DNA of 43,023 nt from positions 1-43,023 of the IMG/VR virus record IMGVR_UViG_3300030098_005123; one strand, written 5' to 3'. The notes below the pieces were generated by a model that saw only the letters and a list, made by a program, of their open reading frames with translations, was not told the DNA's origin and made no database searches. Position 1 is the stretch's first letter, and every line of letters starts with the position of its first letter. A program made the position numbers and the translations under genes. Positions 1 through 43,023 of this stretch are shown piece after piece. This DNA comes from a virus.

Positions 1-752
1 GGAGTTGCTGTTGTTGTTTCGGTAGTGGTAAACAAATGTACCATACCATTATCAAGGTTGATTGTCTGATTATCGCTTAACTTACCTGCAGTTACGTTAC
101 AATTCTCTATTAATTCACCATTATTGAAATTAACACTACCTGATGATGTAATGCGAAGTTTTGTAGAGTAACTACTACCAGGAGTCTGGAATAATAAATC
201 ACCACCATCACTTCCAATATATCCTACACCTACACCAGCATCTACATCCGTTAATCCAATAAAACAACTACCACCAGTTCCTTTAAAGTTTGCAACGGTT
301 CCAGAACCAAGAACCTCAAACTCTGTTCCTGGTATATCACTTCCTATACCAACATTACCTGCTGATGTGATGCGAAGTCTTTCACTACCACCAGTTTCTG
401 CTGTAATTGTATCAGCAGAAGGGAATCTTATCGCAGTATTTGTATCTCCAGTATGAATTATCTTATCTGCTATTGAGAAATCACCACCAACTGTAGTAAT
501 ACCTGCAAATACGGCATTACCATTAGAATGAATAGTAGCACCAATACCTGTAGCAGGAGGCCCTACATTTAATCCAGCACGAGCAGTAATAAAACCAACA
601 CTATCAACGTTAGTAGTGTCTTCAGAAATAATTGTCCCACCCACAGTTACGTTGCCCGTAACAGTCAAGGCAACACCAGTAATTCCGTCTGGAAAATCAA
701 CTGGCCCAGTCGCTACCTTATTGGTTATTTCGTTTACCTTGACTCTTGACAT
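1..752 (-). CDS. tail-fibre-like repeat protein, 3' end cut by window edge
   Basis: Open from an ATG at 752 to the left edge (about 250 residues, no stop), so the C-terminus is missing. After a short N-terminus (MSRVKVNEITNK) the protein is Gly/Ser/Thr/Val-rich with repeated short beta-type motifs (ITTVGGDFSIADK, RLRITSAGNVGIGSD, LRITSSGSVNF). These are the VGIGTTxP-type repeats of marine phage fibres. It was read directly from the sequence. It lies at the downstream end of the fibre cassette, 28 nt after the 863-aa adhesin-like gene, with its own late-type octamer in the gap. A virion fibre or fibre-associated role is inferred from repeat type and context; no receptor-binding domain is visible in the part present. 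Confidence 0.75.
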   Translation of the reverse strand, partial: MSRVKVNEITNKVATGPVDFPDGITGVALTVTGNVTVGGTIISEDTTNVDSVGFITARAGLNVGPPATGIGATIHSNGNAVFAGITTVGGDFSIADKIIHTGDTNTAIRFPSADTITAETGGSERLRITSAGNVGIGSDIPGTEFEVLGSGTVANFKGTGGSCFIGLTDVDAGVGVGYIGSDGGDLLFQTPGSSYSTKLRITSSGSVNFNNGELIENCNVTAGKLSDNQTINLDNGMVHLFTTTETTTAT

Positions 753-769
753 GGTATGACTTTTTTAGT

Positions 770-777
770 TATTTATG
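770..777 (-). promoter_or_regulatory. late-promoter-like octamer CATAAATA
   Basis: Minus-strand CATAAATA, one base from the T4 late consensus TATAAATA, lies in the 28-nt gap between two fibre genes and ends 17 nt before the start at 752. The role is inferred from consensus and position. Confidence 0.45.
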
Positions 778-780
778 GGG

Positions 781-3372
781 TTATGCATGAGCATAATATA
801 TGTAGTTAATTCCATTATTATTACCAACACCATCAGTAATTATATTAAATCCTGTAGAGTTAGGTGTAGCAAATCCTCCAATATTTGCAGAGGCATTTGT
901 AGCGTTTAGAAGCATTATCCAATCACTACTACCATTCCAACCTCTCGTAGTGTCAAACACATTCCAATTACCATTTTGACTTGCATCCTTAACAATTAAA
1001 AATCTGGGCTGGAATCCAAGAGTAATCTGATGACCTGAAGTTGAACCATTTCCTGTATAATAGCCACACTTACTAATACCCTCAATGCTGGCGAAGAGCG
1101 TAGCCATATATGAATAATTAGCATAGTTAACTTCAGCATCTCCACTACCTAGAGTGAAATGAGTAGAAGTAGGTGCGGTGTTATTCCAAGTGTTTGCACT
1201 AGTACCCTCTGAATTAGTGTTATTCAAATTTAAGTAATAATTTTGTGGCGTTGTACCTCCATTTAAGCCTTCGTGGTACACTTTCCATGCTTGAAGATGT
1301 GCAGCAGTTCCCGTACGAGCCTTGACCCATATCATTTCTGGAGTTTTTGCAAGGTTGTGCGGTACTCTTAAAACGTCTGATTGGCCATCGTAATACACCA
1401 CATCACAACCAGCGTTGCGTTTCCACATCCATGATTGCGAACCACTACCATCGGCATCTTCAGAATATCCTACATTACTGTCAAATTTACCAGCAGCAGC
1501 ATAAGTACTTTCAGCAGTGGTATCGTTTGTTCTAAGTTGTTTAGACTCAGTTAACCTTGTCATCAATCTCCAATTGTTTCCAGCTGCAGGTGAATTTTGT
1601 AATGTAAAGTCAACAGGAAATCCACTATCATAATTAGGAATAGTAGAACTACTACTACCCACATCCATAGCGAATGCCTCCGTACCAAGTTCGGGAGGCT
1701 TACCAACGTATCCATCGCTGCGTCTCAGAGCTATATAGAGATAAGTATTTCCATTACCGTTATAGTCACTTCCATCACCTGTTAAATTAAACCCTTTTGA
1801 GGAGAATTCAAGTCTATCAATAGATGAACTTTCTCCATTGGTTAAATTTGCCCAAAGCCTAGCGTCATTTCCATCAGTAACAACACCTCTCATACTATCG
1901 TTTAGTTGCCAGTCACCACCACCATTACCCTTTACCAAGACCCACTGCGGCTCCCAACCTATATTAATCTCTGGTCCGTCAGTCGATCCATTTCCAATAT
2001 AGCTACCGCACTTGATTATGCCTTCTGAACCACTGTCTCCATACGTAAAAGCAGAAGGGTCATCGAAAGGGCTTAGTTGACTTGCTGCTGGATCACCATT
2101 AGCGGTAATCGTTCCAGGGGTTACAGTTGAACCTGTAACTGAAGCATTATTGCAACATAAAAGTTTTGTGTTAGTTATGTTTGTTAATGGTTCAGTTGGT
2201 GGTCTAAATGATGATGTATAAACTGCTGTTCCGTTAACTATCCTTGCATTAGATAATTTGCCAACAAATGTTGCCCCTTGATAAGCATGCCAAGCATAGG
2301 CAGCACTAGCCTGCACATAATTATTATTATCTGTAACCGATGCGACTTCTATTCCGTTTAAATAAATTTTTCCAGTGCTACCACTTCTGCAATATGCAAC
2401 ATGCTGCCATTGATATGCCGTCATAGCAGTACTACTAGAAGGTGAAATTAAAAAACCACCATTGACATAAACGAATAGCTGCAATGAACTATTAAAACCA
2501 AACATACATTGAACTGCATTTGTATTAGCAGATCTAGGGTCTGGGATACCGACATCTTGAGTACAACTTTCAGGATATATCCACGTTTCTAAAGTAAAAT
2601 TATTAGTTCCTAAAGTAAAATCACTACTTGATCCAACACTTAAATAATCATTACCATCAAAATCAACAGACCTTGCAGTAGCGGCTGTGGACTCTCCTCC
2701 TGCAAAAACATAAGCTACATAAGATGCTCCATTTTGATTAACACGGTTTGAAGTATGAACAGTGAAATCGGTACTGGTTGGAGGAGTAGAACCACTATCA
2801 AAATAAGTATTATTAGTTGATGCACTGCTACTAAGGTTCAAATTCAGTGTATTAGTTGCATCAATTTCTGCAGATCCTCTATGCCACACTGCCCAAGGAG
2901 CAGGATCATCTAGTCGTTTGACCATTATACATCCAGGAGCACAACCTAAATTATGAGATACGGTTGTTTGAGTACCCGTCCCTGCGTAGGTAACAATATC
3001 AAAAAATCCCTTTGCCTCTCGGAAATTCCATCCAAGATATTCGTAAGAACTTGTTCCATTAACTTGTCCCGCACTACCTATGGTAAAACCATTATTAGTA
3101 AATCCAGTAATACGATTAGATACTGATGCTTGATCACTATCAGAATCTGATGAAATCATCAAATTAGCACCTCTAGCAGTATCTACAAGATGATGCTGAT
3201 GGGTATCATTTCTAGATTTCACCCAAGCTAATGCACCCTTAGTGTTATCAACTCCAGTTGGAATAGTTCTAGCAGTTTCATTACCAAACCAAAGATACGT
3301 TGAAAATACTTCATCAACATATTTTTTACTGCTTCCTCCTCCACCAAGGAGAATCTGCTGAATAGGTGTCAT
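781..3372 (-). CDS. large adhesin/fibre protein with LamG-like domain
   Basis: 863 residues. A LamG/concanavalin-like segment at about 234-395 begins RSVDFDGNDYLSV, continues NNFTLETWIYP, and has WQHVAYCRSGSTGKIYLNG. It is flanked by repeated units with a phage-specific pattern: a His-Asn-Leu or Ile-Gly-Trp/Phe lead, a Pro, then an aliphatic-Val-Lys stretch and Trp-x-Val-x-His (HNLGCAPGCIMVKR near 140, IGWEPQWVLVK near 471, HNLAKTPEMIWVKA and LGFQPRFLIVKD further on). Such units resemble the DUF7483 type of phage virion protein. The start has a good ribosome site (AAGGAG 9 nt upstream). LamG folds often bind glycans, so binding to a cell-surface polysaccharide is a reasonable inference but is not shown. 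Confidence 0.8.
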   Translation of the reverse strand: MTPIQQILLGGGGSSKKYVDEVFSTYLWFGNETARTIPTGVDNTKGALAWVKSRNDTHQHHLVDTARGANLMISSDSDSDQASVSNRITGFTNNGFTIGSAGQVNGTSSYEYLGWNFREAKGFFDIVTYAGTGTQTTVSHNLGCAPGCIMVKRLDDPAPWAVWHRGSAEIDATNTLNLNLSSSASTNNTYFDSGSTPPTSTDFTVHTSNRVNQNGASYVAYVFAGGESTAATARSVDFDGNDYLSVGSSSDFTLGTNNFTLETWIYPESCTQDVGIPDPRSANTNAVQCMFGFNSSLQLFVYVNGGFLISPSSSTAMTAYQWQHVAYCRSGSTGKIYLNGIEVASVTDNNNYVQASAAYAWHAYQGATFVGKLSNARIVNGTAVYTSSFRPPTEPLTNITNTKLLCCNNASVTGSTVTPGTITANGDPAASQLSPFDDPSAFTYGDSGSEGIIKCGSYIGNGSTDGPEINIGWEPQWVLVKGNGGGDWQLNDSMRGVVTDGNDARLWANLTNGESSSIDRLEFSSKGFNLTGDGSDYNGNGNTYLYIALRRSDGYVGKPPELGTEAFAMDVGSSSSTIPNYDSGFPVDFTLQNSPAAGNNWRLMTRLTESKQLRTNDTTAESTYAAAGKFDSNVGYSEDADGSGSQSWMWKRNAGCDVVYYDGQSDVLRVPHNLAKTPEMIWVKARTGTAAHLQAWKVYHEGLNGGTTPQNYYLNLNNTNSEGTSANTWNNTAPTSTHFTLGSGDAEVNYANYSYMATLFASIEGISKCGYYTGNGSTSGHQITLGFQPRFLIVKDASQNGNWNVFDTTRGWNGSSDWIMLLNATNASANIGGFATPNSTGFNIITDGVGNNNGINYIYYAHA

Positions 3373-3384
3373 AATTTAATCTCC

Positions 3385-5064
3385 TTAACTTAATCCTGCA
3401 CCTGACGCAAAATATTGACTACTACCAACATAAAGAATCGTACACATACCAGTAGCTACTAAAGTTCTATCACCTTGATTACCTGTACCATTTCCTGCTA
3501 AATGCAATGAAACTCCTGAGCCTTGCGTAATTGTTATATCAGAAGAACCATAGTTCACGATTGTAACAGCATCACCTACACCAAGAGTACTGTTATTTAG
3601 AGTGACATTTGAATCTGTTCTTATATGTTTTCCTGCATCACTAGCTGTAATAACATAAGCACTTGTTTGAACATTTTGAGGTATAGAACGTAGATCACCT
3701 TTATCATCATGAGGAGTATCAGAGAATGTAGTTATACCTGATGCTCCTATGATAATAGCATTTGTGTCAAGAGCAGAACTATTACTCATCCTAAATGTTA
3801 TATCCTTTCCAGTTGTTCTGTGATCAATATATGCTATTCCAGAACATGCAAAATTAAGATTATTCTCAGCAATAGATGAACCGTTAGTGTTTATATTAAT
3901 TTGTGTACTAAAACTACCAATACCAGTTGTTAGCGTTCCACCGTCAAAAGTCTCAAATTTTTTGGATCCACCATTATATAACTCTACTGATTGATCGTCT
4001 GCCTCAAATTTAAGGCACATTTTATTAGTGCTGCCATTATGCAATGAAAAATGATAATCTTGATAAGATGCATTACCTACATGACGGAAATAACCTTCAC
4101 CAGAGTTATTGTTGTACCAGTTTTGACCGATAGCAGAAGTAGTGTTACTAGCATCACCAGTCACAGTTGAACTACTTGCAGTAGCAATACCAGTCGTTAC
4201 CGTTCCATCGTTACTCGTCTCAAATTTTTTGGAATTATCATAGTAGAGAGATACAGCTCCATTCTCAGCAAATGTTGCAATAGTCTCACTACTTGCTGGA
4301 TTAAGAATATCAACTTGTGAACTAAGTATCTTTAAGTTACCTGTTCCTGAATCATTAATAAAACTATGTGAACCACTGTGATATATGCTTAAGTCATTTC
4401 CTGTCCCAAAACGGGCTTTGGCATCATCGTTAAAATCAACATTTCCACTATCACCAATAGTAGTAGTAACAGTAGGATTAATATTAATAGCAGTAGCAGT
4501 TACAGTAACAGCACTACCAACAACAATAGAAGTTGATATTGTTGCTACTCCAACTGTGGCAATACCACTAACATTAATCTGCTGAAATTCAGCAGGAGTT
4601 GATGTAGTAATATTATCAGTAGATGCAACACCTGTCAATCCTGAACCATCACCACTAAAACTAGTAGCAGTGACAACACCTGTTACGTTAATACCAGAAA
4701 GATTAGATGTTACAGCAGAACCTACAACTGTACTACCAGCATTAAGAGCACCACTGATGGTTAAGTCATCAACGTCTGTTACTTCACCAAGAGTAACAGT
4801 CGCAACGTTAAAAGATTTATAAGCAGCTGCCTCTACAGTAGATCCAGTAGATACTCCCCCATTTAAAATAGTAAATGTAGATCCATCACTAGCAGTAAAA
4901 TTAGTACCCTCAGTTTGTCTTTCACCGTTTACATATATGTCAATGTATCCTGCATCATAACCAGACGTAAACGTGAAATCACTAGTAATTCCACTTGTAG
5001 TATAAATTTGTCTAGCAATCCGAACAGAACTTTCTGAGGGATTGTTACCAATATATCCAGCCAT
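3385..5064 (-). CDS. tail-fibre-like structural protein
   Basis: 559 residues. The N-terminus (MAGYIGNNPSESS, then TSGITSDFTFTSGYDAGYIDIYVNGERQ) is the type that begins many cyanophage and marine-phage fibre proteins. The remainder is beta-rich, with ISGAL, GVVTATSFSGDGSGLTGV and similar repeats. A longer unit ending KKFET-x-DGT-x-TTGI occurs twice (coding positions near 4220-4160 and 3970-3910). It is translationally coupled to the upstream 179-aa gene: its ATG overlaps that gene's TAA by one base (TAATG). A virion role is inferred from repeats and context; the exact fibre is unknown. Confidence 0.75.
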   Translation of the reverse strand: MAGYIGNNPSESSVRIARQIYTTSGITSDFTFTSGYDAGYIDIYVNGERQTEGTNFTASDGSTFTILNGGVSTGSTVEAAAYKSFNVATVTLGEVTDVDDLTISGALNAGSTVVGSAVTSNLSGINVTGVVTATSFSGDGSGLTGVASTDNITTSTPAEFQQINVSGIATVGVATISTSIVVGSAVTVTATAININPTVTTTIGDSGNVDFNDDAKARFGTGNDLSIYHSGSHSFINDSGTGNLKILSSQVDILNPASSETIATFAENGAVSLYYDNSKKFETSNDGTVTTGIATASSSTVTGDASNTTSAIGQNWYNNNSGEGYFRHVGNASYQDYHFSLHNGSTNKMCLKFEADDQSVELYNGGSKKFETFDGGTLTTGIGSFSTQININTNGSSIAENNLNFACSGIAYIDHRTTGKDITFRMSNSSALDTNAIIIGASGITTFSDTPHDDKGDLRSIPQNVQTSAYVITASDAGKHIRTDSNVTLNNSTLGVGDAVTIVNYGSSDITITQGSGVSLHLAGNGTGNQGDRTLVATGMCTILYVGSSQYFASGAGLS

Positions 5065-5603
5065 TAGCTAACACCTGATAGGATACTAAAGTTAACATCT
5101 ACACCATTTTTGGTGTCACAATAAACTCTAAGCTCATCTGCTGCTTCGAGTACAGTTTTACCAGCATCACTGATGATCATTGATGAACCCTCTGGTATAG
5201 GGGCATTATATACAAGATTAGCATCTACACCAGCAGATGTATCTCTTGTTTCCACAAAGACTTTAATAGCACCATTTTCATTATTGGTAAGTGTACCACC
5301 AATAACAATACTCTTCGTTGATGCAGCCGAAGTGTATACAGTGGTAACACCAAGAAACTTAACAACCTGACTTGATGCTGACGACTCGTTCGTTGAAGCA
5401 ATGTCAGTATAAATTATTGTTCCTTCTATCTGTGCAACTTTAGTACCACCAGTAAAATTCTGATTAATCACTAAGTCAGAAACTCCAATACCTGTATTTG
5501 CCGTTACTGTTATCACAGTTGCCGCAGCACCTATTGTACTACCAGAATAGGAAGTAACAACTCCGACCGTTTTTGTAATTGAATTTGAGAATGACTCAGC
5601 CAT
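5064..5603 (-). CDS. small structural protein of the fibre cassette
   Basis: 179 residues, Thr/Val/Ser-rich and without a signal peptide. It begins MAESFSNSITKTVGVVTSYSG; the C-terminal half reads like a beta-sandwich (IKVFVETRDTSAGVD, then DELRVYCDTKNGVDVNFSIL). No catalytic motif is visible. It lies between two repeat-rich fibre genes, overlaps the next by one base and has a late-type octamer about 20 nt upstream. I recognise it only as a conserved-looking cyanophage virion-type protein; a fibre connector or decoration protein would fit, but no specific role can be assigned. Confidence 0.7.
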   Translation of the reverse strand: MAESFSNSITKTVGVVTSYSGSTIGAAATVITVTANTGIGVSDLVINQNFTGGTKVAQIEGTIIYTDIASTNESSASSQVVKFLGVTTVYTSAASTKSIVIGGTLTNNENGAIKVFVETRDTSAGVDANLVYNAPIPEGSSMIISDAGKTVLEAADELRVYCDTKNGVDVNFSILSGVS

Positions 5604-5623
5604 TGTTTTTTACGTGTTGAGAT

Positions 5624-5631
5624 TATTTATT
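5624..5631 (-). promoter_or_regulatory. late-promoter-like octamer AATAAATA
   Basis: Minus-strand AATAAATA, one mismatch from TATAAATA, overlaps the stop codon of the upstream gene (TAA at 5630-5632) and lies 20 nt before the start at 5603. Inferred late promoter. Confidence 0.45.
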
Positions 5632-6247
5632 AACCGCCTAGAGCGATTACGAGTCCAACTGAAGGAATAGATCCTCCATTTAATGTCACTGTGGCGGATG
5701 TGGTTGCAGAACCTAAACGAATTGTACCTTCTTGATCAGCATAAAGAACTGTTCCACCAGTACCAACGTTAAATTCCTGAATTGTACCAATTCCAGTAAT
5801 TATAGCAGATGAAAGTGTTGTAAGACCACTTACGGTAGCGGTTGTTGCTTGAAACTCAGCAATGGTTCCAAGTCCAGAGACATTAAGTTCTCTACCTGAT
5901 ATTGAATCAAATTCAACATCGTCGCCAACGTATAAATCACCACCAACATAAAAATCGCCACCAGTGGTAGTAATTCCACCACTGCCAGCGAGAGTTGTAA
6001 TTCCTGCAATTGATATACCAGATCCAATTTGAACGGCAGCAACGCCACCATCACCAAAGATAGCACCTGATATTGTACTAACACCTGTTAATATTAAATC
6101 AGTAGCAGCAATGCCACCAATAACATCTAAAACAGTAGATGGTACGGTAGAACCGATACCTATCCGATTAGTCGCACTATCAACAAACAGGAGACTGGTA
6201 TTGACCGTAAGGCCATTTTTAACTACAAAATTCCTATTAACCGCCAT
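5630..6247 (-). CDS. short fibre-repeat protein
   Basis: 205 residues. After MAVNRNFVVKNGLTVNTSLLFVD comes a textbook fibre repeat (NRIGIGSTVPSTVLDVIGG), followed by beta-helical-looking blocks such as LTGVSTISGAIFGDGG, GGDFYVGGDLYVGDD and SGLTTLSSAIITGIGT. The same motif family occurs in the 1956-aa protein upstream, so the two probably share fold and function. A perfect TATAAATA octamer sits 31 nt upstream of the ATG. It is probably a short virion fibre or fibre-tip protein. An overlapping frame on the same strand (5830-6084) is a shadow of this repeat. Confidence 0.72.
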   Translation of the reverse strand: MAVNRNFVVKNGLTVNTSLLFVDSATNRIGIGSTVPSTVLDVIGGIAATDLILTGVSTISGAIFGDGGVAAVQIGSGISIAGITTLAGSGGITTTGGDFYVGGDLYVGDDVEFDSISGRELNVSGLGTIAEFQATTATVSGLTTLSSAIITGIGTIQEFNVGTGGTVLYADQEGTIRLGSATTSATVTLNGGSIPSVGLVIALGG

Positions 6248-6278
6248 TGGAGTTCACTATCCCCCCTGTTTGCACTAT

Positions 6279-6286
6279 TATTTATA
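6279..6286 (-). promoter_or_regulatory. T4-type late promoter TATAAATA
   Basis: Exact T4 late consensus on the minus strand, in the 44-nt gap between two fibre genes. Its end lies 31 nt before the start at 6247. Expected to be read by host RNA polymerase with the phage late sigma (gp55) and gp33. Confidence 0.65.
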
Positions 6287-6291
6287 GAAGT

Positions 6292-8544
6292 TTATCGTTC
6301 GCCTCTAATACTCCAAGTTACTCTTAAATCTGCATTAGCACCAGTATTATTAGGTCCACCACTTGAACCAGAATCATGAAGTGTAATATTAAATTCTCCA
6401 CCTGATGCTACACCTGCATTGCCTCCTTGATTTTCTCCACCTTGATAAATTCCAGAACCATTTTCTGGAGAAGTCTGATTCGTGGTACGGAATTGATAAA
6501 ATGCACCACCAGCTAACCATTGATCAACTGTTCCAGAATTTTTATTTATTGTCATGACAGTGGTTCCCATATCTGACAAGAACTCATCACTATTTCCTTG
6601 GAATGCATATGAAAATGTACCACCACTAGTTAAGTATTGAATCACCGAAGAGTTTGTACTGGTAACATCAACTGTTCCTCTTATTAATACCTCTTCAGTG
6701 CTAGCCCAAGATGTTAAATCAAGAAAGAGTCCACTTCTTGTCAATGAAGCAGGATTTCTTACAATACTTGCATTCTTACTTGTAACCAAAGGATTATTTC
6801 CAGCACTACCACGTCTACCAAAAATACGAATATATCCAGTACCATAATTATCTGTGAGTAATGGAGTTTGAGTTAGATTGGTTCCATAAGTCCAAGTCCT
6901 AAGAGTCTCACCATCATTACCACCTGTGACTGAAGCAAGTTTAGTCCAATTACCTCCATAATATCCTGATCCACCTCCTCCACCAGCCGATACATTTCTA
7001 CCACCACCTTCAGCACCTGCTCCACCAGTACCATTGGTGGTATCAAAAACATCATGAGCTCCATTATCAAGATATAAGTTTGTTACTTTAAATCCACGAG
7101 TAATCTCTGTATTATTACTATTAGTTGCAACAGGATACTCTACTCCATCAGGGTCTCTAAGTTTACTAGTAAATGTTTCACAAGCACCATAGCGATTCTG
7201 ATAAAAACTACTTCCTTTTGGACATCTAGATGCTGTTCCCCTTACTGTTGCTGTAGGAGCAGTTCCTTCTGTAGGTAAAGTGTTAGGAGAAAAATATGCT
7301 CCTCCATCAAGAGTACCAGCACTATCAGCACCACCATCTCCACCTTTTCCATTACTTCCTCCTCTACCACCATTCCCAACTATACCAATAACACTTCCAG
7401 TTTCATAAACCGCAGTGGCAGGTCTTTTAGTTTCCCTCAGACTTGTGGCCGCAATTCCAACATATTCTCTCTCCTTCTCCATAGTTCCCTGAATAACCAT
7501 CCATCCACCCTCTCCACCAAACTTTTCTACACCAGCTCCTGAGTCTGCACCTTTTGCACCACCAAGTTCTAAGTCAACAGTAATATCATCATCTATTGCA
7601 AACATACTGACATAATAATAATTCTCCCATGCATACACAGATGTATTACGAGAACCTGCATTATAAATTACATCTTGCACATGATTTAAGTCAATTTTAA
7701 ATCCATTAGCATAATCTTCAAGATCAACATCTTCAGAATAAATCTTATAGTCAGTGCTACTGGAGACTTTTTCTCCACCAGCTGGCATATATTCCAATCT
7801 AATTGTCTTTGTTAGTTCTGTAGAATTATCAGTTATACTGTCACTAGTTACAGAAGAAACCAATTCATCAGTAGGATATGAAACTAAACACGTATAAGTA
7901 TTCAATCCTACATGTCCTGGAGTAAATGTATAAGAACTAGAAGTTGCTCCAGACACATTAGTACCAGCATTCTTCCATTGGTAAGATAAATTACCATTAT
8001 CCCCATTAGATATAGTTGCACTCACACTAAGAGTTCTTGATAAACTGTAAGAGGAAGTATTAAATCCTAAAGGTTGTACCCCAACAGCAACAAGATTAAC
8101 GGTAATTGCTGGTGCTACACTAACCACACCAACATTAGAAAATGTTTCTCCTGAGGGAGAATTACCACTAATGGATTGTCCTAAACCTACACCAGTAGCA
8201 CCTACACCTGGTGTACCATGTGAAACAATTAAATCTGGATTCTCAGGAACCCATTCTGCACTAACCTTATAATTTACAACTCTCGAAAGATTATCACCAG
8301 CATAATCTAAGGTATAACTTCTTGTAGTGGTAACCCCAGACAATGCTGTTGATATACCACCATTTAAAATATCATCCTGATACCATCTATAATTAAAATA
8401 CCCAATACCTGTAGAAGCCGCAGCAACTGCAGTTAAAGTAGTGGTTCCTCCACCAACAATGCTACCACTTTGGGGATGAGTTGTGAATGAGATATAGGGA
8501 ACTAGATACTCATTCTCTAATCCCCTACTAAAGTTTTGACTCAT
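6292..8544 (-). CDS. virion protein with Ig-like domains and glycine-rich C-terminus
   Basis: 750 residues. Two Ig-like segments are visible at about 17-100 (FNYRWYQDD, YAGDNLSRVVNYKVSAEW) and 145-236 (LSYQWKNAGTNVSGATSSS, HVGLNTYTCLVSYP), each with the Trp and Tyr-x-Cys/Val pattern of the fold. The middle and C-terminus have Gly-rich stretches (GNGGRGGSNGKGGDGG, GGGGGSGYYGGNW) like those of phage adhesin tips. Its ATG overlaps the stop of the upstream 1956-aa gene (ATGA, 4 nt). Ig-like domains in tailed phages are usually exposed on the virion and thought to aid weak surface binding; that role is inferred here. Confidence 0.75.
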   Translation of the reverse strand: MSQNFSRGLENEYLVPYISFTTHPQSGSIVGGGTTTLTAVAAASTGIGYFNYRWYQDDILNGGISTALSGVTTTRSYTLDYAGDNLSRVVNYKVSAEWVPENPDLIVSHGTPGVGATGVGLGQSISGNSPSGETFSNVGVVSVAPAITVNLVAVGVQPLGFNTSSYSLSRTLSVSATISNGDNGNLSYQWKNAGTNVSGATSSSYTFTPGHVGLNTYTCLVSYPTDELVSSVTSDSITDNSTELTKTIRLEYMPAGGEKVSSSTDYKIYSEDVDLEDYANGFKIDLNHVQDVIYNAGSRNTSVYAWENYYYVSMFAIDDDITVDLELGGAKGADSGAGVEKFGGEGGWMVIQGTMEKEREYVGIAATSLRETKRPATAVYETGSVIGIVGNGGRGGSNGKGGDGGADSAGTLDGGAYFSPNTLPTEGTAPTATVRGTASRCPKGSSFYQNRYGACETFTSKLRDPDGVEYPVATNSNNTEITRGFKVTNLYLDNGAHDVFDTTNGTGGAGAEGGGRNVSAGGGGGSGYYGGNWTKLASVTGGNDGETLRTWTYGTNLTQTPLLTDNYGTGYIRIFGRRGSAGNNPLVTSKNASIVRNPASLTRSGLFLDLTSWASTEEVLIRGTVDVTSTNSSVIQYLTSGGTFSYAFQGNSDEFLSDMGTTVMTINKNSGTVDQWLAGGAFYQFRTTNQTSPENGSGIYQGGENQGGNAGVASGGEFNITLHDSGSSGGPNNTGANADLRVTWSIRGER

Positions 8545-11500
8545 GAGAAGTTCTGTCCGACAACTACGCCATAAAGTGAAGCACCACCGTCAAATGTTTG
8601 GAAACTATAGATATCCGTCTTAAGTCCAACACTAACGACTGAAGGAGTAATTCCACCACTCCATGATATAGGAATTGGAGTACCACCCGAAGTCTGCTTG
8701 AAGGTGTTAATTCCAACAGGATAAGCAGTAGAAGATTGTTGTATCTTCAGAGTAAATGTGGTGTAATCGTCACTATCTAGTCTATTAGAAAGAACAAACT
8801 CCGTAATTCCTTCTGAAGTAGTAAGATCAAACGCTCTACTCTTGCTTAAATCTAATGTAACAACACCAGAGGTAGAAGTAACCGTCGTGACTTTCTCATA
8901 GTAATCATTTAGTTTTGTTCTTGCACCAATATCAACGGTGGCCTGATTATCAGGGGAAGAAGATGCAATACCAACCTTACCATTCTCATGATGTATTGCA
9001 GTACCACCTGCACCAACATAAAATTCACCATTAACTGTCTGTACTCCAACAACTATACTTCCATCAGAATCTGATAGATTAACATCTGTAGCACTAAGAA
9101 CTGTTGCTCTAACAGTTGCAAGTGTAGCAACTCCAACAAATTGTGAATCACCCTCTACATAAAGGTCACCACTATTACCTGTAGAACCACCCTTAATTTC
9201 TAAACTAAATTCAGGATTTGTAGTTCCTAATCCCACATTCGTTGATACTGTATTGATACCAGCATCAGTTCTAGTCCACTCAGAGTCAGCAGGTAAGTTT
9301 GTAATATTAGAACCATCACCAAATAATTGAGAAGCAGTGATAATACCAGTCGCTTGAATACCACCATAAACATCCAACTTAAACACTGGAGATGTAACAC
9401 CAACACCTAAGGATCCAGCAGCAGAAACGATAACTGTAGAACCAGAACCTATTTGTAACTCATTAGCATTTGGTGTTGTAGTTCCAATACCAACCTGATC
9501 GAAGATGCTGATGTCTGCAGTATCAGACATACTTACATCACCAAACTTTCTCCATCCATTCTCAACTGTAAATACCCAACCAACACTTCCACCAGAGGAA
9601 GGATCGCTGAAGAACTTAATGTCTCCTGGGTTTCCATTTACAGTTGGAGTAGTATTGATAACTGAAACTTCTCTAGCAACAGTCGCATTACCTTGAATAA
9701 AGAAGGAGTTTGCTTCAATACCACCTTCACCAAGTGAAGTTACTTTCTTATTGAATAGAACAGGACCATCAAATTCAGAGATGATGTTACTGTCTGTACC
9801 ACCCTCAACCTTTAGTGAACGACTTACGGTGACTTCTAGTGGAGTGATAATATCCAATCCAACTGCAGTTCCAGAAGCGATATCTAAATCTTCACCAGTT
9901 ACAGTAGCAATTGGTGCATCAACAACCTCTTCTTGTCCAGTAGTAGAGTTAACTTTCTTATTACCAACATAGAAGTTACCCTTGTCATTCATGCCTGTGT
10001 AGACATTGACACCACCACTCTTCTTAAGTGATTGAGCAAGAAGTTCTTGCTTATCAGTCAATACTCTATCAATCTTATCTGGTAATGCAGTTGAGTAGTT
10101 ACCAGGCCCGAATCCAACATACTCAAATGTATGACCTGATGCACGTAGAATAGAGTTCCTTCTAAATTCTGTAGCAATCGGAGATACAACCTTAACAACA
10201 GAACCATCTACATGAGTAGAGCGTCTAGTTCCAAGTTGTCCTCTTAACACTGTGACTGCGTTAGTTCCCCCAACAGGAACAGTTGCAACACGCATTATCT
10301 CTTCATCAATCTGAACATAATTTCCTTGCTGTATTCCACTATTGAAGGAGTTAGTAATCTCAACAGATGTTCCAGTCTTAGTAGACACCGCAGCATTCAA
10401 GGTAGTTGTAATACCTGAGAGGATTGGAACCATTCTAGAACTTAGATTCTCATTTTCCAATGAGATAGCACCATCATTTGCAGCGTAACCTTTCTTAAGT
10501 GCAATAAATGTTCCAAATCCTGTCTCTGTTGGAGACTCTGTACCAATACCAAGAGTAACCTTGAATGTTGTCACTCCCACAACCTCAGTTACTCTAAAGT
10601 TACCAGCATATGCTGTGTTAGCAGTACCAGTGAAGTTAAGAACATTACCAACAGCAACACCATGAGCAGTATTACCAGAACCAACTGTTGCAATACCACT
10701 TAAATGATCATATTCAAAGAATGTAATACCAATACCAGGACCAGCATTAAACATCATTGCACGAGCACATGCCGTGGCTCCAATACCTGTGGTACTCGCA
10801 GCACCAATACCTGTCAAAGAAGATCCAGTTGATACCTGTACTTGCTTACTCTCACCTACAGTGTATCCAGTAACTTGATAGTTTGTATTACGTGAACTAT
10901 AAGTATTAGATGTGACACCTAAAACTTCAATAGAATCATTAGTGTTATCAAAGAGAGAAAGAACTTCTACTGTACCTTGAACAAATCCTGTCGTAGTAGC
11001 AATACCAGTAACTGCCATTGTATTACCAATAGCAAATACAGAACCAGGATTGATGATACGAATAGAAGTGATACCACCAATAGCATCTACATCAACCTCA
11101 GCAGTAGCAGACTTTCCAACTGTTGAAGATCCAATAGCAGTTAAAGTTGCGTTATAAAGAGTTCCAGCAGCACCACTACCATATCCAAATCCAGTAGATC
11201 CAAGTCCAACTGATTTGACACCAAATAATCCGTGATCCCTATCTGTGTGTATAGTATGAGAAGTGCCAACTACAATATCACTAACAATATCAGTAATACC
11301 AAGTCCAACTTTAGAATCACGTCCAAATCTAATGAGATTTTCTTTAGTTACTGATTTTTTAAGATCATTAGTTAATACTTCACCAATATTATCAGGTGTA
11401 GCAAAACTTCTTGCAAAATCTGGATCAGAATCAATATTATCCCTATCAATCTGTGGGAATAAATCGATGACATTCTGAGAGAATTTCTCAGTGCTAAATG

Positions 11501-14411
11501 GACTTATATTAGGACTGTTAGAAGAATTTAATATTGTTAAGTGATAAACACCATCCTGTTGATCCTTAACATGCTTCTTAATTTCTGTAGATTTATAAGT
11601 ATAGAAATTAGTTGCATAGTTTTTCTTCTTGAAGTATGGAAGATTGATGGTCCTTGTACTAGTGTCATTATCAAATGTACCTGGGTCATCAGATAGAGCA
11701 ATTGAGAATGACCTATCAGAAACAATACCAGTGACTTCTTTCTTGAAGTTGTATCCAGATGTTCCAACACCAGTCGTATTATTAGAACTTACAATATTAA
11801 GTATTTGAACCTCAGCACCAGTTTCTAAATTGTGTGGAATCTCAGTTGTAATGGTAGCAATACCAGTGGTGCTGTTATAGTTTGCATCAGCAATGAATCT
11901 CTCATTACGCTGCTGAACAGCATTAGTAAGAGTAACTAACTGAATATTTGCTGTAGTTTCAATGTCACTACAACTTTCTTGAATTACATATCCATCAATA
12001 GGAGGACGTGCAGAAGATACACCAGCAGGAACTACATATCGAGCTCGATATAAGGTATCCTGTTGTGATCTGTCATCAGATCTTCTACTAATATAACTTC
12101 TAGGAGTGTTAGTTCCTATGGCAGTAGAGAATCCAATAACAGTAGAGAAAATATTATTTTCTGTAGCAGCCGTAGCAACGTTTACATACCACTGCTTCTC
12201 TCCAGTATCATATTGAACTGGATGACCTACATCACCAGCAAGTTTATCAGAAACTCTAGACTCAATAGTAATAATACCACCCTTATTATTAAGAGTAGCA
12301 AAATTGTCAGCAAGTGCGTCTGTTTCGTTTTGTGCTAACTTAACCTGATTAGCACCCAAACTACTGTCAATGTTTGTATCAATAACGTTGTAAGTTAATT
12401 TCTCTTCAATACCGTCTGGTAAATGACCATTTTCAGCGATGACCCTAACACTTTCTCCAGATAAGAAGTTATGATCGGCAGTTAGAGTTAAAATACTATT
12501 AGTGATACTATTGATACCAACAGCAGACCTATCAAGTGTGAATGACTTTATAGAACTGGATTCTTCAGATGAGAATGCAGTGTTATTCATTATGATTCTG
12601 GCACTATACTCAGTGGTAACACCAGCAATAGGAAGAAGAACTTTTAATCTATCATCCTTTTTAGCACCTAAACGGAAACCTTGTAATACAGTTTCGGGTT
12701 TAACGTCTGCGTTAGTTTTGTCGTGAAGATATAATCTTGATGTATTACCTACACTAAGAGTTTTAGTGACATCTAAAGATACAAATTCTAATGTGGCATC
12801 AGATGTTGTAATATCTTTAGGAGGTATAATATGTGTAATATATCCTACATCATCTCTCGCAAAAGCATCAGCTTTGAATCCATCAGCAATAAGTGCAGTA
12901 GCACCAAAGTTAGAGTTAGAGTTCGTGATAGATTGGTCACCACCACTTTCTGCTAAGAAATGACCATTGAATCCAACACCAAAACAAGATACAATCTGTA
13001 GAACTGCATCGTTAGCACAACGAATATGATAGTTACTATAAGATGGTTTATATCTCGCAAGTGAATTAGCAGCGATATTATCTACTGTGGTGCTATCATC
13101 ATATACTCCAGAAGTAGTATTGTACTTAACAAATGCCTTCTGATCCTTTTGTAAGGATATACCAGTGAACTGGGCAGCAACCATAGACTTAAATCCAGTT
13201 GCTTTTGCACCATCAGCATTCATACCACCCATTCCAAATACGGAGAGGAGTGAGCAGTTAAAGATATATGGTGAAGCAGAACTTACAGTATCAACCTGTA
13301 ACTCTGCTTTAGCATTAGATGGAGTTTCAAATAGAGTTGATGGAATCACATCTACTTCGTAAGTAAATGTAGTAGAACCAGAACCTACACTAGCAACAGT
13401 TCTTTGTCCATTGTATCCAGACGCAGTAACACCCTCGATACGTAATGGCATATCAACTGTGAGTCCTGTAAGAGCAGTAACAGTCTCAACAGTAATAGTA
13501 GTATTACCAGTTACACCATCACCAGAACGAATAGAATTAATACCTACAGAACCACCCTTAGGTCCAACAATTCTAGTCTCATCAATAACAGGCTCAATAT
13601 CTACATTTCCAGAAGGGAAGTCTGGTGATATTGGTCTACCAGATGCGTCATCATAAACGTCAGATATTTTGTAGTAATAGTTGTTAAGGTCAGTGAAATC
13701 CTTAGATACATTCAAGAAACTATCATTGACATCAATATTATTAACACCATCTGCATATTCAAATACAGTTAGTTTATGATGAGAGAAGTTAGGTAAGAAT
13801 GTATTCTTTGTATAATCCTTATATGCTTGCCCTGTTGGACTAGCATCAAAAATACTGAACTGCCAGAAATAACATCCACCTGTTACTCTGAATATAGCAG
13901 AACTCTCAACATTTGCATTTTCAGGGTCAGGAACATATTTTGGTCTAATTTTAGTTTTACGAAGATCTAGACCAACAATAGAAGTACCACGTGGTACAAT
14001 AACACCACCATGAATACTGTTTAACTGGTAGAGGACGTTATCTGCTGATTCTAGGTCAAAGTTTGATGTAAGGTCAAATGGGGATATTGCTAGTCCAGTT
14101 GTGCCATCTCTACTTGTATATTCTGCAGTTCCACCTCCACCATCGTTTGCGATAAAACCTGGTCTATTATCTATTACATGATCACCTGGATACAACAAGA
14201 TTGTAGTTTGTGCAAAGCGGTCATTTGATAATCCTGTCTGATAGGAAAATCTTGATGCTTCTACTAGAGCACGTTGAATTGTCTTAAACGGACGTGTCAG
14301 TGAGTTACCCTGATTCTCGATACTATCAGTCGCATCCAGATCAGTAGGGTTTACATATAATATATTTCCCCTGACACTCTTAAGGAAATTTTGCAGACGA
14401 CTAAGAGGCAT
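8541..14411 (-). CDS. very large virion structural/tail-fibre protein (1956 aa)
   Basis: The largest gene in the window. The N-terminus (MPLSRLQNFLKSVRGNILYV) leads into a pectate-lyase-like start (LYVNPTDLDATDSIENQGNS, RPFKTIQRALVEASRF, TTILLYPGDHVIDN), typical of a right-handed beta-helix. The same opening is conserved in large structural proteins of cyanomyoviruses. The middle is long and Thr/Ser-rich with many TGIATxT turns. The last 450 residues carry fibre repeats (DQVGIGTTTPNANELQIG, SLGVGVTSPVFKLDVYGG, VGLGTTNPEFSLEIKG). It has a TATAAATA promoter 55 nt upstream and is the first gene of the minus-strand fibre transcript. Probably a long fibre or baseplate-periphery protein; which T4 protein it replaces cannot be told. 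Confidence 0.8.
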   Translation of the reverse strand: MPLSRLQNFLKSVRGNILYVNPTDLDATDSIENQGNSLTRPFKTIQRALVEASRFSYQTGLSNDRFAQTTILLYPGDHVIDNRPGFIANDGGGGTAEYTSRDGTTGLAISPFDLTSNFDLESADNVLYQLNSIHGGVIVPRGTSIVGLDLRKTKIRPKYVPDPENANVESSAIFRVTGGCYFWQFSIFDASPTGQAYKDYTKNTFLPNFSHHKLTVFEYADGVNNIDVNDSFLNVSKDFTDLNNYYYKISDVYDDASGRPISPDFPSGNVDIEPVIDETRIVGPKGGSVGINSIRSGDGVTGNTTITVETVTALTGLTVDMPLRIEGVTASGYNGQRTVASVGSGSTTFTYEVDVIPSTLFETPSNAKAELQVDTVSSASPYIFNCSLLSVFGMGGMNADGAKATGFKSMVAAQFTGISLQKDQKAFVKYNTTSGVYDDSTTVDNIAANSLARYKPSYSNYHIRCANDAVLQIVSCFGVGFNGHFLAESGGDQSITNSNSNFGATALIADGFKADAFARDDVGYITHIIPPKDITTSDATLEFVSLDVTKTLSVGNTSRLYLHDKTNADVKPETVLQGFRLGAKKDDRLKVLLPIAGVTTEYSARIIMNNTAFSSEESSSIKSFTLDRSAVGINSITNSILTLTADHNFLSGESVRVIAENGHLPDGIEEKLTYNVIDTNIDSSLGANQVKLAQNETDALADNFATLNNKGGIITIESRVSDKLAGDVGHPVQYDTGEKQWYVNVATAATENNIFSTVIGFSTAIGTNTPRSYISRRSDDRSQQDTLYRARYVVPAGVSSARPPIDGYVIQESCSDIETTANIQLVTLTNAVQQRNERFIADANYNSTTGIATITTEIPHNLETGAEVQILNIVSSNNTTGVGTSGYNFKKEVTGIVSDRSFSIALSDDPGTFDNDTSTRTINLPYFKKKNYATNFYTYKSTEIKKHVKDQQDGVYHLTILNSSNSPNISPFSTEKFSQNVIDLFPQIDRDNIDSDPDFARSFATPDNIGEVLTNDLKKSVTKENLIRFGRDSKVGLGITDIVSDIVVGTSHTIHTDRDHGLFGVKSVGLGSTGFGYGSGAAGTLYNATLTAIGSSTVGKSATAEVDVDAIGGITSIRIINPGSVFAIGNTMAVTGIATTTGFVQGTVEVLSLFDNTNDSIEVLGVTSNTYSSRNTNYQVTGYTVGESKQVQVSTGSSLTGIGAASTTGIGATACARAMMFNAGPGIGITFFEYDHLSGIATVGSGNTAHGVAVGNVLNFTGTANTAYAGNFRVTEVVGVTTFKVTLGIGTESPTETGFGTFIALKKGYAANDGAISLENENLSSRMVPILSGITTTLNAAVSTKTGTSVEITNSFNSGIQQGNYVQIDEEIMRVATVPVGGTNAVTVLRGQLGTRRSTHVDGSVVKVVSPIATEFRRNSILRASGHTFEYVGFGPGNYSTALPDKIDRVLTDKQELLAQSLKKSGGVNVYTGMNDKGNFYVGNKKVNSTTGQEEVVDAPIATVTGEDLDIASGTAVGLDIITPLEVTVSRSLKVEGGTDSNIISEFDGPVLFNKKVTSLGEGGIEANSFFIQGNATVAREVSVINTTPTVNGNPGDIKFFSDPSSGGSVGWVFTVENGWRKFGDVSMSDTADISIFDQVGIGTTTPNANELQIGSGSTVIVSAAGSLGVGVTSPVFKLDVYGGIQATGIITASQLFGDGSNITNLPADSEWTRTDAGINTVSTNVGLGTTNPEFSLEIKGGSTGNSGDLYVEGDSQFVGVATLATVRATVLSATDVNLSDSDGSIVVGVQTVNGEFYVGAGGTAIHHENGKVGIASSSPDNQATVDIGARTKLNDYYEKVTTVTSTSGVVTLDLSKSRAFDLTTSEGITEFVLSNRLDSDDYTTFTLKIQQSSTAYPVGINTFKQTSGGTPIPISWSGGITPSVVSVGLKTDIYSFQTFDGGASLYGVVVGQNFS

Positions 14412-14465
14412 CTTCTTTATAACCAGGTATTTGCTATATTTTATTTAGTAAATAGAAGAGGAACC

Positions 14466-14473
14466 TATTTATA
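14466..14473 (-). promoter_or_regulatory. T4-type late promoter TATAAATA for the fibre operon
   Basis: Exact TATAAATA on the minus strand in the 65-nt gap between divergent genes, 54 nt before the start at 14411. A second near-match, ACTAAATA, lies closer to that gene on the same strand. The plus-strand gene starts three bases beyond the octamer. Confidence 0.65.
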
Positions 14474-14476
14474 GCT

Positions 14477-14737
14477 ATGGACATACAAAAGATTGCATCG
14501 ACTGGAACAGCAGTCGCAGTTCTTGGAACTGGAACGATTGTTGGTGGAAATCATGTGATTGATAAACAAACTGGAGGACCAGAAAGAAGAGCAAAAGCAG
14601 AAGAAACTACACTACGTCAAATAGTAAGAGAAGAAATCAAGGAGGCATTAATTATTGCTTGGCCTGAATCAACTGGTGCTATCACAGGTTTGAATGAACC
14701 AAACACTGACTATCGTAATCAAGTACCTCAAAAATGA
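14477..14737 (+). CDS. small membrane-associated protein, unknown
   Basis: 86 residues. Residues about 6-27 are a Gly/Ala/Val-rich hydrophobic stretch (ASTGTAVAVLGTGTIVGG). A charged helical segment follows (RRAKAEETTLRQIVREEIKE), then a polar tail. A purine-rich AAGAGGA lies about 14 nt before the ATG. It is translated together with the next gene, whose ATG overlaps its stop (ATGA). The pair runs opposite to both neighbouring operons. I do not recognise a function; a membrane-anchored or virion-associated partner of the 300-aa protein is the natural guess. Confidence 0.7.
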   Translation: MDIQKIASTGTAVAVLGTGTIVGGNHVIDKQTGGPERRAKAEETTLRQIVREEIKEALIIAWPESTGAITGLNEPNTDYRNQVPQK

Positions 14738-15636
14738 TACCTGACATTATAGTTAACGGCATAAACGTAACCGTTAGAGAAATTCGTGATAACGATAATA
14801 TTGACATTCGTATGAATAATGTCAGAGATATTAGAGTTGTCAATAGTGGAATTAGGCAAATTGCTGATAATCGTATCTGGTTAAGACAACAACCAAATGC
14901 AATTCCACAAAATGTTCCTGTTACTACAAGAATAGGAACTCCTGTTGTTAATATGCCTGGTTGTGTCAAAGCACACAAAGAGAATGCTAAAAATCCAGCA
15001 AATAGAAATAAAATGCTGGTAGATAACGATCCTGAAGGAAATGTTGTCTTATGTGATAATGGAATGCCATATTATAATCCACCTGACTATGATTATAGAG
15101 ATTTAACTTGGAGAACTATCTATGGAGATGCACCAATAGCAGAAGGTATAGACACAGGTGATCCTCCTCCTCCACCAAACACTCCTAGCACTCCAGGTGC
15201 TCCTAGAACACCTTCTACAACAAAAGAGGATGTTCCATGCCCTCCACCCAATGCAAGGCGTGAGGGAGACTTAAATCAAGCAGGTACAGAAAAAGTAACA
15301 GGATATGAACTACAGAGAGATCCTAATAACTATGAACAATTTATTTGTGTAACCTTATGGGAAGATATTTCATTTGCAGAGCGATATTTACCCTCTGTTA
15401 ATGTTATAACAACTACAGCTGGGATTGCTGCTGTGGCAACGACATCCGCCCTACTTGCCAAACCCCTAGCAGATTTGCTCCTGAAGGTGATAAAACCTGT
15501 TGTGAAGAAAACTCTTGCGAAGGTTCAGAAGATGCTTGGGAAGAAGGAGAAGATTCTTTCTCTTCAGGAGAGGAAGTTGAAGCAGAAGGAAGCGAACGCT
15601 GCTGTGAAGGCTGCTCGTCTTCTGAAGGGAAGTTAA
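14734..15636 (+). CDS. conserved cyanophage-type protein with C-terminal hydrophobic segment and basic tail
   Basis: 300 residues. The N-terminal 60 residues are Asn/Asp/Arg-rich (NGINVTVREIRDND). Residues 143-160 are proline-rich. Residues 222-252 are hydrophobic and could span a membrane (ITTTAGIAAVATTSALLAKP). Residues 253-300 form a Lys/Glu/Gln-rich amphipathic tail. The last 224 nt overlap the 3' end of the convergent gene at 15413-16537, and codon choice changes there to AAG, GAG and CAG where the rest of the gene prefers A-ending codons. The stop is TAA at 15634-15636. Function unknown; the position beside exported proteins suggests a membrane or virion-surface role. Confidence 0.72.
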   Translation: MIPDIIVNGINVTVREIRDNDNIDIRMNNVRDIRVVNSGIRQIADNRIWLRQQPNAIPQNVPVTTRIGTPVVNMPGCVKAHKENAKNPANRNKMLVDNDPEGNVVLCDNGMPYYNPPDYDYRDLTWRTIYGDAPIAEGIDTGDPPPPPNTPSTPGAPRTPSTTKEDVPCPPPNARREGDLNQAGTEKVTGYELQRDPNNYEQFICVTLWEDISFAERYLPSVNVITTTAGIAAVATTSALLAKPLADLLLKVIKPVVKKTLAKVQKMLGKKEKILSLQERKLKQKEANAAVKAARLLKGS

Positions 15637-16537
15637 GTTGAGGTAAATCGTGTGAATGAGGTAGTATCTTACCAGGTGGTGTAACAACTACCACATCTGC
15701 ACATACACTATGGTAAGGTGATTTGGGATGGAACATAATTCCAGCCTTCATGAGTTCACCACAATTTTTGAGACGGGCTATCTCAAAATCTAACCGCTTA
15801 TTAGCAGTCAATTGCTTTTGTTGCTCTATTTGAGTAGTTGCAGCCTGTTTACACAATTTCTGTAATTTCTTATCAAGTGGTATTGATAGAGTAGCAGATA
15901 ATCCAATATTAAAATTATTATTAGCAACCATGTCAGTTCTTACTGGTTTATCCCATATCTTACTACCAGGATTATCTGGTATACCATCAGGACCATCTAC
16001 TTCTATCTCATAAGGCATATCCGCACCATCAGCATAATAACGAATTGGATCTCCATCATCATCCAACATTATACTTCCATCGGGATTTTGTTTAACACTA
16101 TTATCATACCAATTCTCTTCAATAGGTATCTTATTTCCATCATCATCTAACAAATAATCACCCATTGTACCATCAGCATTATTTGGACCTCTCTTCCACC
16201 CATCATACCAAGGATAATTCTTTACAGTGATAGTTTGAGTGGTTATTTTTCCAGTAAAATCTGTATTATCATACTGTGGTTCTAGATAAGTCCTCTCAAA
16301 AGGATCTTTCCATGAATTACTATACTGAATATATGGTGTTGCGTTAAAAGTAGAACCTTGACAAGATATCTGATTACCGTAAGTGTTAGTTACGTATGGA
16401 CCTTGTAAAACCTGAATAGCTTGGTTCGTTACTGAGCCTGAACTATTAGCTATAGGATTAGCAGTTGCTGATACTCCACCAACATTCTCTGCTAATGCAA
16501 CGGTGGGATTGACTAAACTTAGTAGTGAAGCCCCTAT
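15413..16537 (-). CDS. exported conserved protein without a canonical start codon
   Basis: The frame encodes a protein that looks conserved: a signal-type segment (GASLLSLVNPTVALA, cleavage before ENVGG), then SATANPIANSSGSVTNQAIQ and LQGPYVTNTYGNQISCQGST, and near the end NKRLDFEIARLKNCGELMKA and FHPKSPYHSVCADVVVVTPP. No ATG, GTG or TTG precedes the signal segment in frame for about 100 codons back into the neighbouring gene. The start given here is an ATA that overlaps the upstream TAG (AATAG); it is a guess. A -1 frameshift out of the upstream gene, an unusual initiator or a sequence error are alternatives. The last 75 codons are Ser/Pro/Glu-rich and antisense to the convergent gene. The frame stays open upstream to an ATG at 16849, but that part is a shadow of the neighbour. 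Confidence 0.6.
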   Translation of the reverse strand: MGASLLSLVNPTVALAENVGGVSATANPIANSSGSVTNQAIQVLQGPYVTNTYGNQISCQGSTFNATPYIQYSNSWKDPFERTYLEPQYDNTDFTGKITTQTITVKNYPWYDGWKRGPNNADGTMGDYLLDDDGNKIPIEENWYDNSVKQNPDGSIMLDDDGDPIRYYADGADMPYEIEVDGPDGIPDNPGSKIWDKPVRTDMVANNNFNIGLSATLSIPLDKKLQKLCKQAATTQIEQQKQLTANKRLDFEIARLKNCGELMKAGIMFHPKSPYHSVCADVVVVTPPGKILPHSHDLPQLNFPSEDEQPSQQRSLPSASTSSPEEKESSPSSQASSEPSQEFSSQQVLSPSGANLLGVWQVGRMSLPQQQSQL

Positions 16538-17004
16538 TGCGTAAAGGTGCTTGTTGTGTCTGTGACGCTTTTTATAGTGGTTACTCTTTGTATTATAGTT
16601 TGGTTGGTCATCCCTGGCCCAGAATAACTTTGGGTAAATTGAAATGCTCCTCCAGGATTTGATATGGTGAAACTTCCTGCACTGTCCATATCCAAAGAGT
16701 CGAACGTACTCGTCAATACGCCCGTTGCTCCGTCGCTGCTTCCGTTTGTTCCTGTTTGTGGTGTTATTGTCACCGTGGAATTGTTGACGTTGGGATTCAA
16801 CGGTTGTCCGTCGTTTTCGATCCCATGGCCAGTCACACTGTATTCCCATCCTGTCCTATAATCAATGGAATTTATGGTTTCCGTTACTGTAGATTCAGTT
16901 TCGGTATGGCTCGTCATTGAGCCCTGTTGAAAATTGGGGACCACAGGGACTGCTCTTGCAACCCCTGGAATTAATAACAAAGATAGTAGAAGAAACTTCT
17001 TCAT
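16534..17004 (-). CDS. exported cyanophage protein
   Basis: 156 residues with a clear signal peptide (MKKFLLLSLLLIPGVARA, cleavage before VPVV). The mature part begins NFQQGSMTSHTETESTVTET and ends MTNQTIIQRVTTIKSVTDTT, Thr/Ser-rich and beta-type. The start follows GAGGTAG with good spacing and lies 4 nt after the upstream stop. Codon use in the middle (about 16640-16930 on the plus strand) is markedly G+C-richer than in the neighbours, with TCG, GTC and ACG frequent. The function is unknown. It lies in a run of exported products and its stop overlaps the possible start of the next gene, so the two are probably co-translated. Confidence 0.75.
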   Translation of the reverse strand: MKKFLLLSLLLIPGVARAVPVVPNFQQGSMTSHTETESTVTETINSIDYRTGWEYSVTGHGIENDGQPLNPNVNNSTVTITPQTGTNGSSDGATGVLTSTFDSLDMDSAGSFTISNPGGAFQFTQSYSGPGMTNQTIIQRVTTIKSVTDTTSTFTQ

Positions 17005-17008
17005 ACTA

Positions 17009-17569
17009 CTACCTCACGGTCACCTCTGATACAACTTGTCCAGTAGCTGTAGTACCAGCACCGCCAGCTGTTAAAGTTATTGCTCCATCTGTCGCAATAG
17101 TACCAGCTAAGGTAGCAGCCATTCCACCAGCACTAGTTGTAGTCTGACCGAAAGTAGGTAAGTGCTCAATAGTACCAAAGTTGTTAGAACCAGCAGCATT
17201 AGTAACTTCATTGTCACTATTATATGTAACTGGATCATAGGTAATTTCAGTACCAGCAGTTAGTGCAACAGGAGCATCACCTTGGGTGAATGCTTCCGTA
17301 AGGCTAAATGCATCACCAGCTGTAGTGACAGTGTATACACCATCAGTATGTCCAGCAGCTGCAGTTGCAGTTGCAGCAGTCAATCCACCCATAGTACCAG
17401 CAGTAATATTACTACCCTGCACACTGTAAGTTGAACCAATTCTAGTTGCAGCTGAAGCTGCAGCATCAACTGTCAACTGAGTACTAGCAGAGATACGATG
17501 AACAATATCTGCTCTTGCACCAGTAGCACCCAAAAATAATAATGAAGTAATCAATAAGATTTTCTTCAT
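17009..17569 (-). CDS. exported Ala/Thr/Gly-rich protein
   Basis: 186 residues. The signal peptide is MKKILLITSLLFLGATGARA, with cleavage before DIV. The mature chain is low in charge and very rich in Ala, Thr, Gly and Ser (TAATATAAAGHTDGVYTVTT, AGGMAATLAGTIATDGAITL), consistent with a repetitive beta structure on a surface. It has no Cys. It is first in a run of at least two, probably three, consecutively exported products. There is no clear late octamer upstream; the 55-nt gap to the preceding small gene holds only AT-rich sequence. Function unknown; it may be delivered to the cell envelope or assembled on the virion. Confidence 0.72.
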   Translation of the reverse strand: MKKILLITSLLFLGATGARADIVHRISASTQLTVDAAASAATRIGSTYSVQGSNITAGTMGGLTAATATAAAGHTDGVYTVTTAGDAFSLTEAFTQGDAPVALTAGTEITYDPVTYNSDNEVTNAAGSNNFGTIEHLPTFGQTTTSAGGMAATLAGTIATDGAITLTAGGAGTTATGQVVSEVTVR

Positions 17570-17624
17570 TTTAAGATATACGCTTATGCTTAATATATAG
17601 GAACTTTTACTCTTGAAGAGAATA

Positions 17625-17768
17625 TTAAGTTAAATCTACTTTTCTTAATTTTTCAAAATATGTCGTTTCTAGTGGTTTTTGAGACTTTATAAAATTACCA
17701 TCTTTTATTTCATACCCGTAGTATTTGCATATTTCCAAATAAAAGTCAGAATACTTATCTTCAGTCAT
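17625..17768 (-). CDS. 47-aa protein preceded by a shared leader element
   Basis: Read directly: ATG at 17768, TAA at 17625-17627. The protein begins MTEDKYSDFYLEICKYYGYE and ends FEKLRKVDLT; it is rich in Tyr, Lys and Glu and soluble in appearance. There is no Shine-Dalgarno sequence; instead the 45 nt upstream match, block for block, the sequence before the 53-aa gene at 36846-37007. Coding status is supported by that shared upstream element, sensible composition and fit within an otherwise empty 277-nt gap. Function unknown. Confidence 0.6.
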   Translation of the reverse strand: MTEDKYSDFYLEICKYYGYEIKDGNFIKSQKPLETTYFEKLRKVDLT

Positions 17769-17772
17769 TTGT

Positions 17773-17811
17773 AAAAAAGTAATAGGGCAAAAAATACTCA
17801 GAATTTTTTTT
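17773..17811 (-). promoter_or_regulatory. two-block leader element, copy A (possible middle promoter)
   Basis: On the minus strand AAAAAAAATTCTG, 13 nt, then CTATTACTTTTTT, ending 4 nt before the ATG at 17768. Both 13-mers and the 13-nt spacing are identical in copy B at 37011-37049. If TATTAC acts as a -10 hexamer, the upstream block falls near -30, where T4 middle promoters have the MotA box. Confidence 0.5.
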
Positions 17812-17846
17812 CGGGCTTTTATGGAATCAAAAGCTAAAATAATATA

Positions 17847-18245
17847 TCAGCCCCCATCTATGGCACATCCTATCATGGAACCACCAATGATACCAGCAGG
17901 TATTGCCCACCATCTATCCTTACCACGTGAACCAAACCCTGCTAGTCCACCACCAAGCAATCCACCTGCTACTGTACCTTCAGAACAATCATTGGTGTCT
18001 ACATTCTCATAGACAGTAACATGTCTACGATATGTTCTACCCTCTGCTACATCATCATTACATGGAACTTCTAAGGTTTCATTCCATGATTTTACATAAC
18101 CAGGATCATTAGCAGTGCCAGGTACATATTCTTCTCGATACTCTGTCTTAAAACAGGTACGACTAGAAGAATATCCTGGTTGATAATCTGCTATTGCAGG
18201 AGTGCAGGAACCAAGGGCAATAAGGGTAGCAAGTGCAATTTTCAT
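17847..18245 (-). CDS. exported glycine-zipper protein
   Basis: 132 residues. The signal sequence is MKIALATLIALGSCTPAIA, with cleavage before DYQ; LGSC could alternatively act as a lipobox. The central part has the conserved-looking Cys residues at 31, 62 and 87 (RTCFKTEYREEY, LEVPCNDD). The C-terminus is a glycine zipper (TVAGGLLGGGLAGFGSRGKD, then AIPAGIIGGSMIGCAID), as in outer-membrane or periplasmic lipoproteins and membrane-inserting proteins. Its ATG overlaps the TGA of the gene before it. The export and zipper features are visible; what it does in an infected cell is unknown. Confidence 0.75.
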   Translation of the reverse strand: MKIALATLIALGSCTPAIADYQPGYSSSRTCFKTEYREEYVPGTANDPGYVKSWNETLEVPCNDDVAEGRTYRRHVTVYENVDTNDCSEGTVAGGLLGGGLAGFGSRGKDRWWAIPAGIIGGSMIGCAIDGG

Positions 18246-18433
18246 GATTTAGAAACAGTTGGTTCGGTGTAAACTAATTCGTCATTCAATAATGAACGAC
18301 ACAAATTTAGAACATCTATGAATTGATCAGTGGTTTCACATGTGACAGTCTTAGTTTCACCGTCACTACTATAAAGATAGAAGGTACGTGAAGTGGTATC
18401 AACCACACATCTAGTTAACCAAGCATCATCCAA
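18242..18433 (-). CDS. small conserved-looking cyanophage protein, unknown
   Basis: 63 residues from a TTG at 18433, chosen because GGAGG lies 9 nt upstream and the overlap with the previous gene is then only 8 nt. An in-frame ATG at 18454 or 18466 would add 7 or 11 residues but has no good ribosome site. The sequence (DDAWLTRCVVDTTSRTFYLY, SSDGETKTVTCETTDQFIDV) is compact and beta/alpha-like with two Cys. No known domain is recognised. It overlaps the next gene by ATGA and so belongs to the same transcript as the glycine-zipper protein. Confidence 0.65.
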   Translation of the reverse strand: MDDAWLTRCVVDTTSRTFYLYSSDGETKTVTCETTDQFIDVLNLCRSLLNDELVYTEPTVSKS

Positions 18434-18641
18434 GTTCTTCAGCCTCCACAACATAGAAACAATCAATATTATTTCCTGAATTAGATCTTACCTCAATATA
18501 TTTTCCATAATTAATTGAACTAACATATAGTTCCTGCCACACCCTATGAGGTGTGAGATGAACCACAATTGATTCTGGATTCACTTCTTCAGGAATTACA
18601 ATGCGGTTTCCAACTTTTAAACGTCCAGTGAGTTTCATCAT
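18426..18641 (-). CDS. stand-alone copy of the C-terminal module of the 254-aa fibre-type protein
   Basis: 71 residues that align along their whole length with residues about 148-218 of the protein at 18666-19430. Matching landmarks are GRLKVGNRIVIP against GRLRNKKEITLP, PESIVVHLTP against VESISVQLQP, and SGNNIDCFYVVEAE against GGLPIDCFYHVYAE. It is therefore an orphan domain, probably from duplication of the neighbour. It has a strong sigma70-type promoter immediately upstream, unlike the surrounding late genes. It might cap, chaperone or compete with the full-length protein; this is inference. Confidence 0.7.
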   Translation of the reverse strand: MMKLTGRLKVGNRIVIPEEVNPESIVVHLTPHRVWQELYVSSINYGKYIEVRSNSGNNIDCFYVVEAEELG

Positions 18642-18659
18642 AATCTGACAGATAAAAAC

Positions 18660-18688
18660 ATTATATCACTTTGTCTTCGTATTGACAA
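18660..18688 (-). promoter_or_regulatory. sigma70-type promoter TTGTCA-N17-TATAAT
   Basis: Minus-strand -35 TTGTCA (18688-18683), 17-nt spacer, perfect -10 TATAAT (18665-18660). The -10 begins at the stop codon of the 254-aa gene; the ATG at 18641 lies 18 nt further on, so the leader would be only about 10-12 nt. It would allow expression by unmodified host polymerase. Confidence 0.6.
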
Positions 18689-19430
18689 CCCCTTGGTACT
18701 GAGGATCATCATAGTACTTGCTATCAGGGTAATCTTGCCAACTGGCACCTTGATACTCTGTAATAAGAGCATTCACATCCTTCCTCTCTGCGTACACATG
18801 ATAGAAGCAATCGATAGGCAATCCACCATTAGACTGAAGATATATCTTCTCAGCATCCCATCTCTTTATGATGATGTCCTGATGAGCACCGATAGGTTGC
18901 AACTGCACTGAAATACTCTCTACATGCACCAAATCTTTCCAATAATTTGGTAGAGTGATTTCTTTCTTGTTCCTCAGTCTACCTCTATAGTAAACACCAA
19001 CCTCAGGGCCCTCAATACATGCGTATCTTAAACGATGTCCCTCACCCTTCGATGGATGAACCATATCAAATGGTTTAGGTCTGCCGTCTGCTGTATCAAA
19101 TCTTGCTTGAAGATCACCGATATCACCAAAATCAAAGAAAGCATTACCGCCTACCTTCAAAACATAATCAGCATCACCATTGATTAAAGCGTTACCCTCA
19201 ACATGCATTGCTCTATCAGATTTCTGATGATGACTAGGTGCTACCATAAGAGTAGCCTCTCCTTTATCAAATGCTTCTGCACCAATATGAACCAGTCCAG
19301 ATACATCTACACTACCATGTGCCAGTTCATTACCTGCACCAATAGCTTTCTGTTGACATGGTTTTTGTGCTGTGCCACCACCCACCACGAGGTCTTTTAA
19401 GATTAAAGAACTATCAATAATGTTTGACAT
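18666..19430 (-). CDS. fibre/spike-type structural protein with conserved LEGPE-like motif
   Basis: 254 residues. The N-terminal half has short beta-type repeats (VDVSGLVHIGAEAF, AMHVEGNALINGDADYVLKV). The motif HPSKGEGHRLRYACIEGPEV followed by GVYYRGRL at about 125-151 is a signature of C-terminal regions of many marine-phage fibre and structural proteins. The remaining 100 residues form a compact beta module duplicated in the next gene. It lies directly downstream of the spike-like gene at 19436, on the same strand as the hub genes, so a tail-tip or short-fibre component is likely. Confidence 0.75.
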   Translation of the reverse strand: MSNIIDSSLILKDLVVGGGTAQKPCQQKAIGAGNELAHGSVDVSGLVHIGAEAFDKGEATLMVAPSHHQKSDRAMHVEGNALINGDADYVLKVGGNAFFDFGDIGDLQARFDTADGRPKPFDMVHPSKGEGHRLRYACIEGPEVGVYYRGRLRNKKEITLPNYWKDLVHVESISVQLQPIGAHQDIIIKRWDAEKIYLQSNGGLPIDCFYHVYAERKDVNALITEYQGASWQDYPDSKYYDDPQYQGVVNTKTK

Positions 19431-19435
19431 GGTTT

Positions 19436-20164
19436 TTAAGTTGGAATTGCTTCACCGTAAGATTTGCCTGTTTTAAAATTATAATTTTCGGATTGAGGAC
19501 CACCTTCATAAGGTTGATCAACTTTAGCTGGTATTTGTTGTGGTTTATCTAAAAGTTCTGGTTGAATAGCATTCTTGCCTCTGGTACTATTCGACATCAT
19601 CTTAGTGATACCTCCAAGTAATTCTAATTTTTGATTACCCAAACATCTTAGCATATTATTGCAAGAAATGGTAGTCTGTTCATTACTATGAAGAAAAGCA
19701 TACTTAGATATGACACTGAAAGCACCGTTAGTTTTGACAGTAAAGTTACCACCCTCATTATCTTTATCACCAATCTCAAAGTTTATATTCCTTGCTCTGA
19801 TGTTAAGATCTCCATTCTGACAATCAATATTTAGATTACCATTTTCTATCTGAATAGCAAACGTATTGTTACCTCTGCTTCTTAATCCATCTACAAATGG
19901 TCCTGGTCTTGATGGTTCTCTCTCCATATCCTGACCCAACTTAAGAGTCATCCCACCAGGAGATTCAATCATAGTGCGTCCTTTTCTTGCACCATCCTTG
20001 TCCATAGTAATGCGATGACGAGGATCAGACCCACTCATCAACTGCCATGCATGTTTTACTTTGTCAGCAGAAAGATTACCTGATGATAGAACTCCATCAG
20101 GTGTTTGTTTTGCCCACGCCCATCTAGTGCTCTTGGATGGATCTCCCTCTACTGATTTACCCAT
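19436..20164 (-). CDS. baseplate spike-like protein (beta-helix)
   Basis: 242 residues. The middle (IQIENGNLNIDCQNGDLNIR, ARNINFEIGD, FTVKTNGAFSVISK) is a run of alternating Asn/Asp and aliphatic residues, as in the triple-stranded beta-helix of T4 gp5C and VgrG spikes. The N-terminus (WAWAKQTPDGVLSSG, RHRITMDKDGARKGRTMIES) matches the linker seen before such helices. Its ATG overlaps the stop of the gp5-like gene by one base (TAATG), so hub and spike are made together. In T4 the spike is the C-terminal part of gp5; here it seems to be a separate chain. That division is inferred. Confidence 0.72.
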   Translation of the reverse strand: MGKSVEGDPSKSTRWAWAKQTPDGVLSSGNLSADKVKHAWQLMSGSDPRHRITMDKDGARKGRTMIESPGGMTLKLGQDMEREPSRPGPFVDGLRSRGNNTFAIQIENGNLNIDCQNGDLNIRARNINFEIGDKDNEGGNFTVKTNGAFSVISKYAFLHSNEQTTISCNNMLRCLGNQKLELLGGITKMMSNSTRGKNAIQPELLDKPQQIPAKVDQPYEGGPQSENYNFKTGKSYGEAIPT

Positions 20165-23100
20165 TAACTCTCCTGAATAAAGATATTCTTACCAACACAA
20201 TCAATAACCTCAACAATTTTAGCAGGTAATAATGTAGGATCATCTGGGACAGGAACCACTTTCAATGTGACTTCAAGATCTGCACCAGCACCCGTGTCGC
20301 TATTTATTGTGATGATGGGATAATCTAAGAATGGACCTGGAAGTGGTGCATCTATGCCTATCACACCACCATTAGGAGTCAACTTAAGGGGTAGTTCTTC
20401 ACCATTAAAGAAACATGTATCACCAGGATTGTATCCTCCTCCAGTAGAATTAATAATTATCTCATCAACCTCTAAGGTAGTAGGATATGTTGTAGTTGGT
20501 GGAGTCTCAACTACAGGATCGGGGGTAGTAATCTCAGCACCACAAGGGACAATGTAACCTATTGTATTAGTAGGTCTGAATACTTTTTGTACTTCATCCA
20601 CAAACTCTCTAGCCCATTCACAATAAAATTCTTCTTTAGTTAACAAACCAAACTTATCAAAATTTATCTTGGCAGAGAGTAGAATATCTCTCTTCAGACA
20701 TGCGAATGCATTGGGTTCTGGAACTTCATTTAAATTATTCTTGTACTTTTGATATTCTTCTTCCGTAATGGGATCTATCTTCTTTCTTCTTGTCTGTGTG
20801 ACGGAAGGAAGAGTAAGAGCTTCAACTTTAAAACTACAAGTATTTCCCTGTATGTTAAAGAACTTTCCTACAGATGATCTAATTACTATGTCATCAAAAT
20901 AAACAGGTTGTATTCTATTTGGTGGAAGATCTTCCATCTCAATAGTATTGTCACCATTGTTTCTCAAACGTTCAACACCTTGAACACTGTTAAATGTCAC
21001 AGTATAAACCTTTCCATACTCAACCTGTCTGGTAACACTCTGATTAATATCTACTCCATCCCCATATTCTTTTCCAAGATTAATATTCAAACCCTCTATC
21101 CTGACGCTATCAGCATAAAGTGATGCAGTTTTAACATTGAAAGTAACTCCTCCTGGCACTGGTTTACCAGAAGTTGATTGTTTAATTTCAACGTCTTCAC
21201 TCTCACAACTCAATCCTTTTCTTACATCCTTTAGATGATGTAAATATGCTTGTATCCAATACTCAAGACCCTCCTTATCCATATATTTTCTTCCATCTTG
21301 ATAAGAATATCCCAATTTTTTCTCACCAAAACTCTTATAAATTAAACCTATCTCTCTAGCAAGAGTGTGTTTCTCAGTGCCAGGGATGTGACCTAAACCC
21401 TCATCAAATTCTTTATTGCCATCTAATCTAGGTCTAAACCATCTTACTGGTTGATAGTTTGCATCTTTAGTCTCAGTGATAGGAGGATTACATGGAAGAG
21501 GTGTCTTCACTACCTCAAATCCCTCTGAATTAGTTGCTAGACCATTACCCACCACCTCAGCAGTGTCATCATCAAAAGTACAAACAGTTATATTCAATTC
21601 ATATAATCTACCCTGATAATCTCTCATCCATTTGGTAACAGTCTCACCATCAACAAAGTCTTGAGTACCAGTAACATATCTAATCTCATTTAACTTCCAC
21701 CACTTAGTTTTATTTTGATCAATACCCACAGCCCAAGGATATCCTGAGGAAGTTTCATAAACTTCCATTACATAATCAAATACAAAATATCTATAGTTAC
21801 CTCTAGTTAAATCATATGGATCTTCTATTTGTGCTGCAGTTAAAGGTTCGTGATGATTATACACACCTCTGAATGTGTAGATAGTGCCAACTTCAAGATC
21901 TGCATTCCAAGGATCTAGAGTGCTGAAATTATCTACTCTAGGTGGTATCTTATCCCATCTATACTTACATTCTTCTGGATTAATCTCACCTGATCTAATC
22001 TTTGCCTGACGAGTAGCATATTCAGGGGTGACAATCTTCATGTCTGATAGAACTTTTGCTCTAGTGTCACCTACCCGAAGTCTCTCTTGCCAATATCTAA
22101 AACCACGAGCATCAGGTTCTCTACAGAATAAAAAATGATATTGTTGTCTCACCCATTCTTTATCATTAGCAGTCGGATCAACCCCCTCTCTACCAAGTCT
22201 TGACAACTCTACGGTCCCTTTCTTAGCTCTTATTACTCTATCACTATAATCTTTTAATATATTTGGTGGTTGATAGTCAAGATTAAAAGGATTACCTGTT
22301 TGAACTTCAAGGAGATTACTAATCTTTCTATCGTTAACTGCATCACGAATACTAAGAATAGGTCCAGCACCCTCAACTGATCCATCTGTTACCTTTTGGA
22401 ATCCTTTAAAACCTTTTCTTAAATTAACTTGAACTGATTTAATTTTTCCTTTTCTCTTACTAGCAGAATCAAATACAGGATCTCCGTTAGTTGTTATGGC
22501 ACTAACAGGTAACTGACATGTAGATCCAACAGGAAGATAAATGGTAGCACCAGGAGGAACTTTAACACCCCTCTTAGGTTTGAATGGCAAGAACCTACCT
22601 TCTTTATCTTTAACAACTGTGTTATTAGCATCAGCAAACTTGACACCATTACCACCAACACTACCATCAGGACTTGACAAGTAATTAGAACCAGATTCTA
22701 CAACCACAATCCTAATAACACCTGATGAACCAGTTCTCTCAACCAGATCCTCATCTATCTCTGCTCTCAACACTGCACCAAAACCAACACCAGTCCTACT
22801 AATCACAGCACAGTATGGTGGTGTATTGTATCCTTGTCCTTGTCTTGTTACATCTACTGCTAAAAGATTTCCATTAGGCCCTATCACAGCATTGGCAGTA
22901 GCACCCTTTCCTCCACCACCCCATATCTCTATGATAGGAGGTCCACTTGCAATGGGTCCAGTCTCACATGAACTACCAGAAAATCTTTGTCCTTGTATTT
23001 GATACTCGAATGCATCCTTAACAAACTCTCTACCACCAGGAAAAATAGTTTCTGCTGCAGACAAAGCAGCATCAAAAGTATCTCCCCCTGCCAACATAGT

Positions 23101-24768
23101 CTTGGTGGATTCAATGATAGACTCTCCAGTACCGCTAGGGAACTTGGCAAAACTTGTTAGGTTCTTTGCTTTACTTAAAGCATCTGTGATACCACCAAGA
23201 CCACCTAGATCTAATATATTAGTATTATCGAGATCAATAGCAGTGCTAAAGAGAGAATTCATGTCAGTAAAATTACTGATACCCGATGCCAACTGCGAAA
23301 GTCCAGTGCTATCTGCTGCAAACTTCTCTAAAACATTACCCATCTTCTCCATTTGTGGAGGTAAGGCCATACCACCACTCAAAGCACTCAATTCTTTTCC
23401 TTCAGGACAAGGGAGTGGCATCTCACCAGGATATACTTTCTTGAATGATGTACTAAATTTTTGAATTCCATCTAGTCCAATACTTATACCACCTAAAGAG
23501 TTTAATCCTTCCGAAAGAATAGAGTTAAGTCCACCACCACCCAACAAAGCCTTGGCAGCACCCATGCCCATCTTGGCAAAGGATCCTGCCTTGTCTGCTG
23601 AAGAAAGTATGCTATTAACATCTGTCATTATACCATTCATCTTTGAGTCAATACTACCCAAAGACTTACCTAACAATGCTCCAGTATAATTTTCTACAAC
23701 ACAAGGTGGTTGACTTACAAGTTTCCCTTTCGTTTCTTTAACAAAATTACTGGCATCCAAAGGAAGACCAGCAATAATTTCAGCAAATGTTCCAATAAGT
23801 TTAGTGGCTGCTTCATCATTAGCATCATCAGCCTTCAACATCTGACTCAGTGGAGCAACACTATTGAATTTAGAGGCAGATTCTGCCATCTTCTCTAGAG
23901 TTGCACCCATTGCATTTGTCTGCAAGAATTTTTGTGCAGTGGCAATAATGGATGCCAATCTCTTCTCCTCTCCCTCTATATTACCTATCTTAAGATCAGA
24001 CTTATTAACATAGATACCATTTACCTTTTCAGTTATTGTAGTTACCTTTGATAACCTCTGTGTTGCTTGACTAATTACGTCTTGATAGTCCACACACTCA
24101 GAGTTATCTGCCATCTGCATGTTACCAGTGGCATCTAGATTTTCTTTAACAAAAGTTTCTGCTTGATTTAATATCTCTACAACATCCCCTTGCTCTGTTC
24201 TAAGAGTTTCATCAGTAATACTAGTATCAGTCTTTACATCACCTTCTCCTGCTTGTTGATCAGCATCTCCAACACCCCGTGTCTCTACTGTATCAATCTT
24301 TTTAATATTAGTAAGAGGTTCTGGTTTTTCAGTGGTGTAACCAGAGAAAGGTTCATACCTAGTATCAGGTATTGCTTTTCTAAAATCTTCTTGTGTTGAC
24401 TTATCAAACAGACCTATGATGACTGGTTGTTGACCATCAGAACCATCTAAAAAGAAACCAAACACCCACTCACCACCAGTGAGAGCAAGTGACTCAGAGA
24501 AACCACCTGAACCACCGCCAGCACTGGTAGGCATCAAACAATATGCCCAAGGCAAATCATCATTAGGTAAATCTTCCTTTGAATAGGTGTGATAATTAAG
24601 AATTGATACCTTAACTCTTCTTCTAAATCCTGGTAAATCCTTATCACTATCAACAGGCAAATCAGGAAAATTGGCTGCCCAAGTTTTAGATTCACATACC
24701 TGTCCTAACCACCAGGAGAATCCATCCTTACCTATATTATGACTTTTTAATAGCGACTCGTCAATCAT
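20164..24768 (-). CDS. 5: baseplate hub protein, gp5-like, with DUF4214-type inserts
   Basis: 1534 residues, far longer than T4 gp5 (575). The N-terminus is an OB-fold of the gp5/VgrG kind, about 15-125 (FSWWLGQVCESK, RRRVKVSILNYHTY, GGEWVFGFFLDGSDGQQPVI). Near 875-910 lies a DUF4214-type segment (YHFLFCREPDARGFRYWQER) and near 1150-1180 a second, weaker one (DKEGLEYWIQAYLHHL). Two GxGY-Asn-Pro beta segments occur (TRQGQGYNTPPYCAV and, near the C-terminus, STGGGYNPGDTCFF). I see no lysozyme domain. It starts in an ATGA overlap with the His-rich gene. Expected to form the central hub below the gp27-like ring. Confidence 0.82.
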   Translation of the reverse strand: MIDESLLKSHNIGKDGFSWWLGQVCESKTWAANFPDLPVDSDKDLPGFRRRVKVSILNYHTYSKEDLPNDDLPWAYCLMPTSAGGGSGGFSESLALTGGEWVFGFFLDGSDGQQPVIIGLFDKSTQEDFRKAIPDTRYEPFSGYTTEKPEPLTNIKKIDTVETRGVGDADQQAGEGDVKTDTSITDETLRTEQGDVVEILNQAETFVKENLDATGNMQMADNSECVDYQDVISQATQRLSKVTTITEKVNGIYVNKSDLKIGNIEGEEKRLASIIATAQKFLQTNAMGATLEKMAESASKFNSVAPLSQMLKADDANDEAATKLIGTFAEIIAGLPLDASNFVKETKGKLVSQPPCVVENYTGALLGKSLGSIDSKMNGIMTDVNSILSSADKAGSFAKMGMGAAKALLGGGGLNSILSEGLNSLGGISIGLDGIQKFSTSFKKVYPGEMPLPCPEGKELSALSGGMALPPQMEKMGNVLEKFAADSTGLSQLASGISNFTDMNSLFSTAIDLDNTNILDLGGLGGITDALSKAKNLTSFAKFPSGTGESIIESTKTMLAGGDTFDAALSAAETIFPGGREFVKDAFEYQIQGQRFSGSSCETGPIASGPPIIEIWGGGGKGATANAVIGPNGNLLAVDVTRQGQGYNTPPYCAVISRTGVGFGAVLRAEIDEDLVERTGSSGVIRIVVVESGSNYLSSPDGSVGGNGVKFADANNTVVKDKEGRFLPFKPKRGVKVPPGATIYLPVGSTCQLPVSAITTNGDPVFDSASKRKGKIKSVQVNLRKGFKGFQKVTDGSVEGAGPILSIRDAVNDRKISNLLEVQTGNPFNLDYQPPNILKDYSDRVIRAKKGTVELSRLGREGVDPTANDKEWVRQQYHFLFCREPDARGFRYWQERLRVGDTRAKVLSDMKIVTPEYATRQAKIRSGEINPEECKYRWDKIPPRVDNFSTLDPWNADLEVGTIYTFRGVYNHHEPLTAAQIEDPYDLTRGNYRYFVFDYVMEVYETSSGYPWAVGIDQNKTKWWKLNEIRYVTGTQDFVDGETVTKWMRDYQGRLYELNITVCTFDDDTAEVVGNGLATNSEGFEVVKTPLPCNPPITETKDANYQPVRWFRPRLDGNKEFDEGLGHIPGTEKHTLAREIGLIYKSFGEKKLGYSYQDGRKYMDKEGLEYWIQAYLHHLKDVRKGLSCESEDVEIKQSTSGKPVPGGVTFNVKTASLYADSVRIEGLNINLGKEYGDGVDINQSVTRQVEYGKVYTVTFNSVQGVERLRNNGDNTIEMEDLPPNRIQPVYFDDIVIRSSVGKFFNIQGNTCSFKVEALTLPSVTQTRRKKIDPITEEEYQKYKNNLNEVPEPNAFACLKRDILLSAKINFDKFGLLTKEEFYCEWAREFVDEVQKVFRPTNTIGYIVPCGAEITTPDPVVETPPTTTYPTTLEVDEIIINSTGGGYNPGDTCFFNGEELPLKLTPNGGVIGIDAPLPGPFLDYPIITINSDTGAGADLEVTLKVVPVPDDPTLLPAKIVEVIDCVGKNIFIQES

Positions 24769-25034
24769 TCGTCGTAAACTCTACACTCCTGTGCGTCTGG
24801 GTGGTTGTCACAATAAACTTCAAGATGCTTATCCTCATGACGGGTATGCCAATCATTTATCTTAGCATTACCAAGATTTTCTTCGTTCTCATCATGATCA
24901 TGAAATGCATCGTTATGCATCTTTAAATCTTCTTTCGTATACTCATGCATACCATGATTGATATGCTCTTTACCATCTTTAGGATCGAGATAAACTTCAT
25001 GATTTAAATCATGGTCTGGTACTTTGGTTGACAT
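24765..25034 (-). CDS. acidic, histidine-rich 89-aa protein in the hub operon
   Basis: 89 residues with about a dozen His and many Asp/Glu (EVYLDPKDGKEHINHGMHEY, HNDAFHDHDENEEN, WHTRHEDKHLEVYC), plus two Cys near the C-terminus (YCDNHPDAQEC). No signal peptide or membrane segment. AGGAG lies about 12 nt before the ATG. It sits between gp27-like and gp5-like genes and overlaps gp5 by ATGA. The composition suggests metal binding, for instance of iron or zinc in the hub or spike tip, but no known motif is matched and the role is unknown. Confidence 0.72.
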   Translation of the reverse strand: MSTKVPDHDLNHEVYLDPKDGKEHINHGMHEYTKEDLKMHNDAFHDHDENEENLGNAKINDWHTRHEDKHLEVYCDNHPDAQECRVYDE

Positions 25035-25056
25035 AGTTAAATTGCTCCTACTTTAT

Positions 25057-26439
25057 TTAAGCCCCTTTCTTTCCAAAGGAATCACGAATAAGGTTCAAAG
25101 AAGTGCTGGCTTTTCCTCCAGCAACCTTATGACATAGACTAGCAATCAAATATAGACCACTAGTCTCCTTACTCACATCCTTTTTAGCAGAAATATCAGG
25201 AAACTCACAGTATATTGTATCACCAGCCTTCAAAGAAAAGTCACCTTCTATCAGGACATCAACACTCACAGAGAATATCTGATTGTATCTAGTGACTGAC
25301 TGAGACATCCTTTCCCTCACCTTATCATTTAAGTTCTCTCTATCCTTCTTCCAATTCTCTACTTGTTCCTGTGCATCCTTTCCAACAGGTAATGTTCCCA
25401 TGTCAAGTATGGCACTCATACCTCTGGTAGATCCTGCTCTAAATTCTTTTGCAACAAATGCTATATCTTTACCAGCACTCTTTACTTTACCTACTTGATC
25501 ATCTTCCATCGAAAAGTCTTTACTCTTTACTGTAAAGTCATATGGATTAAAAAATGTAGTGGTGTTATTATACGCACCAATAGCAAGTTTCTCTTGCACA
25601 TCAATGTTCTTATTGATTTTGAATTGCTTTATTGTTCTATATCCTCTCTTAATATTTTTCGTACCTGTATATTGAAACTTCTTAGTTCTCTTTTTGTCTG
25701 CACTGCCACCACCTTTTGTTGGTCCAATCAATGACTCAACTGATTTAAATTTAAATCCTTCCTTATTCTCAAAGAAAAAGAAACCAGCAGTCTTACCATA
25801 AGCACCATCAGAGGGGATACCTTTAGTCATCAACCAAGTTACGGTGTAGAATGGTTTATTATCATTACCTATAAAGTTATAACTGTTAGCAGTCTCCTCA
25901 ATGTCAAGATTTTTATCAGTCTTCAATCTATTCTTTAATATTTTTTGAACTGACTCTGATATCTTACCACTATACCTACCAGGCACTCTGGTCTGTTCAT
26001 TACTAAAAAATTCCTTAGTACATAAATCAAGTTGAACCAATGTCTTAGACATACTCTCATCAGTATATCCTTCTGTTACTCTATTGACATACAATCCATC
26101 TCCACTTGACGCACCCTCCAATTTAATTTGATTACCTTCAGTGTCCAACATATTAAGATCAATATTTTCACCACCTCGTATAGGTAATCCATCTAGCACA
26201 TTCTTCAACTCCTCATCAACAGGGACAGAAGATCCAGTGTCTGCTATGATTATTCTCCCCGTAATGTTATTAGATAAAATACTTTCAAAATATTTTAATT
26301 CAACTAGACCACCCTTGAGATCTACACCTCTTCCTGTCTTCTGATTCTTTGCAGTAAGTTTTTTAATCTCTGCTTTCTCAGCACCTCTGCCAAGATACTT
26401 GTCATTTACTAATACGTCTTGATAATCTCTTATTGCCAT
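25057..26439 (-). CDS. 27: baseplate hub protein, gp27-like
   Basis: 460 residues. It begins MAIRDYQDVLVNDKYLGRGA; the first 130 residues contain LVELKYFESILSNNITGRII and IADTGSSVPVD, the beta-barrel entry seen in gp27/gpD-type hub proteins. The C-terminus has LIEGDFSLKAGDTIYCEFPD and GLYLIASLCHKVAGGKASTS with LNLIRDSFG, a hallmark ending of these proteins in cyanophages. Position between the tape-measure-like genes and gp5 matches T4, where gp27 and gp5 form the hub. The assignment rests on context and motifs. Expected to make the trimeric ring linking the tail tube to the spike. Confidence 0.75.
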   Translation of the reverse strand: MAIRDYQDVLVNDKYLGRGAEKAEIKKLTAKNQKTGRGVDLKGGLVELKYFESILSNNITGRIIIADTGSSVPVDEELKNVLDGLPIRGGENIDLNMLDTEGNQIKLEGASSGDGLYVNRVTEGYTDESMSKTLVQLDLCTKEFFSNEQTRVPGRYSGKISESVQKILKNRLKTDKNLDIEETANSYNFIGNDNKPFYTVTWLMTKGIPSDGAYGKTAGFFFFENKEGFKFKSVESLIGPTKGGGSADKKRTKKFQYTGTKNIKRGYRTIKQFKINKNIDVQEKLAIGAYNNTTTFFNPYDFTVKSKDFSMEDDQVGKVKSAGKDIAFVAKEFRAGSTRGMSAILDMGTLPVGKDAQEQVENWKKDRENLNDKVRERMSQSVTRYNQIFSVSVDVLIEGDFSLKAGDTIYCEFPDISAKKDVSKETSGLYLIASLCHKVAGGKASTSLNLIRDSFGKKGA

Positions 26440-26441
26440 GT

Positions 26442-28277
26442 TTATGCCCAGACTCGTGCAAGGTTAGACTTCTTTCTATTTAACTGAGCAGCCCTATAGA
26501 AATCACTACCACCAACTAAACTCAAGGATGAACCACCACCACCTCCTCCAGAAGACATCTCTCTGACGGTGTTTATAATGGTTGTGTTACCCTCTTCTAC
26601 TTTATCATAAGAAGCAGACTCACCAATAACGTTTGCATTAGATGATTGATTGTTTGAAGTTCCACTAAATTCAAGTTCATCTCTGTTTGTCATAGGTAGT
26701 GGTGGTGTGACACCCTCAACTTCTCCTTTCATAGTATCTTTAGTATCATAATTATCTTTAGGTGGTGCAAAGAAAGATTTGAATAGAAGAGGAGCAGTTA
26801 TAAATGGATTCAATATATTAATCCAGTTAGTAGCACCGAAGGGTAGTTTATTTATTGGTGCTTCTTTAAATTTTTCTACAAATGTACCAAACACACCCTT
26901 AAGCCAATTAACTAATGGTTTCCCTACGTTTTTCCAAATACCTAGCAAGGTTTCTTTAAGTTTTGCACCAGCAGCTTTCCATCCTTTACCTAAGAACCCT
27001 TCATATAATAACTCACCAACAAATGTACCAAGCATCTCACCCATAATGGCACCAACAACAGCAAGTGGACCACCAGCAGCACCAATTAATCCACCAAGAA
27101 TACCACCAAGACCTGCACCCACTCCCATGAACAATGCTTTACTCATAGGTTCTCCTGCAATCAACTGAGTAACAGCAACAATAAGTCCACCAATAACAGG
27201 AAGTTTAGCAATCTTACCTACCTTACTCAATAATGCTTTTGATCTAGAAGCTCCAGCACGTAGACCAGTCATAAGTCTCTGCGATCTGCTAATAGTTCTC
27301 CCTCCTACGTTACCAGCAAATCTTCTACGTGCTGCATCACCACCAAATCTTTGTGCAAATCTATTCCTAACTTGTTGAGTAGCACTACTTGTCCTAAGTC
27401 TGCTTCTTTGTGCGTTAAATCTATTACCACCCTGCCCTCGTGATAAATTTTGTCCCCCTGAACCTCTTGATTGTTGACCACCAGTTTGTTGACCACGAGG
27501 TTGTGTTATCCTTCTGATGCCACTCACACCTTTATATACAAGGAAGGAAGCAAAGGCTGCTTCAAGTAATGGAAATCTTTTTTGTATTTCATTAAGGTTC
27601 TGAATAATACTATTCTCTTCAATAATTTTTGGATCAATTCCTACCAACCTAGCAGCAAGTTTAGTACCATTATTAACAATCCACTTACCTATATCAAGTA
27701 ACATTATTGCAATCGGTTTGACAAAGTTAAGTATCTTACCAATAATATCAACAAACTTACGAACAGTCTCAATGATCTGAGGGAGATACTTTGTCAACCA
27801 TCCAGCAAATAATATAGCAAGAGTCTTTAATATGGCAGCAAGTAAATTACCTGCACTCTGTCCTACCTTTCCTATCAAAGGTAACTTAAGTGCTCCCCTT
27901 TTTTGTCCTTCTCTATTCTCCTCTCTTTTTTTCCTTTTAAACCATTCAAAAAGATTTTTCTTTGTCTTAGATTTCTTTTTCTTTGAATTTTGTTGTCCTT
28001 TTAATGCTTTTATTATGGCAAACGTTTTGACATTAATGATCTGCATCTGTTCTAGAGCAGGATCACCATCAGTAACAACATCTTTCTTAACTGGTGGTTT
28101 TATGTCTATAATTTTAACAATACCACCACCAGGAGAGGGAACTAAAGCACCCTTTGGTTTAAGTCTAGGTTTATCTTCCTTAGTACCCATCCCCTTCATG
28201 AGTTGCTGAGATGATACTTTTTGTTGCTTAGGCTTAGTTAATGCACCTTTAGCAATGTTTCCTATTAGTCCTATCAT
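26442..28277 (-). CDS. tape-measure-like tail protein 2
   Basis: 611 residues. The N-terminal 150 are strongly basic (KKKKSKTKKNLFEWFKRKKR). Hydrophobic helices follow at about 160-215 (LLAAILKTLAILFAGWLTKY, FVKPIAIMLLDIGKWIV). An Arg/Gln/Gly-rich stretch lies at about 265-345, and a glycine-zipper membrane segment at about 395-450 (MGVGAGLGGILGGLIGAAGG). The C-terminus is Ser/Gly-rich. This architecture fits a tape-measure or hub plug that is threaded out of the tube. It overlaps its upstream partner by one base (TAATG). In T4 the matching interval encodes gp28 and gp29; a one-to-one match cannot be drawn. Confidence 0.65.
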   Translation of the reverse strand: MIGLIGNIAKGALTKPKQQKVSSQQLMKGMGTKEDKPRLKPKGALVPSPGGGIVKIIDIKPPVKKDVVTDGDPALEQMQIINVKTFAIIKALKGQQNSKKKKSKTKKNLFEWFKRKKREENREGQKRGALKLPLIGKVGQSAGNLLAAILKTLAILFAGWLTKYLPQIIETVRKFVDIIGKILNFVKPIAIMLLDIGKWIVNNGTKLAARLVGIDPKIIEENSIIQNLNEIQKRFPLLEAAFASFLVYKGVSGIRRITQPRGQQTGGQQSRGSGGQNLSRGQGGNRFNAQRSRLRTSSATQQVRNRFAQRFGGDAARRRFAGNVGGRTISRSQRLMTGLRAGASRSKALLSKVGKIAKLPVIGGLIVAVTQLIAGEPMSKALFMGVGAGLGGILGGLIGAAGGPLAVVGAIMGEMLGTFVGELLYEGFLGKGWKAAGAKLKETLLGIWKNVGKPLVNWLKGVFGTFVEKFKEAPINKLPFGATNWINILNPFITAPLLFKSFFAPPKDNYDTKDTMKGEVEGVTPPLPMTNRDELEFSGTSNNQSSNANVIGESASYDKVEEGNTTIINTVREMSSGGGGGGSSLSLVGGSDFYRAAQLNRKKSNLARVWA

Positions 28278-30133
28278 TATACATCCTCTAGTATGTTACA
28301 CATTGCTGCGACCATTGATCTATAATGGTTTTGTCTATCAATAGCAGAGAACATCAATTCTTGTGGCACTTCACCGCCACCACCATTTTGATTTCCACCA
28401 CCACCTCCACTGGTGTTCACTGGAATAATTTTATTTTTCTTTTGTTTACCTGGAGGATTATTAATAAGTTGATTTGCTTTCTGTTCGGTTATCTCACCTG
28501 CAGCACTAGATTTCTTTATTAAATCACTTGCTCTACTAAGAACCATCTGCTTATTCTTTTGTTTATTGAAGAAGTCTTTCTCAAATCCTCTTGCTCCTCC
28601 AAATAGATTAGCATTGTAATCTATTTTCTTAGTATTTGGATCCATTGACCCAACAAACTTATCAGAAAGAAACTCTTCGTTCCATATCTGTATCTCACCC
28701 GTCTTCTTCTTGACTCTTAAAAAGTATGCTTCCTTCTTAGGGCCTGTAAATCTTAGATTTTTTTGATCACTACCAATAAAATTCTTACCACCACTCGTCA
28801 TACCAAAACCACCTTCACTTGGTCCTTTAGATTTGGTCATTGTATTTAAATTTCCTACAAGACCACCACCTTCAAACCCATTTCCTTTAGGTCTATTAGT
28901 CCCACCAGCAGCAGAGTTCATATTAGCAAGAGTGTCAGCACCATACTCTTGCACAGCACCCTTACTCATTACAAACTCACCAGCAGTTAGTTTTGCAGGA
29001 ACTCGGTCTACTCCTTCAGGGCCTGATACAAAACCACCTTCATTAAATCTACTGAACCCACCACCTAAAGGATCGTTTCTTAATTGAAGCATATCAGTGG
29101 CAGTCCTCATATTATTAACACTTCCACCTCCACCAGCATCTGGTAATCTTGTTGAATCTGCTAATACTTCTGCCGAACCAGGATCCATTCCCTCTTCTAC
29201 AAGGGCATTCATTTTTGTTTGTTTCTCTTCTGCTAAATTTTCACTCACCTTATCCTTACCCAACATCTTACCTATGCCATAGGTAACTAGACCAAGACCT
29301 ATCGCTCCAGCAATCCAAGGGTTAGATGCTGCCCACAACGCAATTCTTTTGGACAACCCAATCAACCCTGTTAATAACTGAGCACTACCAAGTGCTATTA
29401 GTTTAACAAACTTTAATACCTCTAATCCTATACCAAGACCAATGATTGCAAGTATACCTTTGAGTATAACAGGTACAGAATTCACTATAAACTCTTTAAA
29501 TGCTTCTACATTTTCTTTATTCTTAGGATTACCAAACCAAGTTAAGAATTTTGTGATACCCCAACCCAACAACAAGTTCGTAAAACCTTTAACAATACTT
29601 TCCCATAAACCCATGACAGGTTTAGTTAATGTTTTAATAAAACCTGGTGTCTTTGGTTTCTTATCAGCACTCTCTGTTTTCTTTTCCTTCTCCTGACGTT
29701 TTGTTTTCTCACTCTCTTGTTTTTCTTTTACTGCCTCCTCTTCATCTATATCAGTTTGCTTCTCCACCACAGCAAGAATACCACCTACATCCTCTCTAAT
29801 ATTTTTTAGTAAATCATCCAGTCTACTATCAAAAGCTTTTGCTATTCTCTCTGCTACTTCACTTTTTTCTGGTGGTGCTTCTGGTGCTGCACCTAGCATT
29901 CCTCTAAAAGAAGGTAATGCTTTTGTTGCACCACCACCCAATGCCTTAGGTGCAACAGGTTTCATAGGTTCTTTTTTATTTAAAACCTTCTGAACAAATG
30001 TCTTAAATTCTATCTTACCCTGCTTTCTGAATGCTTCTTTCCTTTGTTCAGGTGTCAACTTTACGCCACCCAAAGTCCCCTGAGTCCTAGCCTCCTCTTC
30101 AAGATTAAAAAAGTTGTTAGCGTTAATTGCCAT
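28277..30133 (-). CDS. tape-measure-like tail protein 1
   Basis: 618 residues. Segments in order: a charged N-terminus with coiled-coil potential (residues about 95-165, EEEAVKEKQESEKTKRQEKE); hydrophobic helices at about 175-300 (GFTNLLLGWGITKFLTWFGN, VPVILKGILAIIGLGIG, NPWIAGAIGLGLVTYGIG); then FNEGGFVSGPEGVDRVPAKL with TAGEFVMSKGAVQEYGADTL. That last motif is common near the C-terminal part of phage tape-measure proteins. The helices resemble those of the next gene (GWxTKFL against GWLTKYL), so the pair may be paralogous. It overlaps the gp51-like stop by 11 nt. Probably sets tail length or plugs the hub. Confidence 0.68.
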   Translation of the reverse strand: MAINANNFFNLEEEARTQGTLGGVKLTPEQRKEAFRKQGKIEFKTFVQKVLNKKEPMKPVAPKALGGGATKALPSFRGMLGAAPEAPPEKSEVAERIAKAFDSRLDDLLKNIREDVGGILAVVEKQTDIDEEEAVKEKQESEKTKRQEKEKKTESADKKPKTPGFIKTLTKPVMGLWESIVKGFTNLLLGWGITKFLTWFGNPKNKENVEAFKEFIVNSVPVILKGILAIIGLGIGLEVLKFVKLIALGSAQLLTGLIGLSKRIALWAASNPWIAGAIGLGLVTYGIGKMLGKDKVSENLAEEKQTKMNALVEEGMDPGSAEVLADSTRLPDAGGGGSVNNMRTATDMLQLRNDPLGGGFSRFNEGGFVSGPEGVDRVPAKLTAGEFVMSKGAVQEYGADTLANMNSAAGGTNRPKGNGFEGGGLVGNLNTMTKSKGPSEGGFGMTSGGKNFIGSDQKNLRFTGPKKEAYFLRVKKKTGEIQIWNEEFLSDKFVGSMDPNTKKIDYNANLFGGARGFEKDFFNKQKNKQMVLSRASDLIKKSSAAGEITEQKANQLINNPPGKQKKNKIIPVNTSGGGGGNQNGGGGEVPQELMFSAIDRQNHYRSMVAAMCNILEDV

Positions 30134-30299
30134 CCTGTTTTTGCCTTTCCTTCTCTTCCTCTATGTGTTGTTTGAGGAGGTCAACGTAGACATCACGTTC
30201 CCAAGGGATCATGTTTTCTATCTCCGTCAAGCTATATTTATGGTACTGCATCAAGGAAAAATTAATCCTAAAGTATGCCTCAAGACTCATATGAGACAT
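30123..30299 (-). CDS. 51: small hub-assembly protein, gp51-like
   Basis: 58 residues read directly: ATG at 30299, TAA at 30123-30125. The sequence begins SHMSLEAYFRINFSLMQYHK and continues SLTEIENMIPWERDVYVDLL, ending in a charged helix (KQHIEEEKERQKQDGN). It lies between gp26 and the tape-measure genes, the place of gene 51 in T4 (26-51-27-28-29). Similar short proteins are annotated as gp51, baseplate hub assembly catalyst, in cyanophages, though T4 gp51 is about four times longer. It starts 2 nt after the gp26 stop; an alternative start at 30290 is possible. Confidence 0.7.
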   Translation of the reverse strand: MSHMSLEAYFRINFSLMQYHKYSLTEIENMIPWERDVYVDLLKQHIEEEKERQKQDGN

Positions 30300-30301
30300 C
30301 G

Positions 30302-31024
30302 CTACCCGAAAAAAGACGCTAATCCCTCCAGAGTAACAGTACTCTTCTTCTTGGTCTTAGGATTGGTAACCTTAACATCATAAGATAGTTTAGGCATAGT
30401 CTCAAAGAAGTTCTCAATGTCTTGGAACTGAGTAGTATTTAACTGCTCAAGAAACTCACTGAGTTCTTTCTTACTAGACTCTGCAGCAGGCCATGCTTCT
30501 TCATCACTGTATATAGTATCGATACATTGAGAAATGAGATCAAAAGATTGTTCTAGTTGAGAACCTTTAGATCCACTCACATCAAAATTAGTCTGAATGA
30601 ATTGCTCCAATGAAGGATACTTCATCTTCATACTAAGAGTATCATCAAGCGTAATAGTATCCTTGTGCTTCTTAGATTTCTGAACTTGTATCTCATCAAT
30701 AGGAATAACTATATCAACCTCAGTCTTTCCATCGTCTGGACATGTAATAGTCACTTCTATCTCCTCTCCAACAGACTTACCTCTGATGTTAAGGAAAAGA
30801 TACTCAATATCAAATGTAGGAAGTGTGTCTACTTTGATATTAGACTTGATGCAAGCCTTCAAAACTTCTTTAATTGCTCTAGATATATCCTTTTGATTCT
30901 CACTCTCCATAGCAAGTACAAGAAGTTTCTCTTCTCTTACTAAGAAAGGTCTGTAGGTTATCGTTTCTCCTGTAGATGGCAACTCAAGTTCATAACTTGG
31001 CGTACTAATCTTTGGTAATGGCAT
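30302..31024 (-). CDS. 26: baseplate hub subunit gp26
   Basis: 240 residues. The N-terminus (PLPKISTPSYELELPSTGET, YRPFLVREEKLLVLAMES) is characteristic of T4-like gp26. It continues IKEVLKACIKSNIKVDTLPT and FDIEYLFLNIRGKSVGE, then CPDDGKTEVDIVIPIDEIQV, the central conserved part. T4 gp26 (208 aa) takes part in assembly of the central hub. It is followed immediately by gp51-like and the tape-measure genes, as in T4. A TCTAAATA octamer lies 25 nt upstream of the ATG. Soluble, no membrane segments. Confidence 0.8.
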   Translation of the reverse strand: MPLPKISTPSYELELPSTGETITYRPFLVREEKLLVLAMESENQKDISRAIKEVLKACIKSNIKVDTLPTFDIEYLFLNIRGKSVGEEIEVTITCPDDGKTEVDIVIPIDEIQVQKSKKHKDTITLDDTLSMKMKYPSLEQFIQTNFDVSGSKGSQLEQSFDLISQCIDTIYSDEEAWPAAESSKKELSEFLEQLNTTQFQDIENFFETMPKLSYDVKVTNPKTKKKSTVTLEGLASFFG

Positions 31025-31049
31025 AACAAAATATAATATTATGTGTGTT

Positions 31050-31057
31050 TATTTAGA
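31050..31057 (-). promoter_or_regulatory. late-promoter-like octamer TCTAAATA
   Basis: One mismatch from TATAAATA on the minus strand, 25 nt before the gp26 start and just upstream of the gp54 stop. The same variant octamer precedes gp4 (plus strand, 32069-32076) and the 83-aa gene (39028-39035). Confidence 0.45.
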
Positions 31058-31061
31058 GACT

Positions 31062-32069
31062 TTATGCAATGGTGTTACTACCTCCTCTCTTAAATCTTTG
31101 AAGGACACCATCACCACTAGTTTGTCCATCTGAATTATTTGCAGAAGGAAAGTCACCCACTGCTCCGTCAATGTTTATGTTACCCCTAGTTGCTTGATCA
31201 GATGTACCAGGTTCAGCAGTCTCCTTGTTAATAGTTGAATTAGTATTTTGTGTGGTGTCTATAGGATATCGTTTGCTTCCTATTTCATTTGTAAGTTGTT
31301 GAGAATCATCTTCTATAGGAGATTGAGATCCATCTTGATGAGTTAAAGGATTAGAAGGATTATCTCTAGAAGTATCTTTCAATGGTTGTGATCGACCAGC
31401 AAAACTATCCTGTCCTAGATTACCTGGATTTCTAATTCCAGTTTTGTTTGTAACATATCTTTCATAAGAAAATGTCACAGTAAACTCAAGGTTCTGTGAT
31501 GGATCATATGATACGTCAGCTGATGATATATTCTGTGGGAAAACATTAATAAATGAATAGACGATTGACCCTTTAGGTGTCAAAGGATTAACCACTCTCC
31601 AAGGAGCATCAGTGTCTTTATTAAACTTGTAAAGATATAGATCACACTTATAATTATCTGGATAGTTGGCAACAAAACTTGATGTAGATGCCTTTGGATT
31701 ATTTCCTACCAACGGCATGATATATTCCATCCATGCCTCAAACATATACATGATCTGATAATTAGAATCAACATAGAATGTTAGGTCAATAGTATTATCA
31801 AATTGACGCATGTATGCACTCTTCTGCACAACACCATAGAAATCTCTCACATCATGTGTTGATATCTGAGAACCAGGAAGAGAGGTTGCTTTACAAAGCA
31901 TACCTGCTTCACTTAGTAAGAAACGAGGGACTCTATTTGCTACCAACGCATTAAAAATATTTTGATTAAATGCAATATGAGACCTGTACTGACTACTCTG
32001 TGCCAGATTACCAAACCTATTTAAAAATTTACTTGTACTGTATCGAGTACCTGGTATGTTCCCAGCCAT
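31062..32069 (-). CDS. 54: baseplate tail-tube initiator, gp54-like
   Basis: 335 residues. The N-terminal two thirds are ordered (RVPRFLLSEAGMLCKATSLP, VVQKSAYMRQFDNTIDLTFY, MYMFEAWMEYIMPLVGN, SYDPSQNLEFTVTFSYERYV), the pattern of a tail-tube-type fold as in T4 gp54, gp48 and gp19. The C-terminal 115 residues are low-complexity Asn/Ser/Asp/Gly and probably disordered. gp54 with gp48 forms the first rings on which the tail tube polymerises. gp48 lies close by on the opposite strand. The gene starts 33 nt from the divergent gp4. Confidence 0.72.
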   Translation of the reverse strand: MAGNIPGTRYSTSKFLNRFGNLAQSSQYRSHIAFNQNIFNALVANRVPRFLLSEAGMLCKATSLPGSQISTHDVRDFYGVVQKSAYMRQFDNTIDLTFYVDSNYQIMYMFEAWMEYIMPLVGNNPKASTSSFVANYPDNYKCDLYLYKFNKDTDAPWRVVNPLTPKGSIVYSFINVFPQNISSADVSYDPSQNLEFTVTFSYERYVTNKTGIRNPGNLGQDSFAGRSQPLKDTSRDNPSNPLTHQDGSQSPIEDDSQQLTNEIGSKRYPIDTTQNTNSTINKETAEPGTSDQATRGNINIDGAVGDFPSANNSDGQTSGDGVLQRFKRGGSNTIA

Positions 32070-32076
32070 CTAAATA
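32069..32076 (+). promoter_or_regulatory. late-promoter-like octamer TCTAAATA for gp4-gp48-gp53
   Basis: Plus-strand TCTAAATA in the 33-nt divergent gap, 26 nt before the gp4 ATG; its first base is the last base of the gp54 start codon. Just after it lies the 10-bp palindrome ACCATATGGT (32077-32086). Confidence 0.45.
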
Positions 32077-32102
32077 CCATATGGTGTTTCCCTATACTAT
32101 GT

Positions 32103-32549
32103 ATGTCATATAAAGGTAAGTTTACCCCAACTCAATCAAATAAGTACAAAGGTGATTCAAGAAACATAATTTATAGATCCCTTTGGGAACTAAAGTTTAT
32201 GAAATGGTGTGATCGTAATGCAAATATACTTGAATGGGGTAGTGAAGAATTCTTCATACCATACATATCTCCTCTAGACAATAGAGCTCACCGTTACTAT
32301 CCAGACTTCTACATGAAGATCAAAGAAAGTGATGGTAGGATTAAAAAATATGTAATTGAAGTTAAACCAATGAAGCAATGTGTTCCTCCCACGAAAGGGA
32401 AGAAACAAAAACGAACCTTCATACGTGAAGTGGCAGAGTATGCAAAGAATCAAGCAAAATGGAAAGCTGCTAGATCATTCTGTGAGATGAGACAATTAAC
32501 TTTTAAAGTCGTTACGGAAAAAGAACTTGGTATTAAACGAACCCTATGA
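32103..32549 (+). CDS. 4: head completion protein gp4
   Basis: 148 residues. It contains KGDSRNIIYRSLWELKFMKW, then HRYYPDFYMKIK and KKYVIEVKP. The spaced Glu-29, Asp-68 and Glu-86-x-Lys-88 fit a PD-(D/E)XK-like nuclease core, as noted for T4 gp4 (also called gp50/4) and its relatives. T4 gp4 acts with gp2 to finish the DNA-filled head before tail joining. Length agrees with T4 (150 aa). It is first in a plus-strand operon of structural genes and overlaps the next reading frame by about 23 nt if that gene starts at its TTG. Confidence 0.82.
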   Translation: MSYKGKFTPTQSNKYKGDSRNIIYRSLWELKFMKWCDRNANILEWGSEEFFIPYISPLDNRAHRYYPDFYMKIKESDGRIKKYVIEVKPMKQCVPPTKGKKQKRTFIREVAEYAKNQAKWKAARSFCEMRQLTFKVVTEKELGIKRTL

Positions 32550-32898
32550 GAATAGACTATCAGGTATGGTGAAGAACCTTACTGGTATGGAGGATGCTGA
32601 TGATCTAATGGTGGATATCATTGATAGATTATCAGATGGAGTAACACCAGTTCCTGACTTAGGAAGTTATTATACTTTTATCTACAAAGCAAAGACTCCT
32701 AACATTACATACGATACTAATCCTTTGGTTGCTGTAACTGAATACATGCCGAATGGATTCAAAGGATACAACTTTCATTGGAATAGAATGAGAAACTACA
32801 CCTTTATGGAAGTGGTAGGACAATTGTATTATGTGAACCCATCAGAGATTGATGAGTTAAAGACAATACCTTATCAAAATTTTGTTCTAAATAACTAA
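32527..32898 (+). CDS. conserved T4-like phage protein, unknown
   Basis: Up to 123 residues. Distinctive parts are DLMVDIIDRLSDGVTPVPDL, GSYYTFIYKAKTPNITYDTN and GYNFHWNRMRNYTFMEVVGQ. It is a compact soluble protein of a kind conserved next to gp48 in cyanophages; no domain or reaction is recognised. The start is uncertain: TTG at 32527 has a purine-rich GGAAAAAG ahead of it, whereas ATG at 32566 gives 110 residues and avoids the overlap with gp4 but lacks a good ribosome site. The interval suggests a role in tail or neck assembly. Confidence 0.7.
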   Translation: MVLNEPYENRLSGMVKNLTGMEDADDLMVDIIDRLSDGVTPVPDLGSYYTFIYKAKTPNITYDTNPLVAVTEYMPNGFKGYNFHWNRMRNYTFMEVVGQLYYVNPSEIDELKTIPYQNFVLNN

Positions 32899-32909
32899 AA
32901 AGAAGAATA

Positions 32910-34154
32910 GTGTCAACAGTATCTAACAAAGTATTAGTAGGAGGAAAACCAGGAACCTTTAGTTGGGATCCTGAATCTCTTGCTGTCGCCGCTAAATTTA
33001 CAGACTCACTAGGTGCAGAGTACACTCAAAATTTAGATACTGGTAACTTTTTTAAATCAGATGGTACATGGTTGGGAGCAACAGATCAACTAACTGTCAA
33101 ACAAGCATTCGGACAATCAGCAAATCTAGAATTAGGAGATCCAGAACTAAGAAAAAAATTAGATAAGTATGCAGATGGATTAAACCTTTTTGAGAATCCA
33201 GGTGGATCATCAGCAGGAAATAGTGCAGATAAAGCAAGTCAAGGGTTACAAGAAAAACCTCAACCTGCAATACCACGACGACAAATACCAGTAGCTAGGA
33301 AACGATATGGTAATTTAAAATATCCTCTTACTTTAGATGGGATTGATTATGTAACAATCAGACAGTATGCATATGAGCCTTTGTCAGCAATAGGTGCTGT
33401 GAGTGGAAGAGAAAGAAGAGCAGACAGAAGACACAAAACATCAATAGGATCTGTTACTCTTCCTATACCCAATCAATTAGCAGACACTAATGCTTGTAGT
33501 TGGAATCAGAGTGAGTTTAATGATCTACAAATGGGTGGGTTGCAGGCTGGTGCTAGAATTATGAATTCAGGTAATTTCTTTGGAGCAATTCAATCAGAAG
33601 TAGAAAATGGTTTAAATGCTCTCGGTAATAACACACAAGGAGGAAAACAAGCAATTCAAGCCTTTCTTCTAGGTGGTCTACCAGGAATTAATAAAAGACC
33701 TAATGAAATATTAGGAAGGTTCAACGGACAGATGTTAAATCCAAACTTGGAACTCATCTTTAATGGTCCTACCTTACGTCAGTTTCAATATAGTTTCAGA
33801 CTCACACCAAGAAGTGATTTAGAATCAAGAATGGTTAGAAGTATCATTAGATTTTTTAAACAAGGAATGTCAGTAAAAGAAACTCAAACAAATCTATTCC
33901 TTAGTTCTCCTAATGTATTCCAACCTAGATTTTATAACAAGCAAGGAAGGCAGCATACGTTTATCAATGTCATAAAGAAGTGTGCTCTTACGAGTTTCAC
34001 TGTGAACTATGTACCTGATAATACTTACATGACCTTGCCCAACTCATCTATGACTGCTTATGATATAAGTATGTCATTCACAGAACTCGATCCAATTGTA
34101 GATATGGATTACACAGAGTTAGATGGTGATAACGACAACGTAATAGGATTCTAA
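32910..34154 (+). CDS. 48: baseplate tail-tube cap gp48
   Basis: 414 residues from a GTG preceded by AAGAAG. The N-terminal 135 residues are linker-like (GGKPGTFSWDPESLAVAAKF, LQEKPQPAIPRRQ). A tube-type domain follows (KYPLTLDGIDYVTIRQYAYE; NPNLELIFNGPTLRQFQYSF with RLTPRSDLESRMVRSIIRFF; FINVIKKCALTSFTVNYVPD). The 'LELIFNGPxLRxFxYxFxLxPRS' pattern is the best hallmark of gp48. In T4 gp48 caps the hub with gp54 and starts tube polymerisation. gp53 follows after one base. Confidence 0.8.
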   Translation: MSTVSNKVLVGGKPGTFSWDPESLAVAAKFTDSLGAEYTQNLDTGNFFKSDGTWLGATDQLTVKQAFGQSANLELGDPELRKKLDKYADGLNLFENPGGSSAGNSADKASQGLQEKPQPAIPRRQIPVARKRYGNLKYPLTLDGIDYVTIRQYAYEPLSAIGAVSGRERRADRRHKTSIGSVTLPIPNQLADTNACSWNQSEFNDLQMGGLQAGARIMNSGNFFGAIQSEVENGLNALGNNTQGGKQAIQAFLLGGLPGINKRPNEILGRFNGQMLNPNLELIFNGPTLRQFQYSFRLTPRSDLESRMVRSIIRFFKQGMSVKETQTNLFLSSPNVFQPRFYNKQGRQHTFINVIKKCALTSFTVNYVPDNTYMTLPNSSMTAYDISMSFTELDPIVDMDYTELDGDNDNVIGF

Positions 34155-34155
34155 A

Positions 34156-34818
34156 ATGTCTAGATACTTCCGCAACCTACCAAACTTTGAGTACATCTCT
34201 CGTATCAATGAGAGAAAAACTAATAAGGATTTTATTACTGTTAAAAATCTTTTTCGTAGACCTGTAATAAGAGAAGACATATACGCAGACTTTATGTCAT
34301 TCACCAAGTATCAAATCGTTGGTGATGAACGTCCAGATGAAGTTGCATATAAAGTTTATGGAGAATCAACTTTAGACTGGGTGGTTCTTCTTTCAAATAA
34401 TATTATCAACGTAAGAGATGAATGGCCACTAACTCAACAAGAGTATAGAAACTTTTTGACTGAGAAATATGGTAACGATAGTAGTGCTTTAGATGTTATT
34501 AAATTTTACGAAACAGAAGAAATAAAAGACTCTAAAGGAAAAATATTTGTTCCCAAAGGAATGGAAGTTGATTCAACATTCAAACTAAGTTTTCTAGACA
34601 GTGGAACAAATCAATTAGTTGAAGTAAGTCCCATAAAAGGTATCACCTACCGTGTATATGAAGAAAGACTCCAAGAGGATAAAAGAAACATTAACCTCTT
34701 GAAGTCTGAGTACTTGTCAATTGTAATGAATGATATAGAAACTCTCTTAGATTATGAAGAATCTACAGAATATATAAACCCAGTTCTAAAGAGAGCATCC
34801 AACCCGAACTTGGGTTAA
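34156..34818 (+). CDS. 53: baseplate wedge subunit gp53
   Basis: 220 residues. It begins MSRYFRNLPNFEYISRINE and has the wedge signature DFMSFTKYQIVGDERPDEVA, YKVYGESTLDWVVLLSNNII and WPLTQQEYRNFLTEKYG. T4 gp53 (196 aa) clamps neighbouring wedges and the hub in the baseplate and has a LysM-like part; the central 'D-E-VAYKVYG-xxxLDWVVLL' stretch corresponds to it. It follows gp48 in the same operon with one base between TAA and ATG, and ends directly against the convergent gp32 stop with no intergenic base. Confidence 0.83.
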   Translation: MSRYFRNLPNFEYISRINERKTNKDFITVKNLFRRPVIREDIYADFMSFTKYQIVGDERPDEVAYKVYGESTLDWVVLLSNNIINVRDEWPLTQQEYRNFLTEKYGNDSSALDVIKFYETEEIKDSKGKIFVPKGMEVDSTFKLSFLDSGTNQLVEVSPIKGITYRVYEERLQEDKRNINLLKSEYLSIVMNDIETLLDYEESTEYINPVLKRASNPNLG

Positions 34819-35709
34819 TTATTCCTCAGCAAGTTTCTGGAAATAACTTAAGGCATCATCCTCATCAGCATCTGAAGTAGCAGATGCTACAGTTGCTGCG
34901 ATCTGTTCTTCAGGTCTTGGAGGTAATTCCTCATTAACAACTTCCTCATCAAAGCGAGGACGCTGTGCTTGTTTCTGTCCAAGGACAGACTTAAGACGAC
35001 GTTCTAGATCTTCGTATGATTTGAAGTTAGACTGTGCTGTAAAGTCTGCAAGTGGGTACTCTTTTTTCCAGAGTGCTTCAAGTGCATCATCGTCATCAAG
35101 GAGAGGTGCAGCAGCATCAAACTCTGACTTGTCATAATTCCAGTAACCATCAACCTTACGTATCTTAAGTTTGAAGTTTGCACCTTGCCAGAAATCAAAA
35201 GGATTAATGGGTGTTTCATCTTCAAACTCTGGTTGCATAGCGGCTGTTAACTTATCAAAAATCTTCTTCCCAAACTTGAATAGGAAGACTCCTCCTTCAT
35301 TATGAGGATTGACGGGATCCTTCACAACATAGATGTTTGCATAGTAAGATAGCTTACGCTTCTGTCTACGAACAACATCCTTATCAGCATCATTACCACT
35401 GTTCCATAAGTCCCTATTGTATTCTGATACAGGATCCTTAGCACCAAGAGTGGTAAGAGAATTCTCAATGTACCAACCACCTGGTCCTTGGAATGCATGG
35501 GAGTATACCTTTGCCCAAGGTAGATCCTCTCCATCAGTTGCAGGAAGGAAACGAATAACAGCATAACCATTACCAGACTTATCCAGTTCTGGTTTCCAAA
35601 GTCGCTCATCAGCACCACCTTTGGTAGTGTTCGTCTTCTCGATCTCCTTAACTAGTTTGGAGGTCAGCGATCCAAGAGAAGACTGTTTCTTTAGGCTTGA
35701 AAAAGACAT
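34819..35709 (-). CDS. 32: single-stranded DNA-binding protein gp32
   Basis: 296 residues, like T4 gp32 (301). The basic N-terminus (SSLKKQSSLGSLTSKLVKEI) would mediate cooperativity. The core has GNGYAVIRFLPATDGEDLPW, GGWYIENSLTTLG, KLSYYANIYVVKDPVNPHNE and GGVFLFKFGKKIFDKL, matching T4 almost block for block. The acidic C-terminus (SDADEDDALSYFQKLAEE) is the protein-interaction tail. There is no Cys in the whole chain, so the T4 zinc site (in T4 His-64, Cys-77, Cys-87, Cys-90) is absent. It covers ssDNA in replication, recombination and repair. A perfect sigma70 promoter and a repeat-bearing leader lie upstream. Confidence 0.92.
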   Translation of the reverse strand: MSFSSLKKQSSLGSLTSKLVKEIEKTNTTKGGADERLWKPELDKSGNGYAVIRFLPATDGEDLPWAKVYSHAFQGPGGWYIENSLTTLGAKDPVSEYNRDLWNSGNDADKDVVRRQKRKLSYYANIYVVKDPVNPHNEGGVFLFKFGKKIFDKLTAAMQPEFEDETPINPFDFWQGANFKLKIRKVDGYWNYDKSEFDAAAPLLDDDDALEALWKKEYPLADFTAQSNFKSYEDLERRLKSVLGQKQAQRPRFDEEVVNEELPPRPEEQIAATVASATSDADEDDALSYFQKLAEE

Positions 35710-35740
35710 AGATTTGGCTTTTGTTTTTTAGATTTGGCTT
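35710..35740 (-). repeat. direct repeat AAGCCAAATCT x2 in the gp32 leader
   Basis: On the plus strand AGATTTGGCTT occurs at 35710-35720 and again at 35730-35740, exactly 20 nt apart, and the first copy abuts the gp32 start codon. There is no ordinary Shine-Dalgarno sequence here. T4 gp32 represses its own translation by binding its leader, so an operator role is plausible. Confidence 0.55.
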
Positions 35741-35754
35741 GTTTGTACCTGAAT

Positions 35755-35783
35755 ATTATATTATCAATAAGAACTATTGTCAA
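35755..35783 (-). promoter_or_regulatory. perfect sigma70 promoter for gp32
   Basis: Minus strand TTGACA (35783-35778), spacer of exactly 17 nt, TATAAT (35760-35755): both hexamers are at consensus. The -35 lies inside the last codons of the DUF1825 gene and the -10 just after its TGA. The leader to the gp32 ATG would be about 40 nt and would include the AAGCCAAATCT repeats. Confidence 0.8.
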
Positions 35784-36102
35784 CCTGCTGTTTCATAATC
35801 CCAATCATCTTCTCCATATTGGCAAAGACATTGGCCATATCAACATCCTTGGGCATCCCCATCATAACAGCAGACTCTTGAATGTTCTCCTTCATTTTTT
35901 TCGCTTGTGGATCATCTGATAAACTCATACGAGCATAGAGTATCCTTTGTTTCTCAAGAAGTTCCATAAGTAGGTCAATATGTTCTTCCTTTTGATCATT
36001 ATCCATTTGAGGAAAATTAAAGACACTACCATAGATCTCCTCTTGAAGATCTTGAATGTCTGCCATCTCCTTTCGGACAAGATCTGAATCGAAAAACGTC
36101 AA
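35764..36102 (-). CDS. DUF1825-family protein (cyanobacteria-related)
   Basis: 112 residues from a TTG. It begins TFFDSDLVRKEMADIQDLQE and has HIDLLMELLEKQRILYARMS, then LSDDPQAKKMKENIQESAVM and a Met-rich C-terminal helix. The opening FFDSDxVxxE, the central KQRILYxRxSLSDD and the overall helical layout match the DUF1825 family, whose cellular members are cyanobacterial. The function of the family is unknown. The TTG overlaps the preceding TGA (ATTGACG). It lies between gp32 and gp59 in a replication cluster. I first took it for gp33, but gp33 is the gene at 37065-37322. Confidence 0.72.
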   Translation of the reverse strand: MTFFDSDLVRKEMADIQDLQEEIYGSVFNFPQMDNDQKEEHIDLLMELLEKQRILYARMSLSDDPQAKKMKENIQESAVMMGMPKDVDMANVFANMEKMIGIMKQQVDNSSY

Positions 36103-36263
36103 TTTCTTTCAACCTCCTCTGTTGTTTCGGTTTCAGTTTCAGTTTGACTGTCTCGAATTTGTTCGAGAACATCAATAGCACCTAGAAGTTTAAGACGAGT
36201 CTCACTGACAGTAACCAGTTGCTCTTTTAAATTTTTAAGCACTTCATCATTAGTCATGGCCAT
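36099..36263 (-). CDS. small acidic protein, unknown
   Basis: 54 residues from the ATG at 36263, or 52 from the second ATG at 36257; stop TGA at 36099-36101. The sequence (NDEVLKNLKEQLVTVSETRL, KLLGAIDVLEQIRDSQTETE) is a single helical hairpin with a Thr/Glu-rich C-terminal tail. The gene overlaps the gp59 3' end by 14 nt and the DUF1825 TTG start by 3 bases, so it is embedded in the gp59-gp32 transcript. A short coiled-coil adaptor is possible. No family is recognised. Confidence 0.68.
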   Translation of the reverse strand: MAMTNDEVLKNLKEQLVTVSETRLKLLGAIDVLEQIRDSQTETETETTEEVERN

Positions 36264-36849
36264 GAATGACAACCTCTTTTAGAACTTTTTTGTAACGTGG
36301 TACATTAATATTTAGGAAGGGTGTGTACTTTTTAATCCGTCTACTGACGGTTTCCCACACAGGATCCTTCAACTTCTTATCGAAGTTCTTAACGTACCCA
36401 AGTATTCTATCACATATTACCAAAGTTTCCAAACTTGTAAACCCACCAAGATAACTTTTTAATATAGGAGGGTGTCCACTACTACAATCAAAGACATCAT
36501 CCATACTATGTTCATCAAACAATGCAGTAGCATCTTCTTTAAAAACATAAGACAGTGACTGAACTTTCTTCTGCCACTGTCTAAAATTACTATCTCCTTC
36601 CCTTATAATTTCTCCTATCCATAGTGTCTCTGGATCTTTACATGATACAAAGTTAGCTACGAAATAATCTTCTATCTCTTTATCTGGATGAGACCTAGAC
36701 ATCTTCTCAAAGAAGTATCTGTCCTTACGTTTATGAAATGCATTTAAGGTAGCACGAGACCGACCACAATACTTGTGATAATCATACTTATCCTTGGTGA
36801 AGTGTTGCTTCATTGCAAGATAAGTTTTATATGTTTCAAAAGGCATCAT
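36250..36849 (-). CDS. 59: DNA helicase loader gp59
   Basis: 199 residues (T4: 217). The opening FETYKTYLAMKQHFTKDKYD and KYCGRSRATLNAFHKRKDRY with FFEKMS match T4 gp59 (YKLYLMIKQHMNGKYDVIKY, KRRDKYFFQKLS). Further matches are WIGEIIREGDSNFRQWQKKV and the C-terminal GGFTSLETLVICDRILGYVK. gp59 binds gp32-covered forks and loads gp41 helicase. Its ATG overlaps the stop of the 53-aa gene (ATGATG). The gene order gp33, gp59, gp32 on this strand mirrors the T4 32-59-33 block. Confidence 0.85.
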   Translation of the reverse strand: MMPFETYKTYLAMKQHFTKDKYDYHKYCGRSRATLNAFHKRKDRYFFEKMSRSHPDKEIEDYFVANFVSCKDPETLWIGEIIREGDSNFRQWQKKVQSLSYVFKEDATALFDEHSMDDVFDCSSGHPPILKSYLGGFTSLETLVICDRILGYVKNFDKKLKDPVWETVSRRIKKYTPFLNINVPRYKKVLKEVVIHGHD

Positions 36850-37007
36850 CCCTCAAATGGTTTAATAATAATCCGATTGTTTTCATAGTCTGCTTTGAAC
36901 TCTAATTCAACATCATGCTCCCACATAAGTTCTTCATACAATGCATTGAGACGATCCATGTCCTCCCAAAGATTATTAATATGTTCTGGTAAGTGATCAT
37001 CTTCCAT
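36846..37007 (-). CDS. 53-aa acidic protein preceded by the shared leader element
   Basis: Read directly: ATG at 37007, TGA at 36846-36848. The protein (EDDHLPEHINNLWEDMDRLN, ALYEELMWEHDVELEF, ending NNRIIIKPFEG) is acidic with a helical first half and a short beta C-terminus. It overlaps gp59 by 4 nt (ATGA). No Shine-Dalgarno sequence; the two-block element B ends 3 nt before its ATG. It would be the first gene of the gp59-DUF1825-gp32 transcript. A longer frame on this strand (36902-37084) is a shadow. Function unknown. Confidence 0.68.
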   Translation of the reverse strand: MEDDHLPEHINNLWEDMDRLNALYEELMWEHDVELEFKADYENNRIIIKPFEG

Positions 37008-37010
37008 GTG

Positions 37011-37049
37011 AAAAAAGTAATAGAGGGAAAATTTGGCAGAATTTTTTTT
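37011..37049 (-). promoter_or_regulatory. two-block leader element, copy B (possible middle promoter)
   Basis: AAAAAAAATTCTG, 13-nt spacer, CTATTACTTTTTT on the minus strand, identical in both blocks and spacing to copy A at 17773-17811. It fills the 57-nt gap between gp33 and the 53-aa gene and could drive the 53-aa, gp59, 54-aa and DUF1825 genes. Confidence 0.5.
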
Positions 37050-37064
37050 AGAGATTTTATCAAA

Positions 37065-37322
37065 CTAGATTGGCAATTTCGCACGGGATGTACGTTTCAA
37101 AAAGTTTAATTCCTGTGCTGTGTACTTTAGTTTTTCTTTTAAAGGCTTTGATAATAATTTAGGTACAGACTCAAGTTCAATTGTGTTCTCATCACAATAA
37201 ACTATGATTGCTTCGATGTAATTAAGTGAATCATTTTCTTGCACTAACTTTTCTATATCCTGTGCAAATTTGGATGGACAAAGAAATTTCTTCTCCAACA
37301 CTTCGTTTAGTTCTTTATCCAT
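37065..37322 (-). CDS. 33: late-transcription coactivator gp33
   Basis: 85 residues from ATG at 37322 (ATG at 37328 adds two; the frame is open to 37352). FAQDIEKLVQENDSLNYIEA with IIVYCDENTIELESVPKLLS and KPLKEKLKYTAQELNFL lines up with T4 gp33 (IIEKMVEEFGMSYLEATTAF, LEENSIPETQFAKFI). gp33 bridges the polymerase beta-flap and the sliding clamp so that clamp-activated late transcription can occur. The gene lies in the T4 position next to gp59 and overlaps the exonuclease stop by 8 nt. The C-terminus LNFLKRTSRAKLPI differs from the T4 clamp-binding tail. Confidence 0.78.
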   Translation of the reverse strand: MDKELNEVLEKKFLCPSKFAQDIEKLVQENDSLNYIEAIIVYCDENTIELESVPKLLSKPLKEKLKYTAQELNFLKRTSRAKLPI

Positions 37323-37998
37323 TACCATGAGATTTGAGATTAGAGGTGACAAATTTCTTTATATACTTAACTAGTAGCTTAATATACTCGTCTTTGTTGC
37401 GTTTGTCAAATACTTTTACGTCACCGCCTGGTGTTACCATCAATGTAATTAACTTCTTAACAGATATACCAGTCAACTCATAGTACATACATGCGTATGC
37501 AGTTTCCTGAACGAAATAATTTTCCAACCATTTCTCTGGTTTAATCTTCTCAGACGTTTTAAAGTCTATGATTGCTAGTTCACCTTCATACTCAGCGATG
37601 CAATCAACACGACCAGCAATGCCAAGATACTCTGAGTAGAGTGTCCTTTCTATGGCATGTATGTTATCAATCTTATCAAGGAGAGGTTTAGCATGGTGAA
37701 ACATAAACTGTGTAGCAGGAAGAAAGTTATTCCAGTCCAGTTCTTTATTCTCCAGATATCCTTGAGCTGCCTCATGAAAATCTGTACCACGTGTGGTTGC
37801 TTTCTTGGTGATGCGATTTGCTTCTTCCTCACCCACACGCTTACGCCATTCAGCAAAGATGTGTCTATTATAGAAAGATGTAACCGAAGTTATAGAAGGA
37901 ACCCACTCACCATTGGGGACTTGGTATAGTCTACAACCAGGTGTTTCTTTCTTTTCAAGTTCAATGTCACCGAGATAATTATGATGAATAAAATTCAT
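37315..37998 (-). CDS. PD-(D/E)XK exonuclease (Cas4/RecB/MGME1-like)
   Basis: 227 residues. RecB-family motifs appear in order: GTDFHE (His-75), the Glu of AIERTLYSEYLGI near 117, GRVDCIAEYEGELAI (Asp-132), IIDFKTS (Asp-145, Lys-147) and QETAYACMYYELTG (Gln-164, Tyr-168). This full set indicates an active single-strand-type exonuclease. Homologues are common in cyanophages and are thought to act in DNA degradation, recombination or repair. Starts with an ATGA-type overlap on the PhoH stop and overlaps gp33 at its end. Confidence 0.82.
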   Translation of the reverse strand: MNFIHHNYLGDIELEKKETPGCRLYQVPNGEWVPSITSVTSFYNRHIFAEWRKRVGEEEANRITKKATTRGTDFHEAAQGYLENKELDWNNFLPATQFMFHHAKPLLDKIDNIHAIERTLYSEYLGIAGRVDCIAEYEGELAIIDFKTSEKIKPEKWLENYFVQETAYACMYYELTGISVKKLITLMVTPGGDVKVFDKRNKDEYIKLLVKYIKKFVTSNLKSHGNG

Positions 37999-38750
37999 AA
38001 CATACCAAGAGAATGCTTTGCTAAGATGTACTCTTTAACCAACCCTGAACGAACGATATCATTGATATCAAATTCAATAGCAGCAAATGATTCCATCATA
38101 GAAATTACTTTCATAAAGTCACCAAGTCCTGCACGTTCATGATTGTTACGAAGATCAGTTTGAACTCCGTCACCACAGAAAATAATCCTAGAATTATCTC
38201 CTACTCTAGTAATTATACTATCTAACTCGTGAAAGTTCAAGTTCTGACACTCATCCACAATGACAATAGAATTATCTAATGTAGTTCCACGTATGAATGA
38301 AGTGCTCCAAAAGGTAACAGTTTCTTGAGTCTTAAGTTTACCATACAACATCTCAAAGTCTGTATCAGATGGCATCTGAAACATATACTTGACCATCTTC
38401 TTGTATGGAACCTGAAAGAGATAAGATTTATCCTCATGATCTCCTGGTAGGAAACCAATTTCACGTGTGGATACAAGAGAACGAACGATGTAAATCTTTT
38501 CGTATGGTGTATCTAAATCAAGAACTTCTTTGAGTGCTTTGTACAATGCAATGAATGTTTTACCTGTGCCAGCACATCCATAGGCAAACAAATGTTTACC
38601 TGCGTCATACTCTTCAAAGAATTTCTCTTGATTGCTAGTAAGAGGATCAATGTCTACAAGTAGATCTGCATTGATAGGTTTCTTACGTCTCATTTGTTTA
38701 GCCGTAAGTCCTACTCCAATGGGATCGTCAGTCTTTTTCTTTCTTGGCAT
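37995..38750 (-). CDS. phoH: PhoH-like P-loop ATPase
   Basis: 251 residues. Walker A GCAGTGKT at 58-65, Walker B IVIVDECQ at 162-169, with SREIGFLPG-like STREIGFLPGD at 94-104 and CGDGVQTDL at 192-200, the standard PhoH ATPase set. The N-terminus is basic (PRKKKTDDP). PhoH is frequent in marine phages; the bacterial family has been linked to phosphate starvation and RNA metabolism, but the phage role is unsettled. It follows the 83-aa gene after 5 nt and overlaps the exonuclease by 4 nt. I see no Pho box. Confidence 0.88.
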   Translation of the reverse strand: MPRKKKTDDPIGVGLTAKQMRRKKPINADLLVDIDPLTSNQEKFFEEYDAGKHLFAYGCAGTGKTFIALYKALKEVLDLDTPYEKIYIVRSLVSTREIGFLPGDHEDKSYLFQVPYKKMVKYMFQMPSDTDFEMLYGKLKTQETVTFWSTSFIRGTTLDNSIVIVDECQNLNFHELDSIITRVGDNSRIIFCGDGVQTDLRNNHERAGLGDFMKVISMMESFAAIEFDINDIVRSGLVKEYILAKHSLGML

Positions 38751-38755
38751 AAATG

Positions 38756-39007
38756 TTAGGTAATCTTTTTGACTTTAGAACCAGGTGCTCTAGAAGCTCT
38801 GTCTAGAACTTCATTCCACCCAGGATTGCGAGCGACAAGTTTATTCTGCCACTCACCTACTTCACCCACTCCAGGCATAGTAGATGGATCAGAATAGTCT
38901 CTCAACCAATCTGGATTATCAGTACGCCACTGATCCCAATCGTGAATACTCATCTTCACTTCTTTCTGCTCACCAGTCTTTGTGTTGACTACAGGATAGG
39001 TTGCCAT
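38756..39007 (-). CDS. conserved-looking small protein, unknown
   Basis: 83 residues from the ATG at 39007; the frame is open further upstream, but that part lies inside thyX. The sequence (ATYPVVNTKTGEQKEVKMSI, HDWDQWRTDNPDWLRDYSD, VGEVGEWQNKLVARNPGWNE) is rich in Trp and ends with a basic RAPGSKVKKIT. The Gly-Glu-Val-Gly-Glu-Trp and PGWNEVLDRxSxAPGS blocks look strongly conserved in type for marine T4-like phages. I recall no function and see no zinc ribbon. The octamer TCTAAATA lies 20 nt upstream. Confidence 0.72.
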   Translation of the reverse strand: MATYPVVNTKTGEQKEVKMSIHDWDQWRTDNPDWLRDYSDPSTMPGVGEVGEWQNKLVARNPGWNEVLDRASRAPGSKVKKIT

Positions 39008-39026
39008 AAAACTTAATAATGTGCTG

Positions 39027-39665
39027 TTATTTAGACCAAGCAAGGGCTTCTGCCACCACTGGGAATTGTTCGGAGAATATTCTCTTACATTCATTAGCAA
39101 TATCCATGTGTTCTTTCTGTGTACCATGACCAGAACGTAAGTTGATATAGTGTATCCATGAACGGCATGAACCAGTCATGTATATCTTAGTGGGAGTAGC
39201 AAGAGGTAATACAAATCTTGCACACTCCTTAGCAATACCTGCATCTAACATGTCTTTATACAAACGCATCCCATCTACAAAATGTTTTTGCATCTTACTA
39301 TTAAAATCCTGAACAACAAGAGGATCTACATCATCAATACTGTTCTGTCTATTCTTATCATCCTGTCTACGTAGCTCTGGCAAAGGTATCTCTTTACCTA
39401 ACATACTGCTATCAGCATACCTTTGAGAGAACTCTTGATAGGTGAATGATCTATGTCTTAATATCTGTGCTGCTAATCCTCTGGTAGTGTTGATCTCCAG
39501 AGTCATGTATGCCTGTTCAAAGACCGACCAATGACCGTGCTTGATGCAATAACTTAGCAAACCACTGACGTTTGGATTGTCTTGATTCTTTGGGTTGCTC
39601 ACCCTCGCTACGTACCCCATTGTTTTTTCCGCCTCTGGAGTTACTGTCACCAACTTCACGTTCAT
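39027..39665 (-). CDS. thyX: flavin-dependent thymidylate synthase ThyX
   Basis: 212 residues from ATG at 39665 (MNVKLVTVTPEAEKTMGYVA); an upstream in-frame ATG at 39710 would add 15 residues unlike the family. The ThyX motif RHRSFTYQEFSQR at 70-82 is complete, and the substrate-binding SCRSWIHYINLRSG segment is present. The enzyme makes dTMP from dUMP with methylenetetrahydrofolate and FADH2, supplying phage DNA synthesis. It is common in cyanophages. Its 5' end is overlapped by the 91-aa small gene in another frame. Confidence 0.9.
   Translation of the reverse strand: MNVKLVTVTPEAEKTMGYVARVSNPKNQDNPNVSGLLSYCIKHGHWSVFEQAYMTLEINTTRGLAAQILRHRSFTYQEFSQRYADSSMLGKEIPLPELRRQDDKNRQNSIDDVDPLVVQDFNSKMQKHFVDGMRLYKDMLDAGIAKECARFVLPLATPTKIYMTGSCRSWIHYINLRSGHGTQKEHMDIANECKRIFSEQFPVVAEALAWSK
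39028..39035 (-). promoter_or_regulatory. late-promoter-like octamer TCTAAATA
   Basis: Minus-strand TCTAAATA overlapping the last codons of thyX and 20 nt before the 83-aa gene at 39007. It is the same variant as before gp26 and gp4, which raises its credibility slightly. Confidence 0.4.
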
Positions 39666-39792
39666 GTTGTTTCTTTTCAAGTTTGAGTCGTTTTTTAAAG
39701 TTCTTAGCAAAGTTTATTTCTTCCTTAGAATATAACTCAGGATGTTTCTTTGCCCTCTTTAGTATTAGTTTGGCTGCCTTCTTGTCTTTCAT
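39517..39792 (-). CDS. small basic protein overlapping thyX
   Basis: 91 residues. The first 45 (KDKKAAKLILKRAKKHPELY, SKEEINFAKNFKKRLKLEKK) are a very basic helical segment of a recognisably cyanophage type. The rest (GDSNSRGGKNNGVRSEGEQP and a Ser/Arg/Gln tail) is read out of frame through the first 149 nt of thyX. The tail looks random, so the ancestral stop may have been lost and the C-terminus extended. It overlaps the upstream gene by 56 nt. A nucleic-acid-binding role is possible from charge alone. Confidence 0.62.
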   Translation of the reverse strand: MKDKKAAKLILKRAKKHPELYSKEEINFAKNFKKRLKLEKKQHEREVGDSNSRGGKNNGVRSEGEQPKESRQSKRQWFAKLLHQARSLVGL

Positions 39793-39961
39793 ACTTACCG
39801 TAGTACGCTTTAAAATAGGAGACTATTCCGCTTGTGTTCACGTGCTTACTACACCAATCATCAGCACACTCATAGATTGCTTTGTTAGTATGAGTGTCTC
39901 CAAACTCTTTCATCAATATAGACAATGCATACTGTCTAGTCTGGGTAACCATCGTCGTCAT
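39737..39961 (-). CDS. small protein, unknown
   Basis: 74 residues from ATG at 39961 or 71 from ATG at 39952; the longer open frame back to 40030 lies inside the upstream gene. The conserved-looking part is TRQYALSILMKEFGDTHTNK with AIYECADDWCSKHVNTSGIV and SYFKAYYGKYER, helical with two Cys. The last 16 residues (QEGSQTNTKEGKETS) run into the next gene's frame and are low-complexity. It overlaps the 57-aa gene by 26 nt. No family is recognised. Confidence 0.62.
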   Translation of the reverse strand: MTTMVTQTRQYALSILMKEFGDTHTNKAIYECADDWCSKHVNTSGIVSYFKAYYGKYERQEGSQTNTKEGKETS

Positions 39962-40109
39962 TGAAGACTTCTTCATAATCATTAGGAGGTGCAGAAAATG
40001 CAGGTAAATCTGATGTATAAGCATCAACATCAGAATAAACCTCAGACTCTAAGGAATCAACCAAGAGTTTGAGGTTCTTAACAATCAACTTTAATCTCTC
40101 TTTGTCCAT
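39936..40109 (-). CDS. 57-aa acidic protein, first gene of the thyX-phoH transcript
   Basis: ATG at 40109 (an upstream ATG at 40160 lies in the noncoding block). The protein is DKERLKLIVKNLKLLVDSLE, SEVYSDVDAYT and an acidic end FNDDDGYPD: a leading amphipathic helix and a disordered acidic tail. A perfect TATAAATA ends only 4 nt before the ATG. It appears to head the minus-strand run through the small genes, thyX and phoH. Function unknown. Confidence 0.68.
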   Translation of the reverse strand: MDKERLKLIVKNLKLLVDSLESEVYSDVDAYTSDLPAFSAPPNDYEEVFNDDDGYPD

Positions 40110-40113
40110 AAGG

Positions 40114-40121
40114 TATTTATA
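40114..40121 (-). promoter_or_regulatory. T4-type late promoter TATAAATA abutting a start codon
   Basis: Exact TATAAATA on the minus strand, followed by CCTT and the ATG at 40109. Late transcripts normally start about 6 nt after the octamer, so this promoter would give a nearly leaderless message for the 57-aa gene, unless that gene is mainly read from upstream. Confidence 0.6.
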
Positions 40122-40173
40122 AAAGAGGGGGTGGGAGGTTGGATTAATGTGTACCAACAAGTAAGGGGCATTG

Positions 40174-40283
40174 CTACATTTGTAGATTTTTACCTCACTG
40201 TCCGAGACCCGACTGGTAAGTCGATTCTATCTTACGATAGCAGCACCACCTGTGTCCCGTCACCTTAACTAGCCTTATGCCAG
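40174..40283 (-). ncRNA. candidate structured RNA in the 290-nt gap
   Basis: The gap 40110-40400 has no plausible gene. On the minus strand it can fold several hairpins: CTGGC-ATAAG-GCTAG (40283-40269), CTATC-GTAA-GATAG (40240-40227, GNRA loop), CGACT-TACC-AGTCG (40223-40210) and CTAC-AAAT-GTAG (40185-40174). The pair GGGAC/GTCTC can enclose the middle two. The first helix and the enclosing helix each use one G.U pair, which fits only the minus-strand RNA. Composition is less AT-rich than flanking DNA. No tRNA or tmRNA pattern fits. The RNA is predicted by eye only. Confidence 0.35.
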
Positions 40284-40343
40284 CAAGTTTGATTCAGTCA
40301 CTCCCATGTCAGGTTCGTCAACCCAACAAATAAATTATGTCAT

Positions 40344-40372
40344 AAAAAAAGGAGGGTGTCAAGCCCTCCTTT
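40344..40372 (-). terminator. rho-independent terminator, minus strand
   Basis: Perfect 9-bp stem AAAGGAGGG / CCCTCCTTT (40348-40356 with 40364-40372) and 7-nt loop, followed on the minus strand by a run of T (plus-strand A at 40344-40350). It ends the transcript of the 46-aa gene 28 nt upstream. Some plus-strand activity is possible but the T tract is weaker there. Confidence 0.75.
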
Positions 40373-40400
40373 ATATATCTGTAAGTCAGTACAGAAAAGA

Positions 40401-40541
40401 CTAACTCTTGGATGCGAACTTACGTTCTACCTTGATACCACGATACATTAGATCATGGTTTCTCTTCTGTGCTTCTACTCGTACCATTTCACGATACGCT
40501 TCGGAATCATACTTGACTCCTCTATAAGTGACTTGTGCCAT
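40401..40541 (-). CDS. DUF4278-type small protein
   Basis: 46 residues, read directly: ATG at 40541 after AGGAG (good spacing), TAG at 40401-40403. The sequence begins AQVTYRGVKYDSEAYREM and ends with a second, diverged copy of the same motif, LMYRGIKVERKFASKS. TYRGVxYD is the core of DUF4278, a family of small proteins in cyanobacteria and their phages with no known function. It is followed by a strong terminator and may be transcribed from 40804-40832 together with the 52-aa gene. Confidence 0.72.
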   Translation of the reverse strand: MAQVTYRGVKYDSEAYREMVRVEAQKRNHDLMYRGIKVERKFASKS

Positions 40542-40583
40542 TGGATTACTCCTGAAGTAGTTGGATTTTTAGGCCCCGTTCCT

Positions 40584-40742
40584 TCAGTCATGTGCGTCCT
40601 CTGGAAAACATCCTGGTTCAGTACTCTCTGCCACAATCTGAACTAGTTCAGACTTTGGAGTGTTAGTATGCTGCTTATAGATCTGGTCAACCAAACCTGT
40701 AGCATATTCACACGTAAGGAGGGTGCTTAATAGAACTTCCAT
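40584..40742 (-). CDS. 52-aa cyanophage small protein
   Basis: ATG at 40742, TGA at 40584-40586. The protein (EVLLSTLLTCEYATGLVDQI, YKQHTNTPKSELVQIVAEST, EPGCFPEDAHD) has a conserved-looking C-terminus ESTEPGCFPEDA and two Cys. I recognise the type as one carried by many marine T4-like cyanophages, of unknown function. A sigma70-like promoter lies 62-90 nt upstream, and the leader holds GGAACGGAGC and GGAG but no close ribosome site. Confidence 0.7.
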   Translation of the reverse strand: MEVLLSTLLTCEYATGLVDQIYKQHTNTPKSELVQIVAESTEPGCFPEDAHD

Positions 40743-40803
40743 GAGGATGAACGCTCCGTTCCGTGACTTACTTGCAACCCATAAGGGTCGAACGATTGTG
40801 TTA

Positions 40804-40832
40804 ATACTAACACAGTTATATTATATAGTCAA
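40804..40832 (-). promoter_or_regulatory. sigma70-like promoter TTGACT-N17-TAGTAT
   Basis: Minus-strand TTGACT (40832-40827), 17-nt spacer, TAGTAT (40809-40804). The -35 overlaps the stop codon of the 56-aa gene. It would give a leader of about 55 nt for the 52-aa gene. The -10 matches consensus at four of six positions, so strength is uncertain. Confidence 0.5.
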
Positions 40833-40999
40833 GTATGTGTGCCACTTGGAGAATTGTTAGTCCTGTTCCATATGGTTGCCTTGCCCTTTAGTCTCTTAAC
40901 TGCTCCTAAGATCTTAGGATCATTCTTGAAACTTTCTTCTATTATTTGACACAATGTTAGTGTCTCCCCCTCTAATGAGGGTTCATTCAGTGAATTCAT
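40829..40999 (-). CDS. 56-aa protein, unknown
   Basis: ATG at 40999, TGA at 40829-40831. The sequence is NSLNEPSLEGETLTLCQIIE, ESFKNDPKILGAVKRLKGKA and a polar end TIWNRTNNSPSGTHT: a helical core with a basic middle. Both a late octamer (41025-41032) and a TATACT -10-like hexamer lie just upstream; there is no clear Shine-Dalgarno sequence. Coding is supported by placement directly after a promoter and a terminator and before the next promoter. No family recognised. Confidence 0.58.
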   Translation of the reverse strand: MNSLNEPSLEGETLTLCQIIEESFKNDPKILGAVKRLKGKATIWNRTNNSPSGTHT

Positions 41000-41024
41000 T
41001 TATTCAGTATAATGGCTCAACTGC

Positions 41025-41032
41025 TATTTATA
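41025..41032 (-). promoter_or_regulatory. T4-type late promoter TATAAATA
   Basis: Exact late consensus on the minus strand, 25 nt before the ATG at 40999 and immediately after the purN-operon terminator. It restarts late transcription into the small-gene block. Confidence 0.6.
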
Positions 41033-41035
41033 CAT

Positions 41036-41069
41036 TAAAAAAGACCCTACCACACTAGTAGTAGAGTCT
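41036..41069 (-). terminator. rho-independent terminator of the purN operon
   Basis: On the minus strand AGACTCTACTAC pairs with GTGGTAGGGTCT (12 bp, two G.U pairs, 4-nt loop), followed by a T run (plus-strand A at 41037-41042). It lies about 80 nt after the last gene of the purN transcript. The rest of the 41000-41148 gap is AT-rich and holds nothing else I can identify. Confidence 0.78.
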
Positions 41070-41148
41070 CAGTGTATAAAGTTCATAGGTTGAGCCATCA
41101 TCCCTGAACACATTATATATACATCTTTTAAACCCCTAAATAATAGGT

Positions 41149-41307
41149 TTACTTGATACCAAATCCATTGACAACCTTCTCTGCATGTCTATTATGCTCC
41201 TTTAACTTAGTCATCCAGATCCTTTCTTCCAGAGTCACCTCTCCATCAGTTGATACTACTCTGCAGCAGATATCAACTAACTTGTTGTAATAGTTGTTGC
41301 TTAACAT
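41149..41307 (-). CDS. 52-aa protein overlapping the purN 3' end
   Basis: ATG at 41307, TAA at 41149-41151, overlapping purN by 35 nt in another frame. The protein (LSNNYYNKLVDICCRVVSTD, GEVTLEERIWMTKLKEHNRH, AEKVVNGFGIK) is well formed, helical and contains a Cys pair. The stretch STDGEVTLEERIW looks conserved and resembles short helix-loop-helix proteins, without a clear calcium loop. It is the last gene before the terminator. Function unknown. Confidence 0.66.
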   Translation of the reverse strand: MLSNNYYNKLVDICCRVVSTDGEVTLEERIWMTKLKEHNRHAEKVVNGFGIK

Positions 41308-41815
41308 GTTGAATTGCTAGTGGTAGTATGGCATATTCTTTTCTTTGAATAGCCTTGGTCAATGATTTAATGGTATCCTCAGGGAGAATGGGTACAAGTC
41401 CCTGTAGTATTATTTCTCCACTATCTAATTCTTCATTGACATAGTGTACACTGCACCCAGTAAATGATTCACCTGCTTCCATTGCTTGTTGAACAGCGTT
41501 TAATCCTTTGTACTTGGGAAGCAATGAAGGATGTACATTGATGATAGGAGCAGGGAAAGCAGTAGGATCTTTGATCACTCTCATATACCCTGCTAACACA
41601 ATAAGATCAACACGATATGCCTTAAACAATTCAACCATCTTATCTTCTTCTTTGGCATTCACATAGCAGTGAGGAATACCATACTTAGCTGCTCTCTTTA
41701 GAGCACCACATTCTTTTTTGTTGTGAATCATCATCACAACTTCATCTTTGTTACAGGTTCGGAGTATGTTCTCGAAGTTGGTTCCGTTGCCAGAACACAT
41801 AACACCTAGTCTCAT
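41273..41815 (-). CDS. purN: phosphoribosylglycinamide formyltransferase PurN
   Basis: 180 residues, shorter than the 212-residue E. coli enzyme. SGNGTNFENIL near the start binds the ribotide phosphate. Catalytic residues are in place: INVHPSLLPKYKG (Asn-93 and His-95) and GCSVHYVNEELDSGEII (Asp-131); LAGYMRVI at 74-81 is also typical. It transfers a formyl group from 10-formyl-THF to GAR in purine synthesis. purN is a frequent auxiliary metabolic gene of cyanophages and complements ThyX. It is coupled to the upstream gene by an ATGA overlap. Confidence 0.88.
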   Translation of the reverse strand: MRLGVMCSGNGTNFENILRTCNKDEVVMMIHNKKECGALKRAAKYGIPHCYVNAKEEDKMVELFKAYRVDLIVLAGYMRVIKDPTAFPAPIINVHPSLLPKYKGLNAVQQAMEAGESFTGCSVHYVNEELDSGEIILQGLVPILPEDTIKSLTKAIQRKEYAILPLAIQHVKQQLLQQVS

Positions 41816-42021
41816 GTTGGTTTTTTGCCTCCATACTTAATATATAATCGTTGTACTTGATTCTTATCAAGACCAGCAAGATTTATGCAGTTATGAAGAC
41901 ATATCCTTATACATTCTCTATCAGAAACAGGTGCTCTCTGTCTCCATCCATGTTCATCGATGATGGTCTTAGCACCTGCAAATCCATAACCTTCATCTGA
42001 ACCACCTGCTTCTACACTCAT
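41812..42021 (-). CDS. 69-aa conserved-looking protein
   Basis: The sequence reads SVEAGGSDEGYGFAGAKTII, DEHGWRQRAPVSDRECIRIC, LHNCINLAGLDKNQVQRLY. It has three Cys in a short helical stretch (REC-x3-C-x3-C), which might bind metal, and a polar Gly-rich N-terminus. It lies between two coupled genes, overlapping both by 4 nt. I do not recognise a family; its tight coupling to purN places it in the same mRNA. Confidence 0.66.
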   Translation of the reverse strand: MSVEAGGSDEGYGFAGAKTIIDEHGWRQRAPVSDRECIRICLHNCINLAGLDKNQVQRLYIKYGGKKPT

Positions 42022-42263
42022 GAGTCAAAATCCATATCGTAAGGACCATTAAGTTTTTTCTTATATTCTCTTTCATCAAGGACTTCATTAATCAGTTCCT
42101 TAAGTTCTTCCTTGAGTTTAGGTTCAAGTAAAGTTAATGGTGTAGGATTAAATGGTGGATAGATTGGATTACCATTGGCATCATGAGGATATACGTTATC
42201 CTTACATCCTTCCACTGCCTCACCACTCATCCCCTGAGTATCAATTTTTGAGATGTCTGCCAT
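42018..42263 (-). CDS. 81-aa conserved-looking protein
   Basis: The N-terminal half is polar with an N/P-rich stretch (YPHDANGNPIYPPFNPTPLT). The C-terminal half is a charged helix (EPKLKEELKELINEVLDERE) ending GPYDMDFDS. The architecture suggests a flexible lead and a coiled-coil tail. It overlaps the preceding gene by 23 nt and the next by 4. No function can be assigned. Confidence 0.65.
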   Translation of the reverse strand: MADISKIDTQGMSGEAVEGCKDNVYPHDANGNPIYPPFNPTPLTLLEPKLKEELKELINEVLDEREYKKKLNGPYDMDFDS

Positions 42264-42525
42264 GTTGATCCAATAATTTGATTTGATTTAGATTAGACTT
42301 CTCTTTTCTTTTAAGTTTTTTATATTCTCTGATGAGTTTCTCAACTTCATTATTAGATACCTTTACCTTAAGTTTTTCATCACCATGTTTAGTAATACCA
42401 AAACCCTCAGCAGCAGCCTTCTCTGTATCATCTACGTAATCATTGATTCCCTCTTGGATTTCATCACGGATGAGTGCATCGATTTGTGCTCGTAGCATCT
42501 CATCACCATCTTTGTTCTTACTCAT
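42241..42525 (-). CDS. 94-aa charged helical protein
   Basis: Start at ATG 42525 (MSKNKDGDEMLRAQIDALIR) chosen because the frame upstream to 42609 lies within the neighbouring gene. The protein continues DEIQEGINDYVDDTEKAAAE and KVSNNEVEKLIREYKKLKRK, an acidic helical part and a basic coiled-coil part. It overlaps the upstream gene by 8 nt. Function unknown. Confidence 0.65.
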   Translation of the reverse strand: MSKNKDGDEMLRAQIDALIRDEIQEGINDYVDDTEKAAAEGFGITKHGDEKLKVKVSNNEVEKLIREYKKLKRKEKSNLNQIKLLDQHGRHLKN

Positions 42526-42826
42526 GAGGGCCCTCAGGTCTCTTTCTTTTTTTCCTTTTCTTAGGAGGTGCTGGTGCAACGTTCCAACGATTTGGTGGAA
42601 CCATTCCATCAGATTGTTTCATGCCTATAAAATTCTTTTGATATCTATCATAATAATTATCAAAGATCTCTGACTGCTTGTCTGCCATAGCAATATCATA
42701 CTTGATTACATCGTCAACTTTGTACCATGTCAAGTATGCATTGTAAGGGAGCTTACTATTATTATCCTCCTGAGGATTACAATTTTCATGGAGGATAGAT
42801 ATCGAAGGAGTGTAATTAGTATTCAA
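42518..42826 (-). CDS. 102-aa conserved-looking protein
   Basis: It starts at a TTG that overlaps the preceding TGA (TTGA). The sequence has PYNAYLTWYKVDDVIKYDIA, MADKQSEIFDNYYDRYQKNF and a very basic end (APPKKRKKRKRPEG). The Tyr-rich centre followed by a Pro/Lys/Arg tail suggests a helical domain and a nucleic-acid-contacting tail, by composition only. Start choice is firm because no ATG fits. No family recognised. Confidence 0.65.
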   Translation of the reverse strand: MNTNYTPSISILHENCNPQEDNNSKLPYNAYLTWYKVDDVIKYDIAMADKQSEIFDNYYDRYQKNFIGMKQSDGMVPPNRWNVAPAPPKKRKKRKRPEGPHE

Positions 42827-43023
42827 TTTACAACTCCTACTTCATACTTAGTACCTCCTCTACCACCCCACTGAATATCAGGATATGCTTCAGCAACAAT
42901 CTCTTGATTTAGTGTAGGATACTTTGATACAAGTCTTTGATCTTTTACAAGACAAAGTATCTCTGCCTCAGCAGGTAACAAGGTCTCAAGGATTTGTATG
43001 AAGATTGACTCTCTACGGGTCTT
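42823..43023 (-). CDS. DUF6433-like protein, N-terminus beyond right edge
   Basis: The last 66 residues only, read from the right edge to TGA at 42823-42825. KTRRESIFIQILETLLPAEA with EILCLVKDQRLVSKYPTLNQ and IVAEAYPDIQW resembles the C-terminal part of DUF6433 proteins of T4-like phages (RxSxFxxLLExVHPxEAExL-x-AVKDK...). A role in virion or replication is not known. It is the first gene in the window of the operon that ends with the purN block. Confidence 0.6.
   Translation of the reverse strand, partial: KTRRESIFIQILETLLPAEAEILCLVKDQRLVSKYPTLNQEIVAEAYPDIQWGGRGGTKYEVGVVN

Follow-up and report, generated by a model that had tools for sequence, protein, structure and literature searches.

A cyanophage gene cassette for probable envelope proteins, with dual coding at both ends of gp165

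Genes at the locus and their distribution

The window, which is the whole stretch of 43,023 nucleotides that was analysed (IMG/VR record IMGVR_UViG_3300030098_005123), carries a block of genes for envelope-directed proteins that is flanked in this lineage by fibre genes and hub genes. The features are as follows.

14477-14737, plus strand: small protein of 86 aa (phrog_22018, GC231-like) with one weakly hydrophobic N-terminal segment
14734-15636, plus strand: gp164, 300 aa (phrog_570, T4-GC234 type), C-terminal TM helix followed by a basic tail
15413-16849, minus strand: gp165, 478 aa (phrog_848, T4-GC235 type), basic leader, signal-peptide core and conserved exported domain
15413-15636, minus strand: antisense overlap of 224 nt between the 3' ends of gp165 and gp164
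16490-16546, minus strand: hydrophobic signal core of gp165 and cleavage-like A-x-A (LYAIGASLLSLVNPTVALA)
16534-16849, minus strand: same-strand overlap, the gp165 leader (-1 frame) within gp166, start ATG at 16849-16847
16534-17004, minus strand: gp166 (phrog_650, Pfam DUF6322, T4-GC236 type), signal peptide and exported domain
17009-17569, minus strand: gp167 (phrog_564, T4-GC237 type), signal peptide, tandem paralogue of gp166
17847-18245, minus strand: neighbour outside the cassette, signal peptide and glycine-zipper-like protein (phrog_767, misnamed cAMP phosphodiesterase)
18242-18641, minus strand: neighbours outside the cassette, a DUF7294 protein and a small protein that shares a domain with 18666-19430

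The core cassette consists of gp164, gp165, gp166 and gp167, and export or TM signals were present in every member. The hydrophobic segments that a sequence-only reading had seen in the two plus-strand genes were located at residues 6-24 of the 86-aa protein (KD 1.33), an accessory type occurring at 46 of 161 loci, and at the C-terminal residues 224-242 of gp164 (KD 1.64). The signal sequences it had noted on the minus strand were likewise borne out, with a classical n/h/c structure at the start of 16534-17004, 17009-17569 and 17847-18245. The gp164 protein of the window has its C-terminal TM helix but neither an N-terminal signal nor a lipobox, and four cysteines were invariant in a five-sequence alignment. 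Both structure models, one for gp165 and one for gp166, were of low confidence (mean pLDDT 48.5 and 58.8 across the pair); they suggested a long helix at residues 327-368 of gp165 and beta strands in the exported domain of gp166. The gp165 model had no match in the PDB below E 0.001, and neither this model nor either sequence profile gave a convincing match to known structures. When solved structures were searched by sequence, gp166 matched designed WRAP-T proteins through composition only, and the match was rejected as chance.

The same reading had proposed an island whose products are directed to the envelope, of a type that recurs in cyanophages but has been given no function. The island is real, and PHROGs and Pfam list the cassette families only as families of unknown function. 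Its envelope-directed set was recognised correctly; however, neighbouring non-cassette genes (17847-18641) had been merged into it and the overlapping-gene architecture was missed. We considered these neighbours as cassette members and set them aside. In P-SSM4 the phrog_767 gene adjoins gp32, distant from the cassette, and no signal or TM segment was found in 18242-18466 and 18426-18641. The genes described here are, by orthology and synteny, those that Sullivan et al. (2010) clustered as T4-GC234, 235, 236, 237 and 218, and that appear as phrog_570, 848, 650 and 564, DUF6322 and DUF6450; the clusters were previously hypotheticals without assignment, and the papers searched make no mention of the gp165 overlap or of the unit behaviour of the cassette.

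About 435-450 phage records, cyanophages almost throughout, contained a gp165 homologue, and a small block of envelope-protein genes is present in most marine cyanobacterial viruses. The comparison of gene order that had been suggested as a check showed the cassette to be conserved, usually with regA on one side of gp165 and hsp20/gp43 on the other. In most genomes it lies amid replication genes and not virion genes, and its hub-adjacent position in the window is a relocation. S-PM2 and S-SZBM1 lacked gp162, GC218, GC219 and gp164-gp167 (in S-PM2 by tblastn over 61-159 kb, with gp165 and DUF6450 searches of the whole record); regA is directly followed by hsp20 in S-PM2, and one other gene intervenes in S-SZBM1. 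This joint absence indicates that the genes behave as a unit. A host origin was rejected: only 8 relatives were found among 84,980 bacterial and archaeal genomes, all on contigs that looked phage-derived by size or by MAG/SAG origin. At 100 of 134 loci a late-type NTAAATA box lay no more than 110 nt from the start of gp167 (chance, 0.045 per locus), the -30 box of the window being a variant only (CCTATATATT). Judged from sequence, the cassette is most likely a cyanophage-specific, late-expressed unit whose products would be directed to the host envelope.

Dual coding at both ends of gp165

gp165 has a basic leader of 101 residues, a hydrophobic segment at residues 102-120, a conserved cleavage-like A-x-A site and a conserved exported domain that carries GGVSATANPIANSSGSVTNQAIQVLQGPY... 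and NKRLDFEIARLKNCGEL. The gene had earlier been read as 15413-16537, which is a wrong start; gp165 begins at ATG 16849, inside gp166. No ATG, GTG or TTG was found in the window at a normal distance before the hydrophobic segment. Since ATG 16849 is the sole in-frame start there, and since the reading frame was -1 relative to gp166 in 161 of 161 loci examined, we assigned the CDS to 15413-16849. An ATA start at 16537 was rejected because it would leave no basic n-region and because the dual coding reaches further upstream. The out-of-frame overlap of gp166 and gp165 was present at all 161 survey loci, as it was in another six records that gave a core match, and it is kept across T4-like and T7-like cyanophages, while the antisense overlap of the gp165 tail with gp164 was found in most T4-like members.

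Over the 313 nt of the 5' overlap in the window, the -1 frame contains 0 stops against 8.5 expected, and the frame was open in 0 of 2000 synonymous randomisations; the +1 frame of the same stretch, used as control, contains 9 stops (7.4 expected). The 3' antisense overlap in the window contains 0 stops where about 5 were expected. The onset of synonymous constraint coincided with each lineage's start codon, that is, with two ATGs in two lineages at about -313 and -163 nt from the gp166 stop. Identity of the -1 peptide in the overlap was above simulation (0.555 vs 0.470; 0.587 vs 0.464), and the excess was larger there than in control stretches taken upstream (0.473 vs 0.516; 0.520 vs 0.489). 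At most loci the open frame starts just upstream of each ATG, and a GGAG-type sequence lies upstream of the -163 start in S-CAM22, Syn9 and P-SSM4; for the P-type start no clear Shine-Dalgarno sequence was found. These results show that both gp165 overlaps are dual-coding, the second frame being open and constrained beyond the demands of the first.

It is improbable that the 5' overlap is an annotation artefact, in which gp165 would use a non-canonical start near the signal core or be produced by -1 frameshifting from gp166, with the frame open for other reasons. A leader of 50 to 101 residues ahead of a signal core is unusual, and the P-type start offers no obvious ribosome-binding sequence. 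However, synonymous constraint climbs at a different ATG in each of two lineages, and the GGAG-type sequences, the opening of the frame just 5' of each ATG and the excess peptide identity also argue against an artefact. A gp166-gp165 frameshift fusion is further disfavoured: inspection of the junction by eye revealed no slippery heptamer, and it is at start codons that the constraint sets in. The analysis also shows that some database starts for the family are wrong: starts are mis-called in P-SSM2 and P-SSM4, and gp166 is unannotated in P-SSM7. gp165 is a clear case, among large dsDNA phages, of a gene that has sequence in common with the neighbour on either side, in one instance on the same strand and in the other on the opposite strand, and this arrangement has persisted through wide divergence.

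Relatives in T7-like cyanophages and comparison with lysis genes

In T7-like cyanophages, relatives of the cassette lie between the tail-fibre genes and terminase and adjoin a two-TM DUF6450 protein. In T7 itself, the interval between tail fibre and terminase contains the holin and spanin genes. The shorter PSSP7_042 (phrog_9426) of these phages is tied to gp164 only via its C-terminal TM tail and its position. DUF6450 was found in 10 of 10 records with gp165 and in none of 7 without it; a search of the 43-kb window gave no DUF6450 relative. Holins of class II topology are small two-TM proteins in or near the lysis cassette, and PSSP7_043 (DUF6450), for which the record annotates 2 TMHMM helices, lies within the cassette and is a putative counterpart only. 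RlpA-like DPBB proteins of estuarine and freshwater cyanophages and S-PM2 resemble the cassette products as exported or envelope-acting phage proteins, but their sequence is unrelated and belongs to a lytic-transglycosylase family. Among the phages tested, all 7 that lack the cassette had such a protein, as did 1 of the 10 that carry it; mutual exclusion is only suggestive, because possession of RlpA was in part how the phages were selected and DSL-LC03 is an exception.

The survey of Kongari et al. (2018; PMC6139136) found no spanins in cyanophages, listing P-SSP7, P-HM1/2, P-SSM2/4/7, Syn1/9/19/33, S-SM1/2, S-SSM5/7, S-ShM2 and also S-PM2 as spanin-less, and suggested that the outer membrane is perhaps simply fragile. 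Like the two-component spanins (lambda Rz/Rz1, T7 18.5/18.7), the cassette has a pair of envelope-directed late proteins with genes overlapped out of frame; it occupies the same genome interval in T7-like cyanophages, and it occurs where no spanin was found (PMC6139136). However, it differs from them in having no lipobox, no usual N-terminally anchored i-spanin signature and no sequence match, in a -1 overlap (+1 in lambda), in its three or four components and in the extra antisense overlap. A lipobox-like motif was detected in only 1 of 151 gp165 and 2 of 153 gp166 signal regions, and cysteine is absent from the signal of the window's gp167, which leaves no canonical o-spanin. gp165 has a hydrophobic segment and then a long predicted helix, as would an i-spanin with its N-terminal TM and periplasmic domain, but its cleavage-like site is conserved. 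Unimolecular spanins combine an N-terminal lipobox with a C-terminal TM, and gp164 has only the latter.

Possible role at lysis and alternatives

We favour, at a probability of about 0.45, that the cassette acts late and outside the virion in lysis, disrupting the outer membrane or envelope in place of spanins. This reading is favoured by the late-type promoter, the T7 lysis interval in podoviruses, the strict link to the two-TM protein and the published absence of spanins; on the same grounds a release system fitted best among the options offered by the sequence-only reading. The export or TM signals of all members, the joint absences, the gp166/gp165 overlap kept in both phage types and the make-up of the P-SCSP1u virion also speak for the lysis role. 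Against it, S-PM2 lacks the cassette, is listed as spanin-less and yet lyses; no endolysin gene adjoined the cassette in those T4-like genomes that were viewed. The missing lipobox, the low-confidence structure models and, for the window, the variant -30 box and the missing DUF6450 relative also weigh against it. Rather unlikely is that the exported proteins alter the surface of the infected cell late, through superinfection exclusion, receptor masking or debris protection. The signal peptides with conserved mature domains would suit such an envelope-modifying system, as would the confinement to cyanophages, with bacterial homologues only on phage-derived-looking contigs, and the absence from S-PM2 and S-SZBM1, by which the cassette is dispensable for some cyanophages. 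However, an exclusion system needs neither a late-type promoter nor the podovirus position and the strict two-TM tie, and exclusion factors are usually early-acting.

It is improbable that the cassette encodes components of the particle, or factors for its assembly, that fold in the periplasm, and the earlier suggestion of virion parts found little support. A late-type promoter, the fibre and hub genes around the cassette in the window lineage and the T/S-rich, possibly beta-rich sequences, which resemble those of appendage proteins, would agree with it. However, phage assembly is cytoplasmic, and the site among replication genes in most genomes speaks against a virion role. The resolved virion of P-SCSP1u, as described, comprises gp16, gp19, gp22, gp23 and gp28 and has no relatives of the cassette, whose genes in this phage are 31 and 32. 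In the parts of Sullivan et al. consulted here, T4-GC15 and T4-GC190 alone are named as virion proteins in the cyanophage core, and one virion protein is given among the clusters present in 15 of 16 genomes. The virion proteome table of S-SZBM1 is uninformative on the cassette products, because the phage itself lacks the cassette.

For the lysis role, the following scheme may be proposed. The DUF6450 two-TM protein, whose gene lies elsewhere in the genome of cassette carriers, would be a holin or holin partner, gp164 would be inserted in the inner membrane via its C-terminal helix, and gp165, gp166 and gp167 would be exported by Sec. gp166 and gp167 might then form an assembly at the outer membrane, and gp165, which has a long predicted helix in its domain, might serve as connector. 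Coupled expression would be encoded in the DNA, because gp165 starts within gp166 in the -1 frame. It is possible, though we put it tentatively, that T4-like and T7-like marine cyanophages have in common a cassette for envelope disruption that works without spanins (DUF6450 two-TM protein, gp164, gp165, gp166 and often gp167) and in which gp165 is partly overprinted. If true, this would supply the final stage of lysis that has been missing for phages of abundant cyanobacteria in the sea. The cassette offers a concrete, knock-out-ready candidate gene set for outer-membrane breakage in Prochlorococcus and Synechococcus by phages of both morphotypes.

Composition and distribution of the cassette

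The window is a T4-like cyanophage fragment of 43 kb. The reading frames named by the sequence-only reading, which had grouped 14477-18641 as an island of exported and membrane-type proteins, were all recovered in our ORF check. Four of them correspond to Syn9 gp164, gp165, gp166 and gp167, i.e. T4-GC234, 235, 236 and 237 in the scheme of Sullivan et al., and each falls in a function-unknown PHROGs/Pfam family:

14734-15636, plus strand, gp164 (phrog_570)
15413-16849, minus strand, gp165 (phrog_848)
16534-17004, minus strand, gp166 (phrog_650/DUF6322)
17009-17569, minus strand, gp167 (phrog_564)

By hhalign, gp167 is a tandem paralogue of gp166 (probability 96.6%). The island was drawn too widely, since the gene at 17847-18245 (phrog_767; its glycine-zipper match is weak) has a P-SSM4 counterpart adjoining gp32; it and the two small upstream genes flank the cassette without belonging to it. 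Proteins of PHROG 767 carry a signal peptide and are named cAMP phosphodiesterase in many cyanophages, a name that looks wrong. The 71-aa ORF at 18426-18641 and the C-terminal half of a 254-aa protein (18666-19430) have the same family matches (phrog_17490/28536), which gives the small gene the look of a partial tandem copy.

Three separate queries found relatives of gp165 in 430, 435 and 449 phage records, by name nearly all cyanophages. Among contigs whose flanks are informative, most have the cassette between hsp20/gp43 and regA/gp62; the window and a few relatives (loci L009, L012 and L031) instead have it beside the hub gene, to which it has been relocated as one block. The cassette was also seen on a cyanophage-like contig of 188 kb, a phage-genome length, in the assembly of a bacterial isolate, Nonlabens xiamenensis, which is probably contamination. 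In T4-like cyanophages three more small genes with TM segments (GC218, gp162 and GC219; 6448-7743 in the compared locus L001) precede gp164, and none of the three has a relative in the 43-kb window.

The cassette extends to T7-like cyanophages. P-SSP7 and P-SSP10 were reached with Syn9 gp165 as query, and other cyanopodoviruses with P-SSP7 gene 45. The P-SSP7 genes are as follows:

gene 42, gp164-like protein, assigned by its C-terminal TM tail and position, with no mutual tblastn match to gp164
gene 43, DUF6450, two predicted TM helices
gene 44, gp166 relative (phrog_650)
gene 45, gp165 relative (phrog_1755/848)

In these phages the cassette lies between the tail-fibre genes and the terminase, the same interval that is occupied in T7 by the holin, small terminase and spanin genes.

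Overlaps of gp165 with gp166 and gp164

The sequence-only reading took gp165 as 15413-16537; the coding sequence is 15413-16849, with its start corrected to an ATG inside gp166. In most loci no ATG, GTG or TTG lies at a normal distance before the gp165 signal core, and in some the start codons are inside or past it. gp165 was in the -1 frame relative to gp166 in 161 of 161 loci examined, and this frame was open for 178-400 nt (median 268) ahead of the gp166 stop; wherever the two genes of a gp165 locus could both be placed, the 5' overlap was there. Start positions were of two kinds. P-type loci (75, including the window, P-SSM2 and P-SSM7) have an ATG 289-322 nt ahead of the gp166 stop, in the context ACAGGATGG in every case printed. 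S-type loci (77, including S-CAM22 and Syn9) have an ATG about 163 nt ahead, with a GGAG-type sequence upstream of it in S-CAM22, Syn9 and P-SSM4. In P-SSM7, gp166 is present and open (L007 5540-6001) yet unannotated; the annotation does include the overlapping gp165, from its long start.

When the gp166 protein of the window was held fixed and synonymous codons were redrawn 2000 times, 8.5 stops were expected in the -1 frame and none was seen, and no draw left the frame open; the +1 control frame behaved as predicted (9 stops vs 7.4 expected). Upstream of the P-type ATG, synonymous conservation of gp166 was about 1.0 of expectation, and at that ATG it jumped to 1.6; for S-type it was 1.0-1.4 upstream and reached 2.0 around the ATG. 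Between distant phages, identity of the -1 peptide in the overlap exceeded simulation (0.555 vs 0.470 for P-type, 0.587 vs 0.464 for S-type), compared with 0.473 vs 0.516 and 0.520 vs 0.489 in the upstream controls; because the phage pairs are not phylogenetically independent, these figures are strong indications, not formal p-values. The same frame recurred in P-SSP7, P-SSP10, S-RIP1, 9515-10a, S-TIP37 and DSL-LC02, with overlaps of 61-205 nt and no stops vs 2.3-6.3 expected.

The 3' end of gp165 overlaps gp164 on the opposite strand, over 224 nt in the window (0 stops vs about 5 expected), and the phase was identical in all 146 loci with 30-400 nt of overlap. This overlap is not universal: gp164 and gp165 share only 4 nt in P-HM1, and gp164 is inverted in P-SSM4, so both are natural variants without antisense overlap.

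Export signals, a late-type promoter and a proposed role in lysis

The signal sequences claimed for gp166 and gp167 held up, as signal peptides of the ordinary kind. In gp165 a net-basic leader, about 50 aa long in S-type loci and about 100 aa in P-type loci, is followed by a hydrophobic core of 11 residues; a small-x-small motif then immediately precedes GGVSATA, the conserved start of the mature protein, and a loose -3/-1 pattern fitted 151 of 151 sequences. The leader is short in the freshwater phage DSL-LC02 (MDRSNYRTTVYHK...), so a long one is not essential. gp164 carries a C-terminal TM helix. At 100 of 134 loci a T4-late-type NTAAATA box lay no more than 110 nt from the gp167 start, against a chance expectation of 0.045 per locus; the window has a variant form of the box (CCTATATATT). 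For P-SCSP1u, the resolved virion is described as gp16, gp19, gp22, gp23 and gp28 (PMC10575957), and the parts resolved thus do not include its cassette relatives, genes 31 and 32. The virion proteome of S-SZBM1 (PMC9146016) is uninformative, because that phage lacks these genes.

DUF6450 (T4-GC218), whose gene is downstream of regA in T4-like cyanophages, was found in all 10 records that carry gp165 and in none of the 7 that lack it, a split expected once in 19,448 under random assignment, relatedness ignored. The gp162-GC218-GC219-gp164-gp167 block was missing from S-PM2 and S-SZBM1 (S-PM2 tblastn covered 61-159 kb; gp165 and DUF6450 searches covered the whole record), and in S-PM2 regA is followed directly by hsp20. 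Sullivan et al. reported that nine genes present in the 15 other cyanophages, eight of them hypothetical, are missing from S-PM2. An RlpA-like DPBB protein was found in 7 of 7 cassette-less phages (e.g. S-PM2p160, L181:7439-7801; S-SZBM1_29, L190:9327-9629) vs 1 of 10 cassette-bearing ones, which is a lead only, since most of the former were sampled for having RlpA.

Kongari et al. (2018; PMC6139136) found no spanin in P-SSP7, P-HM1/2, P-RSM4, P-SSM2/4/7, Syn1, Syn33, S-RSM4, S-ShM2, S-SM1/2, S-SSM5/7, Syn19, Syn5, Syn9 and S-PM2. They raised the possibility of a fragile outer membrane, and stressed that lysis genes are hidden by gene overlaps and wrongly called starts. Many of the listed phages carry the cassette, which leads us to propose it as a candidate envelope-disruption unit; S-PM2, with neither cassette nor spanin known, is a counter-case. 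The cassette differs from spanins, as its signal regions hold no lipobox and there is no homology. Structure prediction gave no help.

The gene families were already known, as hypotheticals; the dual-coding evidence, corrected starts, cassette common to T4-like and T7-like cyanophages and lysis hypothesis did not appear in the limited set of open-access papers searched. A putative lysis role, in which the cassette would carry out the envelope-disruption step, is inferred from where the genes lie, the late-type promoter, export and co-occurrence; we rate the cassette as a late, envelope-acting set of overlapping genes outside every named functional family.
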